Origin: Verrucomicrobiia bacterium
GTDB taxonomy: Bacteria > Omnitrophota > Omnitrophia > Omnitrophales > Aquincolibacteriaceae
Length of the DNA: 32,262 bases
Assembly: GCA_035495615.1 (NCBI GenBank)
Contig: DATJFP010000023.1
Coordinates: 1-32,262 of the forward strand
Direction: 5' to 3'
Shown piece by piece: positions 1-32,262 of this stretch. Position numbers and translations under genes: made by a program. How positions within the stretch are numbered: position 1 is the first letter of the stretch; each line of letters begins with the position of its first letter. The notes under the pieces were generated by a model. That model had not been told where the DNA came from and did not search any database. It saw only the letters and a list, made by a program, of their open reading frames with translations.

Positions 1-2
1 AG

Positions 3-338
3 GCCAAGCGCATCTTCATGGAAATCATCGAGGAGCTGGATGCAAGGTATGCCTCGGCGGACGAAAAGCGGCTCATCGCGAGCGCCAGGATCAATCTCGT
101 GCGCTACATGGGAAGGCATTTGTCGCGCACGTTCGACCACGCGTTTGTCGACCTTCTGTCGCAGCGCAAAAACGCCTTGAAGGAAATGCGGCGGACGTTC
201 CGCCAGATGGCGGAACTCGACGTCCCGATGTTCAGCTCGGCCCCGCTGTACGTCTTCCTGGGCCTTCTTCCCTTCTGCGCCCGCAGTCCCATCCTCGACG
301 CCATGAAGAATTATAAAGTCAAAAAGTGGTGCCACTGA
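3..338 (+). CDS. C-terminal end of an unidentified protein (5' partial)
   Basis: The reading frame is open from the first bases of the window, and codons upstream of the first ATG at 18 read on without a stop (A-K-R-I-F-M), so this is most likely the last 111 codons of a gene that begins before the window. The visible part is rich in Arg, Lys and Leu. It has an amphipathic helical stretch and then a short hydrophobic segment (PLYVFLGLLPF) near the end, finishing in a basic tail. This layout is seen at the C-termini of some family 2 glycosyltransferases, which would fit the exopolysaccharide setting, but I see no diagnostic motif and do not assign a function. The gene converges on the minus-strand gene at 376-702, with a GC-rich hairpin between them. 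Confidence 0.55.
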   Translation, partial: AKRIFMEIIEELDARYASADEKRLIASARINLVRYMGRHLSRTFDHAFVDLLSQRKNALKEMRRTFRQMAELDVPMFSSAPLYVFLGLLPFCARSPILDAMKNYKVKKWCH

Positions 339-341
339 CCG

Positions 342-360
342 CGGGGGCTGGGAGCCCCCG
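342..360. terminator. GC-rich hairpin between convergent genes
   Basis: An 8-bp perfect stem (CGGGGGCT / AGCCCCCG) with a 3-base GGG loop lies four bases after the stop codon of the first gene and 16 bases from the stop of the converging gene. There is no T-run on either side, so it is only a terminator-like or mRNA 3'-end-protecting hairpin. Its position between convergent genes supports a role in ending transcription. Confidence 0.5.
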
Positions 361-375
361 GGCAATTTGAACGTC

Positions 376-702
376 TTATTTCTTCCCCAAAGCCACGCCG
401 ACGATAAGAGCCCCGAGCGCCGCCGCGCCGAGGAAAGGCCATGGATTGCGGTGCACTTTTTTGTCGAGATTCCGTGCGGTTTCGACGAGGCGTTCTTCTT
501 CGGCCTGCAGCGTCTTGGCAAAACGCTTGCGCGCCTCCCCCATCATTTCCTTGCCGTTCGTCGTCTGGTCTTTCAGGAGCTGCTTGATGTGCGAGTATTT
601 GCCTTCCACGATGCCGTAAAGCTCTTCGCTTTTTTCCTTGGCCGCTTCGTTGAGAAGTTCGAGCGCTTCCTGGATCTTATCATTGCGTGACTGCGTCTTC
701 AT
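376..702 (-). CDS. ElaB/YqjD/DUF883-like small membrane-anchored protein
   Basis: A 108-residue protein. Residues 1-85 are highly charged and predicted helical or coiled coil, with alternating Lys/Glu. They are followed by the motif RNPWPFLGAAALGALIVGV, a short hydrophobic C-terminal anchor with small-residue (G/A) spacing. This arrangement, including the R-x-P-W-x-x-x-G lead into the anchor, is typical of the ElaB/YqjD (DUF883) family, inner-membrane proteins that bind ribosomes in stationary phase in Escherichia coli. The start at 702 is favoured because an ideal Shine-Dalgarno (AAGGAGG) lies five bases upstream. A longer frame extending to 1551 is open only because it runs antisense-like through the neighbouring gene. 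It is the last gene of a minus-strand pair, 42 bases after the phosphodiesterase fusion, with a perfect palindrome in the gap. Confidence 0.85.
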   Translation of the reverse strand: MKTQSRNDKIQEALELLNEAAKEKSEELYGIVEGKYSHIKQLLKDQTTNGKEMMGEARKRFAKTLQAEEERLVETARNLDKKVHRNPWPFLGAAALGALIVGVALGKK

Positions 703-721
703 GATTGCCTCCTTAGTTTGA

Positions 722-739
722 GGCCCGGAGCTCCGGGCC
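722..739. terminator. 18-base perfect palindrome between two minus-strand genes
   Basis: The sequence GGCCCGGAGCTCCGGGCC is a perfect inverted repeat. It sits just after the stop of the 744-3281 gene and before the Shine-Dalgarno of the 376-702 gene. There is no downstream T-run on the minus strand. It could partially terminate or stabilise the upstream message, letting the small gene be expressed at a different level. Confidence 0.45.
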
Positions 740-743
740 GCTG

Positions 744-3281
744 TCATTCTTGTTCGGACTTGTTGACGAATCCTTCGGAAAATTCCTTTCCGGCGCTTCC
801 GGCCTTGGCCGCGCCGAGGGCTTGCCCGTGTTCGGGGACGCGCGCGGCGCGGCCGCTCACCACGAGATCGATGAACAGCGGAAAATGATCGGACGCCACC
901 TTGTCGAGCTCCGTAGAAGGCACGACAATACGCGTCACCTTGATGTCCGGGCTGATGAACATGTGGTCGATGCGCGTGAACGAATACGAGCGCAGCCAGG
1001 TGCCGTAGGGCCGGTGGAATTCGAGCAGCATCTGGGCGTCCTGCAGCCGGGTCGTGATGCGCTTGTAGACCTGCGAGGCCGGGCTGGAATTGAAATCCCC
1101 GCACAGGATCACCGGCGGCTTGCAAAGCGGGCTTCCGAGCCATTCGGGCCCGAGCAAGGCCTCGGTTTGAAGCAGCCTTTCCTGCGGCCATAAACTCAGG
1201 TGCGTGGTGATGATCTGGACTTGAGTGCCGCCGCCCAGGTCGAGCTCGACCCACAGCGCGCCCCGGGGTTCGAATTCTTTCCGTTTGTAGAGCTGCGGCA
1301 GCCCGCCGACCTTCACCTGCCGCATGGGATAATGGCTGAGGATGCCGTTGCCGTAATGTCCGTTCAGGCAAAACGACGGATAAAATTGGAAAGTCATGCG
1401 CAGCCGTTCCGCGATGGCTTCGGCCTGGTGGATTTCCTGCGAGCGCTTGCAGCCCGCATCGAGCTCCTGCAGCGCGATCGCGTCCGGCGAATAGCGCGCG
1501 ATGACCCGGGCAATCCGGTCCGTCGAGCGCTTGCCGTCCATGCCCAGGCATCCGTGCACGTTGTAGCAGGCAACCCGCAGCGTTTTCGGGACCACGTCCG
1601 CCTGCCGCGTTTCGCGGCTGACCACGGATTCCGAACGGCCGAGCACGCGCAGGGCCGCTTCCCTGAGAATCGAAGGCCGGAGATATTCCCGGCTCCGCTC
1701 CGGCAGCGGCGTGTCCTGAGGAAGAAGCGCAAAACCATGCGTTTCTTCCGCCCCGATTCCCGCGTGCGAGCCGTTTTCAATCGGAAACGTGATGGGCTTG
1801 CGGTTGGCCAGCCAGCCGGAAAGGATCAGGTCCCCCGAGTAAGGATGATGGCAAAGCTCCGCGAGGTCATGCGCGGCTTCTTCCAGGAACGGATGGTCAT
1901 GGCCCAGCACGTCGGAAGCGTCGCGCGGAAGGTTGTAGGTCCCGGACGCCGTAATGGCCAGCGCGTTCCGCCCTTCGTCCGGAATCAGGACGAGCGGCAC
2001 CTCGGCCTTGACGAGGATGTCGTGCGCGAGCTTGATCCTTTCGTCGTGCCCGAGCGGAATTTTGGAATAAACGTGGCAAAGCGGTCCCATGCCCGCCGCG
2101 ATGACGTCCGGGGTCTGCGTTTCAGTTTCCGCCGTATGGCTGGCCGGCGCCGGCGCGGGAGCGGGACTATTCCGGGGCGCATCCCTCTCGCCGCGGGACG
2201 GACGGGCCGGGTAATACCGCCCCGCATAACAGCAGGAAGGGCCGTGCCCCATGCGCGCGCGCGCGGGATTCTGCGCCGCCGCCTTGCTGAAGATGCCGTC
2301 CAGCACGTCCTGGATGTTTTCGTGGTGAAGCTTATGATACGGGGCCGTGTCCTCCTGCCCGTGATCCGAATAAATCCAGATGTCGTATTCGCGCCGGTCC
2401 GCGAGGCGGGCTTCCCGCCAAAGCTGGGCCACGGCCGCGTCGATGCCTCGCAGGCACCAGTGCGCGAAAGCCGACGAAGGACCGCGCCGGTGCGACTGTT
2501 CGTCATATCCGAAAAAATTGACATGGATGACCGGCAGACCGCGCGCGATGTCGATGCGCGCGCCGAGCACGATGAGTTCGCGCAGCAGCACACAGATGAA
2601 AACGCGGGTCAGGATGAATTGCGCTTCGTAGAAAAAATACTGGCCTTTCAGCATGCCGCGGATGCAGTCGACGATGCTGAGCCCCAGCTCGATGACGAGC
2701 AGGAACAGTGTCTTGATCAGGATGTCCAGATGGAAAATGAAAAGGGCCGTCCAGCTCATGGGATTGAGCAGCTTGAAAAAACCCTGCCAGCCGAACGTCG
2801 CGCAGCAGAAGTGGGACTCTTTCGCGCCGCCGGAAAAAATGTTGGAGTACGAGCTTCCCTCTTCCAGGAGGCCGCGGTTTTCGCGGGCCATCTGTTTCTC
2901 GATTTCCGAAGCCGATTTGGCATCGTACATCGTGAACATCTGGCTCGTCTTGCGGTCGTAAAAGTGAAAGGCGGGCACGCAGGATTTCACGCCGTAAAAA
3001 AGCTCGCCCTGCACCCCGGGCGTCGCGGACGGAAGACCGGAATAGTGGGAATATTCCTCGTAATTTTCTTTCTCGATAAGCTTTTCGAGGAACGGCATGT
3101 GGCCTTCCCTCACGGCGCGGCGCATCTGCGGGTGCGACAGGCCGTCGATCTGGATCATAATCAGGCCGCGCGACGAGGAAGTTCCTTCGGATTTCGAGAG
3201 CGGCATGAGGCGCAGCTCCCAGTAGGAACGGGTAAAACGCCGGCGCAGGCGCCTCATGGAAACGGCAAGACGCGCGATCAT
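744..3281 (-). CDS. Alkaline-phosphatase-superfamily phosphodiesterase fused to endonuclease/exonuclease/phosphatase domain
   Basis: An 845-residue two-domain hydrolase. Residues about 40-540 look like a type I phosphodiesterase/nucleotide pyrophosphatase of the alkaline phosphatase superfamily. They show a first metal Asp in IQIDG (D46), a likely Thr nucleophile in LPSATPG (T87), Asp/His in YDEQSH (D260, H264), SDHG (D306, H307) and a late His in the stretch 506-515. Residues about 566-810 are an EEP-family (exonuclease III/DNase I/sphingomyelinase-like) domain with VACYNVHG, ALQELD, GILSHYP, TTHLSLW, GDFNSSP, RIDHMFIS and SDHFPL, a complete catalytic set. Two hydrophobic segments (about 176-210 and 221-246) interrupt the first domain and probably bind membrane. 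A proline-alanine linker lies near 373-380. The substrate is unknown; phospholipid or lipid-linked phosphodiesters are possible. The first ATG has only a weak ribosome site (GCGGGG); M9 and M26 are alternatives. Confidence 0.85.
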   Translation of the reverse strand: MIARLAVSMRRLRRRFTRSYWELRLMPLSKSEGTSSSRGLIMIQIDGLSHPQMRRAVREGHMPFLEKLIEKENYEEYSHYSGLPSATPGVQGELFYGVKSCVPAFHFYDRKTSQMFTMYDAKSASEIEKQMARENRGLLEEGSSYSNIFSGGAKESHFCCATFGWQGFFKLLNPMSWTALFIFHLDILIKTLFLLVIELGLSIVDCIRGMLKGQYFFYEAQFILTRVFICVLLRELIVLGARIDIARGLPVIHVNFFGYDEQSHRRGPSSAFAHWCLRGIDAAVAQLWREARLADRREYDIWIYSDHGQEDTAPYHKLHHENIQDVLDGIFSKAAAQNPARARMGHGPSCCYAGRYYPARPSRGERDAPRNSPAPAPAPASHTAETETQTPDVIAAGMGPLCHVYSKIPLGHDERIKLAHDILVKAEVPLVLIPDEGRNALAITASGTYNLPRDASDVLGHDHPFLEEAAHDLAELCHHPYSGDLILSGWLANRKPITFPIENGSHAGIGAEETHGFALLPQDTPLPERSREYLRPSILREAALRVLGRSESVVSRETRQADVVPKTLRVACYNVHGCLGMDGKRSTDRIARVIARYSPDAIALQELDAGCKRSQEIHQAEAIAERLRMTFQFYPSFCLNGHYGNGILSHYPMRQVKVGGLPQLYKRKEFEPRGALWVELDLGGGTQVQIITTHLSLWPQERLLQTEALLGPEWLGSPLCKPPVILCGDFNSSPASQVYKRITTRLQDAQMLLEFHRPYGTWLRSYSFTRIDHMFISPDIKVTRIVVPSTELDKVASDHFPLFIDLVVSGRAARVPEHGQALGAAKAGSAGKEFSEGFVNKSEQE

Positions 3282-3400
3282 GAAACCCCGCTTTTTTTCT
3301 GGCTTGCGTGATCAATTTCCATGGCCACCTTCCGTGTGATGTGAAGCACGCTTTATCATAGAAGAGGCACGCCGTAACGGCCCATCGGGGAAAAGATTCT

Positions 3401-3414
3401 TTTTCTTAAGAAAA
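3401..3414. promoter_or_regulatory. 14-base AT-rich palindrome in front of the phosphodiesterase gene
   Basis: TTTTCTTAAGAAAA is a perfect palindrome in the gap between the small Cys-motif gene (stop at 3437) and the phosphodiesterase fusion (start at 3281), about 120 bases upstream of that start. It may be an operator or an AT-rich upstream promoter element. I could not assign clear -35/-10 boxes. Confidence 0.25.
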
Positions 3415-3436
3415 TGACTGACGGCAGGACACCGCG

Positions 3437-3727
3437 TCAATTCGAGGAGACGGAGGCGGGAGCCTTGTCTTTTTGCGCGCCTTCGATTTTGATCTGGAAG
3501 AAGGACATGCAATGTTCGCAGAAGAAAAAATGGACGCCCGCGTGGGTGCGGCTGGATCTCCCCATTTCCTTGCGGCGGTCACGCGGTTTTTCCGCGCGGT
3601 GCACTTCTTCATTGCCGCAGCCGTTGGGGCACGGCGGCGACTGCTCTTTCACGACACGTCCCTCGCCCGAAGGCATGGGATAATCGCGCGGTTCCGACCA
3701 GTATAATTCCGTTTTTTCTTGGATCAT
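3437..3727 (-). CDS. Small protein with two CxxxC/CxxC knuckles, hypothetical
   Basis: A 96-residue hypothetical protein with a probable zinc-binding layout: C-P-N-G-C around residue 33-37 and C-E-H-C around residue 70-73, separated by a basic stretch. Such spaced pairs usually form a zinc ribbon. The start has a usable ribosome site (AAGGCGG seven bases upstream). It lies 13 bases after the stop of another small cysteine-rich gene and on the same strand as the sensor/receiver genes, so it may be co-transcribed with them. Many overlapping frames are open here, so there is some risk that it is not a gene. No family recognised. Confidence 0.5.
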   Translation of the reverse strand: MIQEKTELYWSEPRDYPMPSGEGRVVKEQSPPCPNGCGNEEVHRAEKPRDRRKEMGRSSRTHAGVHFFFCEHCMSFFQIKIEGAQKDKAPASVSSN

Positions 3728-3740
3728 AACGACCGCCTTA

Positions 3741-3935
3741 TCAGTTCAAAATCATGAAATCGGAAGGCGCGTCCTCTTTGCGCGGGCCCGCGCCGTATTC
3801 GTTTTTCAGGCACGTGCACGTCCGGCCTTCGGCGCATCCGGAACAACAGTAATAATCGTCGGGGCCCGGGCCCTCATCGGCCCATTTTTCTTTCAACTTG
3901 CCGCACTGCTTGCATTCGCTGCTGGTTCTGCTCAT
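3741..3935 (-). CDS. Small cysteine-rich protein, possibly metal-binding
   Basis: A 64-residue protein with nine or so cysteines in 64 positions: C-K-Q-C near the N-terminus, then C-C-S-G-C and C-T-C in the middle. The clusters suggest zinc or another soft metal, in the manner of small metallothionein-like or zinc-finger proteins, but I do not recognise the family. The start at 3935 is chosen because GGAG lies about ten bases upstream and the Cys-rich part begins right after it; a longer version from 3983 is open but overlaps the leader. It follows the sensor gene (stop at 4008) by 72 bases on the same strand and precedes the 3437-3727 gene by 13 bases, suggesting a shared transcript. Confidence 0.55.
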   Translation of the reverse strand: MSRTSSECKQCGKLKEKWADEGPGPDDYYCCSGCAEGRTCTCLKNEYGAGPRKEDAPSDFMILN

Positions 3936-4007
3936 GGTTTCCCGTCTCCAGTTGTATCGTAGCCGGAACCCGGAGCGCGACAAATCGGGCGATCGCCCGA
4001 TACGCCT

Positions 4008-4661
4008 TCAGGGATTCCCTGCATCCGGACGCGTCCCTTTCTCGAAAAGAAACGGCGGAAACCCCAGGCTGACTTCGGTTCCGTCCCGGGCGAGTTCGTA
4101 GCTTCCGCCGAGAAGCTCCATGCGTTTCTGAATTCCGGCCAGCGACGGGTCCTCGCGCAAATCCCCGCGGGCTTCGGCACGGATCGTGAGCCGCAGCCCG
4201 CGGTCCATCTTCAGCCGCATTTGAACGCTTCCGGCGCTCGCGCCGCGGGAAGCCTTGCCCGCCAGAAACTCCTGGATCCCGCGCACGATGAACGCGCCGA
4301 TGTCTTCGGGAACCGCGCGGTCTTTCCCTTCGAAGCGCAGCCCGACTTTCACGCGGTATTGCTCGCCCGCCCAGTCCGCAAGCCACTCGAGCGCCGGCCT
4401 GAGGCCGCTTTCGAATCCGAGCGGCGGGCTCAATTCCACCGACAGGCGCCGCGACTGCTGGAGCGCGTCGTCCACGATCTTGGCTATTTTTTTCAAGCCC
4501 TCGTCCTTGCGTTTCGCGGATTGCGTTTCCAGCATGATCTTGGCGGCGACGAGGTTCTGCTGGAGCGTGTCGTGAAGGTAGCGGGAAACGCGGTAACGCT
4601 CCTCGCGTTCCAGTCCGAGAAATTCACGGCTGACCTTATTTTCCTTGGGGACCGCCTTCAT
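4008..4661 (-). CDS. HisKA_3-type sensor histidine kinase-like protein with degenerate ATPase domain
   Basis: A 217-residue soluble protein. The dimerisation/phosphoacceptor part is clear: EREERYRVSRYLHDTLQQNL, with His30 in the H-D-x-L-Q-Q context of NarX/DegS-type kinases. The later part resembles a HATPase_c fold and ends with GIQKRMELLGG and a TEVSLGFP strand. However, the N-box position reads EFLAGKASRGASAG where an Asn is expected (E-A-L-x-N), and no D-x-G-x-G motif is visible before GIQKRM. It may therefore be a phosphotransfer scaffold or pseudokinase rather than an active kinase. There is no sensor or membrane domain. Its start overlaps the stop of the preceding receiver gene (ATGA, 4658-4661), implying translational coupling and a functional pair. 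Confidence 0.8.
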   Translation of the reverse strand: MKAVPKENKVSREFLGLEREERYRVSRYLHDTLQQNLVAAKIMLETQSAKRKDEGLKKIAKIVDDALQQSRRLSVELSPPLGFESGLRPALEWLADWAGEQYRVKVGLRFEGKDRAVPEDIGAFIVRGIQEFLAGKASRGASAGSVQMRLKMDRGLRLTIRAEARGDLREDPSLAGIQKRMELLGGSYELARDGTEVSLGFPPFLFEKGTRPDAGNP

Positions 4662-5134
4662 GCGCGCTGCAGGCCGGATGAAACCAGCCTTTTCCTTCCT
4701 TTCCTGACCCGGCGGCCGCGGGCCGCGGGCGGAACCGACGACAAGAGCCGTCTCATTTCGCTGCGGAGCTTGGCCAGGTCGAAGGGTTTTCCGAAAAGGG
4801 CGAAACGACCTTCCTGAGTGCCGTGCCGGGGCGGCAGCCCCTGCGCCAGGGCGCTCAAAAAAATCACGGGCACGGAAGAATCGAAACCGGAACGCAGGAG
4901 CTTTTCGTAATAGTCGGTGCCCAAACCGTCAGGCAGGACAATGTCCAGGATGATCAAATCCGGCCGCGACCGATGCGCCCGCCGCTGAAATTCGTGGCCG
5001 CTTTTTGCCGTGTCGACGCGGTATCCCTGCCCGGCAAAATGCTGCTTCAAAAATCTCAGGAGCGAGGATTCGTCGTCACAGATCAGGATTTTTTCCGCAC
5101 GTTTTTCTTGGGGAAGAGGGCGGCGGGTCGGCAT
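4658..5134 (-). CDS. Stand-alone response regulator receiver protein
   Basis: A 158-residue CheY-like protein without a DNA-binding domain. Residues 16-125 form a receiver: the acidic pair D20-D21 in ILICDDE, the phosphoacceptor D64 in PDLIILDIVLPDG, a Ser in VIFLSAL, and the conserved Lys in FGKPFD. The tail after residue 130 is short and basic (R/K-rich, x-GRRVRKGRKR) and may contact nucleic acid or a partner. The gene overlaps the following HisKA_3 protein by four bases and is preceded, six bases away, by a second receiver-like gene. The three probably form one signalling unit. Output must come from protein-protein contact or the neighbouring NarL-type regulator. Confidence 0.88.
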   Translation of the reverse strand: MPTRRPLPQEKRAEKILICDDESSLLRFLKQHFAGQGYRVDTAKSGHEFQRRAHRSRPDLIILDIVLPDGLGTDYYEKLLRSGFDSSVPVIFLSALAQGLPPRHGTQEGRFALFGKPFDLAKLRSEMRRLLSSVPPAARGRRVRKGRKRLVSSGLQRA

Positions 5135-5140
5135 GGACCG

Positions 5141-5575
5141 CTATTCCAGCGATAAGTGATAAGTGGCGGAAAGGGCGTCCCACAAACTCGTTCCGGCCGC
5201 GGCGGGCTCGCGCACGAGCCGCAGCTGGCGGCTCCTGCCCAGGGCTTCAGCGGCTTCTCCATACGAAAATTTTCCACTCCCGGGACAGACGAGGACTTCG
5301 TCCGCCTCGCACAGGGAAGCGCAGGAACGAAGGCTTTCTTTCCTTCCCGTGAGCAAAACGACCGGCACGCCGCCGTATTCCTGCCGCACGGCTTCCGCAA
5401 GGCCCGCGCAGAGAAAAAAAAGATCCGTGATCACGATATCGGGAAAGCCGCGGCCGTCCAGGCTGTCCTGCACTTCAAATCCTTCGGCTTTGAGAAACCG
5501 GCTTACCGATTCAAAAAAGCGGCCCGGCCCGAACAGGACAAGGGCTCGCGGCAAATTGTTCTCCGTCATTTCCAT
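5141..5575 (-). CDS. Degenerate receiver-like protein
   Basis: A 144-residue protein that follows the alpha/beta pattern of a response-regulator receiver: a first strand (ALVLFG), then PDIVITDLFF with a possible phosphoacceptor Asp, GVPVVLLTG, and ADEVLVCPGSGKF where the K-P loop should be. The acidic pair after strand 1 is absent (FGPGRFF instead of DD) and the Lys is not followed by Pro, so phosphorylation is doubtful. It may be a decoy or an atypical receiver acting through dimerisation. A G-rich ribosome site (GGGGGAA) lies just upstream of the ATG at 5575. It is the first gene of the three-gene signalling unit, with an element of the GTAGGGGAAA type about 95 bases upstream. Confidence 0.72.
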   Translation of the reverse strand: MEMTENNLPRALVLFGPGRFFESVSRFLKAEGFEVQDSLDGRGFPDIVITDLFFLCAGLAEAVRQEYGGVPVVLLTGRKESLRSCASLCEADEVLVCPGSGKFSYGEAAEALGRSRQLRLVREPAAAGTSLWDALSATYHLSLE

Positions 5576-5667
5576 GGCATTCCCCCATTGTGATAAAACA
5601 ACCTCGAAGGATTAGCAGAATATTATAAGTTGATGCTTTTCCGAATCGGGGAAAGGGAAATAGGGGT

Positions 5668-5680
5668 GTAGGGGAAAGGG
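5668..5680 (+). promoter_or_regulatory. Candidate operator, GTAGGGGAAA type
   Basis: GTAGGGGAAAGGG lies within a purine-rich intergenic stretch (5576-5786), about 93 bases upstream of the receiver-like gene. The same core GTAGGG(G)A occurs in other intergenic regions of the window (11503, and on the minus strand at 17271-17286 and 6704-6726). On the opposite strand it reads CCCCTACACCC, matching the minus strand of the site at 28435. Here the motif points away from the gene. Confidence 0.35.
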
Positions 5681-5786
5681 AAAGATCGAGGGGATTGCGG
5701 AGGATCCTCGGCGGATGGCCGGGAAATGCAGCTCCGCCCGGAACGCCTTGTTCCGGACGGATGAAGGGCCGTAATGCGGCGGGCCT

Positions 5787-6512
5787 TTACTTGCTCTGCA
5801 CCCAGTTCATCGCGAGGCGGATGAGTTCCATGTTGTTCTTCAAGTTCAGCTTGACCTTGATCCGGGCGCGGTAGGTCTCGATCGTCTTCATGCTGCGGTG
5901 AAGCTGTTTGGCGATGAGTGACGTGGAAGCGCCCTCGCCGATCATGCGGAAGACTTCGAGTTCGCGGTCGCTGAGCGCTTCGTAAGGCGAAGCGTCCACA
6001 GAAATGCCGCCGTACTTTTTCTCGAGGATGCGCTCCATCATGTGCTCGCTCAGGTAAACCTGGCCGCCCATGACGTGGCGGATGGCGTCCATGATTTTTT
6101 CCGTGGCTTCCTGCTTCATGATGTAACCCCGGGCACCTTCGCGCAGCGCGCGTTCGGCGTACAGGACTTCATCGTGCATGGAGAGGATGAGCGCCTTCAC
6201 ATCGGGAAAATTGATCTTCAGGGACTTGATGAACTCCAGGCCGCTCGAGCCGTCCAGCGAGATGTCCACGAGGATGACGTCGGGCTTTAGCTTTTCCACG
6301 GCCGCCATCGCGTCCTGGAAATTTTCGGCCTCCCCGCATACCGTCATGTCAGGCTCGTCATTGATGAGCTCGCCGATGCCCTGCCGGATAATCGGATGAT
6401 CATCCAAAATGAAAATACGGCTCTGCTTCGACGTAAGCGCAGGCTTTTGTTCTTTCTGAATCAAATTGTCTTCCGCGGGAACTTTGGTTTTCTTCAGCAT
6501 CGACGTAGCCAT
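5787..6512 (-). CDS. NarL/FixJ-family response regulator (receiver + LuxR-type HTH)
   Basis: A 241-residue transcription factor. After a 30-residue N-terminal extension comes a canonical receiver: RIFILDDHPIIRQG (acidic pair), PDVILVDISLDG (phosphoacceptor Asp), LILSMHDE (switch Ser) and GYIMKQEA (Lys). It is joined to a C-terminal GerE/LuxR helix-turn-helix (LSDRELEVFRMIGEGAS... IAKQLHRSMKTIETYRARIKVKLNLKN). Phosphorylation should promote dimerisation and binding to inverted-repeat DNA sites. The start is set by a strong ribosome site (AGGAGGAGG) seven bases upstream. It stands alone, 211 bases from the next minus-strand gene, and its own leader carries two inverted-repeat elements that may be autoregulatory. 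It is the best candidate in the window for the regulator that reads the repeated intergenic element; this link is inference only. Confidence 0.95.
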   Translation of the reverse strand: MATSMLKKTKVPAEDNLIQKEQKPALTSKQSRIFILDDHPIIRQGIGELINDEPDMTVCGEAENFQDAMAAVEKLKPDVILVDISLDGSSGLEFIKSLKINFPDVKALILSMHDEVLYAERALREGARGYIMKQEATEKIMDAIRHVMGGQVYLSEHMMERILEKKYGGISVDASPYEALSDRELEVFRMIGEGASTSLIAKQLHRSMKTIETYRARIKVKLNLKNNMELIRLAMNWVQSK

Positions 6513-6622
6513 TGGCCTCCTCCTAGAGAGAGATAAAAATTCATTCCGAATGGAGTCGAAATGGGGAACTTAATCTAGCTTTTGTTTCATCCCATTGTCA
6601 ACTGTTCTATTCTCTTCCGCCC

Positions 6623-6638
6623 TACCCCCGTAAGGGTG
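6623..6638. promoter_or_regulatory. Inverted repeat resembling a NarL 7-2-7 site
   Basis: TACCCCCGTAAGGGTG has two 7-base half-sites separated by two bases, the geometry known for E. coli NarL (TACYYMT-N2-AKRRGTA). It lies about 110 bases upstream of the NarL-type regulator start, so autoregulation is possible. The match is partial. Confidence 0.35.
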
Positions 6639-6703
6639 AGCAAAAGGTGGCTTATTGTCTCAGGAACTGGCGGTACGGGTATCGGGATTCTCCCCTTAAT
6701 CCT

Positions 6704-6726
6704 GTCAGAGTTTCCCTGATCCCCTA
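6704..6726. promoter_or_regulatory. Candidate operator (TCAGAGTTTCCCTGA plus CCCCTAC)
   Basis: The stretch holds an imperfect inverted repeat TCAGAG-TTT-CCCTGA followed directly by TCCCCTACAAG. On the minus strand it reads GTAGGGGATCAGGGAAACTC, combining both forms of the element seen at 17271, 19942, 28435, 5668 and 11503. It is about 190 bases upstream of the NarL-type regulator and ends just short of the TPR gene's stop codon. Confidence 0.4.
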
Positions 6727-6730
6727 CAAG

Positions 6731-7882
6731 TTAAGTTGTTGTTTGGCCTATAGTTATAGAATTCCTTTTGGCGGCCGGGACCACGGGAACGGCGGTTTCC
6801 GGCTTGAGGTACTTTTGCTTCAGAGCTTCGGCGTCCTGAAGGCGTCCGGAATCCTGGTACAGGGAAACGAGATTTGAGACGATCTGGCCGCCGAAAGGAT
6901 GGTCCTCTCCCATGGATTTGCGGGCGACGTCCAGCGCCTCCCGGAAAAGCTTTTCCGCTTCCTGCAGGCGGCCCTGCTGCTGGTATAAAAGCGCCCGGTT
7001 GTTGCGGACGCGGGCCACGTAGGGGTGATCGGCGCCCAGCGTGCGGACCCAGATTTCTTCGGCCTGCTTGTACAGGCTTTCCGCCTTTTCGAACTGGCCC
7101 TGCTTCTTATAAAGCCCTCCCATATTGTTGAGCAGGACCGCCAGCGAAGGATGGTTTTCACCGTAAGCCTCGCGGCGGATCGCGTAGGCTTCCCAGAACA
7201 TCTTGAGGGATTCGTCGATCCGGTTCTGCTCTTCATAAACAATGGCGAGATTGTTGAGTACTTTGGCGACGAGCGTCTGGCTTTCGCCGCTTTCGGTCCA
7301 GATGCGCAGCGCCTCGCGGTAGCATTCCTCGGCCTTGTCTTCTTCGCCGTGGATGCGGTAAAGGCCCGCGAGATTGTTCAGAGAAATCGCGGTCTCGGGA
7401 TGATCGGCGCCCAGCACCTTGAGGCGGATCTTCCACGCCTTGTGGGTCATGCGCAGCGCTTTTTTATATTCGCCCATATTTTCGTAGAGCAGCCCGAGGT
7501 TGCTGACCGCGGTCGCGTAAGAAGGATCTTCCTCCCCCGCCTTGTCTTTGCGGATGGCCATGACCTGCTTGAACATTTTTTCCGCTTCGGGATAGCGCCC
7601 TTTCAGCTGGAAAATCTTCGCGATATCTTCGAGCGTGTCGGCTTTGAGGAGAGGATCGTGGAGCTGGTGCGCGGATTTGAGGAGCGTGGAAGCGACGGAA
7701 AAAGCCTCGTCATAACGGCCTTCCTGATAAAGGGAAGCCAGCTTCATGCGGTCCAGGCTGACCTGGAGGGATTCGAAATCCTGCGAGAGAAAACTGAGAT
7801 TGGGGGGCAAAGGCTTGGATTCGGCATGGACGGGGGCGCAGAACGTGAGGGCCAAAAATAAAAAAAAGATGCTTGGGCGCAT
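6731..7882 (-). CDS. Secreted/periplasmic tetratricopeptide (kinesin-light-chain-type) repeat protein
   Basis: A 383-residue protein with a short signal peptide (hydrophobic core SIFFLFLALTF, cleavage likely after PVHA, residue 20). From about residue 60 to 360 it consists of TPR units of the 42-residue kinesin-light-chain type, with recurring features such as LNNLAGLYR, ALRIW, GADHP and GENHPSLAVLLNNMGGLY. Such repeats form a superhelical scaffold for protein binding. The C-terminal tail is basic (AAKRNSITIGQTTT). AAGGAGG lies upstream of the ATG at 7882. It is on the same strand as the beta-helix protein (stop at 8042), 159 bases downstream, so it could be co-expressed. An assembly role for the extracellular proteins or polysaccharide is plausible but not shown. 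Confidence 0.9.
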   Translation of the reverse strand: MRPSIFFLFLALTFCAPVHAESKPLPPNLSFLSQDFESLQVSLDRMKLASLYQEGRYDEAFSVASTLLKSAHQLHDPLLKADTLEDIAKIFQLKGRYPEAEKMFKQVMAIRKDKAGEEDPSYATAVSNLGLLYENMGEYKKALRMTHKAWKIRLKVLGADHPETAISLNNLAGLYRIHGEEDKAEECYREALRIWTESGESQTLVAKVLNNLAIVYEEQNRIDESLKMFWEAYAIRREAYGENHPSLAVLLNNMGGLYKKQGQFEKAESLYKQAEEIWVRTLGADHPYVARVRNNRALLYQQQGRLQEAEKLFREALDVARKSMGEDHPFGGQIVSNLVSLYQDSGRLQDAEALKQKYLKPETAVPVVPAAKRNSITIGQTTT

Positions 7883-8004
7883 CAGCGGGACCTCCTTGAT
7901 TGCGGCCGCGGCCGCGTTTATTTTGAGGCACCGGGAAGGGTACTTTTTGCCAAGGCCCGCGGCCCGCCCCCTTCACCCGATGGTCTTAAAGCTTCCGGCC
8001 CGAA

Positions 8005-8030
8005 GGCCCGGAGGCGTATGCCCCCGGGCC
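8005..8030. terminator. Imperfect GC-rich hairpin after the beta-helix gene
   Basis: GGCCCGG and CCGGGCC pair around an inner GGC/GCC pair with a GTAT loop and one A-C mismatch, 11 bases past the stop codon of the minus-strand beta-helix gene. A second small hairpin (GGCC-TTCG-GGCC on the minus strand) overlaps it. There is no clear T-run, so the efficiency as an intrinsic terminator is uncertain. Confidence 0.4.
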
Positions 8031-8041
8031 CTGGTCCGTTC

Positions 8042-11000
8042 TTAGTTCGCGATCGTGAACTGCACCGAAACGTTATGATCCCCCGTCGCGTCGGTCAGGA
8101 TCATCGACAGCGTGTACGTCCCGTTCGCGAGCTTGGTCGTATCGAGACCGCTCACGCCCGTGCCGGCCAAACCGCCCCACAGGAAAGGCGACGTGTACAC
8201 CTTGCCCGACTGCGCGCCGTTCAGGTAGTACGCGACCTTCCGCGCGGTGGGATATTTGGTGAGGTTCGGGCCGATGCTCGACACCCCGCTCACCGTGCCT
8301 CCCGCGGTGACGCCCGTGAAATCCCCGGTCGTCGTGGGAGTCGGTGTCGGAGCCGGCGTCGTGCCGTTCGCCACCTTGAACGTGATCGTCGTCGTCTTGT
8401 CCACACCGTTCTGCGTGTAGGTCATGGCGAGCGAGTAGGTCCCGTTCGCAATCTTGGTCGTGTCAAAACCTCCCGTGCCCGTGCCGGACAGGCCGCCCCA
8501 CAAGAAAGGCGACGAGTACACCTTGCCCGACTTGGCTCCGTTCAGGTAATACGCGACCTTGGAAACCCCGGTCAGCTTCGTGAGGTTCGGGCCGATGTTG
8601 ACCGTTCCCGTCACGCTCTGTCCGTCCGTCACGCCCACGAAATCCGTGGTCGGCGGAGGCGTGACCGTGTTGTTGACCGTGAACTGCGTCTGCACGGTCT
8701 TCGTGGTCGTCCCCGTGGTGAGGACAGCCTGAAGCGTGTACGTGCCATTCGGGATTTTCGTCGTGTCAAATCCCGCCGCTCCCGTTCCCGTGGTGCCGCC
8801 CCAGTAGAAAGGCGAAACCGTGGACGTGCCGGAGGCCGCGCCGTTCAGCGTGTAAACGGCCTTGGTCACGTTGGGATAGGTCGTCAGGTTGGGACCGATG
8901 TTGACCGTCCCGGTCACCGTGGCGCCGTTGGACACGCCGGAAAAATCGGGGCCCGGCGGAGGCGTTACGCCGTTCAGCACTTTGAAGGCCACTTGAACCG
9001 TGTGGTCGCCGGTGCTATCGGTGTAGGTGACGGAAAGCATATGGTCTCCATTGGGAATTTTGGTCGTGTCAAAACCCGTAGCGCCGGTGCCGGAAATGCC
9101 GCCCCAATAAAACGGGGACGTGTAGACCTTGCCGGACTGCGCGCCGTTCAGGTAGTACGCGACTTTTCTGACGTCGGGATGTTTCACGAGGTTCGGATTC
9201 ACGAGGATCGTGCCCGAAACCGTCTGGCCGTTGGTAAGGCCTGCGACGTCGCCGCTCGGCGGAGGATTCGTGGTGTTGTTCACGCTGAAATTGATCGTCT
9301 TCGTGCGCGTGCCCTGCGAATCCGTCAACGTGACCAGAAGCGCATGCGCGCCATTGGCGATCTTCGTCGTGTCAAACCCCGTGCTTCCGGTTCCCGCAGT
9401 GCCGCCCCAGTAAAAAGGCGAAACCGTGGAAGTTCCGGACGCCGAACCGTCGAGCGCGTAAACGACTTTCGTCACGCCCTTGTGCTGGGTGAGATCCGGG
9501 CCGACATTGATCGTGCCGTTCACCGTGGCGCCGCTGGCAAGACCGACCATCGTGACGGGCGTCACCGTCGTCGTGCTGCCGTATTCGTAAGCGCCGGCAT
9601 CGACGAGAGAACCCACCACGCGGGCATTGCCGTCCAGGTCCGTGCTCGAAATCGGAAAGCCGTTGCTGCCCGCTTCAAGCGCCGGGCTGGATCCGGTCAG
9701 GTGAAAATCCTTCCCGTCCCAGTCCACGAAGCCCGGGTTCGCCCACTGGCTCGTGCCGTTGATCGTAAAGCCGGGATTCGAGTGGCCCTGCCAATAGAAC
9801 GTGTTGTTGCTGTCGACCAGCGTGCCGCCGAGGTTCGTGTACATTTCGCCCGTCGTCTTCTTGCGCGCGATAACACAGTTCTCGAGCGTGACCTTGGAAG
9901 CGCCGCCGTCATTGTCCGCCTTGATGTCGAAGACGTCGTTGTCGACGAAGGTGGAATTGATGAACGTGACCGATCCCCTGCGGGCGTTCACGCCGTTGCC
10001 TTCGCCGGCAATCGGATCTTCGGCCAGGTAGCGCGCATTGCGGATAAGCGCGTTCTTGACCACGATGCTGGTGCCCCAGATCTTGAAGTTGTTCTTGTTG
10101 CCCCACACCTTGACGTTCTCGACGAGGACGTTGTTGGCCTTGATGTCAAAGCCGCCGTCCCAGTTGTCGTAGGACTCGATGTTGCGGAGCGTGATGTTGT
10201 TGCCGGCTTCGAGAATGAACCCGTCGCCGTTGCGGTACACGCTCTCGTAACCCGTGTAGATGTCCTTCGCGCCCGTCGACTTGATGTTCTCGAACAGGAT
10301 GTTGCTCGGCACGGTGCCGCCGTTGTTCTCGACGCGGAAGCCGTTGCGGCTGTTCGTGGCCACGACATTGCGGATCGTCACGTTCGTGGCGCTGTTGACC
10401 TTGACCGCGAAGTGGTTGTGGTCCGTGTTGAGTCCGTCGATGACGATGAACTGGCTGCCTGGGCTGACTTCGACCGCGTCGCGGGCATTCTTCACCGTCA
10501 AATTCTCGAAACGGATGTAGTCGCTGCCCTTGGTGTCGAAGATCGGCTCGTAGTCGTTCAGCGGATCGCCGTCGATCACGACGCCGTCTTCACCGCGGAT
10601 GGTAATGTAAGCGTCCGCGGTTCCGGACACCGTAATGTCGGCGGATTCCTGATACGTGCCGGCCTTGATGACGAGCGTGTCTCCCGCCTGGAGCGAAGAG
10701 ATCGCCTTCTGGAGGCTCTTATACGGGTTGTTCTGGTCACCGGCATTGGTGTCCGAACCCGTGGTGGCAACGTACAGCGTACGGCCGGTGGTCTCGGCTT
10801 GGACCGTCGGCGAGCTGAGAGGACTTGCCTGGAGGAACGAATCGGCGTTCGAAACGGTTTTCGCCGCCGTCGTCGTCTGCGTGGTCGTGTCCGCAGGAGC
10901 GTCCGCAGTCGTCGTCGGCTGCAGCGTGCCCAGCGGGTCTTGAGTGAGGGCAAGTTCCGAGGCCATGGCTTGGGGAAGGCCCGTCATGCCGAAGGCGACC

Positions 11001-11173
11001 GCGAGCGCGATCACGATTCGTAAGCCTTTGTACCCGGCCTGAGCCCGGTCCTTGAAACGCCGCATCACCTGCTGATAAGGCCTCAGCTTATACAGCAACG
11101 GCTGGATCTTTTCTTGGATCGAAGCGCTCTCGTCCTGAGAAACGGCCTCGTTGTTCTGGTTAGTGTTGTTCAT
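8042..11173 (-). CDS. Secreted right-handed parallel beta-helix protein with five tandem Ig-like repeats
   Basis: A 1043-residue exported protein. It starts with an unusually long hydrophilic N-region (about 50 residues), then a hydrophobic core LRIVIALAVAFGMTGLP and a likely cleavage after AMA (residue 72). A Thr/Ala-rich spacer follows. Residues about 130-530 form a parallel beta-helix: the entry motif GSDTNAGDQNNPYKSLQKA and GDTLVIKAGTY is that of DUF1565/pectate-lyase-like proteins. Rungs rich in N and V follow, and the cap DLDGNARVVGSLVDAGAYEY resembles the end of choice-of-anchor Q proteins. Residues 543-1043 are five repeats of about 92 residues sharing V-x-G-T-V-N-I-G-P-N-L, K-V-A-Y-Y-L-N-G, SPFxWGG and DTTKxxNGTY. 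No sorting signal is seen at the C-terminus. Possible polysaccharide lyase, epimerase or adhesin; no catalytic residues assigned. Confidence 0.92.
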   Translation of the reverse strand: MNNTNQNNEAVSQDESASIQEKIQPLLYKLRPYQQVMRRFKDRAQAGYKGLRIVIALAVAFGMTGLPQAMASELALTQDPLGTLQPTTTADAPADTTTQTTTAAKTVSNADSFLQASPLSSPTVQAETTGRTLYVATTGSDTNAGDQNNPYKSLQKAISSLQAGDTLVIKAGTYQESADITVSGTADAYITIRGEDGVVIDGDPLNDYEPIFDTKGSDYIRFENLTVKNARDAVEVSPGSQFIVIDGLNTDHNHFAVKVNSATNVTIRNVVATNSRNGFRVENNGGTVPSNILFENIKSTGAKDIYTGYESVYRNGDGFILEAGNNITLRNIESYDNWDGGFDIKANNVLVENVKVWGNKNNFKIWGTSIVVKNALIRNARYLAEDPIAGEGNGVNARRGSVTFINSTFVDNDVFDIKADNDGGASKVTLENCVIARKKTTGEMYTNLGGTLVDSNNTFYWQGHSNPGFTINGTSQWANPGFVDWDGKDFHLTGSSPALEAGSNGFPISSTDLDGNARVVGSLVDAGAYEYGSTTTVTPVTMVGLASGATVNGTINVGPDLTQHKGVTKVVYALDGSASGTSTVSPFYWGGTAGTGSTGFDTTKIANGAHALLVTLTDSQGTRTKTINFSVNNTTNPPPSGDVAGLTNGQTVSGTILVNPNLVKHPDVRKVAYYLNGAQSGKVYTSPFYWGGISGTGATGFDTTKIPNGDHMLSVTYTDSTGDHTVQVAFKVLNGVTPPPGPDFSGVSNGATVTGTVNIGPNLTTYPNVTKAVYTLNGAASGTSTVSPFYWGGTTGTGAAGFDTTKIPNGTYTLQAVLTTGTTTKTVQTQFTVNNTVTPPPTTDFVGVTDGQSVTGTVNIGPNLTKLTGVSKVAYYLNGAKSGKVYSSPFLWGGLSGTGTGGFDTTKIANGTYSLAMTYTQNGVDKTTTITFKVANGTTPAPTPTPTTTGDFTGVTAGGTVSGVSSIGPNLTKYPTARKVAYYLNGAQSGKVYTSPFLWGGLAGTGVSGLDTTKLANGTYTLSMILTDATGDHNVSVQFTIAN
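8045..9547 (-). repeat. Five tandem copies of a ~92-codon Ig-like module
   Basis: Within the beta-helix protein, residues 543-633, 643-734, 742-835, 844-937 and 951-1043 are copies of the same module, separated by short Pro/Thr linkers (PPPSG, PPPGP, PPPTT, APTPTPT). Copies 1 and 3 share the variant SGTSTVSPFYWGG. Copies 2, 4 and 5 share SGKVYxSPFxWGG. This alternation suggests duplication in blocks. The repeat has a period of about 300 bases in the DNA. Confidence 0.88.
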
Positions 11174-11667
11174 TGCGTCTCCTTTTTTTTTCAGCGGATC
11201 TAGGAGAACGCCGCAGCTACGATGAGGACAACGTGCGATATGAAGTTGCGTATTATAGAGGGGACCGCAATTTCTAAGCGTTACCCGGGCTTACAGCATC
11301 CTCGGTTAATTTCGCTTCAAAATTTCGGTTTGAATTATTCGGCTCTTGCGATTCCCACGGGGTGGGCACGATAGGCAGGCTCTCAAACTCGAATCACTCA
11401 GCGCGGAATGTAGTGCTTAGTCAATTCCCGCTGTCGGTAAAAACCTTAACACCCTTGTCGTCTGAGCGCAAGCTTTTATTTAGGAAAAACACTTAGCGGC
11501 TTGTAGGGGAAAGGAGCTAAAACATTGTAGGAAAATGTCTTGAACGGCAAAAAAAATTTTGCTTCCTCAGGGCATTCAGGGGGAAAAATTCTTCTTTTGC
11601 CCGATATCCGCTTCCGGATTTCAAAATTAGAATGACGCCACTTTGTGCAATCACCCTTGGAGGCTCT
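11174..11667. other. Divergent intergenic region between two secreted-protein genes
   Basis: This 494-base gap separates the divergently transcribed beta-helix gene (start 11173) and modular secreted protein gene (start 11668), so it must hold promoters for both. It is clearly more AT-rich than the flanking genes. Visible elements are GTAGGGGAAAGG at 11503-11514, a short inverted repeat ACATT-N6-AATGT nearby, and a small hairpin ATCCG-CTTC-CGGAT near 11604-11617. I see no RNA gene and no convincing ORF; an open frame at 11476-11748 runs antisense into the start of the plus-strand gene and has no ribosome site I can support. Confidence 0.6.
11503..11514 (+). promoter_or_regulatory. Candidate operator, GTAGGGGAAA type
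   Basis: TTGTAGGGGAAAGGAGC lies about 155 bases upstream of the plus-strand secreted protein gene, pointing towards it. The core GTAGGGGAAAGG is shared with the site at 5668. TTGTAGGGGA is also present on the minus strand at 6717-6728. Confidence 0.38.
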
Positions 11668-14085
11668 ATGAAAAATGCAGCATTGAAAAAGTTTTTTATA
11701 TTCTTGTCGTTGGTTTCTTTCCTTTCCTCCCCCTACGGTTTTGCCCAAGTCGTCCCTCCGGCCCAGGAACCGGGTGCCCAGCAGGAAACCACCACGCCTA
11801 CGGTCACGGCTCAGGAAGCGGGTACTCCGAGTACCACGAACACTTCGGCCGGGACTTCGGACGATTCGTCGGATAATTTCATGGCGGAAGGGCCGCTTTC
11901 AACGGCGACCCCTGAGGATACAGGCACTTCAAGCTCTTCGACGACGACTTCGACAACCACGGCATCGGCCTCCCCGTCTTCGCAGGCCGCGCAAAACAAC
12001 GGACCCCTGTCGCCCGCTACTCCGGAAGAGCCTGCGGTCACGGCCCAGGCCGACGAAGCTTCGACTTCGAACGTCACCGTGCTGCCGGGACGCCCCAATC
12101 TGGCCTCCTTTGCCAATGCCGGTACGGTCACGATCGCGCAAACTTCCGGCTCGGAATTCCAGACGCAGTTCAGCTTCGAAAACCAGGACAGCTTCGGCGG
12201 CTCGATTATTACCTATGAAGGCACGACCGCGGGGTCCGGGGATTTGAGCGCAATCCAGAATTTTGATTTCGATGTCAAACTGGAAGGCGCCAACTGCACG
12301 TCGCCGACCTGCCTCAAAGTCGAATTCCTGGACACGGCGGGTAATCTTGCCGCGCTTCCCGTCAACGCCAACATCAACAGCACGTTCAGCCCGCTTCAGA
12401 TCACGCAGGCCCAGATCAAGGCCGCAAACGCGGACGTGAATCTGGCCTCCATCAAACAGATCAATTTCGTGCTGGAGGCGCGCAACTACGATGCCGCGGC
12501 CGGAACGCTGACGGTGCGCGCCGGAGGGCTTTCCTTTACTCCGACGGTCACGGGCGCGGGTGCGGTAACAGCCGAAGCCTTGCCCGGCTCCCCCGTCTTT
12601 TCGAGTTTCGAGAACCAGAGCACGGGCACGATCCAGACGATTTCGCCGAGCCAGTTCCGTTACGATTATGATTTGTCGACGGCCGGCAGCTTCAGCGGGC
12701 CCATCATCAATTACATGGACACGCCGGCGGGATCCCAGGATTTCTCCACGGCCGAGAGCCTCCAATTTAATATCCGCACCAACAATCAATGCGCGTCCTC
12801 GAAATGCCTGAAAATCGAAGTCCAGGACACGGCCGGGCAAACCGCGCTCGTGAACGTCCAGGGACTCAGCCAGGACTTTAAATCCGTCACGCTTCCCAAG
12901 AGCCTGCTCCTGGAAGCCAATTCCAGCTTGAACCTCGCCGCCATCCGGCAGATTAATTTCGTGCTGGAAGAAGGCAACACCATGCCCAAAGTGGGATTTC
13001 TCGAAGTTCAGACGGGTCCGACGGGCGCTGCGCCGAATCCCAACCCGAATCCTAATCCAAATCCAAATCCTAACCCGAATCCGGAGCCCAATCCGAATCC
13101 CGAGCCGAACCCGAATCCGCAGCCCACGTCAGGCCTTTTGACGGGCATCGCGGAGGGACAGACGGTCAGCGGTGTGATCACGGTCCAGCCCGCGCCTTCG
13201 GTCGTAGAAGCCGGCATCAAGAAAGCCGCTTACTATCTTAATGGCACCAAAGCCGGAAAGGCCTACGACGCTCCCTTTGCGCTCGGCGGCAGCGGCGGCC
13301 TGGACACGTCTAAGCTCGCCGACGGCACTTACACCCTGAGCGGCTATGTGACGAACGCGCAGGGAGAGGACGAGCCGTTTTCGGTGACCTTCACGGTGAA
13401 CAACGGCAATACAAATGCGGCGGCGGGAGAAGCTCAGGAAGCCGACGGCGCTGATATCACAGGCCTCGCGGACGGCCAAAGCGTTTCCGGCTCCGTCACC
13501 GTGAAACCGGATTTGACCAAGCAGCCTGCGATCCACAAGGTGTTTTATTATCTGGATGGCACCCTGCTGGAAAAGAAGTACGAATCCCCGTTCGAAACCA
13601 CGATCAATACGACGGATCTTACGGACGGACCGCACACCCTGACCGGCCTCTACACGATTTCGGACGGTGATGACAATTTGTTTTCTTCACTGGACCGGAC
13701 GTTCAGCATCGATTTCACCGTGGATAACGGCGCGCCCGTCAGTGCCGCCGAAGTTTCCGGCGATACGTCCGCCCATGCGGGCTTGACCGTTCCGGGCCAT
13801 TTGGCGGATCAGGAAAATAACGGCACGGGTACGGAAGGGACCTCTCTCACCGGAACCGAAGCCGGCAATGACACGAACCTCGAAACGTCCGGATCTTCGA
13901 CCGGCACGAGCACCGAAACCGGCGCCGCGGCCGACGGAACGACCGGGACCTCCGCCGATACGGGGACGGGAACTTCGACCGGAACCTCGACGGACACCAC
14001 CGGAGCAGGCACGATTGCCGCGGGCAATCCTTCCGCCACGCCCACGGCTCCGGCCGGAACAACGACGACTCCCACGACGGTTTAA
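11668..14085 (+). CDS. Secreted modular protein: two jelly-roll-like modules, PN linker, two Ig-like modules, Thr/Ser-rich tail
   Basis: An 805-residue exported protein. The start at 11668 is set by GGAGG six bases upstream and by the signal peptide that follows at once (ALKKFFIFLSLVSFLSS, cleavage near GFAQ). Residues 27-137 are low-complexity Thr/Ser/Ala. Residues about 138-298 and 304-450 are two copies of a roughly 150-residue beta-rich module (LPGxPxxxSF..., a Cys pair with CLKxE, xIxQINFVLE), probably a carbohydrate-binding-like jelly roll. Residues 456-486 are an Asn-Pro linker. Residues about 490-580 and 594-690 are two copies of the Ig-like module also found five times in the divergent neighbour (KAAYYLNG, DTSKLADGTYTL). 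The last 110 residues are Gly/Thr/Ser-rich. Likely an extracellular matrix or surface polysaccharide-binding protein. No sortase or autotransporter signal is seen. Confidence 0.9.
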   Translation: MKNAALKKFFIFLSLVSFLSSPYGFAQVVPPAQEPGAQQETTTPTVTAQEAGTPSTTNTSAGTSDDSSDNFMAEGPLSTATPEDTGTSSSSTTTSTTTASASPSSQAAQNNGPLSPATPEEPAVTAQADEASTSNVTVLPGRPNLASFANAGTVTIAQTSGSEFQTQFSFENQDSFGGSIITYEGTTAGSGDLSAIQNFDFDVKLEGANCTSPTCLKVEFLDTAGNLAALPVNANINSTFSPLQITQAQIKAANADVNLASIKQINFVLEARNYDAAAGTLTVRAGGLSFTPTVTGAGAVTAEALPGSPVFSSFENQSTGTIQTISPSQFRYDYDLSTAGSFSGPIINYMDTPAGSQDFSTAESLQFNIRTNNQCASSKCLKIEVQDTAGQTALVNVQGLSQDFKSVTLPKSLLLEANSSLNLAAIRQINFVLEEGNTMPKVGFLEVQTGPTGAAPNPNPNPNPNPNPNPNPEPNPNPEPNPNPQPTSGLLTGIAEGQTVSGVITVQPAPSVVEAGIKKAAYYLNGTKAGKAYDAPFALGGSGGLDTSKLADGTYTLSGYVTNAQGEDEPFSVTFTVNNGNTNAAAGEAQEADGADITGLADGQSVSGSVTVKPDLTKQPAIHKVFYYLDGTLLEKKYESPFETTINTTDLTDGPHTLTGLYTISDGDDNLFSSLDRTFSIDFTVDNGAPVSAAEVSGDTSAHAGLTVPGHLADQENNGTGTEGTSLTGTEAGNDTNLETSGSSTGTSTETGAAADGTTGTSADTGTGTSTGTSTDTTGAGTIAAGNPSATPTAPAGTTTTPTTV
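13033..13128 (+). repeat. Asn-Pro dipeptide linker repeat
   Basis: About 16 codon pairs encode Asn-Pro or Glu-Pro (PNPNPNPEPNPNPEP type). The codons alternate (aat/aac, ccg/cca/cct/ccc), so it is a selected peptide linker rather than a recent DNA slippage product. It joins the jelly-roll pair to the Ig-like pair. Confidence 0.85.
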
Positions 14086-14107
14086 GCCGTCCGCATTCTT
14101 CGGGAAT

Positions 14108-14142
14108 AAAAAAGCCCGGCCTTTTCAGGCCGGGCTTTTTTT
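14108..14142. terminator. Strong bidirectional Rho-independent terminator
   Basis: A-run, then GCCCGGCC, a 6-base loop, GGCCGGGC and a run of seven T. The stem is perfect and both strands have a U-tract. It sits between the stop of the plus-strand secreted protein (14085) and the stop of the minus-strand GT2 gene (14181), so it ends both that gene and the whole EPS operon. Confidence 0.95.
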
Positions 14143-14180
14143 GTTCTCGCGGGTTCTTCGGAAAAAGGATAAGGCCGCGT

Positions 14181-15125
14181 TTACACGCGGGCGTGGCGCC
14201 CGAGACCGAGGACGTTCTTGAAGAAATACCGGAGGCGCGGCCGGATTTCCCACATGAAGGCGTACACCAGCGAAGAAGGCATGAATGTCAGGAAATAATA
14301 CTGCAGGTTTTTGAAGGTCGGCTTGTTGGACATGGCCATGAGCAGCTTCAGCTCCTCGCGCGCTTTCTCCGGCTGGTTCTGCTTGAGAAAGAGAGAAATG
14401 CGCCATTCGCGGTACTGGCGCAGTGATTTGGTTTCAGCCGCGGACCGCGTGGCACGGTAGAGAAGCGCGTCGTTCAAGGACGTGTTGTTCGAATTGTGAA
14501 TCCGGTAATAAACCAGGCATTCCGGAACCATGACCAGGCGCAGGCCGGCTTTGAAAAATCGCAGCCACATGGCCGTATCTTCGGCCATCATGCGGTCCGT
14601 GGGATAGCCGCCCACATACTGCCAGGCTGCTTTCGAAAAGCAGGTCGCGGGGTGATAAAGGAAATTTTCGAGCGGCATCATCCGGCGCACCGTGCGCGCA
14701 TCCGGAAGCTCGAGATCAAGAACCTGCTTCCCGGTTTCGTCCATCACCGTGATCCAGGACGAAAAGAAAGTCAGATAGTCCCGCTCCGTACGCAGGATGG
14801 CGTGCTTCATCCGTTTCAAATGATGCTGTTTGTAGGAATCGTCCGAATCGATCCGGGCGATCCACTCGCCTTTGGCGGTCTCGATGCCGCGGTTCAGGCT
14901 TCCCGCGATGTGAAGATTGTACGGATTGTGCAGGACCCGTATCCGGGGATTGCGGGCCGCATATTCATCGACGATCTCCGCCGTGCGGTCCCGCGACGCG
15001 TCGTTGATGATGATCAGCTCCCAGTCGGTCTCGCTTTGCTCCAGGACGCTCTCAATGGCCTGCGCAACGTACCGCTCGCCGTTGTACACCGGAAGGATGA
15101 CGGAAAAAAAAGGCGTCTCGTTCAT
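14181..15125 (-). CDS. Glycosyltransferase family 2
   Basis: A 314-residue GT-A-fold transferase that adds a sugar from a nucleotide donor to the lipid-linked repeat unit at the cytoplasmic face of the inner membrane. Family features are FSVILPVYNGERYVAQAIES at the N-terminus, IIINDASRDRT (nucleotide binding), and the metal-binding DSDD at residues 93-96. A likely acceptor-side motif is MAEDTAMWLRFFKAG with the general-base region ED. The C-terminal 60 residues hold an amphipathic/hydrophobic segment that may lie on the membrane. Its start overlaps the stop of the epimerase gene by four bases (ATGA), so the two are translationally coupled. It is the last gene of the EPS operon. Donor and linkage cannot be read from sequence. 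Confidence 0.93.
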   Translation of the reverse strand: MNETPFFSVILPVYNGERYVAQAIESVLEQSETDWELIIINDASRDRTAEIVDEYAARNPRIRVLHNPYNLHIAGSLNRGIETAKGEWIARIDSDDSYKQHHLKRMKHAILRTERDYLTFFSSWITVMDETGKQVLDLELPDARTVRRMMPLENFLYHPATCFSKAAWQYVGGYPTDRMMAEDTAMWLRFFKAGLRLVMVPECLVYYRIHNSNNTSLNDALLYRATRSAAETKSLRQYREWRISLFLKQNQPEKAREELKLLMAMSNKPTFKNLQYYFLTFMPSSLVYAFMWEIRPRLRYFFKNVLGLGRHARV

Positions 15126-16120
15126 GCGGCTATCCCTTCTTCCTTGCGCAGCGCCTGATACCAGGCCGCGAATTTACGAATGCCTTCGGCAAACGGCGTC
15201 GCGGGCGAAAAGCCCAGCATGTCCCTTGCCTTCGAGATGTCCGCGTAGGTTTTTTCCACGTCTCCGGGCTGCTGCGGCAGCCGTTTCAGGCGCGCGCGGC
15301 GGCCGAGCGCCTGCTCCAGCGTCTCGACCATCTGGGTCAGCGTGACCGTCTGGGAACCGCCCAGATTGAGGACGTGATAGCTTTTCTTCGCTTCCGAAAA
15401 ATTCCGGTCGAGCGCCTTCACGATGCCGTCCACGATGTCTTCGACGTAGGTGTAATCGCGCTGCGTGGCGCCGTCCCCGTAGAACGGGATCTCCGCGTCT
15501 TCGAGCATCAGCTTGGCGAATTTGTAAATAGCCAGATCCGGCCGCTGGCCCGGCCCGTAGACCGTGAAAAACCGCAGGCAGTAAATGGCCATGCCGTACA
15601 GGTGAGCATAGGTGTGGCACATGAGCTCGCCGGCCTTTTTCGTGGCCGCATACGGCGAAATGGGATGGTCCACCGGGTCGGTTTCGGAAAAGGGAACCTT
15701 CAGGTTATTGCCGTAGACCGAAGACGAAGACGCGAAAAGCAGGTGGCGGATCCCCTGTTCCACGCATGCCTCCAGCACGTTCTGCGTGCCGGTCACGTTG
15801 ACTTCGGTATAAAGGACAGGGTCTTTGATCGACGGCCTGACGCCGGCCATGGCCGCCAGGTGGACCACCGCATCCGGCTTTTCGTGCGCGAACACGCGGA
15901 AAAGCGTTTCCGAGTCGCGGATGTCGCCTTCGATGCTGATGAAATTTTCCCGGTCCGGCCGCGAAAGCAGCGCCGCGATGTTCCGCTTTTTGATGGAAGG
16001 GTCGTAAAAGGGATTGAAGTTGTCGAAGGAAACGACGCGGAGGCCTTCGTCGAGAAGCCTGCCGCAAAGGTGCGATCCGATAAAACCGGCTCCGCCGGTC
16101 ACAAGGACTTTTCTATCCAT
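15122..16120 (-). CDS. UDP-glucuronate 4-epimerase (NAD-dependent epimerase/dehydratase)
   Basis: A 332-residue extended short-chain dehydrogenase. It shows the NAD-binding GGAGFIGS (residues 9-16), the catalytic Y157-x3-K161 in PYAATKK, and a Ser/Thr-rich ASSSSVYG. The pattern NFNPFYDPSIKKRNI and AAMAGVRPSIKDP is typical of UDP-glucuronate 4-epimerases rather than UDP-glucose 4-epimerases. It would interconvert UDP-glucuronic and UDP-galacturonic acid, implying a uronic acid in the polymer. A ribosome site GGGAGG precedes the ATG. It is followed with a four-base overlap by the GT2 gene, and a plausible own promoter lies just upstream. I am sure of the family, fairly sure of the substrate. 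Confidence 0.88.
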   Translation of the reverse strand: MDRKVLVTGGAGFIGSHLCGRLLDEGLRVVSFDNFNPFYDPSIKKRNIAALLSRPDRENFISIEGDIRDSETLFRVFAHEKPDAVVHLAAMAGVRPSIKDPVLYTEVNVTGTQNVLEACVEQGIRHLLFASSSSVYGNNLKVPFSETDPVDHPISPYAATKKAGELMCHTYAHLYGMAIYCLRFFTVYGPGQRPDLAIYKFAKLMLEDAEIPFYGDGATQRDYTYVEDIVDGIVKALDRNFSEAKKSYHVLNLGGSQTVTLTQMVETLEQALGRRARLKRLPQQPGDVEKTYADISKARDMLGFSPATPFAEGIRKFAAWYQALRKEEGIAA

Positions 16121-16134
16121 GCCCGCCTCCCAAT

Positions 16135-16164
16135 ATTATAGAAAAATGCTTTAAGGAACTTTAA
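16135..16164 (-). promoter_or_regulatory. Possible sigma-70-type promoter for the epimerase gene
   Basis: On the minus strand a perfect -10 box TATAAT (16140-16135) is preceded, with an 18-base spacer, by TTAAAG (16164-16159) as a moderate -35. The expected start of transcription would lie only about ten bases before the ATG at 16120, giving a very short leader that overlaps the ribosome site. A direct repeat CTTTAAGGAA/CTTTAAGG overlaps the -35. It may be fortuitous. Confidence 0.35.
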
Positions 16165-16176
16165 GGCCTGACTTGC

Positions 16177-17142
16177 TCATGCGCTTTTCGAAGCATACGA
16201 AGGCTTCGAGCCCACGGAACGCAGGACCGTGACCGCGTTTTGAAAACGCCTGCTTCCGTTCCGCACGCCCAGCGCAAACCGGCTCGCGAGGATCTCGAAC
16301 CCCACCGGCTTCTGCGCTTCTTCGAATTTCTGAGTCAAAAAAGTTTCATACACCGGATCTTCCGCGAGCTCGATCCCCCACTTCGTTCCGAGATGGTCCA
16401 GGGCATGGCCCAGACGTTCGCGGTTCCACTGGGTGCGGTAGAAAGGCATGTCCACGGCCTTGACCGGGCCTTCCACGCGCATTTCGATTTTCGCGCTTTT
16501 GTCTTCGAGGGCTTCGAGGCCCTTGAGCCCGAGCTTGTAGGTCAGGTCGACGCCCACCGTGTACGGGCTTGACGGCTCTTCGAAAAGTTTTTCCATGCGG
16601 CTGACCGCCTCATGCGCCAGCAGGAAGCAGGGACGCAGCCCGAAAGTCTTCACGCTCCGGACGACCCTTTCGCCTTCCGCCCCGAACGTGACGATCTGCC
16701 GGCCGATGAGGCCGTCGTTCGGATACACCACCATGGCCTCGCGTTCCTGCGCGGTCTTGATGAGGCTTTCCACGGTGCCTTTCGGCAGGCGGACTTCATT
16801 GTCGATGAAGAGCGCGTACGGCGTCTTGAAATGCGGCACCGCAAGGTTGAACGCATTGCCCAGCGACGGATAATGGTTCGTATAAATAATGGTCATGTTG
16901 CCGTGCTGGCGCTGGCGTTTTTCCAGCTGCAGGCGGATTTCTTCCGGAGCGTTTCCTTCCACCACGATGAGGTTGAACGGAATCGAAATATGGCGGTAGA
17001 GCTCATCGATGGCTTTGGTGAAAACCGAATGACGTTCGTAGGGGGCCATGATGATCGTGATGTCTTTGTGGCTCAAAAAAAGATCGCGGCCCGAACGTCC
17101 GATGGTGCGCTCCGGTAATTGGATGACTTGTCCGAATTCCAT
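16177..17142 (-). CDS. Glycosyltransferase family 2-like protein (GT-A fold)
   Basis: A 321-residue protein with a GT-A-like N-terminal half: ITIIMAPYERHSVFTKAID (nucleotide-binding strand and loop), FNLIVVEGNA, LGNAFNLAV, and YALFIDNEVRLP at the place of the usual DxD. The motif is D-N-E rather than D-x-D, so metal use may differ. The C-terminal half (VGVDLTYKLGLKG..., DMPFYRTQWNRERLGHAL) does not match a common family that I recognise. It sits in the EPS operon between the priming transferase and the epimerase. The ribosome site is excellent (AAGGAGG). A perfect inverted repeat GTAGGG-TTTT-CCCTAC lies about 130 bases upstream, and two TTGGATCA direct repeats lie in its leader, so it may be separately regulated. 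Confidence 0.8.
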   Translation of the reverse strand: MEFGQVIQLPERTIGRSGRDLFLSHKDITIIMAPYERHSVFTKAIDELYRHISIPFNLIVVEGNAPEEIRLQLEKRQRQHGNMTIIYTNHYPSLGNAFNLAVPHFKTPYALFIDNEVRLPKGTVESLIKTAQEREAMVVYPNDGLIGRQIVTFGAEGERVVRSVKTFGLRPCFLLAHEAVSRMEKLFEEPSSPYTVGVDLTYKLGLKGLEALEDKSAKIEMRVEGPVKAVDMPFYRTQWNRERLGHALDHLGTKWGIELAEDPVYETFLTQKFEEAQKPVGFEILASRFALGVRNGSRRFQNAVTVLRSVGSKPSYASKSA

Positions 17143-17270
17143 TGTTTCCTCCTTGGATCACTTTTGGATCATCAATGCTATGATTTTATCGACGGCGCCG
17201 GCCTCGTCTGTCGGGAATCCGTCGTTTCCTTAAAAGGGCCTTCCTTAATCACTTGTCCTGAATTTCCCGG

Positions 17271-17286
17271 GTAGGGTTTTCCCTAC
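17271..17286. promoter_or_regulatory. Candidate operator: inverted repeat GTAGGG-TTTT-CCCTAC
   Basis: Six-base perfect arms around a TTTT centre, overlapping the stop codon of the sugar-1-phosphate transferase and about 130 bases upstream of the GT2-like gene. It is the most symmetric of several AGGGTTTTCCCT-type elements in the window (also 19942-19956 and 28435-28451). On the minus strand it contains GTAGGGAAAA, linking it to the GTAGGGGAAA sites. It could also form a 6-bp hairpin. Confidence 0.5.
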
Positions 17287-18692
17287 TTTCCATCTCCGGC
17301 AATGACGGCATGGACTGTCTGGAAAAGGATTTTCATGTCCATCCAAATGGACCACTGGTCGATGTAGCGCAAATCGAGTCCCATCCATTCTTCGAAGCCG
17401 ATGGAGTTGCGGCCCGAGACCTGCCAGATGCACGTGATGCCCGGCTTCATGGACAAACGACGGCGCTGCCAGGGCTCGTATTGCGAGACCTCCGTGGGCA
17501 GGGGCGGCCGCGGGCCGACGATGCTCATGTCCCCTTTCAGCACGTTCCAGAACTGGGGAAATTCGTCCAGGCTCGTCTTCCTCAGAAAACTTCCCACTTC
17601 CGTGATGCGCGGATCCTTGGTCATCTTGAACACGGGCCCGCTCATCTCGTTTTTCTCTTTCAGGTCCTTGAGCATGTCCTCGGCATTGACCACCATGGTC
17701 CGGAATTTATAGAGCGTAAACGGCTTGCCATTTTTTCCGCACCGGACCTGCTTGAAAAAAACGGGGCCCGACGACCTGAGTTTGATGGCGAGCGCCACGA
17801 TCGCGAGGATGGGGGCGCTGATAGCCAGGGCCGTGGCGGCAAGAAAGACGTCGAAGAAGCGCTTGATCACCAGTTCCCCCTCTTTCAAAAGACGCGTCTC
17901 GAAAGTAAGGTAGGTCATCCCGTCCAGGTTTTTGGGGATCCTCCGCGCGATCTCGATGTCGAAAAGGTCCGTGGACACGGTCGCGGGAACGCCCACGGCC
18001 TCGCAATACGCGACGTATTTGCTGATTTCTTCCAGCCATTTGCGCGGCGTGATAAAAAAAACCTCGTCGACGTTTTTCTTTTCGAGAAGGTCGGGAAGGT
18101 CTTCCAGCGTTCCGACCACGTTGTAACCGGCCACGTTCTCTCCGGTGAACATGGGCTCGCGGTCGATCAGGCCCACGACGCGGTAGCCCCATTCCCGGTG
18201 GCGTGCCAGGTGGCTCAGGAATTTCTGCGCGCGCCGGCCGGTGCCCACCACAACGATGTCCTTGAGGTTGTAGCCTTTTTCCCGGGCGCGGCGCGCCATG
18301 AAGACCGCCAGCCCCCGGGTGAAGATGAGCAGCATCGTGCTGCTGCCGACGTACGCCAGGATGAAAAAGCGGCTCAAAAATTCGAATTTGAGAAGGAAAG
18401 CAAGGCTCGCAAAAAGCCCCAGGAAGATGACGCAATCGCACAGCAGGTTCAAGAACACGATGCGCCAGCCCTGGACGCGGAGATGGCGGTAGCCGTCACG
18501 CGTCCACAGCAGCACGCTCCAGATCAGGAACACCGTCCAAAACACCTGGTAGTAGAGATAAAGCGGCCGCAATCCGTGCACGATCTGCGCCGAATGGAAC
18601 AGGTCCAGAGAATAATGCGACAGGACGTAGTAAACGAGGAAGAAATTCAGAGAAACAAGAGCGAGTTCGACGGCATAAAGAATTTTTCTCAT
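17283..18692 (-). CDS. Polyprenyl-phosphate sugar-1-phosphate transferase (WbaP/WcaJ-type priming enzyme)
   Basis: A 469-residue integral membrane protein that transfers a hexose-1-phosphate to undecaprenyl phosphate and so starts the repeat unit. The N-terminus has four to five membrane helices. The middle has a nucleotide-binding-like fold (IVVVGTGRRAQKFL, VVGLIDREP). The C-terminal catalytic domain is complete: KRFFDVFLAATAL, FKQVRCGKNGKPFTLYKFRTM, LRKTSLDEFPQFWNVLKGDMSIVGPRPP and KPGITCIWQVSGR. I chose the start at 18692, whose ATG overlaps the TGA of the preceding GT4 gene (ATGA), over a frame extension to 18749 that lies inside that gene. Donor sugar is often glucose or galactose in this family; it cannot be fixed here. 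Confidence 0.95.
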   Translation of the reverse strand: MRKILYAVELALVSLNFFLVYYVLSHYSLDLFHSAQIVHGLRPLYLYYQVFWTVFLIWSVLLWTRDGYRHLRVQGWRIVFLNLLCDCVIFLGLFASLAFLLKFEFLSRFFILAYVGSSTMLLIFTRGLAVFMARRAREKGYNLKDIVVVGTGRRAQKFLSHLARHREWGYRVVGLIDREPMFTGENVAGYNVVGTLEDLPDLLEKKNVDEVFFITPRKWLEEISKYVAYCEAVGVPATVSTDLFDIEIARRIPKNLDGMTYLTFETRLLKEGELVIKRFFDVFLAATALAISAPILAIVALAIKLRSSGPVFFKQVRCGKNGKPFTLYKFRTMVVNAEDMLKDLKEKNEMSGPVFKMTKDPRITEVGSFLRKTSLDEFPQFWNVLKGDMSIVGPRPPLPTEVSQYEPWQRRRLSMKPGITCIWQVSGRNSIGFEEWMGLDLRYIDQWSIWMDMKILFQTVHAVIAGDGK

Positions 18693-19807
18693 GACAAATC
18701 CGCCGAAGCGCTTAAAAGCGTCTGGTAAGTTTTTTCCAGTTCTTCGCAATCTTTGTCCCAGCTGTATTCCCGCTGCACGAGCCTCTTGGCTTCCTGCCCC
18801 AGGCGCTCGGTGCCCTTGGGATCGGAAATCAATTCCTGCAGCCGCCCGCGCAGGGCCTCAACATCGCCGGTCTTGAACGTCGCTCCCGCGTCCTCGATCA
18901 CGTCTTTGTTTTCCGTGATGTCGCTGGTGAGCGGGCAGGCGCCAAAGCTCATGGCTTCCAGCAGCGCGAGCGAAAGCCCCTCGATCTCGGACGGAAGGCA
19001 GTAAAGATAGGCGTTGGAATAAAGTTCCTTCATGACGCTTCCCTCGGCCCATCCCGTAAAAACAATGCCGGGATCTCCGCCGGCAAGTTCATGGAGCCGC
19101 TTCACGTAATCGTCCGAATGCCAGCTTGCGCCCGCGATCACGAGCTTTTTGTCCGTATGCAGGCCGCGGTAAGCCTCGATCAGGTGATGGCAGGCTTTTT
19201 CCGGCACGAGGCGGCTCGCGAACAGGATGTAGCTCTTCGGATCGAGCCCCCATTTTTCCTTGATTTCGGCCGCGGCAAGAGGCTCTTCGATGTTCACGCC
19301 GTTCGGGATGTAGCTGACGTCGCGGCGGTACTGTTCCTTGTAATATTTTTTCAGGAATTTCGAGACCACAACCGTGTGGTCGGGAAACATTACCGAGCAC
19401 CTTTCCCCCATCTGAAGCGCCGTGCGCGCGGCCCAGCCCCATTTCGCGCGCTGCCAGTCCAGGCCGTGCACGGTGACGACGGTCTTGCACTTGGCCGGCC
19501 GCGTCAGGAACGACATGAGCGCGGGCCCGATCGAATGGAAATGGACGATGTCGAATTTTTGAAAAATAGCGTCCCACGCAGAAACGGCCACGCGCGAAAG
19601 GGTCTCGAGGTGTTTGGTGGGAATCGCAGGCATGCGCTTCAAAAGCGTGCGCTTGTAAACGGTTTCGGCGGTGGACACGTGGTCCGAGCAATACACGGTG
19701 ACTTCATGCCCGCGCGCCGCCAGCCGGGGGCAAATTTCTTCGAGACTCTTCTCCACTCCTGCTTGGAATCCGGGAAATCCGCGGCTTCCGATGTGTGCTA
19801 TTTTCAT
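18689..19807 (-). CDS. Glycosyltransferase family 4 (GT-B fold)
   Basis: A 372-residue retaining glycosyltransferase. The N-terminal domain has IGSRGFPGFQAGVEKSLEEI, a variant of the glycine-rich acceptor loop often seen in rhamnosyl-/glucosyl-transferases of the DUF1972-related GT4 group. The donor-binding half has YILFASRLVPEKACHHLIEA and PSEIEGLSLALLEAMSFG, which holds the E-x7-E motif of the family. A strong ribosome site (GGAGGAG) precedes the ATG. It is translationally coupled to the priming transferase downstream. The 233-base gap before it contains a possible terminator and an AGGGTTTTCCCT element, so it may open a sub-operon. Confidence 0.93.
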   Translation of the reverse strand: MKIAHIGSRGFPGFQAGVEKSLEEICPRLAARGHEVTVYCSDHVSTAETVYKRTLLKRMPAIPTKHLETLSRVAVSAWDAIFQKFDIVHFHSIGPALMSFLTRPAKCKTVVTVHGLDWQRAKWGWAARTALQMGERCSVMFPDHTVVVSKFLKKYYKEQYRRDVSYIPNGVNIEEPLAAAEIKEKWGLDPKSYILFASRLVPEKACHHLIEAYRGLHTDKKLVIAGASWHSDDYVKRLHELAGGDPGIVFTGWAEGSVMKELYSNAYLYCLPSEIEGLSLALLEAMSFGACPLTSDITENKDVIEDAGATFKTGDVEALRGRLQELISDPKGTERLGQEAKRLVQREYSWDKDCEELEKTYQTLLSASADLS

Positions 19808-19941
19808 GAAGACTCCTCCGTGTTAAGTAAGCAATTCGATGGAGAAAGGATACGGCCTTTGGCGGGAGCGGGGTATCAGGTGCTTTTTTCAATCGATATC
19901 CGCGATTCACTAACACTTGTGTCGGGACTCTCCCTGCGAGG

Positions 19942-19956
19942 AAGGGTTTTCCCTGA
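19942..19956. promoter_or_regulatory. Candidate operator: AAGGGTTTTCCCTGA
   Basis: Inverted repeat AGGG-TTTT-CCCT in the gap upstream of the GT4 gene, about 135 bases before its start. The spacing is nearly the same as that of the 17271 site to its gene (about 130). Both sites also have CACTTGT some 20 bases to the left on the plus strand. Confidence 0.48.
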
Positions 19957-19976
19957 TACGGCGCAGGCCCCGGAGG

Positions 19977-20013
19977 AAAAAAAAGTAAGGCGGCGGCGGG
20001 CAGAGTCCCCCCG
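19977..20013 (-). terminator. Possible weak terminator after the GT4 gene at 20041
   Basis: On the minus strand a short GC hairpin (GCGGG / CCCGC, about 8-base loop) is followed, after 11 bases, by a run of eight T. The gap between stem and T-run is longer than usual, so this is only a candidate. If real, it divides the EPS operon just before the operator-like element at 19942. Confidence 0.3.
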
Positions 20014-20040
20014 CGGTTTCAAAACAGGCGGTATTCCGGT

Positions 20041-21357
20041 TCAGGCGGAAAGAGGCTCCGCGACGGGCTCCGCGGCCGGGGAAGATTTCTTTTCTAAAAG
20101 GGCCGCTTCGAAAATATCGACGAGGGTATTCATGTGCCGGTCTTCGGCATACTCGTTCAGGACCGCCTGATAGGCATTCTCGCCCATGCGCTCGCGTTCT
20201 TCGGGATGATCCAGCATCCACTGGATTTTGGCCGCAAATCCGTCCAGATCGCCATACTCGAACAAAAGGCCGAGCTTGCCGTCCGGGACAATGCCCGGAA
20301 GGCTGCCCAGGCGCGTGACGATGACCGGGCGCCTGCAGGCGAAAGATTCCAGGATTGTGTTGGGCAGATTGTCGTAGCACTCCGAAGGCACGAGCGTGAA
20401 CAGGGCCTTGTGCACGAGTTCATGCAGCTTCGCTTTGTTTCTCTCGAAAGGCGCGAACACAATCCTGTCGCCGCCCAGTTCTTTGGCCAGCGTCTTGAGG
20501 CGCGCGGATTCCGCGTCCTGCTCGTCCCCCGCCAGATGCAGGCGCACGCCTCTGTCCGGCACGCGGCAGAAGGCGCGGATCGCGGCTTCGACGCCTTTGT
20601 AGGGCACGAAGCGGCCCACGAAAAGAATGTACGGCTCGCGTTCTTCGTGCGCGGCGGGGCTTTCGCAGGGCCTCACGAACGTATTGACCTGGTGCACGCG
20701 GTGCGGCTCAAAGCCGAGGTGGAGAAGATCGTCTTTCATGAATTCCGTGGGAGCGATAAAGGCCGACACCTTCTTGTAAATGCCCAGACGCCGGTGCAGT
20801 GAATTCGCGAAAACCTGGACCGCGGAGCGGACGAGCGAGCCATGCACGCAGCGGTGCCGGATGCCGTTGAAAAGATTGGAGCCTTTGCAGTCCGTGCACG
20901 GATGGCCGTCGCGGTAATACATGTTCGCGGGGCAGCTCAGATTGAAGTCCGACATGCGCATCACGACCGGGACGCCGTGCTCCACGCAGGCGTCGATCGC
21001 GCTCGGCGAAATGTGATTGTTGAAATTGAGGAAATACGCGATATCCGGGCGCTGGTCGCGGATGACCGAGGCCACGGCGCGCTTGGCCTCAAAGCTGTAC
21101 ACGGCGCGGCCGGCAAGCGACAGCTGCTGCTGCCATGTCGGCTTCATGTTCTGGATCTTGGCCTCCCCGCCTTTGACGACGGGTTCGATGAAATATTTCT
21201 GATACGGGGTCGGCAGTGTCTTCGCATAATTGACCGACAGCGGAATGGGTTCGATGCCGCGGCGGCGGAAGGATTCCATGACGGACAGGAAATAGCGCTC
21301 GGCGCCGCCGGAAATAAAATGATATTTATTGACGACAAGGACTTTGGAAAGGGCCAT
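20041..21357 (-). CDS. Glycosyltransferase family 4 (GT-B fold) with cysteine-containing insert
   Basis: A 438-residue transferase. The N-terminal acceptor domain begins KVLVVNKYHFISGGAERYFL, the glycine-rich loop typical of GT4. A cysteine-containing segment (CPANMYYRDGHPCTDCKG, then RCVHGS) is found in a subgroup of GT4 enzymes from polysaccharide clusters. The donor domain has YILFVGRFVPYKGVEAAIRA and ECYDNLPNTILESFACRRPV with E-x7-E. The start at 21357 is chosen for GGAGAAAATC directly upstream; a frame extension to 21417 has no ribosome site. It lies 140 bases after the polymerase gene. The C-terminal tail is Ala/Glu/Pro-rich and probably disordered. Confidence 0.93.
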   Translation of the reverse strand: MALSKVLVVNKYHFISGGAERYFLSVMESFRRRGIEPIPLSVNYAKTLPTPYQKYFIEPVVKGGEAKIQNMKPTWQQQLSLAGRAVYSFEAKRAVASVIRDQRPDIAYFLNFNNHISPSAIDACVEHGVPVVMRMSDFNLSCPANMYYRDGHPCTDCKGSNLFNGIRHRCVHGSLVRSAVQVFANSLHRRLGIYKKVSAFIAPTEFMKDDLLHLGFEPHRVHQVNTFVRPCESPAAHEEREPYILFVGRFVPYKGVEAAIRAFCRVPDRGVRLHLAGDEQDAESARLKTLAKELGGDRIVFAPFERNKAKLHELVHKALFTLVPSECYDNLPNTILESFACRRPVIVTRLGSLPGIVPDGKLGLLFEYGDLDGFAAKIQWMLDHPEERERMGENAYQAVLNEYAEDRHMNTLVDIFEAALLEKKSSPAAEPVAEPLSA

Positions 21358-21497
21358 GATTTTCTCCGCGTTGCGAACCGTTCGTGGACGCCAAAACAGG
21401 GAGAGGATACGCCGCAAAGGACGATACAGCCATCGGGAGACGGTTTATTCGCGCATGGGAAAAATTCCCGGAGATTTGTCGGGGGACGGGAAAGGGC

Positions 21498-22913
21498 TTA
21501 GAGCGTGCCTTCGAGGACGGGCTCGGGCTCGGGTTCCGCTTCCCCCGTCGGATCGGGAACGATTTCCGGCTCAGGCTCTTCTTCCGGCGGAGGCGGATTG
21601 TCGTCTTCGGAAGAGGCCTGGTCGAGGATGTTCATGTTGCGGGCAAGCGCGATCAGGACCCAGAAATAAATCATGACGACGGTGTTGCGCAGGCTGTTGT
21701 CGGCGAATTGCCGGACCAGGAAGCCGGAGATCATGGCCACGGTACTCAATTGAAGCGAGAGGCCCAGCCTCGTCCGGCTCTGCTTATAATCGCGCCAGCT
21801 GCGCCGCAGCGTGGAAAACGCAAGAATCAGGTAACCGGCGCATCCGATGATGCCGGTCTCGGCCAGGAGCCGGAGATAATCGTTATGGGTCAAAATGCCG
21901 AATTCCGTCTCGATCATCGCAAGCCCGTGCCCGATCAAAGGCTCCTCTTTCACGAGCGGCCCGATTTCTTCCCAGGTGTTCAGCCGCCATTCCCACGCGG
22001 AGCGTCCGGCGGCATACTGGCTGTTGGGCTCGACGAGATCCATGATCCTGTTTCGCACCGCGGGCACGCCGAGAACGGCCACAAGCACGAGCGGCGGGAT
22101 CAGCCCGAGCAGTTTGCGGTAGCGCAGCTTGCCGAGCAGGAGCATGGAAAGAACGAAGACGATCCAGGCGCCGCGCGAAAGCGTGAAAACGAAAATCACG
22201 AAGGCAAGAAAAGTAAACCCGCCCAGGAAACTCTTGTGGCCCATGGGAAAGCCCTCGAGCACCTGCACCACGGAAAAAATCAGGATGATCAGGAGATAAG
22301 AGCCGAACGCGTTCGGATGAAGAAAGGTCCCGACGATGCGGTCCTGGCCCGCGTCGTGAATGGTCCCGTGCCCTGTGACCAGCTGATAGTACGCGAGCAG
22401 GATCGGCAAAAGCGCCGACAGCAGGATGACCGTAAACGCATTTTTGATCTTGTCCTCGGTTGTGAACAAAAGCCGCGTGAGCACGTAGGCTGCGAAAACA
22501 CTGAGCAGGCGCAGCCAGTCGGAAAAGCTGCCGACCATGTTCGGGCTGCGGAACATCGACAATCCGCAAAGCACGATGAAAAGGAGAAAGGGCTTGGAAT
22601 CCTCGAGCTGCAAAGGATTGGCGCGGCGGTACAGAACGTAAAAGACGCCCAGGACGATGATGGCAATGCTGGCCAGCGCAGCCAGGTTCATGTCGCCGAA
22701 ATTTTTCGCGTAGTCCAGCGAGGTCCGGATGAAAAGAAGCGCCATGAAGCCGACTTCGAAATTCAGGAAGAGCAGGGTCGTGTAGATGACCATGATCAAG
22801 CCGGCGATGACGTAGAGTCCGCTTCCGGCCACGGCGCCATAGAGGGAGAACGGCGCGAGCAAAAGAACGCCCAGGATCGCGAGTCCGGGATTACGAAACC
22901 GGCTTTTGGACAA
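21498..22913 (-). CDS. wzy: O-antigen polymerase/ligase-like protein (Wzy)
   Basis: A multi-pass inner-membrane protein (about 12 helices) of the Wzy/O-antigen ligase superfamily that would polymerise repeat units on the periplasmic side. Signatures are RIVGTFLHPNAFGSYLLI and TLSRGAWIVF, a large periplasmic loop, and HNDYLRLLAETGIIG. An unusual cytoplasmic tail of about 37 residues is acidic and proline-rich (EDDNPPPPEEEPEPE...). The start is uncertain. I favour TTG at 22913, which follows AAGGGGTGCCC and gives a 23-base overlap with the flippase gene. An ATG at 22982 in the same frame would overlap by 92 bases, has no good ribosome site, and adds 23 residues that merely mirror the upstream gene. 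Confidence 0.88.
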   Translation of the reverse strand: MSKSRFRNPGLAILGVLLLAPFSLYGAVAGSGLYVIAGLIMVIYTTLLFLNFEVGFMALLFIRTSLDYAKNFGDMNLAALASIAIIVLGVFYVLYRRANPLQLEDSKPFLLFIVLCGLSMFRSPNMVGSFSDWLRLLSVFAAYVLTRLLFTTEDKIKNAFTVILLSALLPILLAYYQLVTGHGTIHDAGQDRIVGTFLHPNAFGSYLLIILIFSVVQVLEGFPMGHKSFLGGFTFLAFVIFVFTLSRGAWIVFVLSMLLLGKLRYRKLLGLIPPLVLVAVLGVPAVRNRIMDLVEPNSQYAAGRSAWEWRLNTWEEIGPLVKEEPLIGHGLAMIETEFGILTHNDYLRLLAETGIIGCAGYLILAFSTLRRSWRDYKQSRTRLGLSLQLSTVAMISGFLVRQFADNSLRNTVVMIYFWVLIALARNMNILDQASSEDDNPPPPEEEPEPEIVPDPTGEAEPEPEPVLEGTL

Positions 22914-24381
22914 GGGGCACCCCTTTTCGGAAAAAGGACTTGAAGCACCTTCCCGCGAGTTCCCACATGAAATGGCGCTCATGGTCTTTGGAGCTGACCC
23001 AGAACCAGACCGGCGCGAAAGCCAGGATAAGCGCGCGCGAGGCGATGCCGTCGAAGAAGGCCAGTCCCACGAACGCCAGTCCCGCCCAGAGCAGCGTCAT
23101 CGACACCAGCCGCACGTTCTTGGGCGCGGTCCGTGCACCGAAATAATGGCGGGCCGCATAAATGTGCATCAGATAATTGGCCACGGCCGCGGCGGAAACG
23201 CCGACGGAAACGCCCATCAGTCCCCACCTGGGGAAAAGAAGGCGTGCCACGCCGAGCATGATCCCGCAGTAGATGCTGGAAATGATGGCAATGGCCTTGA
23301 GTTTGCCCTTGCCGGAAAGCGCGGCCGAATAGGAATAGCCCATGAGCACGAAGAGCGTGCCGATCAGCTGGACCTGGAGATACGGCACCGCGGGTTCGAA
23401 GTCTTTGCTGTAGCAAAGCAGGATGAGCAGCTCCGGCACGACCGCGATGAAAATCACGATGGGCACGAGCGCGAACATCAGAAAGCGCACGGAATCGTTG
23501 AGCGCGGTGCCGACTTCTTCGTTATTGCGCGCGCCCGCGATCAAAGGCAGCACATAGCCGCTGGTCGCCTGGATCGGGATGGACATGTAAACGGTCGTGA
23601 ACGTCATGACCACCTGGTAGATGCCGAGGGTCGAAAGCCCCAGCCCATGCACGATCCACGCGGCGATCACGATGCGCATCACGTGCGTCAGCGCATCCTG
23701 GTAAATCTGCGCCAGCCCGAAGGAAAATTGTTCGCGCAGGGCCGGAAGGTCCACCCGCCCTCCGAAATGGAGGAAAGGACGGCGGGCGTTCAAAAGAAGA
23801 TAAGAGAAAAGCGGTGCCACGAAAAAAAGAGCCATGGCCATGACCGCGCCCCACTCTTTGAAAAAATAAGTCACCACCGGAGTCACGACAAAAACAAGGG
23901 CATAGGCCCCCAGCGTGTACCGCGCAAAGGAAATGAAGTCCATGTTCCCTTTGACGATGGACGCCATGAGCGTCGCGATGCAGGCCAGCGGCAGGAGAAT
24001 TCCCAGAAAGATCACGTACCTATAATAAGAAGGGTCCTGGAACAGCAGGCGTGAAATGGCCGGGGAAAAAATCACGACGGCCGCGCCGACCGTCAGCGCG
24101 GAAACGGCCATGAGAAAAAAAGAGGTCACGAGCACTTTGCGGTAAGCGGGAGTGGCTTCGCCCGTGAAGCGCTGCTCGGCGACCTGCTTGATGACTCCGC
24201 GCCGGGAGCCGAGGTCCCCCAGCGTGCGCAGGGCTTCGAAGAAAATCACCAGCTGCGTGAAAAAACCCGTGCCCGAGGGGCCGAGCACCAGCGCGATGCA
24301 TTTCGTGCGCACAAACCGGATGGCCATTTCGCCGATGCTGACGCCGGTCAGAATGCTGGAACCTTTGACAATTGACTTCAT
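22891..24381 (-). CDS. wzx: Wzx-type lipopolysaccharide/polysaccharide flippase
   Basis: A 496-residue integral membrane protein with about 12 hydrophobic helices, of the MOP/polysaccharide-transporter superfamily. It would move the undecaprenyl-linked repeat unit across the inner membrane. The opening SSILTGVSIGEMAIRFVRTKCIALVLGPSG, with GxGFFTQL after it, follows the pattern of WzxE/O-antigen translocases. A conserved Arg/Lys-containing loop and QATSGYVLPLIAGARNNEE are also typical. The ribosome site is poor (no clear GGAG before the ATG). The gene is followed by the polymerase with overlap, and preceded at 50 bases by the tyrosine kinase gene. The wzx-wzy pairing supports a Wzx/Wzy-dependent pathway. 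Confidence 0.93.
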   Translation of the reverse strand: MKSIVKGSSILTGVSIGEMAIRFVRTKCIALVLGPSGTGFFTQLVIFFEALRTLGDLGSRRGVIKQVAEQRFTGEATPAYRKVLVTSFFLMAVSALTVGAAVVIFSPAISRLLFQDPSYYRYVIFLGILLPLACIATLMASIVKGNMDFISFARYTLGAYALVFVVTPVVTYFFKEWGAVMAMALFFVAPLFSYLLLNARRPFLHFGGRVDLPALREQFSFGLAQIYQDALTHVMRIVIAAWIVHGLGLSTLGIYQVVMTFTTVYMSIPIQATSGYVLPLIAGARNNEEVGTALNDSVRFLMFALVPIVIFIAVVPELLILLCYSKDFEPAVPYLQVQLIGTLFVLMGYSYSAALSGKGKLKAIAIISSIYCGIMLGVARLLFPRWGLMGVSVGVSAAAVANYLMHIYAARHYFGARTAPKNVRLVSMTLLWAGLAFVGLAFFDGIASRALILAFAPVWFWVSSKDHERHFMWELAGRCFKSFFRKGVPLVQKPVS

Positions 24382-24431
24382 GAGAGTAGAGTCCCGTCCT
24401 GTTTAGGAATACCGCGTGCTTTGGGGGGAAT

Positions 24432-26246
24432 TTAATCGCGGTAATACCGGCTGTAATACTGATTGGTCTCGTCCTGGGTGGCGCTGTTCAGAACCACGCC
24501 GATCAGTTTCGTATTGGCGGCATGGACCATGCGGATCGACTTTTGAATAAGCCGGCCCTGCGTCACTCCGGTGCGGGTCACGAGAATCGCGCCGTAAAGG
24601 TGCGAGAGCAGGACCGAGGCATCGGAAAGCAGCGTGATCGGGGCCGTATCGTAAATGATCAAGTCGAAATATTTCCGCGTTTCCTGGATGAATTCCAGCG
24701 TCCGCGCGGAGCTCAAGAGCTCCGAGCCCATGATCACGCTTTCGCCGGGCGTGATGATCCACAGGTTCGGGATCTTCGTCTTCTGGACGATGTCCGTGAA
24801 GCGAAGGCCGTCGGTCAGAAACTGGCCCAGGCCGAGGCGCGTCGGCGTCTCGTAAGTGCGCTGCAGCCTTCCCCGCCGGATGTCGGTGTCGACCAGCAGG
24901 ATTTTCTGTCCGAGCTGGGAAAGCGAGATCGCCAGATTCGAGGCAATGGTGCTTTTCCCTTCGTCGGGAATGGAGCTGACGACCGCGAAGTCTTTGAAGT
25001 ACGGATTCTTTTCCGTAATCCATTTGAGCTGCGTGCGCAGCAGGCGGTAGGCCTCAGCCGAGCCCGACAGCGGCTTCTGCAGCACCAGGCGGTCCATCTT
25101 GGCAATTTTGTGGAAACCTTTCACATGGGCATCGTACGGAATGGCTCCCATGTAATTCTCGTTGCCGATGATTTTCTTCAGGTCGTCTTCGCTCTTGACG
25201 GTGTCGTCGAGGTAATCCACGAAAAATGCCAGGAAAATGCCCACCACGAGCCCGCCCATCAGCCCGACCAGGAGATCGCGCTTTTTGTTCGGAATCGAGG
25301 TTTCCGTCGGAGCCACGGCCGGATCGGCCACGACGATGTTGTTCATCTGCGAGCTGGAAAGAACCGACGTTTCCTGAATCTTGTGGAGGATGTCGCCGAG
25401 GAGCTTTTCTTCGTCCTCCGGCGCCGTTCCCGCGACGAGCTTGTTGATCGATTCCTCGAACTCGCCGTTATTGGACTTTTCCTTTTCAATCTGCTCGGAC
25501 AACGAACGGATCTCGTCGCGGAGCATGATCATTTCATGGTGCTTGGGGCCGTACAGCGTGGCCAGATGATCGTGCTGCGCTTTCAGGCGGAGGTAATCTT
25601 CGTTGAGCGCGGCCATTCTCTGGTTGCGGATGAACCGCAGCGCCCGGCGCATCATGTTGTCGCGCGCATAGCGCTCGGCAATGGCGTTGGCGGCCTTCGC
25701 GGCCAGCTCCGCCTCCGGGTTATAAACGGAAATCTGCAGCGCCCGTGTGCCTTTCACGCGTTCGAGCTCAACGTCTTTGAGGAACAAGGCCAGCGCATCG
25801 GGCTTGGTGTCGCTGACAGGCTTGCCGTTCACGAAGGCGGAAACCTTTTTCATCCAAGCGCCGAAAGCGCGCTTCACCGGATGCGGCTCCTGCTGGTAGC
25901 GCGGCAGCTCGGCCATGTTGAGCTCGTCGAACACCTTTCCCGCGACGCTGCGCGAGAGGATGAGCGACATCTGGGTCTTGATGTAGTTTTCGAAGATGTC
26001 GTAGCTCACGCCCTTGGAAGAGTTGTCGGCGGGATTGAGCACGTCGGAGTCTTCGTTTTCGACGACGATGGTGGCCGACGCCTTATAAAGAGGCGTGGTC
26101 GTGAAGCTCATGACGCCGACGATGGCGGTCGTCAGCAGCGCAAAGCCGACGACGATCCATTTCCTCCGGAGGACGATCCTCCAGTAGTCCTTTAGATGCG
26201 TTTCTTGTGCGAAGTCAATCTGGGGCTGTACGGCTGTTGTAGACAT
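24432..26246 (-). CDS. wzc: Polysaccharide co-polymerase/BY-tyrosine kinase (Wzc type)
   Basis: A 604-residue fused Wzz domain and cytoplasmic tyrosine kinase. Residues 1-345 are the chain-length part: a first membrane helix (WIVVGFALLTTAIVGVM), a periplasmic coiled-coil region and a second helix (LLVGLMGGLVVGIFLAFFV). The kinase has Walker A SSIPDEGKSTIA, Walker A' ILLVDTDIRRG and Walker B LIIYDTAP. The C-terminus is a short Tyr cluster (QYYSRYYRD), the autophosphorylation tail. The usual DLRRP is DIRRG here. It controls chain length through cycles of phosphorylation; no Wzb phosphatase is present in the window. The start at 26246 has GAGGTG at ideal spacing; a GTG three codons earlier is possible. 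Confidence 0.95.
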   Translation of the reverse strand: MSTTAVQPQIDFAQETHLKDYWRIVLRRKWIVVGFALLTTAIVGVMSFTTTPLYKASATIVVENEDSDVLNPADNSSKGVSYDIFENYIKTQMSLILSRSVAGKVFDELNMAELPRYQQEPHPVKRAFGAWMKKVSAFVNGKPVSDTKPDALALFLKDVELERVKGTRALQISVYNPEAELAAKAANAIAERYARDNMMRRALRFIRNQRMAALNEDYLRLKAQHDHLATLYGPKHHEMIMLRDEIRSLSEQIEKEKSNNGEFEESINKLVAGTAPEDEEKLLGDILHKIQETSVLSSSQMNNIVVADPAVAPTETSIPNKKRDLLVGLMGGLVVGIFLAFFVDYLDDTVKSEDDLKKIIGNENYMGAIPYDAHVKGFHKIAKMDRLVLQKPLSGSAEAYRLLRTQLKWITEKNPYFKDFAVVSSIPDEGKSTIASNLAISLSQLGQKILLVDTDIRRGRLQRTYETPTRLGLGQFLTDGLRFTDIVQKTKIPNLWIITPGESVIMGSELLSSARTLEFIQETRKYFDLIIYDTAPITLLSDASVLLSHLYGAILVTRTGVTQGRLIQKSIRMVHAANTKLIGVVLNSATQDETNQYYSRYYRD

Positions 26247-26281
26247 AGTCCTCACCTCTTCTTATTAAAAAGTATGACTTT

Positions 26282-26917
26282 TTAGAAGAAACTCTTGGGA
26301 ACGTTGATAATATCGCCGCCCTGGATCATGACGTTGTCTTTGGCCTTCCCGTCCATCATGTCCTGAATATTGGCTTCGATAGTTTGCTCCCCGCCATCTG
26401 CGTCCTTGCGAATGATCCGGACCTTCTTTTCATTGGCGACAGGCGTGAGCCCGCCGGCGATGGAAATGGCCTCCATCAATGAAAGCTGTCCGATGATCTC
26501 ATAATTCCCGGGCTGGCGGACTTCGCCGAGCACGGAAAACCGGCTGTGTTCAAGGACGAAAATGGTAATGTGAGGGTTTTTGATGTAGCCGTCTTTGAGG
26601 ATGTTTTCGACGAGCTGCTCGGCTTCGGAAACGGTCTTTCCCATCAGCTTGATGCGGCCCGCGAGTGGGTGCGTGATAAACCCCGTGTCATCCACACGAA
26701 AAGTCGATTGAAGATTGCCTTCGCCTAAAATCTTGATCTGCAGCAAATTCTCGGGCCCGATGGTGTAGCCCGGTTCGGCCGTGTCCTGCACGGCGTCAGG
26801 GAGTCCTCCTGTGAGCGGCTGTGCTGCGGCGGTGGCAGTCGCCGTTGCGAGCGCAAGGAAGAGCAGAATCAAGGTTTTGGGCGAAAATAACTTCTCGTGC
26901 TTTTCGTGTGGATTCAT
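26282..26917 (-). CDS. wza: Short Wza-type polysaccharide export protein (OPX family)
   Basis: A 211-residue exported protein. The signal peptide core is LILLFLALATATATAAA, with no lipobox cysteine. Residues about 48-130 are the Poly_export/PES domain (YTIGPENLLQIKILGEGNL, DDTGFITHPLAG, NPHITIFVLE). One SLBB domain follows (FSVLGEVRQPGNYEI...LMEAISIAGGLTP). Wza of E. coli is about 380 residues, with more SLBB repeats and a C-terminal outer-membrane helix. This protein stops after INVPKSFF and so cannot span the outer membrane by itself. The beta-barrel gene directly upstream is a likely partner. The ATG start at 26917 has GAGGTG six bases away, a layout nearly identical to that of the kinase gene, suggesting duplicated initiation regions. 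Confidence 0.93.
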   Translation of the reverse strand: MNPHEKHEKLFSPKTLILLFLALATATATAAAQPLTGGLPDAVQDTAEPGYTIGPENLLQIKILGEGNLQSTFRVDDTGFITHPLAGRIKLMGKTVSEAEQLVENILKDGYIKNPHITIFVLEHSRFSVLGEVRQPGNYEIIGQLSLMEAISIAGGLTPVANEKKVRIIRKDADGGEQTIEANIQDMMDGKAKDNVMIQGGDIINVPKSFF

Positions 26918-26948
26918 GGTTGTCACCTCGTTTTAATTGGGATCAACC

Positions 26949-28220
26949 TCAAACCTCGGCACGGATACCAAAACTGAGCAAGCTGCGCTCATAGTCCTGG
27001 TTGTCCGCGTCCGAATGGCGCGCGCTCCACCGGTAATCGGTGTAAAGACGCGCTCCCACCCTGCCGGGGATGAGGTAGTCAACTCCCACCTTGGGTTCCC
27101 AAAGGAAATCCAGGCGGCCGTTGGAATAGTGATGGAAAGCCGACGCGCCGGCGAGTGTTCCCGTAATCCTCTCGCTGAGCTTCCTTCTCCAGCCCACTTC
27201 GAGATCCGTGCGCGTAATAAAGCTGTTGTTGACCGTGACCGATTCCACGGGTTCACGCTTCGTGGAGGCGTAGAACCGGGAAATTTCCGAACGGCGGTAT
27301 TCGATGTCCGCGCGCCACACGGGGCCCGTGAAGTCATCGCGCAGATCAGAATCGTAATTGCGGACTTGCCAGCCGCCCCAAACCTGATAGGTCACCAGGT
27401 CGCCTTGCCCGAGGAAGCCGCGCAGCCCCAGCGAAATCTGATGCGCGTCGCCGTTGCGATCTTCGATCTTGTTGTAATTGATGTTCGTGAGCTGGTATTC
27501 GACGAGCGCCTGCGTACGATCCCCCACGTTCACGCCGATCCTGGGCGAAATCCGCAGTTCGTACCGGTCGAAGACCTGGTTGGCTTCGTCGTCGAATTCG
27601 AGGTTGTAATGGCTGACTTCGGTTTCGGAGAACATCTGGCCGAAAGGAATAGTCAGCACGCCGTCGAGATAATTCTCGTAGCGTTCCGTGCGGGCCGTCA
27701 ATTCGCTGTTGGACCGGTCCACGGTATCGCGGAACTCTTCATGAAGGTCCAAGCTGAAATTGTTGAAGTTGAACTGTCCGCCGCCCTGGAAGACCCAGTC
27801 GGTGTGGTTTTCGCTCGAATTCTTGGCGAACCACTCGGATTCACTGTGAACGCCGCCGTAGAGAAGATGCTTCTGGGCATCCAGAGGAACTTCGACGTCC
27901 GTGCCCCAGTTCAGGCGGTTGATGTAATCTTGGGACCGGTCCCTTTCGGTCAGAAACACGTTCGTGTCCCAGTCGCCGCTGTAGCCGACATACGGCTTCA
28001 ACCGGACGCCTTCGTACGTCAGCCCCGGAGAATCATAATAGTCTTCGGGACGGAGGCCGGTGCGGCCGAGATAACGGTATTCTTCTGCGGATTTGGTTCC
28101 CTTGGACTTGAAAAAGCGGCCGCCCGACTGCGGCTCCGGCGCGTAAACGGCCAGCGCCATCGTGCTGCTCCAAAGTCCTACGATCGCCAACGCGATCAAG
28201 CTCCTGAAAAAGTTGCTCAT
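26949..28220 (-). CDS. Outer-membrane beta-barrel protein of EPS export (EpsL/Wzp-like porin)
   Basis: A 423-residue outer-membrane protein. A signal peptide (SLIALAIVGLWSSTMALA) is followed by a short lead and then alternating hydrophobic strands typical of a barrel: LKPYVGYSGDWDTNVFL, NFNNFSLDLHEEF, ELRISPRIGVNVGDRTQALVEY, ISLGLRGFLGQGDLVTYQV, and a closing SLLSFGIRAEV ending in a hydrophobic residue. The overall pattern is like barrel proteins encoded beside wza-wzc in exopolysaccharide operons (EpsL and the Wzp porins of myxobacteria). It is the first gene of the operon. ATG at 28220 is chosen for GGAAA upstream and the signal peptide; a frame extension to 28301 is unsupported. Confidence 0.87.
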   Translation of the reverse strand: MSNFFRSLIALAIVGLWSSTMALAVYAPEPQSGGRFFKSKGTKSAEEYRYLGRTGLRPEDYYDSPGLTYEGVRLKPYVGYSGDWDTNVFLTERDRSQDYINRLNWGTDVEVPLDAQKHLLYGGVHSESEWFAKNSSENHTDWVFQGGGQFNFNNFSLDLHEEFRDTVDRSNSELTARTERYENYLDGVLTIPFGQMFSETEVSHYNLEFDDEANQVFDRYELRISPRIGVNVGDRTQALVEYQLTNINYNKIEDRNGDAHQISLGLRGFLGQGDLVTYQVWGGWQVRNYDSDLRDDFTGPVWRADIEYRRSEISRFYASTKREPVESVTVNNSFITRTDLEVGWRRKLSERITGTLAGASAFHHYSNGRLDFLWEPKVGVDYLIPGRVGARLYTDYRWSARHSDADNQDYERSLLSFGIRAEV

Positions 28221-28434
28221 TTTATTTCCTGCCACGGGAAACTCCTTTCGTTCGTTACGAGGCTCGTGCAAGAATTCCGGCCTTCGCCGCAGTTCCTGCA
28301 ATTTGCCACATTGTGTGACCGGGGTCTACCGGTGAAATGCTGATTGAAACGTCCTCTTTTGCCTTACATTTGAGTAAGTTATATCAAACATCGGCTTAGG
28401 CCCCAAGTCTTTTTAGCATAATGTTTTGCAGGGT

Positions 28435-28451
28435 GTAGGGGTTTTCCTGAC
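28435..28451. promoter_or_regulatory. Candidate operator: GTAGGGGTTTTCCTGAC
   Basis: Located about 215 bases upstream of the first EPS operon gene, in a 298-base gap (28221-28518) that is AT-rich and must hold the main operon promoter. It matches the elements at 17271 and 19942 (GGGTTTTCC core shared exactly). On the minus strand it reads AACCCCTACACCC, close to the site at 5668. Confidence 0.48.
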
Positions 28452-28518
28452 AGGGCTCTAAATCATGTAGTCCCCGCACTTTAAAAACATTGGAAAAAAC
28501 CCTCAGCAGGCGGAACAT

Positions 28519-28779
28519 TTACGCGCACCGGCGGATTTTTTTGATTTTCTTGGGATCTTTTTCCCTCGGCTCCGCGTCCGCGATTTTCGCGACCTTCACG
28601 GCTTTGGGCCCTTTCGGGGTCTGCTCGATCTCGAACTCCACGGTATCTCCCCGTTTCAAGGTCTTATAGCCCTCCACCTGGATCTCAGAAAAGTGCACGA
28701 AAAATTCCTGCTCGTCTTCCGAAAGAACGAACCCATACTTCATCGTGTTGTTGAACCATTTGACGGTGCCTTTAGCCAT
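28519..28779 (-). CDS. Cold-shock-domain protein (CspA family) with basic tail
   Basis: An 86-residue single-stranded nucleic-acid-binding protein. The cold-shock domain (residues 1-66) begins MAKGTVKWFNN. It has a modified RNP1 (KYGFVL instead of GYGFI) and RNP2 FFVHFS, then YKTLKRGDTVEFEIEQTPKGPKAVKV. About 20 extra residues form a basic, Lys/Arg-rich tail (EKDPKKIKKIRR) ending in Cys-Ala. Its role is RNA chaperone or transcription antiterminator. AGAGGGG precedes the ATG at 28779. It lies only ten bases after the stop of the pyruvyl transferase gene, so it may be co-transcribed with the modification genes and read ahead of the EPS operon. Confidence 0.93.
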   Translation of the reverse strand: MAKGTVKWFNNTMKYGFVLSEDEQEFFVHFSEIQVEGYKTLKRGDTVEFEIEQTPKGPKAVKVAKIADAEPREKDPKKIKKIRRCA

Positions 28780-28789
28780 AACATCCCCT

Positions 28790-29959
28790 CTAGTTCATCC
28801 CGAAGTAGGTTGATAGTTTAGTTTCCGAGGTCCCGAGCCCAGCCTGGTAAAGCGGCCATTCTTTCGAGGCCTCGGGCGGTCCGATCACGTCGCAAAGCGA
28901 AGGCGAAGACGAAAAACAGGCGTGGCGGATGCCGCGCGTCCACGTCTCGAAAAAAGCCTGATTTTTGTGGTAAGAATTTGCGAGCAAAATGTTCGGCTTT
29001 CCCATGAGCGTGCACAGGATGTGGCCGTGCAGCCGGTTGGTAATCACCAGCCGGTAGGGGGCCATTTGCCGCACGCCGCGGAAAACAAGTTCGAGCGATT
29101 TCAGATGCAGGCCGCCATAAGGCAGGCCGCCGACTTCGCGCACGAGCCCTTCGAGGCAAGCGCGCTGGCTTTCGGGAATCAATTCGATCAGGCGCGCAAC
29201 CGGAGGGCCCTGCCACAATCCGGAAAGGAAAGGGCATTTGCGGTAAAGCCTCTGAAGCCCGCGGGAAGCAAAGTTCATGGACCACCAGTCGCCGGAAACG
29301 ATGCCGGGATTGCGGACACGCGGTATTCCCCGCCGCGTGTTCGCGGGCAATTCTTTGTCGTTGCGGCGGTGAAAAAAGATCTGCTGTCCCGCAAAGGGAT
29401 CGTTCAGCTTCAGCCGGTCCGCGAAATAAAAGGACATGTCCGGCGCCTTGAGCACGCGGCACCGGTCGAATTGCCCGAGCGCGAAACGGTAGCTGATTTC
29501 GTCGCGCGCAAGGAGCGTCAGGTCCGGATGCGCGTTGAAAATGCGGCGCGCGCGGTCCAGCTTCGCGGGATCCCGGAAATAAATGCTCTGAGGCATGATG
29601 ACGACCGGACGTTCCGGATGCGCCGCGATCACCTTCTCGCGGAAATGCTGGTGGTATCCCCACAGGTCGCCGAGATTGCCTCCGCCCGTAAAAAGAATCG
29701 GGCCCTGGGATTCGGCCGTAAGTTTCCGGGGCGTGTAGCTGCCAGCATGGGCCACGTAAGGGATCCGGGCTTTTTTGACTTCGAGCAGCCAGGCGGTCAA
29801 GGCGGACCAGATGAGGTGGTCGCCGATGTTGTAAAACAGCGGGTAATCCATGATCGCACAGGAGTCGAAATCCGGAAGCGTCTCCAGGACGTCCGTGAGC
29901 GCGGCGCGCACTTTCAGCGAATCGTTGGCGTCTTCGGGAAGGATTTGGGTTTCCGTCAT
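28790..29959 (-). CDS. Polysaccharide pyruvyl transferase family protein
   Basis: A 389-residue enzyme that would transfer a pyruvyl group from phosphoenolpyruvate to a sugar of the repeat unit, forming a ketal and adding negative charge. Family features are NIGDHLIWSALTAWL near the N-terminus, ILFTGGGNLGDLW, and the C-terminal LVITNRLHGHILCTLMGKP followed by NSYHKNQAFFETW, typical of ExoV/PssM-like ketal-pyruvate transferases. The start at 29959 overlaps the stop of the upstream acetyltransferase (ATGA). A longer open frame to 30238 lies inside that gene, and M at 29968 is an alternative. The coupling with a GNAT protein suggests both act on the same polymer. Confidence 0.92.
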   Translation of the reverse strand: MTETQILPEDANDSLKVRAALTDVLETLPDFDSCAIMDYPLFYNIGDHLIWSALTAWLLEVKKARIPYVAHAGSYTPRKLTAESQGPILFTGGGNLGDLWGYHQHFREKVIAAHPERPVVIMPQSIYFRDPAKLDRARRIFNAHPDLTLLARDEISYRFALGQFDRCRVLKAPDMSFYFADRLKLNDPFAGQQIFFHRRNDKELPANTRRGIPRVRNPGIVSGDWWSMNFASRGLQRLYRKCPFLSGLWQGPPVARLIELIPESQRACLEGLVREVGGLPYGGLHLKSLELVFRGVRQMAPYRLVITNRLHGHILCTLMGKPNILLANSYHKNQAFFETWTRGIRHACFSSSPSLCDVIGPPEASKEWPLYQAGLGTSETKLSTYFGMN

Positions 29960-30648
29960 GCCGGACATGAGCCGATCCATTCGTTGAGGGTCGTTAATTC
30001 CTTCCTTGTGCCCCGCAGGCATTGCCGGAGGCTTCCGATCTGATACAGATGAAGGACGTCGATCGCTCCGAATCCCTGCCCCTGGTAGAGCACGACGCAG
30101 GAAAGATTGGACGGCGGCACGCAGGCGATCAAGGTGGCGACGCCGGCATTGGCCAGGCACGCGGCGGCATAATTGAGCAGGATTGGCGCGAGCCCCAGCC
30201 CGCGGTACTGCCGGTAGGTGTAAGAATCGTAGAAGCATCCTTCGTCTTTCTCCAACGTTCCCAGGACCGCTTCATGCTTGGTGCCGTGAAGATGGCTGAA
30301 CACGTCGAAATTCACCCAGAGAAAAGCCGCGACCTCGTCGCCCTGCACCGCGCAATAAACCGCGTGCCCGTCCTCCAGCCTGTTCCGGTAGACTTCGGGC
30401 ATGAAACGCTCGGGATGCGCTTTGATCGCGTGCAGGTCATGGGCCATCGCGCGCCGCAGCGTGAATCCATCGAACTGCACCTGTTCCGGAGCGCCGGGAA
30501 AAAGATTTTTGCGGAAGACGATGAGGTCCGCCTGGTACTTGGAGCGCGAAGGGACGTATCGCATCATCGCGTTCAGCACGCGGAAAAAAGCCGCCATGCG
30601 CGGGTAAGAAAGCCGCGGAGTGCTCGGTTTGGATTTGATGAGGTTCAT
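29956..30648 (-). CDS. GNAT-family acyltransferase
   Basis: A 230-residue protein with a GNAT fold in its central and C-terminal part: GFTLRRAMAHDLHAI (start of the fold), HAVYCAVQGDEVAAFLWV, and the acyl-CoA-binding loop YRQYRGLGLAPILLNYA (Q/R-x-x-G-x-G/A) around residues 155-170. It ends with LYQGQGFGAIDVLHLY. The first 50 residues are basic and extra to the family core. The substrate is unknown; position between a PP-loop-like protein and a pyruvyl transferase suggests acylation of a sugar or amino-sugar in the polymer. Its stop overlaps the next gene's ATG, and it follows the PP-loop-like gene by 30 bases. Confidence 0.85.
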   Translation of the reverse strand: MNLIKSKPSTPRLSYPRMAAFFRVLNAMMRYVPSRSKYQADLIVFRKNLFPGAPEQVQFDGFTLRRAMAHDLHAIKAHPERFMPEVYRNRLEDGHAVYCAVQGDEVAAFLWVNFDVFSHLHGTKHEAVLGTLEKDEGCFYDSYTYRQYRGLGLAPILLNYAAACLANAGVATLIACVPPSNLSCVVLYQGQGFGAIDVLHLYQIGSLRQCLRGTRKELTTLNEWIGSCPA

Positions 30649-30678
30649 GGGCGCATCCTGGCGGAACCGGCGCGGAGT

Positions 30679-31959
30679 TCAGGCAGCCAGCGCATGGCGA
30701 GCCTCCGCCGCGGCCGAGAGCCGCTTCAAAAGGGACTTTTGCTCCCGGTACAGGTACTTCACGCCGTCGGGCAGCGCGTCGTATAAATTTTTGACCGCGT
30801 GATAAGTCCGGGCCTTGTTCCGTATTTCATCCAACAGGCCTTTCATGAAAGGGTCGCGCCGCAGGTTCGGGTAATCGCACATGCGTTCCCACAATTCCCC
30901 CGGCCGGCTTTCCGCGGCCCGCGACACGGCACTCACGAGGCGCCGGCGGTTTTGGCGGATCCTGTTTTCGTCGAGCCCGACGAGCGCCGGATTCAGCCCC
31001 AGATTTTTGAGCAGCGCGTAATATTCCAGGCACGATTCACAGCCGTAGCACCAGCGCTCGCCGCGGTTTTTCCAGCAGGAGTACTGATACTGGGCAAGGC
31101 GGGGATGCTCGAGATAAAGCTCGCGGCACACGTCTTCCTTGAGCTGGTTTCCGAGACGCGGCTCATAAACCAGCCCGCGCGCGATTTCGCCGTAAGCGGA
31201 AGTCATGGCCGGCGAGAAGCAGAAATACTCGTGCGGGAAATTCATTTTTTCGTTGCCGCTGAGAATGCGCCGCAGGCCGAGCTGCTCGGCGACGGGAAAG
31301 AAAAAAGACAGAAAAAAAGGAAGCAGGAGCACGCTGTTGATCATGGAGACGCCGGGCTTCAGATACGGCTTCCAGGCGTTCGGATCGATGATCTCGCGGA
31401 AATTCGACCGGACCTTCAGCAGTTCGAGCCCCAGATCGCCGCGCACCTGCTCGTCCATCCGGAATTTTTCGCGGTTTTTCTCGGGATTGGAGCCGGACCA
31501 GGCCGGCCCGCCGAAAGAAGCAAGGACCGGCTTTTCCCCATGATTCAGGAGATGCGCGAGCGTCAGCAGCGATTCCGTGCCTCCGCCGAAGCACAGCGCG
31601 CTTTGCATGCCGGTGATGGCCTGGTAATCCGGATAAATGGGCCCGTTGGTGAGGTCAAAGCCAAAGCGCCGGTAATTCTGGACCGCCGCGATCGAAATGA
31701 CCCGGCGCCATCCCTCGAGGACGCCCTCGTCGATCTTGACCGGCAGCTTGATCTCCGCCCCAAGCGCTGCGAAGGCGAGGCAAAGGGGAAAAAGGGCTTC
31801 GGCCACCTTGCCGTTCGACGCCGTGATGCGGCGGATCCCGGGGTACTCGACCCAATAGGAATTTTTTTTGAAGACGTAATTCGGAGACCAGGAAAAACAG
31901 ACGCGGTTCCCTTTGATCTCCGGCAACTTTAACTGGACGACCGGCTGCGATTTCATCAT
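30679..31959 (-). CDS. PP-loop/ATP-pyrophosphatase-like protein, uncharacterised
   Basis: A 426-residue soluble protein. A P-loop-like motif GMQSALCFGGGTESLLTLAHLL sits at the place where SGGxDS is found in ATP-pyrophosphatases (QueC, NAD synthase, WbpG-type amidotransferases), with FGGGTES as a variant. Later come SGNEKMNF and a cysteine set WCYGCESCLEYYALLKNLGL (C-x2-C-x2-C) of the kind that binds zinc in QueC-like enzymes. This points to an adenylating or sulfur/nitrogen-transferring enzyme, but I do not recognise a named family. Two adjacent ATGs (31959, 31956) lack a strong ribosome site. It heads the GNAT-pyruvyl transferase set, so action on a sugar substituent is plausible. Confidence 0.72.
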   Translation of the reverse strand: MMKSQPVVQLKLPEIKGNRVCFSWSPNYVFKKNSYWVEYPGIRRITASNGKVAEALFPLCLAFAALGAEIKLPVKIDEGVLEGWRRVISIAAVQNYRRFGFDLTNGPIYPDYQAITGMQSALCFGGGTESLLTLAHLLNHGEKPVLASFGGPAWSGSNPEKNREKFRMDEQVRGDLGLELLKVRSNFREIIDPNAWKPYLKPGVSMINSVLLLPFFLSFFFPVAEQLGLRRILSGNEKMNFPHEYFCFSPAMTSAYGEIARGLVYEPRLGNQLKEDVCRELYLEHPRLAQYQYSCWKNRGERWCYGCESCLEYYALLKNLGLNPALVGLDENRIRQNRRRLVSAVSRAAESRPGELWERMCDYPNLRRDPFMKGLLDEIRNKARTYHAVKNLYDALPDGVKYLYREQKSLLKRLSAAAEARHALAA

Positions 31960-32037
31960 GGCGCTAATCTAGCGATTTCCCGGGGGTTAACTATCAGGGC
32001 TTACCTCGTTCTTAGACCGGGGAAATTCCTTGAATGG

Positions 32038-32262
32038 GACGACGAGAACAATTTGACAACTCGTCGTCATGCGGTGAGGACATGATTCAAGGCCTCACCG
32101 CTTTTTTTGATAATTGAACTCATGGTTTGGCACGGTGAAGCCCAGAAGCATGGCTTCACCTGGTGACGGCGAGATTGATAATTGGGCTCGCCTTAATCAC
32201 GGTGAAGCCCAGAAGCTTGGCTTCACCTGGTGACGGCGAGATTGATAATTGGGCTCGCCTTA
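32038..32262. repeat. Array of hairpin repeats (67-base unit and a divergent copy), continues past the window
   Basis: A 67-base unit occurs at 32131-32197 and again at 32198-32262 (cut by the window end), differing at one base (agcat/agctt). Each unit has two inverted repeats: GGTGAAGCC with GGCTTCACC (9 bp, 9-base loop) and GGCGAG with CTCGCC (6 bp, 13-base loop). Upstream lies a divergent version: GACGACGAG / CTCGTCGTC (32038-32046, 32060-32068) and GCGGTGAGG / CCTCACCGC (32071-32079, 32093-32101), the latter followed by TTTTTTT like a terminator. Loops share the AT-rich TTGATAATTG type. There is no ORF and the array does not look like CRISPR (no unique spacers). It lies upstream of the minus-strand PP-loop gene. 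Confidence 0.8.
32071..32108 (+). terminator. Hairpin followed by T-run within the repeat array
   Basis: GCGGTGAGG and CCTCACCGC form a 9-bp perfect stem with a 13-base loop, followed directly by seven T. On the plus strand this has the form of a Rho-independent terminator, but no plus-strand gene ends nearby in the window. It may end a transcript arising in the gap, or be just one member of the hairpin array. Confidence 0.45.

Follow-up and report, generated by a model that had tools for sequence, protein, structure and literature searches.

What is the short repeated sequence that lies between the exopolysaccharide (EPS) genes of this Omnitrophota genome, and which protein might read it? 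The window, that is, the whole stretch of 32,262 nucleotides that was analysed, corresponds to contig C23, one of 106 contigs that make up a genome of 3.16 Mb (3,160,476 bases; genome label G000). Its minus strand carries a series of export and assembly genes, encoding a BBP2_2 beta-barrel protein, a Poly_export/SLBB (Wza-like) protein, a Wzz/tyrosine-kinase-like protein, a flippase and a Wzy_C-type ligase or polymerase, as well as genes for glycosyltransferases, for a sugar transferase (Bac_transf) and for a sugar epimerase. A divergent gene pair at 8042-14085 encodes two large secreted proteins (Big_7), and at 4008-7882 a NarL-type regulator gene is grouped with a histidine-kinase-like gene and with genes for a TPR protein and for receivers.

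The original prediction had described four similar palindromes in this locus. The three main ones (17271-17286, 19942-19956 and 28435-28451) are present with exactly the predicted sequences and coordinates (Table 1). The looser fourth one is also present, slightly displaced from the 6704-6726 given for it, with TCAGAGTTTCCCTGA at 6705-6719 and CCCCTAC at 6721-6727. All four lie between genes, except that the site at 17271, the only main site touching a gene, reaches into the stop codon of the gene for the sugar transferase (17283-18692). The distances to the next minus-strand start, predicted to be about 130, 135, 215 and 190 bases, were measured as 128 bases for the site at 17271 (upstream of the GT2 gene), 134 for 19941 (upstream of the family 4/group 1 glycosyltransferase gene), 214 for 28435 (upstream of the beta-barrel gene that heads the export genes) and 192 for 6705. 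The last of these precedes the NarL-type regulator gene, for which autoregulation is possible. The half-sites at 5668, 11480, 11503 and 11527 are additional to those first listed, the last three being spaced by 23 and 24 bases between the divergent secreted-protein genes.

Table 1. Repeat elements of the window, with the candidate regulator and the genes next to the main sites.
Feature	Start	End	Strand	Basis
Inverted repeat GTAGGGTTTTCCCTAC (YAGG-N6-CCTR)	17271	17286	.	Read from sequence
Inverted repeat GAAGGGTTTTCCCTGA (AAGGGTTTTCCCTGA at 19942-19956)	19941	19956	.	Read from sequence
Inverted repeat GTAGGGGTTTTCCTGAC	28435	28451	.	Read from sequence; 16-mer search
Half-sites TTTCCCTGA and CCCCTAC	6705	6727	.	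Sequence; half-site lists
Three direct-repeat half-sites: TTAGGAAAA (11480), GTAGGGGAA (11503), GTAGGAAAA (11527)	11480	11535	+	Half-site lists
Half-site GTAGGGGAA	5668	5676	+	92 bases before gene 5141-5575
NarL/FixJ-type response regulator, proposed binder	5787	6512	-	Pfam PF00072 (receiver) and PF00196 (GerE/LuxR HTH)
GT2-type glycosyltransferase	16177	17142	-	Pfam PF00535
Glycosyltransferase (family 4/group 1)	18689	19807	-	Pfam; 63% identical orthologue in G025
Beta-barrel outer-membrane protein (BBP2_2), first export gene	26949	28220	-	Pfam PF10082

The sites are real, but the term palindrome fits them less well than that of half-sites arranged as inverted or direct pairs. The half-site is KYAGGRRAA, with arms GTAGGG or TCAGGG, and single copies occur alongside inverted repeats, in which 6 bases separate the arms, and direct repeats with a spacing of 23-24 bases. 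The 3.4 kb of intergenic DNA in the window contain 8 copies, compared with 9 in 38.4 kb of intergenic and 77 in 443 kb of coding DNA elsewhere in the genome, as delimited by a home-made gene caller; this density, about 10 times higher than in other intergenic or coding DNA, is partly circular because the window sites were already known when the pattern was drawn up, and its wording was fixed after inspection of both this locus and that of the relative G025 discussed below. With regard to pairing, inverted half-sites in the set of EPS and NarL loci peak at AGG-N6-CCT, with 9 pairs, a peak that the background does not show; other spacings reached 5 pairs at N7, 5 at N15 and 0-4 at the rest. A trinucleotide dyad analysis did not single out AGG-N6-CCT, and this dyad taken alone did not reach significance. 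Half-sites in direct orientation 23-24 bases apart are present at 11480/11503/11527 (window), at 7413/7437 (G025) and also in G241, a genome of another family. The corresponding pattern KYAGGRRAA-N13-16-KYAGGRR occurs at 7 places genome-wide, as opposed to 1 in the control; two of these are the window set and one lies on contig C101 beside a palindromic site. As is typical of NarL/FixJ-type operators, half-sites of about 7-9 bases are thus paired at fixed spacing, albeit in small numbers, and regulators of this family are encoded nearby (5787-6512 in the window, and two genes beside the EPS genes of G025).

Could such a cluster of similar words be a coincidence? By our own estimate, repeated 12-mers are to be expected in 32 kb. 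The exact 12-mer AGGGTTTTCCCT has 2 copies in the 3,160,476 bases, both in the window, and its one-mismatch copies number 20 genome-wide as compared with 27 in a reversed control; therefore, the 12-mer itself is no genome-wide repeat. Against a chance origin, which appears quite improbable, stand the replication of the enrichment and the conservation of position in G025. This member of the same family, the only relative compared with an orthologous locus and the sole independent test, has a syntenic EPS cluster (GenBank PLLJ01000023, a MAG) that lies between two NarL-type genes, one of them 65% identical to that of the window. The 312-base gap before its orthologous glycosyltransferase holds GTAGGAAAAAGCCTGA, about 125 bases upstream of the start, an instance of the positional conservation whose absence the original prediction had named as refuting it. 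Other EPS gaps of this genome contain TTTTCCCTGAC, TTCCCTGATAC, CCCCTACA and a paired GTAGGAAATCACCCTAC. In total, the G025 EPS gaps hold 7 copies of KYAGGRRAA, where 0.78 would be expected at the frequency seen in the intergenic sample of this genome (p = 1.5e-4), a test that is close to independent because G025 lay outside the data behind the original prediction. Furthermore, when the 8-mers common to both loci were ranked with no prior motif, TGTAGGGT came first, with TTGTAGGG, TGTCAGGA, TCAGGGAG and CAGGGAAA within the first 14; after correction for 1322 words, itself our estimate, TGTAGGGT alone is only borderline.

At a genome-wide level, the palindromic 16-mer KYAGGRWWWWYCCTRM with at most one mismatch has 29 sites, as opposed to 10 in the control, and the site at 17271 is one of only 2 zero-mismatch matches in the whole genome. 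According to the simple gene caller, 12 of the 29 are intergenic, a share that AT-rich gaps inflate somewhat, while intergenic DNA makes up 8.1% of the sampled bases. Outside the window, intergenic sites precede a small gene on C20, lie between a beta-helix-like and a small gene on C50, where the site adjoins a NarL paralogue, and precede a PRC-barrel gene (C101), a lipoprotein gene beside Hsp20 and MscL (C14) and others; some of these outlying sites are surely due to chance. The wide regulon that had been anticipated, to be recovered by a matrix search of the genome, did not emerge: in 504 kb sampled without bias, the density of PWM matches between genes was not above that inside genes, and half-sites elsewhere in the genome are as rare between genes as within them. 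In G025, the 16-mer pattern with at most one mismatch has 22 sites, versus 19 in the control; both matches in the EPS locus are intergenic, and 18 of the 19 examined elsewhere lie inside genes. The element is therefore a mark of the EPS locus and not of an extensive regulon. Across 58 relatives, the exact 16-mer pattern occurs at control level in most genomes. The site on C101 (locus L185, 3745-3783), ATAGGGAATTCCCTGAAACGCCGCTTCCATTTCCCCTGA, combines a palindrome with a direct repeat at 23 bases and lies 133 bases upstream of the PRC-barrel gene, for which no homologue was found in 11 relatives.

The element is found before or beside NarL-type genes at five loci, namely in the window, in G025, on contigs C50 and C87 of the same genome, and in G241, the last three having been examined partly because of their motif or NarL match. 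In G025, half-sites precede the 65% identical NarL gene; AAGGGAAAAAGCCTGAT lies before the paralogue on C50, and TCAGGGAAAGACCTGA and TAAGGCAATAGCCTGA lie beside that on C87. In G241, the element in the leader of a histidine kinase-NarL operon is one of only 7 matches genome-wide. The recognition helix, S(V/M)KT(V/I)E.YR, is nearly invariant among the regulators of these loci. At homologous glycosyltransferase loci of other families, most of them in genomes without so close a NarL gene, the half-site occurs only 2 times in 13.1 kb of intergenic DNA. The genome with the closest NarL orthologue (G014, 76%) has no clean site before that gene. In G004, TCAGGAAAAACCTGA lies before a NarL gene, but it belongs to a longer hairpin resembling a terminator and was left out of the supporting evidence. 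The link of the element to a NarL-type regulator is thus one of association, not proof, for which the circumstantial evidence is good.

The C50 locus (L135, 1-12217), which carries the same operator word, encodes, besides the NarL paralogue, a beta-helix-like protein and a long kinase in which HAMP-like units are repeated, and it contains a diguanylate-cyclase-like gene. In G241, contig C64 (L206) carries the direct repeats TTTCCCCGATGG/TTTCCCTGATTG at 8700-8760 and TTTCCCTGATGG/TTGCCCTGATTG at 10697-10735, each 24 bases apart, before the kinase-NarL operon and a secreted-protein gene.

The operators might instead be read by another protein, be it a regulator of the OmpR or a different type, or a NarL paralogue encoded on C50, C87 or C21. 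The genome encodes several such paralogues with a near-identical recognition helix, and some outlying sites lie near OmpR-type regulators (C101 and C104). Direct repeats about two helical turns apart are common for OmpR-type proteins too. Nevertheless, the recurrence before or beside NarL-type genes at five loci, and the 6-base-spaced YAGG/CCTR, which is the register of RcsB, make a different reader rather unlikely.

Two further explanations place the element in the transcript or in the promoter. As an RNA element, the inverted repeats would form hairpins acting as an attenuator, a terminator or an RNA-protein site, and the site at 17271 can indeed form a 6-bp stem with an AAAA loop. However, the folding of the four sites is similar to that of shuffled sequences (z = -1.03, 0.37, 0.43 and -1.78), no T tract follows them, no Rfam match was obtained, the orientation of the half-sites to the gene is mixed and most copies are unpaired. 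The stable, consistently oriented stem expected of an RNA hairpin regulator is not seen, and this explanation is extremely improbable. Alternatively, the half-site could be the -35 or -10 box of an alternative sigma factor. The 23-24-base direct repeats fit the distance between such boxes and the sites lie 60-215 bases upstream of starts, but both copies of the repeat are the same word and their orientation to the gene is mixed, which makes a sigma-factor element very improbable. No sigma-70-like promoter was recognised near the sites, a point against their being operators.

The half-sites KYAGGRRAA are therefore best regarded as probable operators for a dimeric NarL/FixJ-family regulator, most likely the product of 5787-6512, controlling the EPS locus. 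Of the original prediction, the operator of the EPS locus is upheld by the roughly 10-fold local enrichment, the replication in G025 and the site in the same gap, while the wide regulon is unsupported. The element probably acts as the docking site of a NarL-type switch. Following its phosphorylation, a step that we infer, the regulator would read half-sites with arms GTAGGG or TCAGGG, one dimer engaging either two inverted half-sites separated by 6 bases or direct pairs whose members lie about two turns of the helix apart. The head of the export operon (28435), two internal points (19941 and 17271), the promoters of the divergent secreted-protein genes (11480-11535) and the gene of the regulator itself (6705-6727) would be the points of control; regulator binding and the sign of control are our inference from the arrangement of sites and genes. 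Among known structures, those of DesR, NarL, DevR, VraR and RcsB match the regulator.

How does this putative operator compare with known ones? The NarL/NarP operator consists of the heptamer TACYYMT in a 7-2-7 arrangement. The window element resembles it in regulator family and in its inverted half-sites, but the word and the spacing differ, and the outer letters GTA...TAC are opposite to those of the NarL 7-2-7 site. The ops/JUMPstart element of EPS operons, GGCGGTAG, acts on the non-template strand in a single orientation. It shares with the window element the GTAG and the position before EPS genes; the latter is mixed in orientation and lacks the GGCG part, and an ops-type reading was rejected.

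A closer likeness is found in enterobacteria, whose RcsAB box is TaAGaatatTCcta (PMC4325325) and where the RcsB half-site TTAGGAA is contacted by K180 and S184 (PMC5829831). Like the window element, this box is a NarL/FixJ-family operator in front of exopolysaccharide genes; the element has its 14-base register, YARG-N6-CCTR, and TTAGGAA fits KYAGGRAA. Out of the 14 letters of the RcsAB consensus, the window sites match 9, 7 and 9 and the G025 site 9, and at least 9 are matched by 0.18% of background 14-mers. The regulator 5787-6512 aligns with RcsB over the recognition helix (RSMKTI/RSIKTI), with K180 kept and S184 replaced by T. On the other hand, the arms are AGGG/CCCT in the window and AAGA/TCCT in RcsAB, the window element also has direct repeats 23-24 bases apart, and the host phylum is unrelated. 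The regulator is only 30% identical to RcsB and closer to DesR, NarL, DevR and VraR, and is not an RcsB orthologue. The element thus resembles the RcsB/RcsAB box in register, half-site and EPS target, a resemblance and not membership.

Among the open-access papers searched, none was found that describes a regulon or operator for Omnitrophota. As a tentative possibility, these bacteria may use an operator similar to the RcsB box, with no RcsB orthologue involved, to control the EPS locus, by convergence or through an old NarL-family EPS code, with paralogues sharing one operator word across several envelope loci. This suggests that the RcsB-type code of EPS control could have a greater age, or arise anew more easily, than its occurrence in enterobacteria would lead one to expect. 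Moreover, Omnitrophota are mostly uncultured, and a conserved operator word with a named candidate regulator would offer a handle on the timing of slime and secreted-protein production.

Additional features of the locus were observed. The gene at 4008-4661 encodes a HisKA_3 histidine-kinase-like protein that has no sensor part and in which Pfam recognised no ATPase domain; genes for a stand-alone receiver (4658-5134) and for a receiver-like protein that has no Pfam match (5141-5575) lie in line with it. A cold-shock-domain gene heads the EPS export genes both in the window (28519-28779) and in G025 (L051:13718-13951), the operator-like site being downstream of this gene in the former and upstream in the latter. 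Finally, the contig end (32131-32262) holds a tandem pair of 65-base units, 98% identical, with a 67-base spacing and internal inverted repeats; the array is broken by the contig end, and part of the unit recurs, in diverged form, as a third copy at 32107.

Follow-up and report, generated by a model that had tools for sequence, protein, structure and literature searches.

The window, by which we mean the whole 32,262-nucleotide stretch of DNA that was analysed, corresponds to contig C23 in a draft genome of 3.16 Mb and 106 contigs, and the end of this contig falls within an array of hairpins. The final 225 bases (32038-32262) contain three copies of a gapless 62-nt unit, one of which is inverted: the unit at 32038-32099 lies on the plus strand and both 67-base copies lie on the minus strand (Table 1). 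Each unit consists of hairpin 1 (a 9-bp stem with a 13-nt loop centred on CCCAATTAATAAT), a 4-nt linker that is often ACCA, and hairpin 2 (a 9-bp stem with a 9-nt loop centred on ATGCTTCTG). In both 67-base copies, one arm of hairpin 1 has TAA as its three outermost bases, which leaves a folded stem of 6 bp. In the inverted unit, hairpin 2 can be extended outward by GC/GC to 32071-32101.

Table 1. Features of the array at the end of the window and the neighbouring gene
Feature	Position	Strand	Details
Gene, 426 aa	30679..31959	-	no Pfam match
Whole inverted unit	32038-32099	+	R1 score 72.6 bits
Hairpin 1, inverted divergent unit	32038..32068	+	GACGACGAG / 13-nt loop / CTCGTCGTC
4-nt linker joining the two hairpins	32069..32072	+	ATGC
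Hairpin 2, inverted unit	32073..32099	+	GGTGAGGAC ATGATTCAA GGCCTCACC, pair 8 mismatched
Remnant, hairpin-1 loop and one arm	32107..32121	-	TTGATAATTGAACTC; direct-repeat family D2
Unit, first 67-base copy	32134-32195	-	R1 score 80.4 bits
Hairpin 2, first 67-base copy	32134..32160	-	GGTGAAGCC ATGCTTCTG GGCTTCACC
Hairpin 1, first 67-base copy	32165..32195	-	folds with 6-bp stem, 13-nt loop
Unit, second 67-base copy	32201-32262	-	R1 score 79.2 bits
Hairpin 2, second 67-base copy	32201..32227	-	loop AAGCTTCTG
Hairpin 1, second 67-base copy, at contig end	32232..32262	-	

The 225-base stretch contains four perfect 9-bp hairpins (loop 3-16), whereas 1,000 dinucleotide shuffles average 0.005 such hairpins and never exceed one. 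The same test yields seven counts in the remaining 32,037 bases of the window, all of them from one terminator-like hairpin at 14108-14141; this strong hairpin is flanked by A and T runs, is terminator-like both ways and lies between converging plus- and minus-strand genes. When five units were folded as DNA, their z-scores relative to shuffles were -5.4 to -8.6.

An earlier note on this DNA had described a hairpin repeat array with inverted copies that runs off the window. The array is real, both arm pairs quoted in that note exist, and the repeat reaches the last base and continues on contig C50. The window's final 36 nt recur exactly as the first 36 nt of C50. There the array goes on with two more units and a hairpin 1 with its full 9-bp stem, and it ends 3 nt past the stop codon of a PAS-GGDEF gene. 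Since both contigs share the array, we infer that C23 and C50 probably adjoin in the genome, which would place the array between the start of the 426-aa gene and the 3′ end of the PAS-GGDEF gene, both on the minus strand, with the assembly broken on the array itself. In another genome of the phylum, G114, an identical hairpin with its flanks is found at two contig ends (L136 17695-17727 and L137 22-54), and thus the repeat breaks the assembly there too. The earlier note had allowed that the repeat might prove to be a contig-end artefact or part of a coding gene; neither is the case, as copies also lie within contigs C47, C60, C66 and C105 and the repeat is not part of a conserved gene.

Copies in the source genome and their pattern of conservation

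We built two covariance models, R1 from both hairpins (13 units) and R2 from hairpin 2 (18 rows, from this genome only), and ran each on the whole genome; one unit (L015:4135), in which hairpin 2 is broken, was left out of alignment A1. The search for dispersed copies that the earlier note had suggested was productive: R2 finds 21 hairpin-2 copies (E up to 5.4e-5) on seven contigs, C21, C23, C47, C50, C60, C66 and C105, with 10 of the 21 on C105, a contig of 9.4 kb. The copies are variously dispersed, tandem, inverted and nested. Tandem duplication alone explains several of them; on C66, the 3′ flank of the tandem copies is repeated as well (judged by eye), as expected of simple tandem duplication. 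Hairpin 1 exists in several forms; besides the one with the 13-nt loop, C105 has a GCCGACGG-tact form and C66 a GACGATAGGGC-attc form. The C-type hairpin GATAGGGCATTCGCCCTATC is present in 1 of 58 genomes, which is the source genome. We did not count as a family member the hairpin after the source genome's Y1 gene, which looks similar but is not repeated. No association of note between the elements and tRNAs was found. Two ORF6N genes lie near two arrays (L012 869-1381 and L015 3181-3525), by chance or through a shared preference for mobile regions.

Pairing is maintained across this family despite extensive change in the paired bases. In the R1 alignment of 13 units, 94.9% of 234 cells are paired, and 42 cells are double changes, compared to 15.2 in shuffles and 0-18 with partners slid; similarly, for the 17 distinct hairpin-2 sequences, 95.4% of 153 cells are paired, with 33 double changes compared to 12.5, although both double-change counts are inflated by related rows. 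Where the change is located, in stem or in loop, matters more than these counts. Among five hairpin-2 stem types, identity is 95% in the outer stem and 72% in the loop, but only 28% in the inner five pairs. The parts that persist are thus a hairpin-2 loop of approximately ANGCTTCWR and a stem base that is mostly GGTG/CACC. In 20 of 24 units, an A immediately precedes hairpin 1.

The cells of the two alignments comprise 222 and 146 Watson-Crick pairs and 12 and 7 mismatches, and none is G-U. A drifting RNA should show G-U steps at pairs that change by transition. As some pairs here do change in this way, the lack of G-U cells leans towards DNA rather than RNA, in what is a small sample.

These results bear on two arm pairs from which the earlier note had argued for selection on the fold. 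GACGAG/CTCGTC against GGCGAG/CTCGCC is a true double change. The second comparison, GCGGTGAGG against GGTGAAGCC, set opposite strands side by side, the divergent copy being inverted; read on the same strand (GGTGAGGAC/GGCCTCACC against GGTGAAGCC/GGCTTCACC), one pair has changed on both sides, from G-C to A-T, while another is C-G in one copy and mismatched in the other. The conclusion that such paired changes indicate selection for the fold was too strong when drawn only from them: through template switching, one arm can become a copy of the other, as described in PMC8794818. It gains force once the loop is seen to be conserved and the stem is not, across two families (below), because arm-copying alone does not predict a conserved loop with a variable stem.

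Distribution, position at stop codons and signs of movement

To look beyond the source genome, we ran R2 over 384 genomes of the phylum (E up to 0.001) and obtained matches in four: the source genome and G114, G195 and G219, which all belong to one distant family, f38. A further model, R3, was made from both groups (19 rows, after one row, L133:12011-12044, was dropped before the combined alignment because its 10-nt loop forced a gap) and run over 32 f38 genomes. It matched 4 of the 32, G114, G195, G219 and G387, with 7, 4, 3 and 4 hits respectively, and gave no match in the other 28. With both families combined, 96.5% of 171 cells are paired and there is no one-sided change. The f38 hits outside the R3 training set have, for example, the stems GGTCACGCG, GATCATGCG, GGTAATTCC, GGAGTCGCT and GGTCATGCT with the loops ATGCATCTG, ATGTTTCTG, ACGCTTCTG, ATGCTTCAA and ATGTTTCTA, and most have another hairpin 4 nt upstream, for instance AGCGATAAAC-gaa-GTTTATCGCT. 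R2 lacked hairpin 1, and yet the first hairpin recurs at the same spacing; as judged from these sequences, its recurrence is the strongest sign that the elements of the two families would share a common descent. Of the 40 hairpin-2 copies, 21 from the source genome and 19 from f38, 26 are immediately preceded by a perfect hairpin 1 with a stem of 7 bp or more, joined in 20 of the 26 by a linker of exactly 4 nt; the other 14 have none by this strict test, some of them carrying a shortened hairpin 1.

Occurrence is patchy, in two distant families of one phylum. R1, run in 58 genomes, matches only its own and none of the 57 others, and R2, run in 39 genomes, gave one weak hit in each of five others, all of which we counted as chance; the three whose context was read (L083-L085) are inside ORFs. 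The exact two-hairpin pattern has no hit in 84,980 species genomes (a set from which the source genome and near ones may be left out) or in viral contigs, and a looser form has 10 and 1 hits, respectively, none of which pairs. Single-hairpin patterns gave 0, 0 and 1 hits in viral contigs, and the sole hit, with a broken stem inside an open frame, was rejected. Plasmids and phages yielded no match by blastn, and in the open-access literature that we searched we found neither this repeat nor comparable REPs from this group described.

The elements are strongly over-represented at stop codons. Hairpin 1 starts within -3 to +3 nt of a sense stop codon at 7 of 31 sites (8 if lpxA, below, is included), compared to an expectation of 0.48 sites, as 1.56% of random free positions on the same loci fall in this interval; P is ∼4e-7 for 7 sites, with the 31 sites counted by hand on crude gene models. 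The genes concerned encode a GGDEF protein, a cold shock protein, a 148-aa protein, a DUF3485 protein, two PEP-CTERM proteins and DapB. Most sites are away from stop codons, and some lie on the opposite strand or within an ORF6N gene's tail. One locus in G219 (L133 12421-17240, contig C100) contains PEP-CTERM-like genes with DUF3485 and a sugar-transferase-like gene alongside, and the double hairpin is found at only some of the stops there.

Several copies look like insertions. The element on C47 overlaps the end of lpxA, such that the last codons and the stop codon come from hairpin 1. A search for lpxA matched 26 of 26 genomes of the family, and 3′ ends were compared for 22 loci, up to L112 and leaving aside L099, which the script missed; the source genome's own locus is among the 22. 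No such hairpin occurs within 90 nt after the stop at the 21 other lpxA-like loci, one of which, L112, at only 43% identity, may be a paralogue. We regard this comparison as supportive only, because LpxA tails vary and the comparison spans genera. On C105, the array cuts an ORF6N gene shortly after its domain, and a search for the remainder of the gene after the array did not find it. Nesting is seen in G114, where L154 2861-2990 (minus strand) reads as hairpin 1 and GTAA followed by a GGTGTTTCC arm, then a complete second element, and finally the closing arm GAAACACC; the outer stem of this element is present uninterrupted in L151; moreover, in two L151 copies, a GAAATTGCT hairpin 2 is nested in a GGTGTTGCT hairpin 2. 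Nested copies of this kind offer a relative dating of insertions in the phylum. No target-site duplication was seen, nor, in any close relative, a clean empty site; lpxA was compared across genera.

No enzyme that mobilises the element was found among the Y1 genes met. The source genome has two Y1 transposase genes, and no such hairpins lie beside either of them or beside the Y1 gene met in G195. The Y1 gene on C42 and that of G195 are 41.6% identical, and both adjoin GGGGACAG-type repeats, a different palindrome: runs of GGGGACAG / GGGACAG repeats precede the Y1 genes at L016 1585-1645 (G000:C42) and L138 12901-12980 (G195:C8). These two genes likely encode RAYTs with a palindrome of their own, and thus the RAYT-like enzymes seen here seem to be tied to another repeat. 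Two further loci have palindromes of other kinds. Upstream of the second Y1 protein of the source genome (426 aa, with a long C-terminal extension) are GGTGCCAGGCACC-like palindromes (L017 2100-2160, G000:C84), and in G219 near-identical inverted repeats of ∼30 bp (AAGGGGTCAAGTCTCGACTTGACTACA) surround a 272-aa ORF (L135 12443-12511 and 13320-13392, contig C122), possibly as MITE or transposon ends.

Interpretation and alternatives

The reading that best accounts for these observations, and that we consider probable, is that the units are non-coding, non-autonomous, REP-like mobile double hairpins of ∼62 nt, in which the two hairpins are joined by the 4-nt linker. A trans-acting enzyme would transfer such an element in the form of a single-stranded DNA hairpin and would read the loop, the stem base and the unpaired A before each hairpin, leaving the inner stem letters unread so long as they pair. 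Insertion at stop codons would spare genes, and arrays would grow both by tandem duplication and by the insertion of elements into one another. Of the three options offered in the earlier note, the dispersed, nested and patchy copies thus favour a family of mobile palindromic repeats over a structured RNA or a protein-binding array. More tentatively, and as a reading to which we give somewhat less than even weight, the elements could represent a class of mobile palindromes that is recognised by loop and stem base with any inner stem that pairs, is mobilised in folded, single-stranded form by an enzyme that is not one of the known RAYTs, has spread through an uncultivated phylum and lands at stop codons.

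The position at stop codons raises the alternative of a structured 3′-UTR RNA, in which the two hairpins protect the mRNA end or slow ribosomes, with selection on the RNA and its loop. The sense orientation at the 7 (or 8) stop-codon sites and the conserved loop agree with this, and E. coli REPs no more than 15 nt from a stop codon are described as stalling ribosomes (PMC12306157). The hairpins here may also act in cis on the mRNA or on ribosomes at the stop; once downstream of it, they could affect the end of the mRNA or the ribosomes that terminate there, as a side effect rather than as the shown cause of their spread. We nevertheless consider an RNA function an unlikely explanation of the family, as G-U pairs are missing from the alignments even though transitions do occur among the pair changes, most sites are off stop codons, on occasion on the other strand or in the ORF6N gene tail, and the upstream genes, from GGDEF and cold shock to DUF3485, PEP-CTERM and DapB, are unrelated. 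Moreover, only 4 of the 384 phylum genomes matched, and Rfam has no match at the repeats: in six loci (E up to 1) the only matches are two to cspA, both in L012 and neither at the repeat, and in five f38 loci (gathering threshold) there is no match.

If the palindromes were passive, template switching during replication could copy arm onto arm and produce compensatory changes without selection on the fold. The changes do come in blocks, from Watson-Crick to Watson-Crick without G-U intermediates, as this mechanism, proposed for RNA hairpins (PMC8794818), would produce; it leaves unexplained, however, both the kept loop and stem base beside a randomised stem and the recurrence of the loop and the linker length in a distant family, and we judge it improbable as the whole account, although it may act together with the mobile-element explanation. 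Least probable, in our view, is that the hairpins form a cruciform or hairpin DNA site for a host protein, such as a nucleoid or recombination protein, spread only by duplication. The stability of the DNA hairpins and the conserved loop and stem base fit such a site, but the few copies, patchy among genomes, are ill-suited to a housekeeping role, and the nested copies suggest insertion.

If the mobile-element reading is right, the reversed pattern of conservation separates the hairpin shape that is required, through pairing, from the part that is read, the loop and base. An enzyme of this kind, once found, would provide a hairpin recognised by its loop and usable with any stem and, because stop codons are so strongly preferred, the choice of target can be tested.

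Comparison with known systems

Two candidate classes were set aside from their matches here. Integron attC sites were rejected, as the best match in the genome to TIGR02249, the model for integron integrases, scores 94.6 bits against a cut-off of 265 and a below-cut-off signal is also seen in all 14 controls. Intrinsic terminators were rejected as well, since a T run follows hairpin 2 in 1 of 40 copies, the inverted copy of the window.

IS200/IS605 elements have hairpins at both ends that are recognised as single strands, and they make no target-site duplication. Compared to such ends and their deletion derivatives, the double hairpins have no transposase gene between or beside them, and the Y1 genes here and in G195 adjoin GGGACAG-type repeats instead. 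A REPIN consists of two inverted REPs that are moved as a unit by a RAYT. The element resembles it in being a two-hairpin, non-autonomous unit of comparable size, but its two hairpins are unrelated in sequence rather than an inverted pair of one REP, and no such hairpins were seen beside Y1 genes.

In classical REPs, the stem and tag are kept and the loop drifts; the double-hairpin element, in contrast, varies its stem and keeps its loop, and its copies number in the tens, not hundreds. In other respects the likeness is close, as REPs and BIMEs are described as short intergenic palindromes that are paired or clustered, are often located past stop codons and form sub-families with complementary stem changes (PMC3733652, PMC12306157), all of which holds for the element. 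Complementary sub-families are known for GTAG REPs in particular, in which G-T pairing is frequent (PMC3733652). The size and location are also those of a REP, a palindrome of 20-40 bp mostly outside genes, with 27 nt for hairpin 2 and 31 nt for hairpin 1. The GTAG/CGTC tag is lacking, as GTAG comes after just 3 of the 40 hairpin-2 copies and 0 of 24 hairpin-1 left flanks end in GTAG or CGTC; the copy number is 21 in the source genome and 3-7 per genome elsewhere, compared to the more than 100 per genome given as usual for REPs (PMC2817692); and none of the three Y1 genes, two in the source genome and one in G195, is flanked by the same repeat. On account of tag, copy number and RAYT flanking, we do not class the element as a REP of the GTAG/CGTC kind.

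The fungal mitochondrial double-hairpin elements and the repetitive hairpin elements of sponge mitochondria are described as mobile-looking and as occupying intergenic regions and variable gene parts, with conserved stems and variable loops in the sponge elements (PMC2800124). The conservation seen here is the opposite of that in sponges, and those are organelle elements, so that we note a likeness and claim no sequence relationship. The element thus works like a REP/BIME or a mitochondrial double-hairpin element, and it is new in its combination of a reversed conservation pattern, a two-hairpin unit and a preference for stop codons.
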